NCBI RefSeq assembly: GCF_014647195.1
Contig: NZ_BMOS01000029.1
Location: 7,201 to 42,247 of the forward strand
Direction of reading: 5' to 3'
Length of the DNA: 35,047 bases
DNA from: Oceanobacillus indicireducens
Lineage (GTDB): Bacteria > Bacillota > Bacilli > Bacillales > Amphibacillaceae
Below the pieces are notes generated by a model. That model saw only the letters and a program-made list of their open reading frames with translations, had not been told where the DNA came from and made no database searches. Position 1 is the first letter of the stretch, and the number at the start of each line of letters is the position of its first letter. A program made the position numbers and the translations under genes. Shown here in pieces: positions 1-35,047 of the stretch.

Positions 1-42
1 TATATCTAATAAAGAGTGATCTAAATTGGGCTTTTCTTGGGA

Positions 43-163
43 GCAGTCCAGACACCTCGAGACTCCTGCAGGAGGATAGGCATAGGTGAGACCCCCCGCA
101 GTACGCAAAGCGTACGAGGAGGCTCACCAGCCGCCTGCGGAATGCGAGAGGTGTCTGGACTGC
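43..163. repeat. Large palindromic intergenic repeat (Bacillaceae-type)
   Basis: Perfect 16-base inverted arms lie at 43-58 (GCAGTCCAGACACCTC) and 148-163. Between them are nested shorter inverted repeats: CTCCTGCAGGAG near 62-73, GGTGAG against CTCACC, and TACGC-AAA-GCGTA near the centre. The whole can fold as a branched, cloverleaf-like structure. The core resembles an abundant Bacillaceae intergenic repeat known from memory (GGTGAGACCCC...GAGGAGGCTCACC). No protein is supported here; the open frame across it is incidental. Its role is unknown; mobile repeat, structured RNA and bidirectional terminator are all possible. Confidence 0.7.
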
Positions 164-330
164 GGACCTCCAGAAGTAAGTTGCAAACACTTACGCTGTA
201 TGAAAGTATTCCGCAGTTTCACTTGATTTTAAAGTTATCCAGCTGTTTAGGTTGCGAAAATGGAGTGGGGATTATAATAATATATTTAGTAGAATAAATC
301 TGCTATGATGAAGGGAAGGAAGGTGAATCC

Positions 331-1884
331 ATGTCTTTAAATGAGCAATATCTTTTATATACCTTTGCAAATGATCTTGTGAAAAATCATAGATTTAACT
401 TATTATATTTAAATGAGAAGACAAATGAAGTCTGGTTAGAGAAAAATGAAAACCGTACTTCAATCGTTGTGCGCCTCATACATAAAGGATTTGATTGGAA
501 AAACCATTTAAAACAGGATATCTCATTTTTATTTCAACGGGTTCGAAACGTAAAACAATTATTAGGCAAGAATATAGAGGTATATAACCTTTATTTTACA
601 AAGCATCAGCCTGTAGATACATGGGAAATACTGAAACAGCCATTGACCGCTGAAGGAAAACCGAAAGTAAGCATGAGAGTTTATTATTTGGATCAAGAAG
701 AATATGTTCACGAAGCGGAACGGTTTGAACAAGATTTGCTGCCACACCAACCTATTTCCTATAACCTTGAATTACCAGATGAGAGAAAAGAAGAAGTTGT
801 GGAAGAAACTAAATATGACTTTGTATCTTCATTAAAGAATAAACGGAAAGAAGTCGAAAATATTTTTAGCTTCGGAAGACCACTCTTTTCTTATGCATTT
901 ATCATTATTAATTTGCTTTGCTTTTTTTATATTGAATGGAAAGGGGATAGCACTTCGATTGAAACGCTTATCGAATTCGGTGCAAAGTATAATCCTGCGA
1001 TGATAATCGATGGGGAGTGGTGGCGTTTGTTTAGCTCCATGTTTATCCACATTGGATTTATTCATCTCGCCTTAAACATGCTCGCCGTCTACTATTTAGG
1101 TACTGCAATTGAGAAAATCTTTGGAAGCAGCCGTTTTGTTCTCATTTATTTTATAGCCGGTTTAGGTGGTTCAATCGCGAGTTTCGCCTTTACGACAAGC
1201 GTTAGTGCCGGCGCTTCGGGGGCGATATTTGGTTTGTTCGGTGCGTTTCTTTATTTTGGTATTATACATAAACGATTATTCTTCCAAACAATTGGGTCAA
1301 GCATACTGCTTGTATTAGCTATAAATTTAGTGATTGGTTTATCCATTGATGAAATCGACATGGCGGCTCATGTTGGTGGACTAATCGCCGGATTCCTTGC
1401 TGCAGCAATTGTTGGCATGCCTAAGAATAAGCGGCCATTATTCCAAATCGGTACTGCAATCATTACCGCTGGTTTACTGTTTGGGGTTACATATTATGGC
1501 GTCCATGCAAATGAAAATAGCCAATCATTTCAATTATTACAGATCCAAGAGCATTTAGCTGATCATGATTATGAAAAGGTTGTTAATGTAGCAACGGACG
1601 CATTAGAGTTAAATGGGGATATGGAAAGCGCCCTTTTATTCCAACGCTCCTACGCTTACATCAAGCTTGGACGGTATGAAGAAGCATTGATTGATTTAGA
1701 AGAGAGTGTCACCTATGATAATCCTTTGCCAGAAGCATATCACAACTTGGCGATTTTATATGATCTCGAGGGAGATACTGAAAAATCTAAAGAAGCAATC
1801 GAACGAGCTTACCAAATGGACCCAACCAATGAAGATGTCATCGATCTATATGAAGAAATAATCGGAAACTCACCGACAAAGTAA
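331..1884 (+). CDS. gluP: Rhomboid family intramembrane serine protease GluP (YqgP) with TPR tail
   Basis: Membrane-embedded serine protease that cleaves substrates inside the bilayer. In B. subtilis, YqgP works with FtsH in membrane protein quality control, including turnover of the magnesium transporter MgtE. The 517 residues fit the family (B. subtilis about 507). Residues 1-180 form a soluble domain and about 183-395 a multi-helix rhomboid core. The catalytic pair is Ser296 in GASGAIFG and His347 in AAHVGG. Helix-initiating motifs (EWWRLFSSMFIH, HLALNM) are present. Residues 400-510 carry TPR-like repeats (YEKVVNVATDALELN, YEEALIDLEES, DTEKSKEAIERAYQMDP). The ATG follows GGAAGGTGA. It begins the conserved gluP-yqgQ-glcK block. 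Confidence 0.95.
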   Translation: MSLNEQYLLYTFANDLVKNHRFNLLYLNEKTNEVWLEKNENRTSIVVRLIHKGFDWKNHLKQDISFLFQRVRNVKQLLGKNIEVYNLYFTKHQPVDTWEILKQPLTAEGKPKVSMRVYYLDQEEYVHEAERFEQDLLPHQPISYNLELPDERKEEVVEETKYDFVSSLKNKRKEVENIFSFGRPLFSYAFIIINLLCFFYIEWKGDSTSIETLIEFGAKYNPAMIIDGEWWRLFSSMFIHIGFIHLALNMLAVYYLGTAIEKIFGSSRFVLIYFIAGLGGSIASFAFTTSVSAGASGAIFGLFGAFLYFGIIHKRLFFQTIGSSILLVLAINLVIGLSIDEIDMAAHVGGLIAGFLAAAIVGMPKNKRPLFQIGTAIITAGLLFGVTYYGVHANENSQSFQLLQIQEHLADHDYEKVVNVATDALELNGDMESALLFQRSYAYIKLGRYEEALIDLEESVTYDNPLPEAYHNLAILYDLEGDTEKSKEAIERAYQMDPTNEDVIDLYEEIIGNSPTK

Positions 1885-1961
1885 CGACTAGGTCCGATCT
1901 AAGGCGATAAATTTATTTGGTTGTCTCATCATGTTATATTGCTTTAGTAAGGAAGTAACTC

Positions 1962-2072
1962 ATTTTTTCTCGGAACAGCCTCGTATTACCGAATGCCCCT
2001 GTGGGAAGAGAGGCTCATCAGCTGCCCACAATAAGTGCAGGTGTAAGGGGGCTGGTGAGCCGAGTAAAAAAG
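1962..2072. repeat. Degenerate palindromic intergenic repeat
   Basis: Intergenic stretch after gluP with an imperfect inverted repeat. The outer arms are TTTTTTCTCGG and CCGAGTAAAAAA; the inner arms are GGCTCATCAGCTGCCC and GGGGGCTGGTGAGCC. The GAGGCTCA...GGTGAGCC core resembles the element at 43-163, so it may be a worn copy of that family. The rest of 1885-2236 holds a terminator and a promoter but no further gene. Confidence 0.45.
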
Positions 2073-2136
2073 ATTAATATTTTAACCTCTCGTAACAATA
2101 ACATTAAACTACATCTCCCAGCCTATTTTCTTTTTT

Positions 2137-2170
2137 GGCAGTAAGACCCATTCTTACTGCCTTGTTTTCT
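2137..2170 (+). terminator. Rho-independent terminator upstream of yqgQ
   Basis: A perfect 10-bp stem, GGCAGTAAGA/TCTTACTGCC with loop CCCAT, is followed by TTGTTTTCT. It lies about 250 bases after gluP and just before the yqgQ promoter, so gluP is probably transcribed separately from yqgQ-glcK. A T-rich tract on its left side could let it also work on the other strand. Confidence 0.75.
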
Positions 2171-2208
2171 AATAAAACTTCGCTATAATTTTCTTTACAT
2201 TGATTCCT

Positions 2209-2218
2209 TTGGTATAAT
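2209..2218 (+). promoter_or_regulatory. Extended -10 promoter for yqgQ-glcK
   Basis: TTGGTATAAT contains a TGn extension directly before a perfect TATAAT at 2213-2218, 19 bases before the yqgQ start codon. No good -35 box is found at 17 bases, which is common for extended -10 promoters. Confidence 0.5.
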
Positions 2219-2236
2219 AGAGAGTGGTGAAATTTA

Positions 2237-2455
2237 TTGAACTCTGTATATGACGTCCGAATGCTTTTAAAGCGATTCGGCACATTCGTTTATTCACGAG
2301 ATCGTATCGGCGATCTTATATTAATGGAAAGTGAACTTGAAGAACTTTATAAATTGGGTTTTATTTCACAACAACTATACATTAGTGGGAAACTTGTTCT
2401 ACAAAAAGAAAGAAATGCATTAGAAGAGGCAGAAAGAGGGCAAAGTCATGAATAA
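2237..2455 (+). CDS. yqgQ: YqgQ family small protein
   Basis: A 72-residue protein of the YqgQ family (DUF910), a small helical protein found just upstream of glucokinase in Bacillaceae. It has no established biochemical role. The family-like elements YDVRMLLKRFG and LMESELEELYKLG are visible. It starts with TTG behind a GTGGTGAA site and overlaps the start of glcK by 8 bases, so the two are co-transcribed and probably translationally coupled. Confidence 0.85.
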   Translation: MNSVYDVRMLLKRFGTFVYSRDRIGDLILMESELEELYKLGFISQQLYISGKLVLQKERNALEEAERGQSHE

Positions 2456-3419
2456 ATATATGATTGGCATTGATATCGGCGGCACTTCCATTAAGTTTGG
2501 CTTATTCACGGCTGAAGGGGAACTCCTGCACAAGTGGAATATCCCAACAAGAACTGAAGACAATGGTTTTTTCATATTGCCGGATACCTGGGCATCTATA
2601 AAAGAAATTCTAGAAAAGAAGGATATAACAACGGATGAGATTCTCGGTATCGGAGCAGGAATTCCAGGCTTTATCAGTAGTGAAGAAGGTATTGTCCACT
2701 ATGGAACGAATATAGGATGGAGAAATAAGCAGTTCACGAAAGAACTGAGTGATTTATCCGGCTTACCTGTATTTATCGAAAATGATGCAAACATGGCTGT
2801 GTTAGGTGAAAATTGGCAAGGTGCAGGGAATGAAGGAAAGCATGTTATTGCCGTTACGCTCGGAACTGGAGTTGGCGGTGGCATCATAGCTAACGGTTCA
2901 ATCCTAAATGGAATAAGTGGCATGGCCGGAGAACTTGGACATATATTAATTGAAGAGAACGGAGCACCTTGCAATTGCGGAAAGAGTGGTTGTTTAGAAA
3001 CAATCGCTTCAGCTACCGGCATAGTAAGGCTCGCAAAGGATTTAAGCATAAAACAGCCGGAATCAGAACTTGCTAAAATGTATAATGAAAAAAAGGATCT
3101 TACAGCAAAAGATGTTTTTCAATTGGCTGAGAAAGCCGATAAAGCTGCAATGGAAATAGTCAGTACGGTTGCAGCAACATTAGGGCGAACATTTGCGGAT
3201 TTAGGTGTCATACTGAATCCGGAGAAAATCTTGATTGGTGGTGGGGTCTCTCAAGCTGGGGAACCATTTATCAATCAAATTCGTGATCATTTTGAAGCCT
3301 ATGCTTTACCACGGGTAAAAGCTAACTGTGAAATCAAGCAAGCTGTACTTGGCAATGATGCGGGTATCATCGGAGCAGCTTTCTGTGTTAAGCAGAATGT
3401 GGAAAAAAGTTTACTCTAG
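2448..3419 (+). CDS. glcK: ROK family glucokinase
   Basis: ATP-dependent glucokinase that phosphorylates intracellular glucose to glucose-6-phosphate, serving glucose freed from disaccharides. At 323 residues it matches B. subtilis GlcK. The N-terminal phosphate-binding motif DIGGTSIKFGLF is at residues 9-20. The ENDANMA segment supplies the catalytic Asp, and LGTGVGGGII is the second phosphate loop. The ROK zinc motif is CNCGKSGCLE, with the preceding GH (GELGHILIEE) as further ligand. IGGGVSQAG closes the sugar kinase fold. The ATG follows AGAGGG and lies inside the yqgQ 3' end. Confidence 0.95.
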   Translation: MNKYMIGIDIGGTSIKFGLFTAEGELLHKWNIPTRTEDNGFFILPDTWASIKEILEKKDITTDEILGIGAGIPGFISSEEGIVHYGTNIGWRNKQFTKELSDLSGLPVFIENDANMAVLGENWQGAGNEGKHVIAVTLGTGVGGGIIANGSILNGISGMAGELGHILIEENGAPCNCGKSGCLETIASATGIVRLAKDLSIKQPESELAKMYNEKKDLTAKDVFQLAEKADKAAMEIVSTVAATLGRTFADLGVILNPEKILIGGGVSQAGEPFINQIRDHFEAYALPRVKANCEIKQAVLGNDAGIIGAAFCVKQNVEKSLL

Positions 3420-3482
3420 ATTTTTTTCTGCTTATCTAGTAAAATAAGATGTCAGAAAAACTATGAAGCAAATGTAAAAAAA

Positions 3483-3509
3483 TGAAACCTTTATTAGTTG
3501 GTTTACGTC
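3483..3509 (+). promoter_or_regulatory. ECF sigma factor promoter (sigma-M/X/W type) for the LTA synthase gene
   Basis: TGAAAC at 3483-3488 and CGTC at 3506-3509 are separated by 17 bases. This matches the Bacillus cell-envelope-stress ECF promoter pattern (TGAAAC, 16-17 bases, CGTC). It lies about 100 bases before the LTA synthase start. A sigma-M promoter drives the stress LTA synthase ltaSA in B. subtilis, so the logic fits, but which ECF factor reads it cannot be told. Confidence 0.7.
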
Positions 3510-3610
3510 TAATAGTATAAGTGGGTTGTAAAAAACAGTTTACAAATTGCTCAAAGAGGGAATAGTGGAGTTTAACGCGTCTGTTCTCTTTATATTTGGG
3601 AGGATTTAGA

Positions 3611-5539
3611 ATGAGGAAAAAACAAGCAAGAATACCGTTATATATTATTGCGTCCTTGCTATTCGGTCTTAAAACATATATTGTTTACCGTTTTATGTTT
3701 AATATTGAACTAGATAATAGAATGCAAGAGCTCATCTTATTTATTAATCCGTTTGTCTCGGCATTTCTAATTTTTGCAGTGTCCGTTTGGTTTAACAAAC
3801 CATCAAGACAAATGAAATACTTGCGTTATACAGCATTTATTTTCAGCTTTATCGTATTTGCTAACTTAGTATTCTATCGTCAATTTACGGACTTTATTAC
3901 ACTTCCGCAATTATTTATGGGAAGCAACATGACGGATTTGGGTTCAAGTATTCTTACGTTGATTAAACCATATGACATTCTGTTATTTACAGATGCCGCA
4001 ATTATTTGGTATTTGAGTAAAAAGAAAGAATCAACTTTATCTGTTCAGTATTTGAAGCGAGGAAAAGCTTTTGCGCTTTCCATGTCTCTATTGTTGCTTG
4101 CGGGTAACTTTTTCTTAGCTGAAATGGAAAGACCGCAATTATTTACCCGTGCATTTGACAGGGAGTATTTAGTGAAGAATATCGGATTATTTAATTACCA
4201 TGTCTATGACCTTGTTATACATTCGAAAACAGAGTCGCAACGTGTGTTCGCAGATGGAAATGAAATCCCGGAAATTAAAGATTATATTGAAGAAAATGTA
4301 AAAGTGACCGAGAAATCGGATATGTTCGGGGTTGCTGAAGGTAAAAATGTTATATTCATCAATGCGGAATCGGTCCAAGGCTTTGTTGTAGGAAAAGAAG
4401 TGAATGGGCAAGAAATTACACCATTCCTCAATAAGCTTGTTGAAGATGAGGATACGTATTACTTCGATAACTTCTTTGAACAAACGGGTCAAGGGAAGAC
4501 ATCGGATTCAGAATTCCTAGTTGAAAATTCATTATATCCACTTTCAAGAGGGGCTGTATTTTTCACTCATGGAGGTAATGAATACCATGCTCTACCTGAA
4601 ATACTGAAGGAAGAGGATTACTTTTCAGCAGTGCTTCATGCGAATAATAAGAGTTTCTGGAACCGTGATGGGATGTACAGAAGCTTGAACCTTGATCATT
4701 TTTATAGTGATGAAGCTTATGAAATAACCGATGAAAATTCAGTTGGCTGGGGACTCAAGGATAAACCGTACTTTGAACAATCAATTAAGTATTTACAAGC
4801 AATGGAACAACCATTCTATACGAAATTCATTACACTGACTAACCACTTCCCATTTGAATTGGATGAAGAAGACAAATCAATCGAACCATATGATTCCAAT
4901 TCGAATACGTTAAATAATTACTTCCCGACCGTACGTTATGCGGATGAAGCGATGGAAGAATTCTTCGATCACCTAAAACAGGCAGGTCTTTATGAAGATT
5001 CTATCATCATTATTATGGGAGACCATATTGGAATCAGTGCTAACCATAATCGTGCTATGAGCATGTTCTTGGATAAGGAAGAAATTACACCATATGACCA
5101 GGTCCAGTTACTAAAAGTACCATTATTCATTCACATACCAGGTCATGGCAAAGGGGAAACAATCTCTACAGTTTCCGGTCAAATTGACTTAAAGCCGACA
5201 ATTCTAAGCCTTCTTGGGATTGAACATAAAAACGATATTTACTTCGGTAATGATTTATTTGCAAAGAACCGAAAAGGCTATATCGCTTTGAGAAACGGTG
5301 ATTTTGTGAGTGATGATTATCTTTCAACGGCAGGTATGTGCTATGATGTTCATACTGGTGAACTAGCTGATGTGGAGGAAGAAGCTACATCAGAGGAAGA
5401 AGCTACTACAGGAACGAGCAGTCCTTGTGATGAAATTGCTGAAAAAGTAGAATTGGAATTAAGCTATTCCGATAACATTATATATGGAGATCTATTCCGT
5501 TTTGTAGATTTCGCAGAAGAAAAACAGGTAGAGAAGTAA
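3611..5539 (+). CDS. yqgS: LTA synthase family protein (YqgS-like)
   Basis: Polyglycerolphosphate lipoteichoic acid synthase family, which moves glycerol phosphate from phosphatidylglycerol onto a growing chain outside the membrane. About five N-terminal membrane helices (residues 8-175) precede an extracellular sulfatase-fold domain. Active-site features are Glu253 (NAESVQGF), the nucleophile Thr297 (GQGKTSDSEF), and Asp471/His472 (MGDHIG). The name follows synteny with B. subtilis yqgS, between glcK and yqgX. ATG 3611 is chosen because GGGAGG lies 7 bases upstream; a TTG 15 bases earlier overlaps that site. The acidic tail contains a tandem EEEAT duplication. The message ends in a strong terminator overlapping the stop codon. 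Confidence 0.93.
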   Translation: MRKKQARIPLYIIASLLFGLKTYIVYRFMFNIELDNRMQELILFINPFVSAFLIFAVSVWFNKPSRQMKYLRYTAFIFSFIVFANLVFYRQFTDFITLPQLFMGSNMTDLGSSILTLIKPYDILLFTDAAIIWYLSKKKESTLSVQYLKRGKAFALSMSLLLLAGNFFLAEMERPQLFTRAFDREYLVKNIGLFNYHVYDLVIHSKTESQRVFADGNEIPEIKDYIEENVKVTEKSDMFGVAEGKNVIFINAESVQGFVVGKEVNGQEITPFLNKLVEDEDTYYFDNFFEQTGQGKTSDSEFLVENSLYPLSRGAVFFTHGGNEYHALPEILKEEDYFSAVLHANNKSFWNRDGMYRSLNLDHFYSDEAYEITDENSVGWGLKDKPYFEQSIKYLQAMEQPFYTKFITLTNHFPFELDEEDKSIEPYDSNSNTLNNYFPTVRYADEAMEEFFDHLKQAGLYEDSIIIIMGDHIGISANHNRAMSMFLDKEEITPYDQVQLLKVPLFIHIPGHGKGETISTVSGQIDLKPTILSLLGIEHKNDIYFGNDLFAKNRKGYIALRNGDFVSDDYLSTAGMCYDVHTGELADVEEEATSEEEATTGTSSPCDEIAEKVELELSYSDNIIYGDLFRFVDFAEEKQVEK

Positions 5540-5558
5540 TATTCTCTACCTGTTTTTT
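5521..5558 (+). terminator. Terminator of the LTA synthase gene
   Basis: AAAACAGGTAGAGAA (5521-5535) pairs with TTCTCTACCTGTTTT, which runs into TTTTTT. The stop codon TAA sits in the loop. It doubles as the apparent insertion site of the group II intron relic that starts two bases later. Confidence 0.9.
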
Positions 5559-5559
5559 C

Positions 5560-5883
5560 GTATGTGCCGGGCAGGGGATATAACTTGGCGGGGAACGTCC
5601 ACTACAGGCTTGGCAGCAGGAATTGCTAGCGGAAGGAAAGGGCGTCCGAAGTGATAATGACAGAATGTTGCTAGCTAATACTCGCAAAGGATATTGGCGA
5701 GCTTTAATGAAGATACTATCCATCATGCCATACTAAATGAAAAGCTCATAAAATGGGGACTTAAAGATTTGTCCACACTCTATGAGCCTCGATATTTAAA
5801 AGGTTGAACCCGCCGTATACGGAACCGTACGGACGGCGTGTAAGAGATTGACTAACCGACTAATGGTTAGTCACCTACTCGAT
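5560..5883 (+). mobile_element. Internally deleted group II intron (class C type) relic
   Basis: Directly after the terminator, the 5' part (GTATGTGCCGGGCAGGGG, then AAGGGCGTCCGAAGTGATAA) resembles domain I of group IIC introns such as the Oceanobacillus iheyensis intron. It then jumps to a reverse-transcriptase C-terminus: LANTRKGYWRA near 5668-5703, then in another frame the 28 residues 5721-5804 (with LIKWGLKDLSTLYEP) and a stop. The 3' part has a domain-V-like hairpin at about 5806-5841 (GAACCcGCCGTATACGG...CGGCG, with a CGC-type triad) and a domain-VI-like hairpin GACTAACC/GGTTAGTC. It ends in CCTACTCGAT, as class C introns do. Most of the maturase is deleted, so it should be inactive. 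Class C introns insert behind terminators, as seen here. Confidence 0.72.
5721..5807 (+). pseudogene. C-terminal fragment of group II intron reverse transcriptase/maturase
   Basis: Twenty-eight open codons (HHAILNEKLIKWGLKDLS...) plus a stop match the usual C-terminus of intron-encoded reverse transcriptases. The upstream piece LANTRKGYWRA (5668-5703) is in a different frame, so there is at least one frameshift besides the large deletion. The domain V hairpin begins at the stop codon, as in intact class C introns. No function is expected. Confidence 0.6.
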
Positions 5884-5902
5884 TATATTAGATTATAGTT
5901 AC

Positions 5903-6079
5903 TTAGAGGTTAGCTAGCTCTGAAATGATCGTAGCAATAGAAAAGAATCCAAAAGTTGCTGCTGTTAATACAGAAAAAATCAATGCAAAATAGTTTTTAA
6001 TTTTTAATTGACGAATTACTGAAACAACGGCAAGTAAAGCAACTAACAAAAATAAGATACCTAATATAATGTGACTCAT
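5903..6079 (-). CDS. yqgW: Small membrane protein YqgW (DUF2759 family)
   Basis: A 58-residue protein read on the minus strand: MSHIILGILFLLVALLAVVS at the start and SIATIISELANL at the end. It has two predicted membrane helices, about residues 4-22 and 31-54, with the basic loop RQLKIKNY between them. A strong ribosome site (TAAGGAGGGTGA) precedes the ATG. Size, topology and position next to yqgX fit the DUF2759/YqgW family, whose function is unknown. B. subtilis has yqgT, yqgU and yqgV between yqgS and yqgW; here that space holds the intron relic. Confidence 0.8.
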   Translation of the reverse strand: MSHIILGILFLLVALLAVVSVIRQLKIKNYFALIFSVLTAATFGFFSIATIISELANL

Positions 6080-6141
6080 GAAAAATTCACCCTCCTTATG
6101 TCTATTCTCCCTTAGAATAAAATACTAGCACTAAGGATCCC

Positions 6142-6170
6142 TTTATATTATTATGTAGATACTCTATAAT
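6142..6170 (+). promoter_or_regulatory. Possible sigma-A promoter for yqgX
   Basis: A perfect TATAAT lies at 6165-6170, with TTTATA 17 bases upstream at 6142-6147. The -35 box is weak. It is about 76 bases before the yqgX start codon. Confidence 0.4.
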
Positions 6171-6246
6171 CATTCTAATGCATATTAATATTTTTGTCGA
6201 GGCATAACCTAAAGGAATGCATCGGTAACTAAAGGGGACGAGAACA

Positions 6247-6870
6247 ATGGAAATAAAAACGATGCCGGTCGGTATGATTGGAACTAACTGTTACATCTTA
6301 TCTAAGGATCAACATGCGCTTATCGTGGATCCAGGTGGTGATGCGGAGAAAATCATTCAATATATAGAGGGAAATGGACTGACACCCTTAGGAATCTTAT
6401 TAACACATGCTCACTTTGACCACATTGGTGGCTTGGAAGCAGTGAGAAATAAGTTTCAGGTGAATGTGTATATTCATCAGGCGGAACAGAGTTGGTTAAC
6501 AGATCCGATGCTTAATGGGTCCCATAAGCTAATGGGCGGGGAAATCACTGCAACAGAGGCTGAAATAACGCTGGAAGAAGGTGAACTTACGATCGGGGAG
6601 TTTCACTTTACAGTTGCCCATACACCGGGGCATTCGCCAGGAAGTATGAGTTTTATCTTTACAGACTCGAAGCAAGTATTCAGTGGAGATGCCCTTTTCA
6701 ATCAAGGGATAGGTAGAACGGATTTACCCGGAGGAGACTTGCCGACACTTGAACACTCTATCACAAGGAAACTATATCAATTAGATGATGAGTATAGGGT
6801 ATATCCTGGACATGGCCCGAGTACAACCATTGGTTTCGAAAAAGTAAACAATCCGTTTTTCCGTGGATGA
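6247..6870 (+). CDS. yqgX: MBL-fold metallo-hydrolase YqgX
   Basis: A 207-residue metallo-beta-lactamase-fold hydrolase of the glyoxalase-II-like YqgX/YcbL group. Members bind two metal ions and hydrolyse thioesters or similar substrates; the substrate here is not known. Metal ligands are visible in order: THAHFDHIGG (HxHxDH), HTPGHSPGS, SGDALF and YPGHGPST. The N-terminus (MPVGMIGTNCYIL, then IVDPGGD) is typical. The ATG follows AGGGGACGAGAAC. It stands alone between yqgW and yqgY, both on the other strand, and ends in a bidirectional terminator. Confidence 0.92.
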   Translation: MEIKTMPVGMIGTNCYILSKDQHALIVDPGGDAEKIIQYIEGNGLTPLGILLTHAHFDHIGGLEAVRNKFQVNVYIHQAEQSWLTDPMLNGSHKLMGGEITATEAEITLEEGELTIGEFHFTVAHTPGHSPGSMSFIFTDSKQVFSGDALFNQGIGRTDLPGGDLPTLEHSITRKLYQLDDEYRVYPGHGPSTTIGFEKVNNPFFRG

Positions 6871-6878
6871 TGCAATAG

Positions 6879-6913
6879 AAAAAACCATGCAAATACCCCT
6901 TGCATGGTTTTTT
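6879..6913. terminator. Bidirectional terminator between yqgX and yqgY
   Basis: AAAAAACCATGCA and TGCATGGTTTTTT form a perfect 13-bp stem around AATACCCCT. The T-run on either strand lets it serve the convergent yqgX and yqgY. Confidence 0.9.
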
Positions 6914-6917
6914 CGCG

Positions 6918-7160
6918 TTAACCGCCGAACCCCGGTACAAGTATAAATTCAGAATACCATGTATAACCTACCATGAATACTGTTAAATAAGCTCCGAATA
7001 AATACATATACATCCGTTCTGATAATTTTAAGTAGCCTAATGTAAGGAAAAATACTGTTTGAATCAAGGATAGTACGGATGGAACCATCATGTCCCCAAC
7101 GTAGAACATAACGGTAAAGATCCCTGTCCAAAAGCCCAGCATACGAAACACACGATCCAT
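6918..7160 (-). CDS. yqgY: DUF2626 family membrane protein YqgY
   Basis: An 80-residue, mostly hydrophobic protein of the DUF2626 family, with about three membrane segments: LGFWTGIFTVMFYVG, VLSLIQTVFFLTLGYL and YMYLFGAYLTVFMVGY. It ends in the glycine-rich LVPGFGG. Function is unknown in all members. The start has a GGAGGGGGAAAGAG ribosome site. It lies between yqgX (convergent) and the SufR-like regulator gene in the usual Bacillaceae order. Confidence 0.85.
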   Translation of the reverse strand: MDRVFRMLGFWTGIFTVMFYVGDMMVPSVLSLIQTVFFLTLGYLKLSERMYMYLFGAYLTVFMVGYTWYSEFILVPGFGG

Positions 7161-7236
7161 GTCTCTTTCCCCCTCCTTCTAGTTAACCTATCATAATTAT
7201 TATAAACGAGGAAGCAAATATTGTAAACGATTGACA

Positions 7237-7935
7237 TTAAACGATCGAAAGTTTTGCGATATAAGCGCAATTACTGCAATTGTCGGTAAACATATTTTTT
7301 TCTTCAACCAATTCAATTGAGGTAAACAATGCTTCAAACATTCCTTTTAAAAATATTTGATGCATCTCGCATACCAGATGGTGGTTATTTTTCGCTATCT
7401 CTTTAAATGGACAATTATTCACAGAGAAACTAATGGATTTCATTTCTTCGTTGTACTTGAAAGAAGGGTACATGCCGAGCATGCGGCCTGTTCGTTCAAG
7501 CACGGTAATTTTTTCATAAATATTCGCATCATCCTCAAGATATTTGATATCCTGATGCATTACTTCTGCTCCATATTTTTTTCCCGTTTCGTAAAGTGCT
7601 TTTTTCCCTGGCTCTCCAAGTTCCATCAAAGCTTCAAGAGCGATGGATGAAAGGATTTTATAATCCCGCGCAGGGAAGTTCAATTCGACAACTTCATTCG
7701 ATAACTGATAGCGTCTACCAGGACGGCCGCCTTTACCTGTTTTTTGCAAAAAAGAGGTAACAAGATTAATTTCTTCAAGTTTTGATAAATGGAGTCTCGC
7801 CACATTCGGGTGAATCTCGAAAACCCGGGAAATATCTGTGACACTCACGTCTTTATGGTTTTCCACTAAATGCTGATAAATATTAAATCTCGTAGGGTCG
7901 CTCATCACATTGGTAACTTTTAACAGGTCTTTCAT
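7237..7935 (-). CDS. SufR-like winged-helix regulator with a four-cysteine C-terminal domain
   Basis: A 232-residue regulator. The N-terminus is an ArsR/DeoR-like winged helix (DPTRFNIYQHLVEN, then ISRVFEIHPNVARLHLSKLE, then GRPGRRYQLS for the wing). The C-terminal part has Cys175 in NCPF, Cys189 in HLVCEMHQ, and Cys220/Cys223 in DNCSNC. This spacing resembles the iron-sulfur-binding half of cyanobacterial SufR, so a metal cluster is inferred, not shown. ATG 7935 is preferred over an upstream GTG because GGGGTG lies at proper distance. It is downstream of comGG in the same direction, about 250 bases away. Its targets are unknown. Confidence 0.75.
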   Translation of the reverse strand: MKDLLKVTNVMSDPTRFNIYQHLVENHKDVSVTDISRVFEIHPNVARLHLSKLEEINLVTSFLQKTGKGGRPGRRYQLSNEVVELNFPARDYKILSSIALEALMELGEPGKKALYETGKKYGAEVMHQDIKYLEDDANIYEKITVLERTGRMLGMYPSFKYNEEMKSISFSVNNCPFKEIAKNNHHLVCEMHQIFLKGMFEALFTSIELVEEKNMFTDNCSNCAYIAKLSIV

Positions 7936-8022
7936 TGTCTTCACCCCATCATTATCAATCGATTATCATGGTGCATCCTTCATATAACTTTTACCTTTGA
8001 AAAGAAAGAAAAATTAAATCTA

Positions 8023-8064
8023 GTGAGTCGAATGATAACAGACGATAATACTCTGATTCACTCA
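8023..8064. repeat. Imperfect inverted repeat between comGG and the regulator gene
   Basis: GTGAGTCGAAT and GATTCACTCAC are nearly perfect inverted copies about 20 bases apart. On the minus strand the hairpin is followed by a loose T-rich stretch. It could be a weak terminator of the comG operon or an operator of the regulator gene. The rest of 7936-8184 shows nothing else clear. Confidence 0.35.
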
Positions 8065-8184
8065 CATAATATTCACCGGGAAAATAGAAAAAACCCAATG
8101 AATAAAGTTCTTTTATACCTTAATTATATTTGAAAAATCGTGAGAAAGGGTGAGTATTGAAGCTTTGTTGAAAAGTGTACATAA

Positions 8185-8568
8185 TTATTGCTGAAATATA
8201 TCGTTATGGATAAGGTGATTGATTGAAAAAGCGTAGTCCTGGTTAAACGGTTGAATGTTGAATTGTAACTTTCGATAAGTCTCGGTAAAGTGGGAAATGG
8301 TAATTTCTACATGACCGTTCGGAAAATCATAGGTGACTGCTTGTAGTATCTCCTTATATTCCATTTGTTCTTCCACATACTTCAAACGGGCCATTTGAAA
8401 TAAACTTTCAACTTGAATATGTTCTACTTGTGTATCTGTTATATACACTTCATTTCTGTAAGAGAAAATACTGCCGGTAACAATAAGGAAGAGGATGGCG
8501 ATGATAAATAATACATGAAGCAAAATAAATCCACTAGACCCCATTATAAAACGTGAAAGTCTTTTCAT
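8185..8568 (-). CDS. comGG: Competence protein ComGG
   Basis: The last gene of the competence pseudopilus operon, encoding a minor pilin-like protein for DNA uptake. The 127 residues carry an N-terminal hydrophobic segment (GFILLHVLFIIAILFLIVTGS) and a poorly conserved soluble tail. Like other ComGG proteins it lacks an obvious prepilin cleavage motif. Identification rests mainly on position and topology. ATG 8568 is chosen because AAGGTG lies six bases upstream; a GTG three codons earlier is part of that site. It overlaps comGF by about 35 bases. Confidence 0.8.
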   Translation of the reverse strand: MKRLSRFIMGSSGFILLHVLFIIAILFLIVTGSIFSYRNEVYITDTQVEHIQVESLFQMARLKYVEEQMEYKEILQAVTYDFPNGHVEITISHFTETYRKLQFNIQPFNQDYAFSINHLIHNDIFQQ

Positions 8569-9004
8569 ATGTTGCACCTTCTTCAGTGGTGATGGTTAAC
8601 TTTATCCCAAATGGTTCCTCCTTAAATCTAAGAGACTCCACCCCACGCAAGTAAATTTCATGGCCTCTACCATCAACTTGTCTTCTTATTAGTGAATCAT
8701 ATTTACTGATTGTGACCGTTTCATCGTTTTCTTGAAGTAAATACAGTGCCTGATCGCGGATATAGTAATCATGAGACTTCAGGATATCATCTCGGATAAA
8801 ACGGAAAAGTTCGTATACCGCCAACTCTTCATAATTATTAGTTGTCTTGACCGTTTGCAAAGCATAGGCTAAGAACGGTAATGTGAGAAAGATAATCGTT
8901 ACCATTGTCATTAAGGAAATAAAATTAAACCCTTGCTCATTCTTTACGTAATGCGAATAGACAGATGGTTTCTTCGGACTCTTTTGCATTCTGCCAAGAT
9001 ACAC
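8534..9004 (-). CDS. comGF: Competence protein ComGF
   Basis: A minor pseudopilin-like membrane protein of the competence pilus. The hydrophobic segment (FISLMTMVTIIFLTLPFLAYAL, about residues 29-50) follows NEQGF, a degenerate prepilin motif. A segment near the middle, IRRQVDGRGHEIYLRG, matches the most conserved part of ComGF (IRKRVDGKGH in B. subtilis). The start is uncertain: GTG 9004 is very close to AAAGGA and ATG 8989 is too far from it. The gene overlaps comGE upstream and comGG downstream, as usual in this tightly packed operon. Confidence 0.88.
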   Translation of the reverse strand: MYLGRMQKSPKKPSVYSHYVKNEQGFNFISLMTMVTIIFLTLPFLAYALQTVKTTNNYEELAVYELFRFIRDDILKSHDYYIRDQALYLLQENDETVTISKYDSLIRRQVDGRGHEIYLRGVESLRFKEEPFGIKLTITTEEGATYEKTFTFYNGV

Positions 9005-9278
9005 ATCCTTTCATATAGATATCCTCCTTATTAAATTCAAAATGAAATAATGTATCATTTCTTGTTGTTTCAAGAACAGCGGGGAGCGGGGGAGGCTTCC
9101 CCCAAATATATTGCTGCAATTCCGTTTGTAATTGGTTTGCTGCCCATCTTTTGTCACGAAGTGTATCGTAGGCCAGTTGAATATCCGCATAAATCGGTAT
9201 AAATAGAATGAGGGCTTGAAAAAATATACTTGACGCGATCAGAACTTCAATCATCGAGTACCCGTTTTTCTTTTTCAA
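8937..9278 (-). CDS. comGE: Competence protein ComGE
   Basis: A minor pseudopilin of the DNA-uptake pilus, 113 residues. A short basic leader (LKKKNGYSMIEVLIASSI) contains a prepilin peptidase site G^YSMIE followed by a hydrophobic helix. The TTG start at 9278 is inferred from GGGAGG nine bases upstream; the long open frame further upstream is only the comGD region read in another frame. It overlaps the end of comGD by 32 bases and the start of comGF by 68, which suggests translational coupling. Confidence 0.85.
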   Translation of the reverse strand: MKKKNGYSMIEVLIASSIFFQALILFIPIYADIQLAYDTLRDKRWAANQLQTELQQYIWGKPPPLPAVLETTRNDTLFHFEFNKEDIYMKGCVSWQNAKESEETICLFALRKE

Positions 9279-9693
9279 TATAAAACCTCCCTTTACCGAG
9301 TGGGAATACGATAAATAACTTTTCACTAGGTGTATACATAACGAGCGTACGGGGCTGGAGTACGGTTCCCGATTGCACAAATCGGAGTAACCGTGTTTGA
9401 TTACTGGCGACCAACGTCCAGTCCGCTGGGTAGTCCCGTTCTGCAAAAGGTTTATTTACTCCAGATAAGATACTGTAATGATTATCATAGAATCGGATGT
9501 ACATCTCATCTCTCGTATGCTTGCTCGATTGATTTTGTATGAAAAGCACATCTTGCTTTAATGTCTCAATAAATTGTTCCTCCTGCTGTTTTCCGAGCAA
9601 TTCAGACTGAACAGGAACGGTGAGTAGGAAAAGAATTGAAAGTATGCTTAGCGTAACGAGCATTTCGATAAGCGTGAAACCATTTTTCTTCAT
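9247..9693 (-). CDS. comGD: Competence pseudopilin ComGD
   Basis: A 148-residue prepilin-like protein of the competence pseudopilus, processed by ComC. The N-terminus MKKNGFTLIEMLVTLSIL holds the canonical cleavage site G^FTLIE with Glu at +5 and a membrane helix. The rest is soluble and variable. It begins two bases after the comGC stop codon and overlaps comGE, so it belongs to the same transcript. Confidence 0.93.
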   Translation of the reverse strand: MKKNGFTLIEMLVTLSILSILFLLTVPVQSELLGKQQEEQFIETLKQDVLFIQNQSSKHTRDEMYIRFYDNHYSILSGVNKPFAERDYPADWTLVASNQTRLLRFVQSGTVLQPRTLVMYTPSEKLFIVFPLGKGRFYIEKEKRVLDD

Positions 9694-9695
9694 CG

Positions 9696-9998
9696 TTACG
9701 AGTCATCGTTTACTTTTCCATTACGGATAGTGATTGGAGTGTCCCCGCAACTTGTTTGATTGTCTTTTAAATAGCCTGCTGAAACGAGAGTTTGTATATT
9801 ATTCACCTTCTCTTTGTTATCCAAATAATATGCTTCTGCTTGGGTTTGTACAATCTCCTTTAGTGCTTCGCAACCTTTATCATTCACACTTTCCGACTGA
9901 TTTGCCAAGTTAGGGATAATCAGTAATAATAAGACGGAGATAACAAGCATAACAATCAGCATTTCAATTAGGGTAAACGCGCGTTCGTTGTTGAACAA
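9696..9998 (-). CDS. comGC: Major competence pseudopilin ComGC
   Basis: The main structural subunit of the competence pseudopilus, which spans the wall and helps move DNA to ComEA. It has 100 residues. The prepilin motif is ERA^FTLIEMLIVM, followed by a hydrophobic helix. Two later cysteines (GCEALKE and TSCGD) fit the intramolecular disulfide of ComGC. TTG 9998 is the likely start, with AAGGAGCG upstream. Confidence 0.95.
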   Translation of the reverse strand: MFNNERAFTLIEMLIVMLVISVLLLLIIPNLANQSESVNDKGCEALKEIVQTQAEAYYLDNKEKVNNIQTLVSAGYLKDNQTSCGDTPITIRNGKVNDDS

Positions 9999-10013
9999 AA
10001 TAAATCGCTCCTT

Positions 10014-11069
10014 TTAAAATGAATTAATCAGTTGAAACATGGGCCACATAATACTTAAATAGATAAAAATTATAAATACCCCGAGCACTGTATAAAATAC
10101 GGGTTGAATATACGTAATAACCCGAATCGTCACCCGCTCTATCTCTTCAAGCAGCATATCACTGTATAACGTCAGATCCTTCTCTAATACGGGAACGGTT
10201 GTATTCTTCTGGAAAATAACAGCTAATTGTTTTTCAATTAAGGGCAATTCTTCAAGCAAGCTGCTGATATGGTATCCGCGTTCTAGGTTATTCGTTAGTA
10301 ATATTGCATAGTAAGAAAGGATAGGAAGTCTGTTTTGGTTTGCAAGTTCGGCAAGTATTTCCTTTAAAGTGAGTCCTGCTTTAAGCAAAGAGCTGAAATG
10401 TGTGGCGAGCTGGAGGCTTGTTTGCAGACGTAAGTAGTAGCGATAGCCTGGAATGCGCTGAACTACTTTCAATTGTTCTTCCATTGCCATTCTTGGCTGC
10501 ACGTGCCGCCAGATAATTACAAACAAGATACCGACCACTACGATGGAAATAGCGGAAAACTGAATAAAGTCCATCAGCCATTTTAGAATGTTGATTGTTG
10601 TTTGCGTTTCGGGAGATGAAGTAAATAAGGTTTGAAATGCGGGTAGTACACGGTGATTAATAAAAAACAAAACAACAGAGAATATAAGCAGTAAAAATAG
10701 AGGGTAACGAATAATCTGCTTAAATTTGCGGACGTTTTGAAATTGATGCTCGACCAATTCCAAGCATTTTCTTATTGCCTCGTTCAAATCAGAATTCGCA
10801 TGGACAAAATAAAGAAAGGAGCTGATAGCAGGGTGGAAGCCAGCGCTCTCGAAAATATTATCAAGCCGTGCACCTTCTTTTAATTTTACTAAAAAGTATT
10901 GTGAAATAGGTGCCAGGTCCTTATCCCAAGCTGTCGCTTCGAGTGCATCTTGTAAGGAATAACCATTTGTTAAAAAACGTTCTACACGTTTCAAAAATCT
11001 GATTTGAATTGTTTCAGGTAATTTTCGTTGTTTCTTGACGAAAAGCTTCAGGGGAGAAGCCATAAGCAT
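10014..11069 (-). CDS. comGB: Competence pilus assembly membrane protein ComGB
   Basis: The polytopic platform protein of the competence pseudopilus, of the PulF/GspF family, which links the ATPase ComGA to pilin assembly. The 351 residues have two GspF-like halves: FLKRVERFLTNGYSLQDALEA near the N-terminus and LATHFSSLLKAGLTLKEILAEL past the middle. Membrane segments are at about 120-140, 165-190 and 325-350. ATG 11069 follows AAGGAGGAAAGC. It overlaps the 3' end of comGA by 56 bases, a typical coupled arrangement. Confidence 0.93.
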   Translation of the reverse strand: MLMASPLKLFVKKQRKLPETIQIRFLKRVERFLTNGYSLQDALEATAWDKDLAPISQYFLVKLKEGARLDNIFESAGFHPAISSFLYFVHANSDLNEAIRKCLELVEHQFQNVRKFKQIIRYPLFLLLIFSVVLFFINHRVLPAFQTLFTSSPETQTTINILKWLMDFIQFSAISIVVVGILFVIIWRHVQPRMAMEEQLKVVQRIPGYRYYLRLQTSLQLATHFSSLLKAGLTLKEILAELANQNRLPILSYYAILLTNNLERGYHISSLLEELPLIEKQLAVIFQKNTTVPVLEKDLTLYSDMLLEEIERVTIRVITYIQPVFYTVLGVFIIFIYLSIMWPMFQLINSF

Positions 11070-12036
11070 ATGCTTTCCTCCTTAAATGATCAAAAGAATT
11101 AGTGCCATGTTGTCCAATATCAAGACGTGTTTGGATTGCGTCATTTAACTTGTCGCCTTCAAGCAATTCTAATATCGCTGCCCGGCGAACAGTGCCTTTA
11201 TGCTGAATTGGAATTAATTGAATAGATGCAACAGCTATTAGCGATTGAAGCAGGTCTTGTTGTTTAATGCCCATATCAAGCAGTCGGTAAATTGTTCCAA
11301 CAGCATTTCGTGCATGGAGTGTACTAAGAACAAGGTGACCTGTCAGGGATGACTGTAATGCAAAATGTGCAGTTGATTCATCTCGTAACTCTCCAACCAT
11401 CAATAAATCCGGGTCATGCCGTAATGCAGCCTTCAATCCTGCTTGATACGTAATCCCTGCTTGTTCATTGATTTGCACTTGAATGACATCATCCATTTGT
11501 CTTTCAACAGGATCCTCAAGGGTCACAGCTTGAAAGGAATGTTCTTTCATTAGAAAATGGATTAAGGCATAAAGCGTTGTCGACTTTCCGCTACCAGCTG
11601 GTCCGGTAATTAAAAATAAGCCTGAACGTGCGCTCGCTAATTCTTTAAGTTTATTCAATTGGTAAGGGAATAGAAATAATTCATCGAGTGGAAGGGAATC
11701 TTCTTGTGGTAAAATCCTAATCGCCAAACTTTCCGAATCGAGGAGCGGTAAGGTTGACAATCTTAATGTATGTTTACCGAGGTTCGGGAAAATATTGGCA
11801 ATACTGCCGTCTTGGGGCTTTTTTGATTCTCCTATATCCATACCTGCCGTGAATTTAAAAAAGGTGAGTAAAAGCTCATATTGATTCGTTGGGATCGTAC
11901 GAAAAAGTTTTCGTTTGCCTTGGATACGGAAATGGATGTTCGTTTCTTTTTGTGAGGGCAAGAAATGAAGGTCTGTAGCATGTTGCTTGATTGCTTGTTG
12001 CATTATCTGTTTAACCAAAGGTAATGCCGGGTTCAA
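11014..12036 (-). CDS. comGA: Competence ATPase ComGA
   Basis: The traffic ATPase that powers assembly of the competence pseudopilus at the cytoplasmic membrane, of the PilB/GspE family. The 340 residues are close to B. subtilis (356). Walker A is TGPAGSGKST near residue 145, an Asp box follows (VTLEDPVE), Walker B is DLLMVGELRD, and the His box is LVLSTLHARNA. The zinc tetracysteine motif of GspE is absent, as in other ComGA proteins. TTG 12036 is supported by AAAGGAGGTG eight bases upstream. It heads the seven-gene operon. In B. subtilis ComK activates this promoter; no clean ComK box was found here. Confidence 0.95.
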   Translation of the reverse strand: MNPALPLVKQIMQQAIKQHATDLHFLPSQKETNIHFRIQGKRKLFRTIPTNQYELLLTFFKFTAGMDIGESKKPQDGSIANIFPNLGKHTLRLSTLPLLDSESLAIRILPQEDSLPLDELFLFPYQLNKLKELASARSGLFLITGPAGSGKSTTLYALIHFLMKEHSFQAVTLEDPVERQMDDVIQVQINEQAGITYQAGLKAALRHDPDLLMVGELRDESTAHFALQSSLTGHLVLSTLHARNAVGTIYRLLDMGIKQQDLLQSLIAVASIQLIPIQHKGTVRRAAILELLEGDKLNDAIQTRLDIGQHGTNSFDHLRRKAYAYGFSPEAFRQETTKIT

Positions 12037-12162
12037 CTAGTCGTCACCTCCTTTAAATTATATGATTCGACATGTAATAAGATATTCCTGCTTTATTTTT
12101 TGTTTTTTTGTATAAATATAATTTAGTCGTAAAAGCTATTAAAAAATAGGAGGAGGTACAAA

Positions 12163-12345
12163 ATGTCGACTAATAATTATTTGAAGTTTATAACAGAGGA
12201 AATAGTTAAATACATGAACAGCCCGCGGGAGGAGCGGAAGGAAAGGAGGAAAACCGACAAGCAAGAAGAATCCGTTGTGTTGAATCGCTGGTTCGGAATC
12301 CTTCCTTTCTCATTTAAATTGTTTATAAAAGGTAGGCGGGCTTAA
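12163..12345 (+). CDS. yqzE: YqzE family protein
   Basis: A 60-residue basic protein of the YqzE family, regularly found beside the comG operon in Bacillaceae. Family features are SNNYLKFITEEIVKYM-like residues at the start (here STNNYLKFITEEIVKYM), a charged REERKERRK stretch, and the hydrophobic end WFGILPFSFKLFIKG. Function is unknown. The ATG follows AGGAGGAGG. It is divergent from comGA and convergent with yqhG, ending three bases before the end of yqhG on the other strand. Confidence 0.88.
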   Translation: MSTNNYLKFITEEIVKYMNSPREERKERRKTDKQEESVVLNRWFGILPFSFKLFIKGRRA

Positions 12346-13127
12346 ACTTCGGGAAATTGTTGGAGCAGGTAGATTAATCCTCCGCTTGTTACGTCAATTG
12401 CTATCTCTGGAGTATACCGATTATGAATTTCTTCCAATTCCTTCTTAACAATATCATTCTCCAAATCGTCTTTATAAAATTGTTTTAAGAGGGCGATTTC
12501 TTCATTCCGTGTTTCAATCGCTTCATTGATCCACTCTTTCGGCTGGTTTTCAACATAATGTTGGATGATTTTTTCAATCCGTTTATAACCACTTGCGAGC
12601 GTAATGATTGGCGAGATCGTATAACAAAAATTAGATATTTGCTGTTTCAAATTGAGTTTATTTAATTCATCCATCATATTTACAATAACTTTTCCGGTGA
12701 CAAGTTGAATTCCTAATGAAATAATCTCTTCCTTCTTTTGTCTGCCTCGATAACTTACTTTAAAGTTCGCGAGTAACCATGGGTAAAGAGGTGTATTTTT
12801 ATCGGTATTCACTTCTTGGAAGAGCAATGTATACTTTTCGTGATGTGTGACATGGTTGAATATCTGTTGCAGCCTGGGACTGCCTATATCAATCCATTCC
12901 CCTTGTTGATCTCGTTTTTCCGGGTTCGTAATGAGTGTGAGCGTCATTGGTACTCCTTTTTGCCCAAGGTTTTGCATATAATGCCAATAGAATGGACGAT
13001 TCATTAATACTTTATCCAATTCCTCTGTTAACTCTACTTGTAAGACACCATTTTCTTTATTCAAAAGCTTACATTGATATGCACTGAAAAAGTCGATCAT
13101 AAATTGTTCGATGTTTACGATTGCCAT
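12342..13127 (-). CDS. yqhG: YqhG family protein
   Basis: A 261-residue soluble protein of the YqhG family, of unknown function, always next to the SNF2 helicase yqhH in Bacillaceae. The N-terminus is MAIVNIEQFMIDFFSAY, and a long helical segment near 195-240 (QHYVENQPKEWINEAIE...) is predicted. ATG 13127 is preferred over GTG 13136 because AGGTG lies seven bases upstream. It then begins one base after the yqhH stop codon, so the two form one operon. Confidence 0.88.
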   Translation of the reverse strand: MAIVNIEQFMIDFFSAYQCKLLNKENGVLQVELTEELDKVLMNRPFYWHYMQNLGQKGVPMTLTLITNPEKRDQQGEWIDIGSPRLQQIFNHVTHHEKYTLLFQEVNTDKNTPLYPWLLANFKVSYRGRQKKEEIISLGIQLVTGKVIVNMMDELNKLNLKQQISNFCYTISPIITLASGYKRIEKIIQHYVENQPKEWINEAIETRNEEIALLKQFYKDDLENDIVKKELEEIHNRYTPEIAIDVTSGGLIYLLQQFPEV

Positions 13128-13128
13128 T

Positions 13129-14781
13129 TTATTCACCTACACTTTTTTCATTCATGTCATCAGCCAATTTATGGACGATGGATGCTAAGTTCTCAAGTTT
13201 AATCTCTGCTTCTCCTAATGAGTCGGACTCTCTGTAAATGGTTTCTATTTCCTGTTCCATATCTTGAATATTCAAATCAGAGAGAATTGCATCAAGCTCG
13301 CCGATCACGTTTTCAAATAGTCTTATCTTCTCATATAGTACATTTAAAATATGTTCCTCAATCGTTTGCTTAACAGCAAGATTGTATACCTTCACATCAT
13401 TTTCCTGACCAAACCGATGGATTCGACCAATCCGTTGTTCAATTTTCATTGGATTCCATGGTAAATCATAGTTAATCATATGGTGGCAAAACTGCAGGTT
13501 GATCCCCTCGGCTCCTGCTTCGGTAGCAATTAATACTTGTGCTTTTCCTTTAAAAAGCTGTAGCATCCAATCTTTCTTACTACGGTTAAAGCCGCCCCGA
13601 AATGGTACAGAACTAATCCCGTGCTGCTGCAGAATCCACTGTAAATACAATTGGGTTGCGCGGTATTCCGTGAAGATAATTACTTTTTCATTGCCAATTT
13701 GTTCAATTAATTCAACTGTTTTTAATGCTTTTGAATGGGCTGGCAATTCATTGATTTTTTGAATGATGGAATGGATTTCTTCATCTGGGGTGTTTGCTTC
13801 TTGTAATTTCTTAAGTGACAGAAAACAAGCCTCTCTAGAAGAACAGATCTCTCGCAGTAATGTAATCTTTGTAAATATATCTTGCCCCCGTTGCATATTA
13901 TTTAACTGTTGATAGACTTCTGTTTCTTCCTTTGTAAAATCAACGAGAATGGTTTCGATAATCCGGTTCGATGGTTTTAAATTTGTATTTTCCCTCGTAT
14001 TGCGAATCATGACCCGTTCAATAAGTTGTTTCAGATAGGCGTCAGCTTCTTGTTTTCCCTTATTTCCGGAATATTTCTCTTTAAACGAGGCAACATCTCC
14101 AAGATGACCCGGTTTTAAAATCGAAATAAGGTTGAATATCTCCATTAAATCATTTTGAATTGGCGTAGCAGTCAACAGCAGGCAATACTTCTTTTTAATC
14201 TGCCGTACAAATTGATAATTTTTCGTCTGATGGTTTTTAAGTTTATGCGCCTCATCAATTAAAACGAAGTCATACTCATTTGCTAGAATCACTTCTTGGT
14301 GTGGAGTTCGTTTAGCAGTATCAAGGGAAGAAACTAGAATAGTATTGCCTCCCCAGTTATGATGTTTCCGGTGACTGACAGCAGGTATATAGAATTTCGT
14401 ATTCAATTCATTCACCCATTGGTTCACAAGGGAAGCAGGAACAAGGATTAATGCATTTTTAACGAGACCCCGCAGCATATATTCTTTTAAAATCAACCCT
14501 GCTTCAATAGTTTTTCCTAAACCAACCTCATCAGCAAGTATAACCCTGCCATTCATTTTTTCGATTGCTTCTAGAGCTGTTTCCAGCTGATGGTCAAGAA
14601 AAGACATATGCGGTAAAAAATCCAAACTTCTTAACCCGTGAAAAGAAGGGACGATCCTTGCCTGTTCTGCCTGATAGCCGAGCGAAAACAACTGAAAGGA
14701 ACTAAACGGGCCATCACTGTCAAGCCGTTCCTCTAATTCTTTTATAAAAGTCTGATTACGATTCAAATGTACCAAATCCAT
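13129..14781 (-). CDS. yqhH: SNF2-family DEAD/DEAH helicase YqhH
   Basis: A 550-residue ATP-dependent nucleic-acid translocase of the RapA/SNF2 group. Motif I is LADEVGLGKTIEAGLIL near residue 100, motif II is LIDEAHKLKN, motif III is LLLTATPIQND, motif V is VLIATEAGAEGINLQ, and motif VI is QRIGRIHRFGQ. It is shorter than RapA and lacks its extra N-terminal domains. The role in the cell is not established. The start has GGGGTG upstream. It is divergent from the glycine riboswitch and gcvT, exactly as in B. subtilis. Confidence 0.93.
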   Translation of the reverse strand: MDLVHLNRNQTFIKELEERLDSDGPFSSFQLFSLGYQAEQARIVPSFHGLRSLDFLPHMSFLDHQLETALEAIEKMNGRVILADEVGLGKTIEAGLILKEYMLRGLVKNALILVPASLVNQWVNELNTKFYIPAVSHRKHHNWGGNTILVSSLDTAKRTPHQEVILANEYDFVLIDEAHKLKNHQTKNYQFVRQIKKKYCLLLTATPIQNDLMEIFNLISILKPGHLGDVASFKEKYSGNKGKQEADAYLKQLIERVMIRNTRENTNLKPSNRIIETILVDFTKEETEVYQQLNNMQRGQDIFTKITLLREICSSREACFLSLKKLQEANTPDEEIHSIIQKINELPAHSKALKTVELIEQIGNEKVIIFTEYRATQLYLQWILQQHGISSVPFRGGFNRSKKDWMLQLFKGKAQVLIATEAGAEGINLQFCHHMINYDLPWNPMKIEQRIGRIHRFGQENDVKVYNLAVKQTIEEHILNVLYEKIRLFENVIGELDAILSDLNIQDMEQEIETIYRESDSLGEAEIKLENLASIVHKLADDMNEKSVGE

Positions 14782-14923
14782 ATGTTACACCCCGAGTATC
14801 TAAATAAAATTTGGATTTCACTATACCTTTTTTAAATATTATGGTATATTCAATGCAAAGGTAGAGGATTTCTTATGATAGACTTAGTTTTACCATTATA
14901 AAAAAATATATGCTGTGGATGAA

Positions 14924-15117
14924 GATAAGGGGAGAGCTTACATGATCTTAATGTAACGCCGAAGGAGCAAGCTTAAGACGAATCTCTCAGGCAAAAAGAC
15001 TCTTATCGGACACAACTCTGGAGAGCGTTTACATCTTGTAAACCACCCAAGAAGCAAGTAGGAACGGAAGGGAAACCTGGCATGTTCTTGCGCAACTTTC
15101 TGGTAGAAGGACAGAGA
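14924..15117 (+). promoter_or_regulatory. Tandem glycine riboswitch
   Basis: Two adjacent glycine aptamers control the gcv operon. Aptamer I (about 14924-15029) shows GGGGAGAG, CGCCGAAGGAGCAAGC, AATCTCTCAGGCAAAAAGA and CAACTCTGGAGAGC. A short linker hairpin, GTTTACATCTTGTAAAC, follows. Aptamer II (about 15045-15117) shows CCACCCAAGAAGCAAG, AACTTTCTGGTAGAAGGACAGAG. The sequence follows the B. subtilis gcvT riboswitch closely. Binding of glycine by aptamer II should hold GGACAGAG, which otherwise starts the downstream terminator stem, so glycine turns the operon on. Aptamer II has CTTTCTGGT where CTTTCAGGT is usual. Confidence 0.93.
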
Positions 15118-15150
15118 TTTCTTACACATAAGGAAATCTCTGTCTTTTTA
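15110..15150 (+). terminator. Riboswitch-controlled intrinsic terminator of the gcv operon
   Basis: GACAGAGATTTCTT (15110-15123) pairs with AAGGAAATCTCTGTC (15130-15144) with a single bulged base, followed by TTTTTA. Its left arm shares GGACAGAG with the last strand of glycine aptamer II, so the two folds exclude each other. Confidence 0.9.
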
Positions 15151-15205
15151 TATTGTTAATGTCAGAATATAAAATCTTTTATTGACTTCAGAGGGAGTGA
15201 TGGAG

Positions 15206-16327
15206 ATGGAACCATTAAAACGTACGTCGATTTTTTCGGAGTATGAAAAGTATGGGGCGAAAACGATTGATTTTGGAGGTTGGGATTTACCTGTACAGTT
15301 TTCGGGGATTAAAGAAGAACATAACGCAACTAGAACAAGCGCAGGCCTATTTGATGTGTCCCATATGGGAGAAATTATTGTAAAAGGAAGTAAGGCGGTA
15401 GCATTTCTTCAAACGATGACGACGAATGACATAAGTAAGCTGGAACCGAAGAAAGCACAATACACATTTCTTTGTAACGAGAATGGTGGAGTAGTTGATG
15501 ATTTACTCATCTACATGCTAGGAGAGGACCATTACATGCTCGTCGTTAACGCTGCTAATACTGAAAAAGACTTAAAGTGGTTAAAGAAACATAATAATTA
15601 TGCATCAAATGAAGTTGCGATTGTTGATGAATCGGAACGATATAGTCTTCTAGCCATTCAGGGACCGAAAGCAGAAGCTATTTTACAAGAACTTACCGAC
15701 ACAAACCTAGCTGCAATTAAAGCCTTTCGATTTGAAATGCATGTTGCAATTCATGGGATTGAACAAGGGACGATAGTCTCCCGTTCAGGTTATACGGGTG
15801 AAGATGGTTTTGAAATTTATGTTGCGCCTGAAGAGGCAGGAAAGCTTTGGAATCTTATCTTAGAGACTGGGAAAGAAGCAGGAATTGTACCAGCTGGTCT
15901 CGGGGCTCGAGATACACTGCGCTTTGAGGCAAATTTGCCGTTATATGGGCAGGAACTTTCCGAAACAATTACGCCTATTGAAGCAGGTTTGACTTTTGCG
16001 GTTAAAGTTGCTAAAGAAGCTAATTTCATTGGGAAGGATGTCTTAAAAGAACAGGTTGAAAATGGACCGAAAAGAAAAATTGTCGGTCTGGAAATGATAG
16101 ACAAAGGGATCCCGAGAACCGATTATGAAGTTCTATCTGAAGACGGAGAAAAAGTAATCGGACATATCACGACAGGAACACAATCACCGACTTTAAAGAA
16201 AAATATTGGCCATGCATTACTCGACACGGATTATACAGAAATTGGAACAGAACTGTTGATTCAAGTAAGGAAACGGCAACTGAAAGCGAAAGTAGTACCT
16301 ACACCATTTTATAAAAGAGATAATTAG
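15206..16327 (+). CDS. gcvT: Glycine cleavage system T protein (aminomethyltransferase)
   Basis: The T protein of the glycine cleavage system. It moves the aminomethyl carbon from H protein to tetrahydrofolate, giving 5,10-methylene-THF and ammonia. The 373 residues fit the family. Recognisable segments are [22 protein letters not shown], a folate/active-site region around [14 protein letters not shown], and [13 protein letters not shown] with the conserved RDTLR. ATG 15206 is chosen because GGGAG lies eight bases upstream; ATG 15200 and TTG 15182 are too close to or before that site. It is the first gene behind the glycine riboswitch. Confidence 0.95.
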
Positions 16328-16339
16328 GAGGGATTGGAG

Positions 16340-17689
16340 ATGGGATTTCGCTATTTACCAATGACGGAATCAGATAAATTAGAAATGCTTGATGTAATCG
16401 GTATTGATTCAACAGATGAACTGTTTTCGGACATTCCAGAGGAAATTCGTTTCAAAGGGGAACTAAACGTAAAACCTGCTAAAAATGAATATGAACTAAT
16501 GAAAGAATTAACTGCCATGTCCAATAAAAATGTAAATCTAAAGGATTATACGTCTTATTTGGGAGCAGGAGTCTATGATCATTATATACCTTCTGTTGTA
16601 GACCATGTCATCAGTCGTTCCGAGTTTTATACTGCATATACACCATACCAGCCGGAGATATCCCAAGGGGAACTGCAAGCGATTTTTGAGTTTCAGACAA
16701 TGATTGCTGAATTAACCGGCCAACCGATTGCCAATTCCTCTATGTATGATGGTGCGACAGCGCTAGGTGAAGCAGTTAATTTAACTGCCGCTCATACAAA
16801 AAGAAAAAAAGTACTCGTTTCAAACGCAATTCATCCCGAATCACGGGGAGTAGTGAAGACATATGCTACCGGCCAACATGTGGAAGTTGTTGAGATAGAT
16901 CATAAAGATGGTTTAACGGATCTAGAAGCACTTGAAAGAGAACTCGATGATGATGTAGCTGGTGTCGTCATCCAATATCCGAACTTCTTTGGTCAAGTAG
17001 AGCCTTTAGCAAAGGTACGTGAATTGCTCAATTCCAATAAAAAAGCAATGATGGTCGTTTCTAGTAATCCACTTGCGCTCGGATACTTGACACCACCTGG
17101 TGAATTCGGAGCAGATATCGTCGTCGGGGATACGCAAGTGTTTGGCATACCAGCCCAGTTTGGCGGCCCGCATTGTGGATATTTTGCAACGACGAAAAAG
17201 TTAATGCGAAAAATTCCAGGACGTCTTGTCGGACAGACAACAGACGAAGATGGTGTCCGTGGATTTGTACTTACACTTCAGGCAAGGGAGCAGCATATCC
17301 GAAGGGATAAAGCAACGTCAAATATTTGCTCGAACCAAGCACTGAATGCGCTAGCTAGTTCGGTTGCAATGAGTTCAATTGGAAAGCATGGTTTGAAGAA
17401 AATGGCAAAACTAAATATGAAAAAAGCTCGCTATGCCAAGCAACAATTCGCTGAGATAGGAATTCCTGTCTTATTTGATCAACCATTCTTTAACGAGTTT
17501 GTCATCCAGCTGAACAAAACGGTAAGCGAAGTGAACGAGGCATTACTTACCAAAGGGATTGTCGGTGGATATGATTTGGGACGAGATTACCCAGAATTAG
17601 AAAATTGTATGTTGGTTGCCGTAACGGAAATCCGTTCCAAAGAAGAGATTGATCAATTGATTAAGGAAGTGAGGGATATCAATGGCTAA
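16340..17689 (+). CDS. gcvPA: Glycine dehydrogenase (decarboxylating) subunit 1
   Basis: The N-terminal half of the split P protein, which with GcvPB decarboxylates glycine and loads the aminomethyl group onto H protein. It has 449 residues and a PLP-fold without the PLP lysine, as usual for subunit 1. Conserved parts are [14 protein letters not shown] at the start, [55 protein letters not shown] in two pieces, and the [13 protein letters not shown] end. ATG 16340 has AGGAGGG seven bases upstream; TTG 16334 is too close. It overlaps gcvPB by eight bases, so the subunits are probably made in equal amounts. Confidence 0.95.
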
Positions 17690-19151
17690 GAATGAATTTC
17701 CATTAATCTTTGAACGCAGTAAAAAGGAGCGAACAAGTTATAGCTTACCTGATCTTGATGTACCAGATATCGATTTGGATGCGGAATTTGAAACGCCGTA
17801 TGTTCGGAAGACTGCTCCGGAATTACCTGAAGTAAGTGAACTCGAAATTATGCGGCATTATACAGGATTATCGAATCGGAACTATGGAGTGGATTCCGGG
17901 TTTTATCCGCTTGGTTCATGTACCATGAAATATAACCCGAAAATTAATGAAGATGTAGCGCGGCTCCCGGGATTTACCCATATCCACCCATATCAAGATC
18001 CGAAAACCGTACAAGGTGCACTTGAAATGATGTATGATTTGCAAACCTCACTTAAAGAAATTACTGGAATGCATGAAGTATCTTTACAATCGGCAGCTGG
18101 AGCACAGGGCGAATGGGCCGCGTTAATGATGATTCGTGCTTTCCATGAGGCGAACGGGGAGCATCACCGGACAAAGGTCATCGTTCCGGATTCCGCTCAC
18201 GGGACAAATCCAGCATCTGCTGCAGTGGCAGGCTTTGATGCTATAACAGTGAAATCCAATGAAGACGGTCTTGTTGATATTGAAGATTTAAAGCGGGTTG
18301 TAGATGAAAATACAGCTGCTTTAATGCTTACGAATCCGAACACACTTGGTCTCTTTGAAAAAGAAATTATGGAGATGGCCGAGATTGTTCATGGTGTCGG
18401 TGGGAAGCTTTACTATGATGGTGCAAACCTAAACGCAATTATGGGTTATACAAGACCAGGAGATATGGGCTTTGATGCTGTTCATTTGAATCTCCATAAA
18501 ACATTTACAGGCCCTCATGGTGGCGGTGGACCAGGTTCAGGACCAATTGGGGTATCAGAAGAGCTTGCACCATTTTTACCTAAGCCATTAATTGTGAAAG
18601 AGAATGATGAATATAAATTAGAACATGACCGTCCGCAGTCCATCGGCCGTATTAAGGCATATTATGGAAACTTTGGAATCAATTTGCGTGCCTATACTTA
18701 TATTCGTACAATGGGTGCAGAAGGATTAAAGAAAGTTAGTGAATACGCGGTTTTAAATGCGAACTACATGATGCGCAGATTAGAGCAGATATATGATTTA
18801 CCTTATAAGCAACATTGTATGCATGAGTTTGTTCTATCTGGGAAAAAACAGAAAAAACTCGGTGTCCGTACACTCGATATTGCAAAGCGTCTGCTAGACT
18901 TCAACTATCATCCGCCAACAATCTATTTCCCGTTAATTGTTGAGGAAGGGATGATGATTGAACCGACGGAAACAGAGTCTAAAGAGACGCTGGATGGTTT
19001 CATCGATGCTATGATAAACATTGCAAAAGAAGCAGAAGAAGATCCTGAAATCGTTCAAGAAGCACCACATCACACAATTGTAAAGCGAATGGACGAAACG
19101 ACCGCAGCAAGAAAACCAATTCTTCGTTACACACGTGAAGACAATTCATAA
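17682..19151 (+). CDS. gcvPB: Glycine dehydrogenase (decarboxylating) subunit 2
   Basis: The PLP-carrying half of the glycine cleavage P protein, 489 residues. The PLP-binding lysine is Lys273 in [17 protein letters not shown], and a conserved PLP-site segment [10 protein letters not shown] is at residues 171-180. [14 protein letters not shown] and HPPTIYFPL are further family marks. It overlaps the end of gcvPA by eight bases and is the last gene of the operon; gcvH, the lipoyl carrier, is not in this window. A hairpin terminator follows about 20 bases after the stop. Confidence 0.95.
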
Positions 19152-19171
19152 TGGATAGGGAAAATAAAAAA

Positions 19172-19210
19172 GCCGACAGACTATGAGTAAAAAAGTCTGT
19201 CGGCTTCTCT
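19172..19210. terminator. Terminator between gcvPB and yqhL
   Basis: GCCGACAGACT (19172-19182) and AGTCTGTCGGC (19194-19204) form an 11-bp stem. It is followed by TTCTCTCTT on the plus strand and preceded by AAAATAAAAAA, a T-run for the minus strand. It can serve both convergent genes. Confidence 0.85.
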
Positions 19211-19215
19211 CTTAC

Positions 19216-19587
19216 CTATTTTGCTTTTATTTTTCCAGTCCAGTTTTTGAATCCGCCTTTTAATTGGTAGAGTTCTTTATAACCTTGTTTGTGTAGAATT
19301 TGGGCAGCGCGACCTGAACGGCTGCTTTTTTGACAATATAAATAAACTGGCTTGTCCTTTCTGATTTCTACTAGACGCTGTTTCAGTTGTGTTACTGGGA
19401 TATTCCGTGCCCCGAGGATATGACCAGCATCATATTCTTGTGGCTCACGTACATCAATTAATTGGGCTTTTCGGTAGCCCTCAATCCACTGATCCTGATT
19501 GAGTACATTCAAAATCATTTTCTGTCTGTAATACCGGAATATCGAAAAAACAAGCAATGCAACTAAAACAATTAATAAAACTGACAT
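19216..19587 (-). CDS. yqhL: Membrane-anchored rhodanese-like protein YqhL
   Basis: A 123-residue protein with one N-terminal membrane helix (MSVLLIVLVALLVFSIFRYY) followed by a cytoplasmic rhodanese domain. It has LIDVREPQEYDAGHI, which opens the fold, and the active-site loop YCQKSSRSGRAA with the cysteine expected to accept sulfur. The physiological sulfur partner is unknown. ATG 19587 is chosen for its position after GGGGGAAAAAAT; the longer frame adds ten codons without a ribosome site. It is convergent with the gcv operon. Confidence 0.9.
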   Translation of the reverse strand: MSVLLIVLVALLVFSIFRYYRQKMILNVLNQDQWIEGYRKAQLIDVREPQEYDAGHILGARNIPVTQLKQRLVEIRKDKPVYLYCQKSSRSGRAAQILHKQGYKELYQLKGGFKNWTGKIKAK

Positions 19588-19768
19588 ATTTTTTCCCCCG
19601 TCTTTCTCATATCTCAACTCATATTATAAAATACTTTTAACCGCTTTAAAAGCATTTCGAATAGCCGGTCCTTTTTTATAAAAAAATAATTTATATAAAA
19701 GTCGATACTAAGGTCGATACCTGTAAGCTTTTCGGTATTTTTCCGCAGGTTTGTGTAAACTTATTCTC

Positions 19769-19797
19769 TTGACAAAAACTCACATATATTGTTTAAT
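19769..19797 (+). promoter_or_regulatory. Sigma-A promoter of nrdJ
   Basis: A perfect TTGACA at 19769-19774 and TTTAAT at 19792-19797 are separated by 17 bases. It is the only strong promoter in the 331-base gap before nrdJ. The rest of 19588-19768 shows only a short direct repeat of GTCGATAC and AT-rich sequence. Confidence 0.8.
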
Positions 19798-19845
19798 ACA
19801 CAATATATAGTGTGTTCACTCGTTAATTGATACCATATATTGTTT
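19798..19845 (+). promoter_or_regulatory. Pair of NrdR boxes overlapping the nrdJ transcription start
   Basis: Box 1, ACACAATATATAGTGT (19798-19813), fits the NrdR consensus ACACwATATATwGTGT at all 16 positions. Box 2, ATACCATATATTGTTT (19830-19845), fits at 13. Their starts are 32 bases apart, about three helical turns, the spacing known for NrdR operators. They begin right after the -10 box, so bound NrdR would block transcription of nrdJ when dATP is high. The nrdR gene itself is not in the window. Confidence 0.85.
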
Positions 19846-19918
19846 TAAATATTATAAAACGTGGTACTACATAATTATAACACATTACACATAAAAAGAT
19901 GAATAAAGGAGTGGTTTC

Positions 19919-22805
19919 GTGTCGACGATATTAGAAAAAGTGAATGGAATTGATGTTGTTTCATTGAATAAGGATATTGAATTATTTGATGCAGTACATC
20001 CGATTACTAGTGATATGAAGCTCACACATAGTGGAGTCTCACGCTTAGTTATGCTCGACAGATACGCTTTTAAAGATACAGGAAAAGCTACATTAAAAAC
20101 TGGTGATTTTGTTGTTTTAACAGTGAAATCCGATCCTAAATTCCCAGCTAGAGGGTTAGGATTTGTACAAGCAATCAATTGGGAGAAAAATGAAGCAGAT
20201 ATTAAAGTTCTGGATGAATTTGTATCTACCCTCGATAACGAAGTAGAGATGGAAACAGGTATTATCACGCGTTCGCTTGATGTAATTGATAAACCGCTTG
20301 AAGTCTTTTATGAGCAAATCGCTAAACGAAATGCGACCGGCTTAGCAGTAGTGGAGGAAACGGAAGAAAAACGTAAAGAATCATTTGAAATGTTTTATAA
20401 GGAACTAGCTGATCTTAATTTCGTGCCAGCAGGACGTGTGTTATACGGTGCAGGTGCAAATACGGATGTAACATACTTTAATTGCTATGTGATGCCATAT
20501 GTAAAAGATTCCCGGGAAGGTATTTCCGATCACCGGAAGCAAGTAATGGAAATCATGTCCCGTGGTGGAGGAGTAGGGACAAATGGTTCAACACTTCGTC
20601 CGAGAAACACATTGGCACGCGGAGTAAACGGAAAGTCATCCGGATCCGTATCCTGGCTTGACGATATTGCCAAACTGACTCATTTAGTAGAACAAGGCGG
20701 ATCGAGACGTGGTAAATCTGCTTAAGTGCCTCGTCTATAAATAAACCTCGTGAATTGCTGGAAACTCTTTTTATGACTTGCTGGCTACAACGTAACTGGA
20801 AACGGTAAGCGTGAATGCTTGAAAACAGCAAGTGGTTAAAGACAATCAGCAGCCAAGCACCTGCTCGAATGGTGAAGGTTCAACGACCATCGAAAGCACA
20901 CTTAAATGTGGAAGCGAGTAGAGTAGGAGTCAAGTGACTCCGAAGTGCGAGGACATTCGAAAGGGAATGTAAGATATGGTCTGAACTTCAGGGTGACCTG
21001 GAGAGTTGATGTAACGGATCAACGCAACATAATTGGCGCAAATGATTATGCTTGTGGATTCTCACCCGGATATTATTGAGTTCATCATCTCAAAAATGCA
21101 GAATCCGCGTATTTTAAGATATTTAATCGAAAATACAGAAGATGAACAAATCAAAACGCTGGCAAGAGAAAAACTGAACTTCACTCCACTTACAGAGACG
21201 GAGATTGATTTATATACAAGTGTACAAAACTATAAAGGTTTCCCAGGTCTTGGAGGATTTACAGAGGCCTCCATGCGTGAGGCTGGGCAGAAGTTAAGAG
21301 ATGGCGGTTCCTATAGTGTTCATAATCCAGATTTCCTAACAGGAGCTAATATTTCCGTATGTATTACAAAAGAATTCATGGAAGCTGTAGAAAATGACGA
21401 AATGTATGAACTGCGCTTCCCGGATGTGGAAAATTATACACCGGAAGAAATGAAAGCATATAACGAAAAGTGGCATGAAGTTGGCGACGTTCGTAAGTGG
21501 GAAGCAATGGGTTATGGTGTTCGCGTTTATCGCCGCATCCGAGCTAAAGAACTATGGAACTTAATCAACGTTTGTGCGACCTATTCCGCAGAACCTGGAA
21601 TTTTCTTTATCGATAATGCGAATGATATGACAAACGCATCAAGCTACGGACAGCAAGTTGTCGCAACAAACCCATGTGGAGAACAGCCACTCGCACCCTA
21701 CAGTGTATGTAACTTGGCTGCTGTAAACTTAGCGGTAATGGCTGACAAAGTAAACAAAACAGTGGACTATGAGAAACTAAAAGAAACAGTCCGCACCGGA
21801 GTTAGAATGCAGGATAATGTTATTGATGCAACACCATATTTCCTTGAAGAAAATAGAAAGCAAGCCCTCGGTGAACGTCGGGTTGGCCTTGGGGTAATGG
21901 GGCTGCACGACCTGCTCATCTACACGGAAACGAGATATGGTTCAGAAGAAGGTAACGCACTTGTTGATAAAGTATTTGAAACAATTGCAACGAGCGCTTA
22001 CCGAGCTTCCATTGAACTTGCAAAAGAAAAAGGCAGTTTCCCGTTCTTGATCGGTGAAACAGATGAAGAAACGAATCGGTTGCGTCATGCATTTATCAAT
22101 ACTGGTTATATGAAAACAATGCCGGAAGATATTCGCGAAGGTATTTTGAAACACGGTATTCGTAACTCCCACTTGCTAACAGTTGCTCCGACTGGAAGCA
22201 CTGGAACAATGGTTGGGGTATCGACTGGGCTTGAGCCATACTTCTCCTTCTCCTACTTCAGAAGTGGTCGCTTAGGTAAATTTATTGAAGTGAATGCAGC
22301 AATTGTTGAGGAGTATTTGGAGAACAATCCAGAAGCAGATAAAGAAAACTTACCAGAATGGTTCGTATCTGCGATGGATCTTTCAGCTGAAGAACATGCG
22401 GATACACAATGTGTCATCCAGCGCTGGGTAGACAGCTCTATTTCGAAAACAGTTAACGCTCCAAAAGGCTACACGGTTGAACAAGTAGAAAGTGTCTATC
22501 AGAGATTGTACAAGGGAGGAGCAAAAGGCGGAACCGTATATGTTGACGGAAGCCGTGACTCTCAAGTACTGACACTGAAAGCCGAAGAAAATACAGTTGG
22601 CGAGCAGACAGAATTGTTCGAAGATGAAACTGATAAGCCGAAAGTTGTTTTAATGGACACAATTCAAGAACTGGATTCTACAAATGTAAATATCGGTTCT
22701 GAAATTGGGGATACATGCCCAGTATGTCGCCAGGGAAGCATTGAGGACATTGGTGGATGCAACACATGTACAAACTGTGCTGCCCAATTAAAATGTGGTA
22801 TATAA
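19919..22805 (+). CDS. nrdJ: B12-dependent (class II) ribonucleotide reductase NrdJ, joined over a group I intron
   Basis: Reduces ribonucleotides to deoxyribonucleotides with adenosylcobalamin as radical source. The coding parts are 19919-20713 (265 codons) and 21036-22805 (589 codons plus stop), giving 854 residues; unspliced RNA meets a stop four codons into the intron. GTG 19919 follows AAAGGAG. Marks in the joined protein are the redox Cys189 (YFNCYVMPY), GGGVGTNGSTLRP, GGSRRG|AQMIML across the junction, NPCGEQPLAPYSVCNL (Cys479 and Cys490), APTGSTGTMVGVSTG, and a C-terminal cysteine cluster (CPVCRQG...CNTCTNC). Transcription is probably controlled by NrdR. The gene stands where B. subtilis has yqhM, and ends in a strong terminator. 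Confidence 0.92.
20714..21035 (+). ncRNA. Group I self-splicing intron in nrdJ (no ORF, 322 nt)
   Basis: The 5' exon ends in U (20713) and the intron in G (21035), as group I introns require. P1: exon AGACGTGGT (20705-20713) pairs with the guide GCCTCGTCT (20728-20736), with one U-U mismatch and the U-G pair at the splice site. P4: TTGCTG (20755-20760) with CAGCAG (20847-20852). P7: GACCA (20885-20889) with TGGTC (20977-20981), inside the conserved GTTCAACGACCAT and AAGATATGGTCT. P9 is CAGG-GTGA-CCTG (20989-21000), and P9.1 pairs GTTGAT with ATCAAC. Hairpins between the P7 strands (GGAGTC/GACTCC, ACATTC/GAATGT) suggest subgroup IA. Splicing restores the frame at phase 0. No homing endonuclease is present. 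Confidence 0.93.
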
Positions 22806-22833
22806 AAGTTAAACTAGAAATGGAATTTGATAA

Positions 22834-22873
22834 AACAACCTCTTAGGTATATAGCCATAAGAGGTTGTTTTTT
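22834..22873 (+). terminator. Terminator of nrdJ
   Basis: AACAACCTCTTA and TAAGAGGTTGTT form a 12-bp stem followed by TTTT. It begins about 28 bases after the nrdJ stop codon. Confidence 0.9.
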
Positions 22874-22902
22874 GCTATTGTATGGGCTAACTCTGCATTT
22901 GT

Positions 22903-23058
22903 CACGTATTAACGCTCTGTAATACCCCTACCTTTAAACAAGAGGGAAAACCAAAAAGGTAAGGTGGGGGATATACAGCCCGTAAATACCTGATTCTGTT
23001 CAACTAACATTCAGTGGGGGAGGTAAGGAAACCCCGACTGAATGAAGTTTCACTTTAT
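22903..23058 (+). mobile_element. IS200/IS605-like mini-element (PATE), copy 1
   Basis: A 156-bp structured element starting CACGTATTAACG and ending AATGAAGTTTCACTTTAT. It shares these ends and an internal GTGGGGGATATACAG...CCGTAAATACCTGATTCTG block with 29546-29707. It can fold into a long left hairpin (CTCTGTA.../...TACAG, with paired C-runs and G-runs) and a short right hairpin with GGGG/CCCC arms. The base pattern is that of palindromic ends of IS200/IS605 elements; the left flank here is TTTGT instead of the TTTAT of the other copies. It carries no gene. Confidence 0.65.
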
Positions 23059-23081
23059 TTCAACGCGTTTCGTAACAAGTA

Positions 23082-23110
23082 TTTTCAAAAAATAATAAAA
23101 ATGGTATAGT
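23082..23110 (+). promoter_or_regulatory. Promoter of the MFS leader region
   Basis: TTTTCA (23082-23087), 17 bases, then TATAGT (23105-23110) with a TGG extension. It lies just after the mini-element and 33 bases before the leader ORF. Confidence 0.6.
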
Positions 23111-23142
23111 ATGTAGAACCAATATTAGAAAGAGAGTGATAG

Positions 23143-23223
23143 ATGATGACAGTCTGCATCGATAATCCCAATATTAGCAAAAAAAGAGCGGGAGTAGAAC
23201 GGAGCATTGTCTATATTAATTAA
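23143..23223 (+). CDS. Leader peptide (26 aa) upstream of the MFS efflux gene
   Basis: A short open frame, MMTVCIDNPNISKKRAGVER followed by SIVYIN, with an AGAGAG-type ribosome site. It resembles no peptide I know. It ends 50 bases before the efflux gene start. The codons for RAG contain GCGGGAG (23188-23194), which can pair with CTTCCGC (23244-23250). That same segment can alternatively pair with GCGGAGG (23259-23265), which holds the ribosome site of the efflux gene. This is the arrangement expected of an antibiotic-induced translation attenuator; the peptide role is inferred. Confidence 0.5.
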   Translation: MMTVCIDNPNISKKRAGVERSIVYIN

Positions 23224-23243
23224 TACAGTGTAAAAAAAATTTG

Positions 23244-23265
23244 CTTCCGCATCAATGAGCGGAGG
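23244..23265 (+). promoter_or_regulatory. Hairpin hiding the ribosome-binding site of the MFS gene
   Basis: CTTCCGC (23244-23250), loop ATCAATGA, then GCGGAGG (23259-23265). The right arm is the Shine-Dalgarno sequence of the TTG at 23273. A competing partner for the left arm lies inside the leader ORF. Confidence 0.55.
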
Positions 23266-23272
23266 ATAAAAG

Positions 23273-24524
23273 TTGAATTTTTCAAAACAGAATACTTTTT
23301 ACGTTTTTTTATGGATAATTGTAAGTCAATTTGTTTCTTTATTGGGATCATCAATGACCCGGTTTGTGTTAGGTATTTGGGTTTATCAGTCTACAGGCCA
23401 AGTGCTTAACTTTGCAATGGTTTTGGTTGCAAGTTATTTACCGAGTGTTGTGGTCTCTCCATTTGTTGGTAACTACATTGATCGTAAAGGACCTAGATTG
23501 GCTTTGGCTGTCGGTGGGATTTTAGGAACTGGAGTACTCGCGATTGGAACGGTTGTTGCGATGGCTGATGGGCTCATGTTGTTTTTTATTTTTCTTCTGA
23601 CAATAACATTATCTGTTGTAAGAGCGCTAGAAACGCCTGCCTTACAAACGCTGACACCGATGCTAGTTTCGGAAGAACGCTTGTCACAGGCAAATGGAAT
23701 GCTTGCATCTGCAACCTCAACAACGAATATTGTTGGACCAGTACTTGGCGGTGCGCTTTATGCCTTTGGTTCAATAGACTGGATTATAGGAATCAATTTT
23801 GTCACCTACTTGCTAGGATTAATTGTTGTTCTTATTTTATGGGAACGTCTAGATAAAAAAATTGAGAACGACGATAAAAAGCAACAGACCAGCTTTTGGT
23901 TAGATTTAATCAATGGATTTCACTATACATACAGTCATAAAGCATTATTTTCAATGATTATGTTCCATACTTGGCTTAATGTTGCACTAGGGGTAAATAG
24001 TGTCATTCGCCAACCTTATATTTTAGACTTTGGTTCAGAAGAGCAGTTTGGGCTTGTGACTTCTTTATTTGGTGTTGGCATGGTGCTTGGTAGTATTGTT
24101 ATGTCAACCTTGAAAGTAAAAAACAAGATGATTAGGTATGTTCTTTTATCTTCACTGGGGATGGGACTTGCTGTACTCCCGAGCGCATTTAGGGTTGATC
24201 GGCTGCATATGGATTGTGATGGGTTTTTTATTGCCGATTACGAATACATTAAGTATTACGCTTATTCAGCGTAATACAGATCCTGTATACCTAGGTCGAG
24301 TATTTTCAATTTCCAGAATGCTTTCATGGGCAACACTTCCGTTAGCTTATGTCATTGGAGGATTAGCAGGAGACTGGCTAGTAAGTTATCAAGTTACATT
24401 TATGTTTTTAAATCCGTACGGGTTCTTACTTGTAGTGGCAGGAGTATCTATTGCGGTCATTATTGCCTACTACTCCCTTTTTAGCAGCATTGAAGAGCTA
24501 GAGAAAAAACAAAAGACCATATAA
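23273..24524 (+). pseudogene. MFS drug efflux transporter, frameshifted
   Basis: A 12-helix major facilitator of the macrolide-efflux-like type: FVLGIWVYQSTGQVLNFAMV near the start and the loop motif NYIDRKGPRLALAVGG between helices 2 and 3. Two overlapping frames (23273-24274 and 24138-24524) together give about 417 residues, the normal length. The frame changes near 24187-24196: one frame reads LPSAF, the next continues GLIGCIWIVMGFLLPITNT through the last helices to a full C-terminus. One missing base explains it. The gene is either broken or carries a sequencing error. TTG 23273 has GGAGG eight bases upstream. The substrate is not known. Confidence 0.8.
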
Positions 24525-24534
24525 CGTTGTAAAT

Positions 24535-24569
24535 GAAAACCGGCCTTCTTTAATAGATTGCCGGTTTTC
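24535..24569 (+). terminator. Terminator after the MFS gene
   Basis: GAAAACCGGC and GCCGGTTTTC form a perfect 10-bp stem around a 15-base loop. The T-run is short (TTTT inside the right arm), and a looser T stretch follows. Confidence 0.65.
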
Positions 24570-24711
24570 AGGGTCTTTTGAAAAATATGGTAAGAAATTG
24601 GGTGAAGTTTAGCAAAATTGATGGAAAGAGGGGGAATGAAACAGAGTGAGTACCCACAATAATAAGATTTAGTACGTTTATTTGTTTTCTACTCTTTTGG
24701 ATTTTGTTTGA

Positions 24712-24882
24712 TTGTTAGGATATAATCCTCAATCAACGCTTTCTGTAAGCGAAAATATAGCTTTGGAAAATAAATTGGAGGCTTATATAGAAGAACATGA
24801 GGAGCAGGCAAAACTTTTCCAGGCGATTATCGATAATTCGCATGTAACAGGAATCTTGTTGACTTATCTTTATTCTTTTTAG
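24712..24882 (+). pseudogene. Decayed small reading frame, unknown
   Basis: From 24712 a frame of 56 codons reads as ordinary protein, with helix-like ALENKLEAYIEEHEEQAKLF then QAIIDNSHVTGILLTYLYSF and a stop. There is no start codon with a ribosome site. Just upstream, a hydrophobic stretch (TFICFLLFWILFDC) lies in another frame and could be the lost N-terminal signal or membrane part. It looks like a small secreted or membrane gene with a frameshift. I do not recognise the family. Otherwise 24570-24983 holds only AT-rich sequence and the mntR ribosome site. Confidence 0.3.
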
Positions 24883-24983
24883 TATAATTACTTGTCTCCT
24901 TCGTGTTTTTAAGGTATTCTAAAAGTGAAAGAAAAAATTTTGCGTTGGATAAACTTTGATGCACGATGAAATGAGGTGAAGAT

Positions 24984-25406
24984 ATGCCAACACCGAGTAT
25001 GGAAGATTATATTGAGCAAATATATATTCTCATCGAAACCAAAGGATATGCCCGTGTATCGGACATCGCTGAAGAGCTAGATGTTCATCCGTCATCCGTA
25101 ACGAAAATGATCCAAAAGCTTGATAAAAGTGAATTCGTTAATTATGAGAGATACCGTGGTTTTATGCTGACAGACAAGGGAAAAAAAGTTGGCGAGAGGC
25201 TACTATATCGCCATGATCTTCTTGAAGATTTCCTTGAGATAATTGGGGTAAAAGAGGAAAATATTTACGATGATGTCGAAGGTATTGAACATCATTTAAG
25301 TTGGAATTCCATCGATCGAATTGATGATTTAGTGAGATATTTTAAAGAAGATGAACAGCGAGTCAAGGATTTAAAAGCACTACAGCAATCGAAGCTAAGT
25401 AACTAA
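24984..25406 (+). CDS. mntR: Manganese-responsive transcriptional regulator MntR
   Basis: A DtxR-family repressor that binds DNA when loaded with Mn(II) and shuts off manganese uptake genes; in B. subtilis it also activates efflux. The 140 residues lack the SH3 domain, as in MntR. The winged helix is [20 protein letters not shown]. All six metal ligands of B. subtilis MntR are present at the same positions: Asp8, Glu11, His77, Glu99, Glu102 and His103. ATG follows GAGGTGAAGAT. Its neighbours (yqhO downstream, yqhL further upstream) match B. subtilis, except that lipM is missing and nrdJ and the MFS remnant are inserted. Confidence 0.95.
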
Positions 25407-25442
25407 CACGCGAGCATGCCAACCAATGCCGCGTGTTTTTTT
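25406..25442 (+). terminator. Terminator of mntR
   Basis: ACACGCG (25406-25412) and CGCGTGT (25430-25436) flank a 17-base loop, followed by TTTTTT. It starts at the mntR stop codon. Confidence 0.85.
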
Positions 25443-25568
25443 GCATAAACCGGCATGTAGATTGTGTTCAGCCCCTACTGTATTTTGATAACAAAATTCA
25501 AAATAAGTTCTAAATACATCCCCATCTTTCGTAAGTATTAATACTACGCAAAAATCAGGGGGAGGATT

Positions 25569-26456
25569 ATGCGAATAGATGCGGTGTTTTCGGGTGGTGG
25601 GGTAAAAGCATATGCTTATATAGGTGTACTGGAAAGTATTGAGAAACACCAATTAGAGCTTGAACGTGTCGCCGGGACATCGGCAGGTGCAATCATTTCA
25701 GCATTAATAGCAGCTCGCTATACGTATACAGAAATTGAACAAATTATTCGCGAACTCAATGTGAAATTATTTATGGACCCACCGATACTAACGAAATACT
25801 TTCCTTTTATGAAATGGGGGTTTCTCTATTTTCAAATGGGAATAAACAAAGGGGACAAATTGGAAGAATGGCTGACCGAAATATTAGCAGCGAAAAATAT
25901 TCGGACGTTTAAAGATTTGAATGAGGGTTATTTGAAGATCGTTGCAAGCGACTTATCGCTTGGGAGGCTCGTTGTTTTTCCTGACGATCTTATGCCGCAC
26001 TATGGTCTTGATCCGAACCTTTTCCCAGTAGCAAAAGCGGTACGGATGAGTGCAGGCTTTCCGTATTTCTTCATGCCGAAGAAACTTCCAGGTAAAACAA
26101 ATAATAAAAGCATTATTGTGGATGGAGGATTGTTAAGTAATTTTCCACTTTGGATTTTTGGACGCAAAAAGCAATTACGGCCCGTTCTTGGTGTGAAATT
26201 GACAGAGAAAGATGAAATGTTGAACGAGCCACAAATTATTACAAATGCGCTTAATATGTTTCACGCTCTATTTCTTACGATGAAGAAGGCGCATGATATG
26301 CGGTATATTTCGAAAGCAGAGGAAGATAAAATATTATTTATACCTGTACATGATCTTGCGGCAACAGATTTTAACCTGTCAGAAGAGAAAAAAATGGAAC
26401 TTGCTGCTATAGGGAAAGAGGCAGCAGATCAGTTTCTTAGGGGCTGGTCAGGCTAG
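25569..26456 (+). CDS. yqhO: Patatin-like phospholipase family protein YqhO
   Basis: A 295-residue patatin-fold acyl hydrolase. The oxyanion loop is SGGGVKAYAYIG near residue 8, the nucleophile Ser38 sits in GTSAG, and the second catalytic residue Asp185 is in VDGGLLSNFP, so the Ser-Asp dyad is intact. Lipid substrate and role are unknown. The ATG follows AGGGGGAGGATT. It lies alone between mntR and the convergent yqhP, as in B. subtilis. Confidence 0.92.
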   Translation: MRIDAVFSGGGVKAYAYIGVLESIEKHQLELERVAGTSAGAIISALIAARYTYTEIEQIIRELNVKLFMDPPILTKYFPFMKWGFLYFQMGINKGDKLEEWLTEILAAKNIRTFKDLNEGYLKIVASDLSLGRLVVFPDDLMPHYGLDPNLFPVAKAVRMSAGFPYFFMPKKLPGKTNNKSIIVDGGLLSNFPLWIFGRKKQLRPVLGVKLTEKDEMLNEPQIITNALNMFHALFLTMKKAHDMRYISKAEEDKILFIPVHDLAATDFNLSEEKKMELAAIGKEAADQFLRGWSG

Positions 26457-26481
26457 AAGCGGATTTAAAAATAAAAGAAGC

Positions 26482-26518
26482 CGGACCGAGTTACTTAGAA
26501 AGTGGCTCGGTCTTTTCC
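26482..26518 (+). terminator. Terminator of yqhO
   Basis: GACCGAG (26484-26490) and CTCGGTC (26506-26512) pair, followed by TTTTCCTTTTG. The hairpin overlaps the 3' end of the convergent yqhP. Confidence 0.7.
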
Positions 26519-26878
26519 TTTTGTTTTCGATTTATTTCCTTCAATTACCCGTAAATGGGTAGGACGCCTTTTACCTTTCCGTGATCGGTTAGTTTTTCGA
26601 TTAGCTAAAGGGGTCGGAGTTGGTTTCTTAGGTGCAGCTTGTTGGTATTTTGATTGGGATTGTTTCACTGCTTGTTTATATTTCTTCATTTCATCGGACG
26701 AACCTCTTGAACGGTTAACAATAAAATAGAGCAACGCAAAAATAGCGACGGCAAAACCGAGCATCATAGCCATTCCCATTAGAAAATTACGAGTATTTCC
26801 GAACAGCTGTGTAATCAATCCGAATACAGCAAGGGCGATAATGATGTAAAAAAGATAAGCTATTTTATTACGCTTCAT
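26495..26878 (-). CDS. yqhP: YqhP / SA1362 family membrane protein
   Basis: A 127-residue protein with two N-terminal membrane helices (about residues 6-25 and 31-54: IAYLFYIIIALAVFGLITQL and LMGMAMMLGFAVAIFALLYF). A very basic cytoplasmic tail follows (NRKTNRSRKGKRRPTHLRV). Topology and place fit the YqhP/SA1362 family of unknown function. ATG 26878 is chosen because AAGGAGGA lies eight bases upstream; 18 extra upstream codons have no ribosome site. It is convergent with yqhO. Confidence 0.85.
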   Translation of the reverse strand: MKRNKIAYLFYIIIALAVFGLITQLFGNTRNFLMGMAMMLGFAVAIFALLYFIVNRSRGSSDEMKKYKQAVKQSQSKYQQAAPKKPTPTPLANRKTNRSRKGKRRPTHLRVIEGNKSKTKGKDRATF

Positions 26879-26976
26879 GAAGAAGTCCTCCTTTCCTTCA
26901 TAAAAATACACTCTACTAGCTATATACCACAATTAAGCATCGGGAAACTTAGAAGTTACGGAAAGAACTGCACCTG

Positions 26977-27083
26977 ATAAAGTGAAACTTCATTCAGTGG
27001 GTTTCCTTACTGTATACCCCCCACTTTCACATGTTGGGCTTCCCTCATGTATAGAAGTGGGGGTTACAGACCGTTAATGCGTG
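26977..27083 (-). mobile_element. IS200/IS605-like mini-element (PATE), short copy on the minus strand
   Basis: Read on the minus strand, it begins CACGCATTAACGGTCTGTAA after a TTTAT flank and ends CACTGAATGAAGTTTCACTT then TAT. Compared with the 156-162-bp copies it lacks about 50 bp, including the CCGTAAATACCTGATTCTG block, so the two hairpins are brought together. The rest of 26879-27296 is AT-rich, with no other feature I can support. Confidence 0.6.
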
Positions 27084-27296
27084 ATAAACTATTAACAGTT
27101 TTGACCAGTAACATAAAACTATACGTGATAATTCATGTTTCTTATTTGTCTGATATCACTAATGTTTCCCTGCTTTAATTGTACTAAAAATAATAACATA
27201 AGACTATTGGTTAAGCTTATTATTATAATGAAATATTGTTTTCCGAGTGAAAGAAAACTTTAGGATTGGTCATACTACTGGTTGAGGTGATCAACT

Positions 27297-27803
27297 ATGG
27301 CGGAAAATAAAGATAAGAAGCAAGATACAGCTTCTAACTACTCACTTGGTCGAGCACTTATAATTGGAGCGGTTGGCGGATTTCTATGGAGCTTGTTTCT
27401 CGCAGTTTCTTATTTTTTTAACTTGACAGAAGTTGCCCCAAAAACATTTTTATTGAAACCGTGGATACAAGCAGGGTGGTCTGATCGTTTAGTTGGTCAT
27501 ATTGTTGCTATTATTATAGCGAGCATCTTATCTCTTTTCCCGGCGGTTATTTATTTTGGCTTATTCCGGAAAGTAAATTCAATCTGGATGGGGGTTGGGT
27601 ATGGTATTTTACTTTGGGGGATTACCTTTTTCCTCATGCAACCGCTCCTTCCCTATACAAGACCAATGACGGATCTCAACTTGGAAACATGGGTTACGAC
27701 TGTGTGTATATTTATATTATATGGTCTCTTCACCGGTTATTCCATTTCCTATGATTATCATGAAACAAAGATACGCAAAATCAGACAAGAGCCGGAAAGT
27801 TAG
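27297..27803 (+). CDS. yqhR: Membrane protein YqhR
   Basis: A 168-residue integral membrane protein with about four helices: LIIGAVGGFLWSLFLAVSYF, LVGHIVAIIIASILSLFPAV, WMGVGYGILLWGITFFLMQP and WVTTVCIFILYGLFTGYSIS. Length, topology and place before yqhT fit the conserved YqhR family, function unknown. ATG 27297 follows GAGGTGATCA. In B. subtilis yqhQ precedes it and aroQ (yqhS) follows; neither is present here. Confidence 0.88.
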   Translation: MAENKDKKQDTASNYSLGRALIIGAVGGFLWSLFLAVSYFFNLTEVAPKTFLLKPWIQAGWSDRLVGHIVAIIIASILSLFPAVIYFGLFRKVNSIWMGVGYGILLWGITFFLMQPLLPYTRPMTDLNLETWVTTVCIFILYGLFTGYSISYDYHETKIRKIRQEPES

Positions 27804-27893
27804 TCTTTAAAAATTACCATTCAAGGTAACATTATGATACACTAAAAAAACGATGAACTATATTGAAAAATTTGATGGGGGAAGAGATGAACG

Positions 27894-28958
27894 ATGGTTA
27901 AATTACAGAAACTGCGGGAAAAATTACAAGAAAACAAATTAGACGCTATTATTATTGCTAGCCAAATCAACAGAAGATATATTAGCGGTTTTACCGGTAC
28001 GGCAGGCGTTGCAATTATATCGGATAAGGACGCTCGGTTTATCACAGACTTCCGTTATACTGAACAAGCAAGTGCACAAGCTGAAGGCTTTCAAGTGATT
28101 GAACATAAACAGGGTCTGGATGCCGAAGTGAAAAAGCAATTAAACGATATGAATGTAAACCGGGTAGGCTTTGAAAAAGATTATACTACATATGGGCAAT
28201 TTGAAACGTATAAAAAAATGTTGGATGTGGAACTAGTTCCAGTCAGCGGTCTTGTGGAAGCTTTACGGATGATTAAGACACCGGAAGAGCTTGCGATTAT
28301 GAAGCAAGCAGCCGAGATTGCGGATGATGCGTTTGTGCATATCCAATCTTATATCAAACCGGGAGTAAAAGAAATTGAGGTCGCTAATGAGCTGGAATTT
28401 TTCATGCGCGGTAAAGGGGCCACATCCTCAAGCTTCGATACGATTGTTGCTTCTGGACACCGTTCTGCCATGCCGCATGGGGTAGCTTCTGAAAAAGTAA
28501 TCCAAGCAGGGGAACTTGTTACATTAGATTACGGCGCCTTGTACAAAGGATACTGCTCGGATATTACGCGAACAGTAGCAGTTGGTGAAGTTAGTGATGA
28601 ACTTCGGAAAATTTATGATATCGTGTTAGAAGCGAATATGCGTGGGGTAAGAGAGATTAAACCGGGTATGACCGGAGTTGAAGCGGATGCCATCACAAGA
28701 GATTATATTACCGAAATGGGTTATGGGGAGAACTTTGGACACTCGACAGGGCACGGTCTCGGTATGGAGGTTCATGAAGCGCCAGGACTCTCCACACGTT
28801 CTAAACAAAAATTAGAACCGGGTATGGTCGTAACAGTAGAGCCAGGAATCTATGTAGCTGGGGTTGGCGGCTGCCGAATTGAAGATGATATTGTCATTAC
28901 AGAAGAAGGAAATAAACGGTTAACCACCTCATCAAAAGAATTCATTCAATTAGGATGA
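27894..28958 (+). CDS. yqhT: M24 family Xaa-Pro peptidase YqhT
   Basis: A 354-residue metallo-aminopeptidase that removes N-terminal residues before proline. An N-terminal creatinase-like domain (residues 1-125) precedes the pita-bread catalytic domain. Metal ligands are in LDYGALYKGYCSDITRT (two Asp), GHSTGHGLGMEVHE (His), TVEPGIYV (Glu) and CRIEDDIVI (Glu), so the site is complete. The ATG follows a GGGGGAAGAG site. It lies 19 bases before efp; this peptidase-efp pair is widespread in Firmicutes and probably one operon. Confidence 0.93.
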   Translation: MVKLQKLREKLQENKLDAIIIASQINRRYISGFTGTAGVAIISDKDARFITDFRYTEQASAQAEGFQVIEHKQGLDAEVKKQLNDMNVNRVGFEKDYTTYGQFETYKKMLDVELVPVSGLVEALRMIKTPEELAIMKQAAEIADDAFVHIQSYIKPGVKEIEVANELEFFMRGKGATSSSFDTIVASGHRSAMPHGVASEKVIQAGELVTLDYGALYKGYCSDITRTVAVGEVSDELRKIYDIVLEANMRGVREIKPGMTGVEADAITRDYITEMGYGENFGHSTGHGLGMEVHEAPGLSTRSKQKLEPGMVVTVEPGIYVAGVGGCRIEDDIVITEEGNKRLTTSSKEFIQLG

Positions 28959-28977
28959 CACATAAGGAGGAAAATTA

Positions 28978-29538
28978 ATGATTTCAGTAAACGATTTTAA
29001 AACAGGTCTTACGATTAAAGTAGATGGAGATATTTTGCAAGTAATTGAGTTCCAGCATGTTAAGCCAGGAAAAGGAGCTGCATTTGTCCGTTCGAAATTA
29101 CGTAACTTGAGGAATGGTAATATCCAAGAAAAAACATTCCGCGGCGGTGAAAAGGTAGAACGTGCTCATATTGAAACGAATAAAATGCAATACTTGTATG
29201 CTTCAGGTGATTCCCATGCATTCATGGATACAAATACGTATGAACAAATTGAAATTCCAGGAAGCCGTCTCGAGCATGAATTAAAATTCATCGTGGAAAA
29301 TATGGAAGTTACAGTTATTTCGTATGAGGGCGAAATTCTCGGAATCGACCTTCCTAAAAACGTGGAGCTTGAAGTTACGGAAACCGAGCCAGGAATTAAA
29401 GGCGATACCCAAAGCGGCGGTTCCAAATCAGCTACATTAGAAACAGGTATAACCGTACAAGTTCCATTATTTGTGAATCAAGGGGATAAACTAGTCATTA
29501 GTACCGACGAAGGTAAATACGTTTCCCGTGCAAACTAA
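28978..29538 (+). CDS. efp: Elongation factor P
   Basis: A 186-residue translation factor that binds between the P and E sites of the ribosome and relieves stalling at consecutive prolines. It has the N-terminal KOW-like domain and two OB domains. The modification-site lysine Lys32 in [12 protein letters not shown] is at the position where B. subtilis EF-P carries 5-aminopentanol. The ATG follows AAGGAGG. A mini-element separates the stop codon from the terminator. Confidence 0.97.
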
Positions 29539-29545
29539 AATTTAT

Positions 29546-29707
29546 CACGTATTAACGGTCTGTAATACCCCCATCCCCCCATCTTTAAACATGAGGGAAG
29601 CCCGAGATGGGAAGGTGGGGGATATACAGTCCGTAAATACCTGATTCTGTTTAACTAACATTAAGTGGGGGGGAGGGAATTCCCCACTGAATGAAGTTTC
29701 ACTTTAT
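29546..29707 (+). mobile_element. IS200/IS605-like mini-element (PATE), copy 2
   Basis: The best-preserved copy, 162 bp, directly after a TTTAT (29541-29545). It starts CACGTATTAACGGTCTGTAA and ends AATGAAGTTTCACTTTAT. The left part folds into a long hairpin: ACGGTCTGTA (29555-29564) against TACAGTCCGT (29625-29634), and CCCCCA (29568-29573) against TGGGGG (29616-29621). The right part folds AGTGGGG (29664-29670) against CCCCACT (29682-29688). No gene fits inside. Confidence 0.68.
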
Positions 29708-29708
29708 A

Positions 29709-29752
29709 AAAAAAACAGGGTAGCATTCCACAGGATGCAGCCCTGTTTTTTT
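29709..29752 (+). terminator. Terminator downstream of efp
   Basis: AAAACAGGGTAGCATTCC and GGATGCAGCCCTGTTTTTTT form a long, slightly bulged stem with a T-run. It starts right after the mini-element, 170 bases from the efp stop, so the element probably inserted between the gene and its terminator. Confidence 0.85.
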
Positions 29753-29760
29753 GTATGTAA

Positions 29761-29788
29761 TCATATTTTGTTTTATGATTCATACATT
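29761..29788 (+). promoter_or_regulatory. Sigma-E promoter of the spoIIIA operon
   Basis: TCATATT (29761-29767), 13 bases, then CATACATT (29781-29788). Both boxes fit the mother-cell sigma-E consensus (kmATATT and CATACAmT). It is 43 bases before spoIIIAA, which is a sigma-E gene in B. subtilis. Confidence 0.85.
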
Positions 29789-29830
29789 TTCTATATAGCC
29801 TCGAATGCAATAGAAGAGGAGTAGGAGATT

Positions 29831-30754
29831 ATGATGGAAGAGATTTTACGGATTTTCCCACCAGAAATGAAGAGTCATATTGCTTTAAAAGTTGGCAAGC
29901 GCTGGGACAGGCTGGAAGAAATACGCTGCCGTCTTTATCAACCAGTAGAACTGATTTTTGAAGATCAAGTGGAATGGATAACAACAATTGTCCCTGACAA
30001 GAGGACGGGTGTTTTTTTGCTAAATCAATTAAGTGAATTTTCCTTGTATCGTATGGAAAATGAATTGCGCGAGGGCTTTATTACGATAGAAGGCGGTCAT
30101 CGAGTTGGTATCGCGGGAAAGGTGAATACACGGGAAGGATCAGTAAAAGCAATACAACATATTTCTTTCTTCAATATCCGTATTGCACGACAGAAATTAG
30201 GGGTGGCCGAATCACTTATGCCTGTACTCTACACCAAAGCGTACGAAAACACATTAATAATTGGCCCGCCCCAGTCTGGAAAAACAACCTTAATTCGTGA
30301 TATCACCCGGCTTGCATCTAGCGGATGGAAAGATAAATCAGGCAGAAAAGTTGCCGTGATTGATGAACGCTCTGAAATTGGAGCAGCAATTCAAGGGATT
30401 CCTCAGCATGATTTAGGAAGCAGGACAGATGTAATGGATGGCTGTCCAAAAGCTGAAGGAATGATGATGATGATCCGATCGATGTCTCCAGAAGTGCTAG
30501 TCGTTGATGAGATTGGTGGAAGTAACGACATCAACGCTTTAAACGAAGCGATCCACTCTGGAGTAACTGTTGTTTGCTCGATCCATGGCCAATCGCTGGA
30601 AGATTTAAGGAAACGGCCCCTTGTCCGTGAACTCATCGAGACGCGCACATTTAAGCGGTTTGTCGTTTTAGGGAAGCGCAGATCCGAAAGACAAAAAATT
30701 CGAGTGTTTGACGAAGCAGGCGAGCGTATTCAATCATTTGGAGATGGCTTGTGA
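29831..30754 (+). CDS. spoIIIAA: Stage III sporulation ATPase SpoIIIAA
   Basis: The mother-cell ATPase of the SpoIIIA-SpoIIQ channel that connects the mother cell to the engulfed forespore; related to type II/IV secretion ATPases. It has 307 residues. Walker A is IIGPPQSGKTTLIRDI near residue 142. A conserved EGGHRVGIAGK segment lies before it, and the Walker B region is EVLVVDEIGG. It starts ATGATG behind GAGGAGTAGGAG. It is the first of eight genes, overlapping spoIIIAB by a base. Confidence 0.95.
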   Translation: MMEEILRIFPPEMKSHIALKVGKRWDRLEEIRCRLYQPVELIFEDQVEWITTIVPDKRTGVFLLNQLSEFSLYRMENELREGFITIEGGHRVGIAGKVNTREGSVKAIQHISFFNIRIARQKLGVAESLMPVLYTKAYENTLIIGPPQSGKTTLIRDITRLASSGWKDKSGRKVAVIDERSEIGAAIQGIPQHDLGSRTDVMDGCPKAEGMMMMIRSMSPEVLVVDEIGGSNDINALNEAIHSGVTVVCSIHGQSLEDLRKRPLVRELIETRTFKRFVVLGKRRSERQKIRVFDEAGERIQSFGDGL

Positions 30755-31266
30755 TGAAATGGTTAGGAGCAATCATACTTGTTATTGCGACTACTTGTAT
30801 AGGTTTATACTTCAGCATTCGCTTTGAGAAACGTCCGAAGCATATCAGGCAGTTAGAAAGCGCTCTACAATTGCTCGAAGCAGAAATTACGTACAGTCAA
30901 ACCCCTTTACAACTCGCATTCCAAACGATTTCCCAACAGTTACCATATCCGATCAGTCATTTTTTTCAGTCACTCAGTGAAGCAATGCTTAAGCAGGAAA
31001 TCGACTTCAATGTCATCTGGAATGAAAAAACGGAAGAATTGAGAAAGATGACGAGTTTAAAGAAAAATGAAATTGAAGTTCTGAAACAATTCGGAAATTC
31101 ACTAGGCCAGCACGATTTCATTCAGCAGCAGAAACAAATCCGGCTTGCTTTAACCCATTTGGACCGGGAATTGGAAGAAGCGCGGGATGAATCTTATAAA
31201 TATAGTAACTTAGCGAGAAGCTTAGGCGTCTTAACAGGAATATTTATCGTGTTATTGCTTTTATAG
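30754..31266 (+). CDS. spoIIIAB: Stage III sporulation protein SpoIIIAB
   Basis: A 170-residue mother-cell membrane protein of the feeding-tube complex, related to the platform proteins of type II secretion. It has an N-terminal helix (LGAIILVIATTCIGLYFSIRF), a long helical cytoplasmic part with RPKHIRQLESALQLLEAEI, and a C-terminal helix. ATG 30754 fits the family start (M-L/K-K-LLG) better than the GTG one codon earlier. The start overlaps the spoIIIAA stop as TGATG. Confidence 0.93.
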   Translation: MKWLGAIILVIATTCIGLYFSIRFEKRPKHIRQLESALQLLEAEITYSQTPLQLAFQTISQQLPYPISHFFQSLSEAMLKQEIDFNVIWNEKTEELRKMTSLKKNEIEVLKQFGNSLGQHDFIQQQKQIRLALTHLDRELEEARDESYKYSNLARSLGVLTGIFIVLLLL

Positions 31267-31284
31267 CGAGAAAGGGGTATGACC

Positions 31285-31485
31285 ATGCTCACCGATATAT
31301 CTGTTCTTTTCCAAATCGCAGGCATAGGCATTATTGTAGCGCTTATCCATACGATATTAAAGCAGATGGGAAAGGAAGAAATTGCCCAATTCGCTACTTT
31401 AATCGGATTTATTATCGTTCTTTATATCGTCATTAATGGACTGCGTGATTTATTTAATCAGATTAAATCGGTATTCCTGTTTTAA
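31285..31485 (+). CDS. spoIIIAC: Stage III sporulation protein SpoIIIAC
   Basis: A 66-residue protein with two membrane helices (FQIAGIGIIVALIHTIL and ATLIGFIIVLYIVINGL) of the SpoIIIA channel. ATG 31285 is chosen because AAAGGGG lies eight bases upstream; ATG 31279 is directly on that site. The family signature is DxxxxFQIAGxGIxVAxxHTILxQMGK-like; here FQIAGIGIIVALIHTILKQM is seen. Confidence 0.93.
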   Translation: MLTDISVLFQIAGIGIIVALIHTILKQMGKEEIAQFATLIGFIIVLYIVINGLRDLFNQIKSVFLF

Positions 31486-31519
31486 AAAGGACAAGTAATA
31501 AATCCTTAGGAGATAAAAT

Positions 31520-31912
31520 ATGGATATATTACAAATTGTTATTGTTTCCATTATTGCAAGCATTCTTTTCATCCTATTAAAAGATGTGAATCCGACCTTT
31601 GCCTTTTTCATTGTTATTGTTGTTGGCATCATGATATTCGCAAGTGTCATCGGGCAAATCCGCTTAATATTCCAAGTAATCCAATCGTTGGGAGATCAAG
31701 CAAATGTTCCTGGATTGTATCTTGAAACGATTTTAAAAATAATCGGGATTGCTTATATTGCAGAACTGGGGGCGAGTATGACACAAGATGCCGGTTTACA
31801 GTCGGTTGCAAAAAATATCGAACTCGCCGGAAAAATATTTATTTTACTGCTCGCCATTCCAATTATTACATCCGTTATTGAAGCAATCGTTAGTTTCCTT
31901 CCAACAGTTTAA
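31520..31912 (+). CDS. spoIIIAD: Stage III sporulation protein SpoIIIAD
   Basis: A 130-residue protein with about four membrane helices, part of the SpoIIIA complex and similar in its first half to SpoIIIAC (duplicated fold). Conserved features are ILLKDVNPTFAFFIVIVVG and ELGASMTQDAGLQSVAKNIELAGK. The ATG follows TAGGAGATAAA. It is 34 bases after spoIIIAC and followed closely by spoIIIAE. Confidence 0.93.
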   Translation: MDILQIVIVSIIASILFILLKDVNPTFAFFIVIVVGIMIFASVIGQIRLIFQVIQSLGDQANVPGLYLETILKIIGIAYIAELGASMTQDAGLQSVAKNIELAGKIFILLLAIPIITSVIEAIVSFLPTV

Positions 31913-31923
31913 GGAGCAATCAT

Positions 31924-33102
31924 ATGAGTAGAAAAACGGGTTTCATCTTATTTGTATTCTTATGCAGCTTCTGGATCGGAATCCCGGTACAAGCAGAAGA
32001 AGATAGGCAAGAAAATTTTGAGCTGAATGAACAATTACTTGAAGAAATATCCTTGGATGCAGTTGAGGATTATTGGGAAACGCTTGCCAGTGAATATGGC
32101 GGTTATATTCCTAATGCAGAGCGGACATCTTTCATCGATATTGTGAAAAATTTGGACAGTCTTTCATTTAAAGAAATCGCACTCGGACTTCTTGATTTTT
32201 TGTTCCATGAATTGATTTATAACGGAAAATTATTAGGTAGTCTGTTGCTGCTTACCATTTTTTCTATCATTCTGCAGACGATGCATGCTGCATTTGAAAA
32301 AAGCACTGTTAGTAAAATTGCTTATTTCATTGTCTTTCTCGTCCTGATTTTCATTGCCTTATCTAGTTTCTATACGGTAATCACTTACGCAAAACAAACA
32401 ATTGATACGATGAGCAGTTTTATGATCGGCTTGCTACCGCTCATTCTGGGATTAATGGCGACATTTGGAAATGTATTTGCTGTATCTTTCTTTCATCCGA
32501 TAATTATATTTCTCATTCATTTCACGGGTGTATTTATTTCATTTTTCGCTTTACCATTATTATCCTTCGCAGCATTGCTTGTCATTATTAGCAGCATTTC
32601 AGAAAACTATAAAGTTACAAATCTGGCGAATTTACTTCGGTCTATCACAGTAAGCAGTCTCGGGGTCTTGCTGACCGTCTTCCTTGGAGTTATGTCTGTG
32701 CAAGGGGCAGCGAGTGCTGTTCAAGACGGTGTCGCCATGCGGACAGCTAAATTCATTACAGGGAACTTCATTCCGGTAATTGGAAGAACGTTCACAGATG
32801 CAGCAGACACGATATTAACCGCTACATTATTACTTAAAAATTCCTTGGGAATTGTTGGGTTGCTAATTATTTTATTAATTTGTCTGTTTCCTGCTATAAA
32901 AATCTTAGTTATCGCATTTATTTACAGAGTGGCCGCTGCTGTTCTAGAACCGCTTGGGAAAGGACCGATCATTACGACATTACAGGCGTTAAGCACTTAT
33001 ATACTCTATGTTTTAGCTTGTTTGTTAGCAGTTTCGTTTATGTTTCTGCTTGCGATCGTTTTGATTGTTGCGGCAAGTAATCTAACCCTTCTCTTAAGGT
33101 AG
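31924..33102 (+). CDS. spoIIIAE: Stage III sporulation protein SpoIIIAE
   Basis: A 392-residue polytopic membrane protein of the SpoIIIA channel, the largest of the operon. An N-terminal signal sequence (GFILFVFLCSFWIGIPVQAE, cleavage likely after VQA) leads to an extracellular segment with ENFELNEQLLEEI. About seven helices follow from residue 95 on. Conserved sequence includes AVQDGVAMRTAKFITGNFIP. ATG follows AAGGAGC. Confidence 0.94.
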   Translation: MSRKTGFILFVFLCSFWIGIPVQAEEDRQENFELNEQLLEEISLDAVEDYWETLASEYGGYIPNAERTSFIDIVKNLDSLSFKEIALGLLDFLFHELIYNGKLLGSLLLLTIFSIILQTMHAAFEKSTVSKIAYFIVFLVLIFIALSSFYTVITYAKQTIDTMSSFMIGLLPLILGLMATFGNVFAVSFFHPIIIFLIHFTGVFISFFALPLLSFAALLVIISSISENYKVTNLANLLRSITVSSLGVLLTVFLGVMSVQGAASAVQDGVAMRTAKFITGNFIPVIGRTFTDAADTILTATLLLKNSLGIVGLLIILLICLFPAIKILVIAFIYRVAAAVLEPLGKGPIITTLQALSTYILYVLACLLAVSFMFLLAIVLIVAASNLTLLLR

Positions 33103-33112
33103 TGTGATTGGA

Positions 33113-33727
33113 ATGGAAATGTTAACGAATTGGATTACACAAATTATTATCTTTATATTGGTAGCAACGATTATTGATTTACTCATCCCTAATTTATCAA
33201 TGGGAAAATATATCAAACTTGTCTTAGGTCTCATTTTAATTCTCATTTTACTATCACCGATATTTTCCTTGTTTAATTTGGACTTCGAGCAAGCTGTTGC
33301 TGATACGTACCGAAGCATTTTTGATACAGGAGGTGAAATGGAGGAAGTTCAAGATTCCATTGAATTGCAAAAAAGTGAAATAGAATCGACTCATGATGCA
33401 TATATTTTAGAAGAAATGGCTGTCCAACTCACATCCCTTACAGACGAAGCATTACAGACAGAATACGATGCCCGCATAACAGACATTAGCTTTGTCTTTG
33501 CAGATGAAGCAGAGAAAACGTATGAAGGACTAGATGAAGTAATTGTCTATCTGGAAAAATCGACGGCTAGGGAGGGACAAATAAAACCAGTCGAGAAAAT
33601 AGTAATCAATGCGGAAGAAGACCAAGAACTGGAAGAAGCGGATGAACCTATTGTCGAACTACTGAGGGATCGCTGGGAGCTGCAAGATAAAAAAATTACT
33701 GTTTACTGGGAAGGGGGGGCATCTTGA
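33113..33727 (+). CDS. spoIIIAF: Stage III sporulation protein SpoIIIAF
   Basis: A 204-residue protein with two N-terminal membrane helices (ITQIIIFILVATIIDLLIP and YIKLVLGLILILILLSPIF) and a soluble ring-building-like domain in the intermembrane space. ATG 33113 is chosen because AAGGTAGTG lies eight bases upstream; GTG 33104 is part of that site. The end overlaps the start of spoIIIAG by four bases. Confidence 0.92.
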   Translation: MEMLTNWITQIIIFILVATIIDLLIPNLSMGKYIKLVLGLILILILLSPIFSLFNLDFEQAVADTYRSIFDTGGEMEEVQDSIELQKSEIESTHDAYILEEMAVQLTSLTDEALQTEYDARITDISFVFADEAEKTYEGLDEVIVYLEKSTAREGQIKPVEKIVINAEEDQELEEADEPIVELLRDRWELQDKKITVYWEGGAS

Positions 33728-34344
33728 AACGACTTATTGATAAAATATTTTCCGCAGAGTCAGGACAGAAAAAGCCACTACGGCCAAAATACTTTATTAT
33801 TCTTGGTTTAGTCGGTGTGCTGCTGCTGCTCATCAGTAATTTATTCCAAAAAGACGACCCGGAAGAAACAGAATTTCATTACGAACCTGAAATAACAGAA
33901 CAGCAAGCAGAGTCGGGGGAAACATCATCGGAGGCAGTAGCAGATATGGAACAACTTGCAAATGGGTACCAACAAGATTTAGAAACAATGCTTAATAAGA
34001 TTCAAGGAGTTTCTGAAGCAGAAGTGATGGTTAATCTCGATTCCTCCGATGTCAAAGTGTACGAGCGTAACTTAATATCAGGAACGCAAACGACTAATGA
34101 GGAAGACCAAAGTGGTGGTACAAGACAAGTAGAGGATCATACAGAAGATACGCAAGTCGTTTTAGTACGTCAAGGAGATACGGAAAAGCCGCTCCTTGTT
34201 CAAACGAAACGGCCGGAAGTAAGAGGAGTATTTGTTGTAGCAAAGGGTGCAGAACAACCGAGTGTAAAAAGTTGGATCATCGAAGCAATTTCCAGTGTCC
34301 TGGATGTTCCTTCCCATCGAATTTCTGTTATGCCTAAAGATTAA
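33724..34344 (+). CDS. spoIIIAG: Stage III sporulation protein SpoIIIAG
   Basis: A 206-residue bitopic protein whose homologue forms a large ring (about 30 subunits) in the outer forespore membrane of the channel. One membrane helix (YFIILGLVGVLLLLISNLF) precedes an acidic linker and a ring-building domain (LETMLNKIQGVSEAEVMVNL). The TTG start is supported by GGGGGGG six bases before and by overlap with the spoIIIAF stop (TTGA). Confidence 0.93.
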   Translation: MKRLIDKIFSAESGQKKPLRPKYFIILGLVGVLLLLISNLFQKDDPEETEFHYEPEITEQQAESGETSSEAVADMEQLANGYQQDLETMLNKIQGVSEAEVMVNLDSSDVKVYERNLISGTQTTNEEDQSGGTRQVEDHTEDTQVVLVRQGDTEKPLLVQTKRPEVRGVFVVAKGAEQPSVKSWIIEAISSVLDVPSHRISVMPKD

Positions 34345-34355
34345 GGAGGAGAATG

Positions 34356-34904
34356 ATGTTAAAAAAACAGACGGTTTGGTTGTTGACGATGTTAAGTTTA
34401 TTAATTGTGTTGAGTGTGTATTATATTATGTCGCCGAATGAAGGTGACCTAGCCTTTATTAATCAAGAAGATGAATTAAAAGAAGACGTAGCTGAAACAG
34501 ATTCCACTTCAGAAGAATTGGCTGAAGCAGAGGTTACCGATATTACAAATGTTGCTGAGGATGAATTATTTACAACGATTCGTATGAAGGTGCAAGATGA
34601 CCGGAGCAGGGAAAGATCCCGCCTTGAGTCGATCGTAGCTTCTGGTTCAGCAAGTATCGAAGAAAAAAATAATGCATTAGAAGGAATTGATGAAATAGAG
34701 ACAGTGGAGATGAAGGAAGAAATTCTCGAGGAATCAATACTTGCTGAAGCCGGATATGAAGATGTGTTAGTGAGAAACACTGCTGGCGAAAAGGTTCATG
34801 TACATGTCCGAGCAGATGAATTATCCGATGAAGAAGCCTTGCGGATCATGCAAATGGTAAGAGACGAATTCGACCGTGATATTCCAGTCGAAGTCAATTA
34901 CTAA
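34356..34904 (+). CDS. spoIIIAH: Stage III sporulation protein SpoIIIAH
   Basis: A 182-residue mother-cell membrane protein whose external EscJ/PrgK-like domain binds SpoIIQ from the forespore across the intermembrane space. The helix KKQTVWLLTMLSLLIVLSVY is followed by YIMSP, as in B. subtilis. The ring-building domain is near 85-182. It is shorter than the B. subtilis protein (218) mainly in the linker. ATG 34356 is chosen over ATG 34353 because GGAGG is six bases away. It ends the operon. Confidence 0.93.
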   Translation: MLKKQTVWLLTMLSLLIVLSVYYIMSPNEGDLAFINQEDELKEDVAETDSTSEELAEAEVTDITNVAEDELFTTIRMKVQDDRSRERSRLESIVASGSASIEEKNNALEGIDEIETVEMKEEILEESILAEAGYEDVLVRNTAGEKVHVHVRADELSDEEALRIMQMVRDEFDRDIPVEVNY

Positions 34905-34934
34905 TCATTCCCAAAACCAAAAACGACCCACCCA

Positions 34935-34962
34935 ATCCAGACGCCCCAACGTCTGGATTTCT
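34935..34962 (+). terminator. Terminator of the spoIIIA operon
   Basis: ATCCAGACG (34935-34943) and CGTCTGGAT (34950-34958) form a perfect stem with loop CCCCAA. Only TTCTT follows, so the T-run is weak. The remaining 85 bases to the window end contain no clear feature. Confidence 0.65.
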
Positions 34963-35047
34963 TGCTGTATCCCTAACAACCAACAGGAACTTACCAAACA
35001 CTTTCATTCAGCGTAAGTGTCTGGTTCGTTCACTAATTATGGCGTTC

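Follow-up and report, generated by a model that had tools for sequence, protein, structure and literature searches.

Why does the reading frame of a class II ribonucleotide reductase gene stop in Oceanobacillus indicireducens and resume 322 bases later, and can an intact enzyme still be made from it? In the stretch of 35,047 nucleotides that we analysed (the window), the nrdJ frame that opens at 19919 halts at 20725, reading GGSRRG-KSA-stop, and a second nrdJ frame picks up at 21036 with AQMIML. An ORF listing assigns this second frame a TTG start at 21033, and automatic annotation would give two broken genes in place of a likely working enzyme. Joining 20713 to 21036 produces 265 + 589 codons, a stop-free NrdJ of 854 residues at phase 0. 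The split, the AQMIML resumption, the 854-residue product and the TTG start had all been claimed in an earlier, sequence-only reading of this DNA, and all are borne out. When compared with the NCBIfam model PRK08115 (vitamin B12-dependent ribonucleotide reductase), exon 1 matches profile positions 6-266 at 477 bits, under the whole-protein cut-off of 854, and exon 2 matches positions 266-858 at 1142 bits, passing the cut-off alone and identifying the host gene as a class II ribonucleotide reductase.

19919..20713, forward strand: nrdJ exon 1; 265 codons ending in GGSRRG; PRK08115 positions 6-266; runs straight into exon 2 in relatives that lack the intron.
21036..22805, forward strand: nrdJ exon 2; 589 codons plus stop; PRK08115 positions 266-858; TTG start at 21033 in the ORF listing.

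Our results favor the explanation that the interval is a splicing group I intron which restores NrdJ, and which belongs to a formerly mobile lineage whose endonuclease was deleted and which is now passively inherited. We assign this explanation as a whole a probability of about 0.93. The transcribed intron would fold into the standard P3-P8 ribozyme core, and its guide would pair with the final nine bases of exon 1 to form P1, with a U-G pair at the cut. Guanosine bound in P7 would then cleave at the 5' splice site, after which ligation of the exons would restore NrdJ, by the chemistry expected from the intron family.

The interval 20714-21035 is confirmed as a group I intron inside nrdJ. The Rfam model RF00028 (Intron_gpI), a search with which had been proposed as a check, matches this interval at 60.7 bits, above its gathering score of 50 (E 3.5e-13); the only other Rfam match in the window is a glycine riboswitch aptamer at 14919-15012, upstream of gcvT- and gcvP-like genes. 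The elements named in the sequence-only reading could all be located, i.e. P1 and its U-G pair at the 5' splice site, P4, both strands of P7, a P9 capped by GUGA and the terminal G, and the 322 nt hold no ORF, as it had stated. P1 is drawn differently in the Rfam alignment than in our model, which has the following parts.

20714..21035, forward strand: 322-nt group I intron lacking an ORF; RF00028 at 60.7 bits; pair counts below from 14 introns; empty sites in relatives.
20705..20736, forward strand: P1; 5' exon AGACGTGGT followed by A (20705-20714), paired to the internal guide at 20727-20736; splice-site U-G in 14 of 14.
20746-20752 with 20946-20952, forward strand: P3; 100% of cells paired, two-sided change in one pair.
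20755-20761 with 20846-20852, forward strand: P4; 100% of cells paired, six of seven pairs invariant.
20766-20770 with 20839-20842 and 20776-20785 with 20817-20833, forward strand: P5 and its extension, within 20766..20842.
20775..20795, forward strand: endonuclease relic; last codons DLLATT plus stop; overlaps the P5 extension.
20858-20861 with 20871-20874, forward strand: P6; 100% of cells paired, two-sided change in two of four pairs.
20883-20890 with 20976-20982, forward strand: P7, pseudoknot with P3; 99% of cells paired, no two-sided change.
20896..20915, forward strand: P7.1-type hairpin; two-sided change in five of six pairs.
20926..20941, forward strand: P7.2-type hairpin; two-sided change in four of six pairs.
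20953..20970, forward strand: P8; two-sided change in four of five pairs.
20986..21003, forward strand: P9 with GUGA tetraloop; two-sided change in five of seven pairs.
21005..21023, forward strand: further P9 hairpin; two-sided change in five of six pairs.

The fold was evaluated in an alignment of 14 introns shorter than 345 nt with short exon flanks, the window's included, out of the 31 distinct introns at this site then collected. An unprompted consensus fold gave helices that we identified as P1, P3, P4, P5, P6, P8 and P9; being nested, it put the P7 strands in other pairs, and the seven P7 pairs were entered by hand as a pseudoknot before pairs were counted. Twelve pairs that competed with the group I model or lay outside it were dropped before counting (columns 8-9/370-371, 199-202/207-210, 212-213/245-246 and 301-304/308-311). 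On this basis pairing is found in 98.7% of 1196 cells, falling to 34-39% once the partners are slid, and two-sided change occurs in 34 of 86 pairs versus a shuffled mean of 16.6. Five pairing measures were compared with 500 shuffles; four were never reached (0/500), and the fifth, further pair types, was equalled or beaten by 8/500. P7, the guanosine-binding helix of group I introns, is nearly invariant (five of seven pairs), as is P4, so covariation says little about either helix. Folded singly with short exon flanks, the window's sequence lies 3.3 sd below dinucleotide shuffles, with 0/100 as low. Introns of subgroup IA (IA2-like) are marked by two hairpins, P7.1 and P7.2, that separate P7 from P3. 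Two covarying hairpins occupy this position here; we take them to be of the P7.1 and P7.2 types, and subgroup IA is a candidate assignment.

Signals at the borders recur in the wider set of 49 distinct introns at this site. The 5' exon ends in U (T) in every one, and the final base is G in 46, including the window's; the other three (L100, L125 and L156) end in A at the boundary that the protein requires. Other kinds of insertion were also considered. An intein is ruled out by the in-frame stop after three codons together with the lack of a long in-frame ORF, a group II intron at 20714-21035 is unsupported, since Rfam returns group I only, and a sequencing or assembly error is ruled out by the recurrence of the insert with a conserved fold in independent genomes.

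The intron is not rare, and its distribution is patchy. A query spanning it matched 26 of the 28 genomes of the genus, of which 19 contain the exact empty site: the exon flanks match, the intron is absent, and the joined motif is present in 19/19. The match blocks end at or shortly before query base 293 or 294 and resume at 616 or 617 (G027 gave the upstream block only). The comparison with intron-free nrdJ genes of relatives that the sequence-only reading had called for is thereby supplied. Six genomes run into the intron (G000, G001, G002, G004, G005 and G007), and the match in G017 is to the ribozyme part only and located elsewhere. At the level of the family, 106 of 159 genomes carry an AQMIML-coding pattern; it is joined as RRG-AQMIML, and hence empty, in 74, and the remaining 32 all bear an insert at the GGSRRG motif, namely the six cases in the genus and 26 others. 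Each of these 26 loci has roughly 300-1250 inserted bases at the motif, with an Rfam group I call above threshold in 20. The motif is uninterrupted in 69 and interrupted in 11 of 80 named nrdJ loci, which were picked by exon 2 similarity and are not a fair sample. At the level of the order, 18/18 fetched loci from 11 further family codes have the intron; these were chosen because they had matched an earlier search.

Does the intron still splice? The exon codons beside it offer a sequence-only sign of activity, a lock on synonymous codons that could be tried on introns in other protein genes. The three exon 1 codons that pair in P1 (R, R and G) are spelled AGA CGT GGT in 46/49 occupied genes versus 4/69 empty ones, a contrast for which the Fisher test ignores kinship. 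The 49 are distinct introns, with the off-register L028/L060, L089, L126 and L142 and seven exact duplicates left out. Gene pairs that agree in the amino acid also agree in the codon at positions -3 to -1 with a frequency of 0.96 if occupied versus 0.29 if empty; far upstream the frequencies are 0.41 and 0.39, and far downstream 0.53 and 0.52. A rise is likewise seen at codon -4, which lies outside P1 (0.74 versus 0.31), and modest ones occur elsewhere, e.g. at +1 (0.40 versus 0.27), +2 (0.88 versus 0.65) and -11 (0.67 versus 0.51). Most of the excess in codon identity falls on codons that take part in P1. In the simplest reading, selection removes synonymous changes that break P1, which would mean that the intron must splice. 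A preference for certain targets when the intron inserts may add to the pattern. As a cause, co-conversion of long stretches of flanking exon is poorly supported, because the large excess ends at codon -4.

The opposite view would be that the intron is a dead relic that does not splice, and that nrdJ is a pseudogene or yields two separate polypeptides. The endonuclease is indeed gone, and the early stop together with a possible internal TTG start at 21033 would suit separate products. However, the ribozyme is far better conserved than third codon positions (see below), both exons are still open and match the family model, the codon lock is centred on P1 across relatives, and the only other large-subunit ribonucleotide reductase gene of the host has a broken frame. 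We consider a dead relic very improbable, and the intron is almost certainly active in splicing, as judged from these conserved features.

The state of the remaining reductase genes bears on what splicing would mean to the host. An intact intron-free nrdJ elsewhere in the genome, which the sequence-only reading had held would, along with the lack of a covariance-model hit, speak against the intron, was looked for and not found in the assembly, where the sole other PF02867 gene is of class I and lies on another contig (C22, L118 1007-3233). This class I large-subunit gene is broken into two overlapping frames of 348 and 418 codons; it is a single frame of 751-780 codons in five of five relatives examined. 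With NrdD not found in the assembly and the sole other large-subunit gene broken in frame, the host appears to need nrdJ. The broken class I frame could reflect a fault in the assembly; should it be genuine, removal of the intron would be required for making deoxynucleotides, and splicing would be essential, which is easily tested.

Splicing may also be regulated, such that temperature, guanosine or translation would set the supply of NrdJ. An in-frame stop lies at most 12 codons into the intron in 49/49 cases, and at this stop ribosomes would halt ahead of the ribozyme core, which might benefit folding. Passages in PMC4853749 describe temperature-dependent introns in flagellin genes of thermophilic Firmicutes, and two more group I introns of the O. 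indicireducens genome lie next to flagellin-like frames. A required role is nevertheless hard to reconcile with the patchy presence of the intron, given that 74 of the 106 motif-bearing family genomes are empty, and Rfam shows no aptamer at the intron. We thus regard a regulatory switch as unlikely, and return to an intron that would be kept because splicing is still required.

The history of the intron is recorded in its relatives. In O. alkalisoli (L034), the nearest relative, whose exon 2 protein is 97% identical to that of the window, the same intron is 1233 nt long. Its extra stretch of about 900 nt directly precedes GACTTGCTGGCTACAACGTAA, the end of an endonuclease frame that is kept in the window at 20775-20795; the letters of this end are the same in L034 as in the window's relic, and the residues are the same in L103 (Bacillus sp. 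J33). The endonuclease gene of L034 is decayed and its frame broken. In L103 it is an open gene of 298 codons, which matches Pfam DUF559 at 29.7 bits against a cut-off of 20.6, with Vsr below cut-off; a search of PDB sequences for a solved EDxHD (I-Bth0305I-type) member gave no match at E 0.1. Nine introns exceed 1100 nt, with open stretches of 297-318 codons in three (L103, L146 and L171) and not in the other six. One or both ends of the endonuclease gene match at E 0.05 in seven of ten introns of intermediate length, and 30 of the 49 site introns are shorter than 345 nt. At the nrdJ site, stages in the decay of one mobile intron can consequently be followed in free-living bacteria, with the endonuclease frame open, broken, reduced to a stub, or gone. 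The description of the window's intron as endonuclease-free holds insofar that it contains no homing endonuclease ORF, only the last codons as a relic, but this is not the original state, the gene having been lost. According to our explanation, the P5 region of this intron lineage would once have held a gene for a DUF559/Vsr-like endonuclease, and homing would probably have carried the intron from one nrdJ gene to another within the order; on the branch leading to the window's copy the gene would have been deleted down to its last codons, leaving a copy that is now passively inherited.

With the endonuclease stretch excluded, the introns of the window and O. alkalisoli are 96.6% identical; at third positions of nrdJ, identity is 76% in exon 1 and 79% in exon 2. 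Compared with other hosts, the introns are 79-90% identical at third-position identities of 34-51%. An intron tree rejects the family's 30 rows as one clade (p 0.003), whereas the exon data do not reject a family clade (p 0.10). Rejection of the genus's six rows as one clade is marginal (p 0.024) and comes from the introns alone; a quick exon tree also splits the genus, and the clean contrast between intron and exon is therefore at the family level. The exon tree, which calls for five or more changes of occupancy over the 20 rows of the genus (six occupied), has 690 columns and is weakly resolved, with L172 as a long branch. By name, L034 was counted inside the genus and L103 outside the family. 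Because the intron trees conflict with the host groups, lateral spread of the intron is suggested.

Vertical inheritance with many losses, and with no lateral transfer, would be another history. Some host clades group in the intron tree too, and ribozyme constraint alone could hold introns alike. Against this stand the family-level contrast, the existence of open endonuclease frames, and an intron in Bacillus sp. J33 that is 90% identical to the window's at a third-position identity of 42%; strictly vertical descent seems to us improbable, and lateral spread the better account. Phages were considered as a source. A distant search of a phage collection matched 495 records, none of which covers 80% of the intron, and a direct phage donor was rejected. 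The widest cover among the matches listed is that of Bacillus phage SP-15 (73.7% identity over 72% of the intron), and 11 phage records are 95-99% identical over the matched part, none of them among the 20 matches listed.

The insertion point itself is not fixed. Of the 32 family inserts, 29 follow GGSRRG, two follow GGSRR (G007 = L028 and G085 = L142) and one follows GGSR (G040 = L126); in the named Fictibacillus gelatini locus L089 the insert likewise follows GGSR. In their 5' parts the off-register introns are 74-91% identical to one another and 69-71% to the window's. The guides of L028, L089 and L126, as judged by eye, complement their own exon spelling, U-G included, and this complementarity at shifted sites fits a movement that would follow base pairing. 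A tentative extension, which we hold to be somewhat less likely than its negation, is that GGSRRG is a hot spot at which one ribozyme lineage shifted among three insertion points three bases apart, its guide tracking the exon spelling, probably by RNA-level reverse splicing combined with DNA homing. A seated intron would then freeze synonymous codons, so that splicing, and not translation, would set them.

Further intervening sequences were noticed in nrdJ genes of relatives. On the minus strand of L126 (G040:C57:206800-210300), two group I introns, one after GGSR and one before WHPDII (boundaries by eye), flank a 30-nt nrdJ exon coding for RGAQMIMLAD. The congeners L024 (about 4047-4280) and L026 (about 3174-4365) contain a second intervening sequence between NPCG and E, in L026 with an ORF of 311 codons; neither was matched by Rfam at E 0.01, despite boundaries of group I-like appearance. 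In L080 (Terrihalobacillus insolitus, about 1268-4137) a stretch with group II intron matches splits nrdJ near residue 189.

The enzyme encoded by the ribonucleotide reductase (RIR) gene of Nostoc punctiforme is presumably of class II, as is NrdJ here. This gene is, like that of the window, a chromosomal bacterial reductase gene split by a group I intron, as mentioned in passages of PMC1995217 and PMC12702839 with reference to Meng et al. 2007; it differs in belonging to another phylum, and the title of Meng et al. reports an insertion sequence element. The sequence-only reading had called an insertion such as the window's less familiar, and this judgement is softened by the Nostoc case and by the inserts in 32 of 106 motif-bearing family genomes. 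Group I introns in nrdE and nrdF of Bacillus, prophages and phages (SPbeta, Twort and the B. cereus group, in passages of PMC3984707, PMC3653736 and PMC1995217) also interrupt conserved reductase genes, several with homing endonucleases. Those are class Ib genes, many of phage or prophage origin, with GIY-YIG or HNH endonucleases, whereas the intron described here lies in a class II host gene and its relatives carry a DUF559/Vsr-like enzyme. In the open-access library searched, we found no title or abstract opening that reports a group I intron at the nrdJ GGSRRG site. RNRdb states that more than 100 group I introns have been curated, so the nrdJ site may be among them. Of particular note are the locked codons beside the intron, its three neighbouring insertion points and a relative's 30-nt micro-exon.

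Group I introns in flagellin genes of thermophilic Bacillaceae, credited to Hayakawa and Ishizuka 2009 and 2012 in passages of PMC4853749 and PMC3984707, are a further comparison. The P3-P6 part of the window's intron shows 70% identity with a group I intron next to a flagellin-like frame elsewhere in this genome and 71-74% with the G011 introns (genes assigned by eye), and these introns differ from the window's in host gene, insertion site and guide. Two group I introns lie beside a flagellin-like frame, identified by eye, on the minus strand of contig C3 of the O. indicireducens genome (L029, 4114-4446 and 5435-5703), the second with PQGVLQLLQ-stop coding on both sides, and L031 2647-5446 (G011:C109) holds five group I introns in 2.8 kb among flagellin-like frames. 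In the window, upstream of nrdJ, 19798-19813 and 19830-19845 resemble NrdR boxes, agreeing at 15/16 and 12/16 positions with a consensus of that box.
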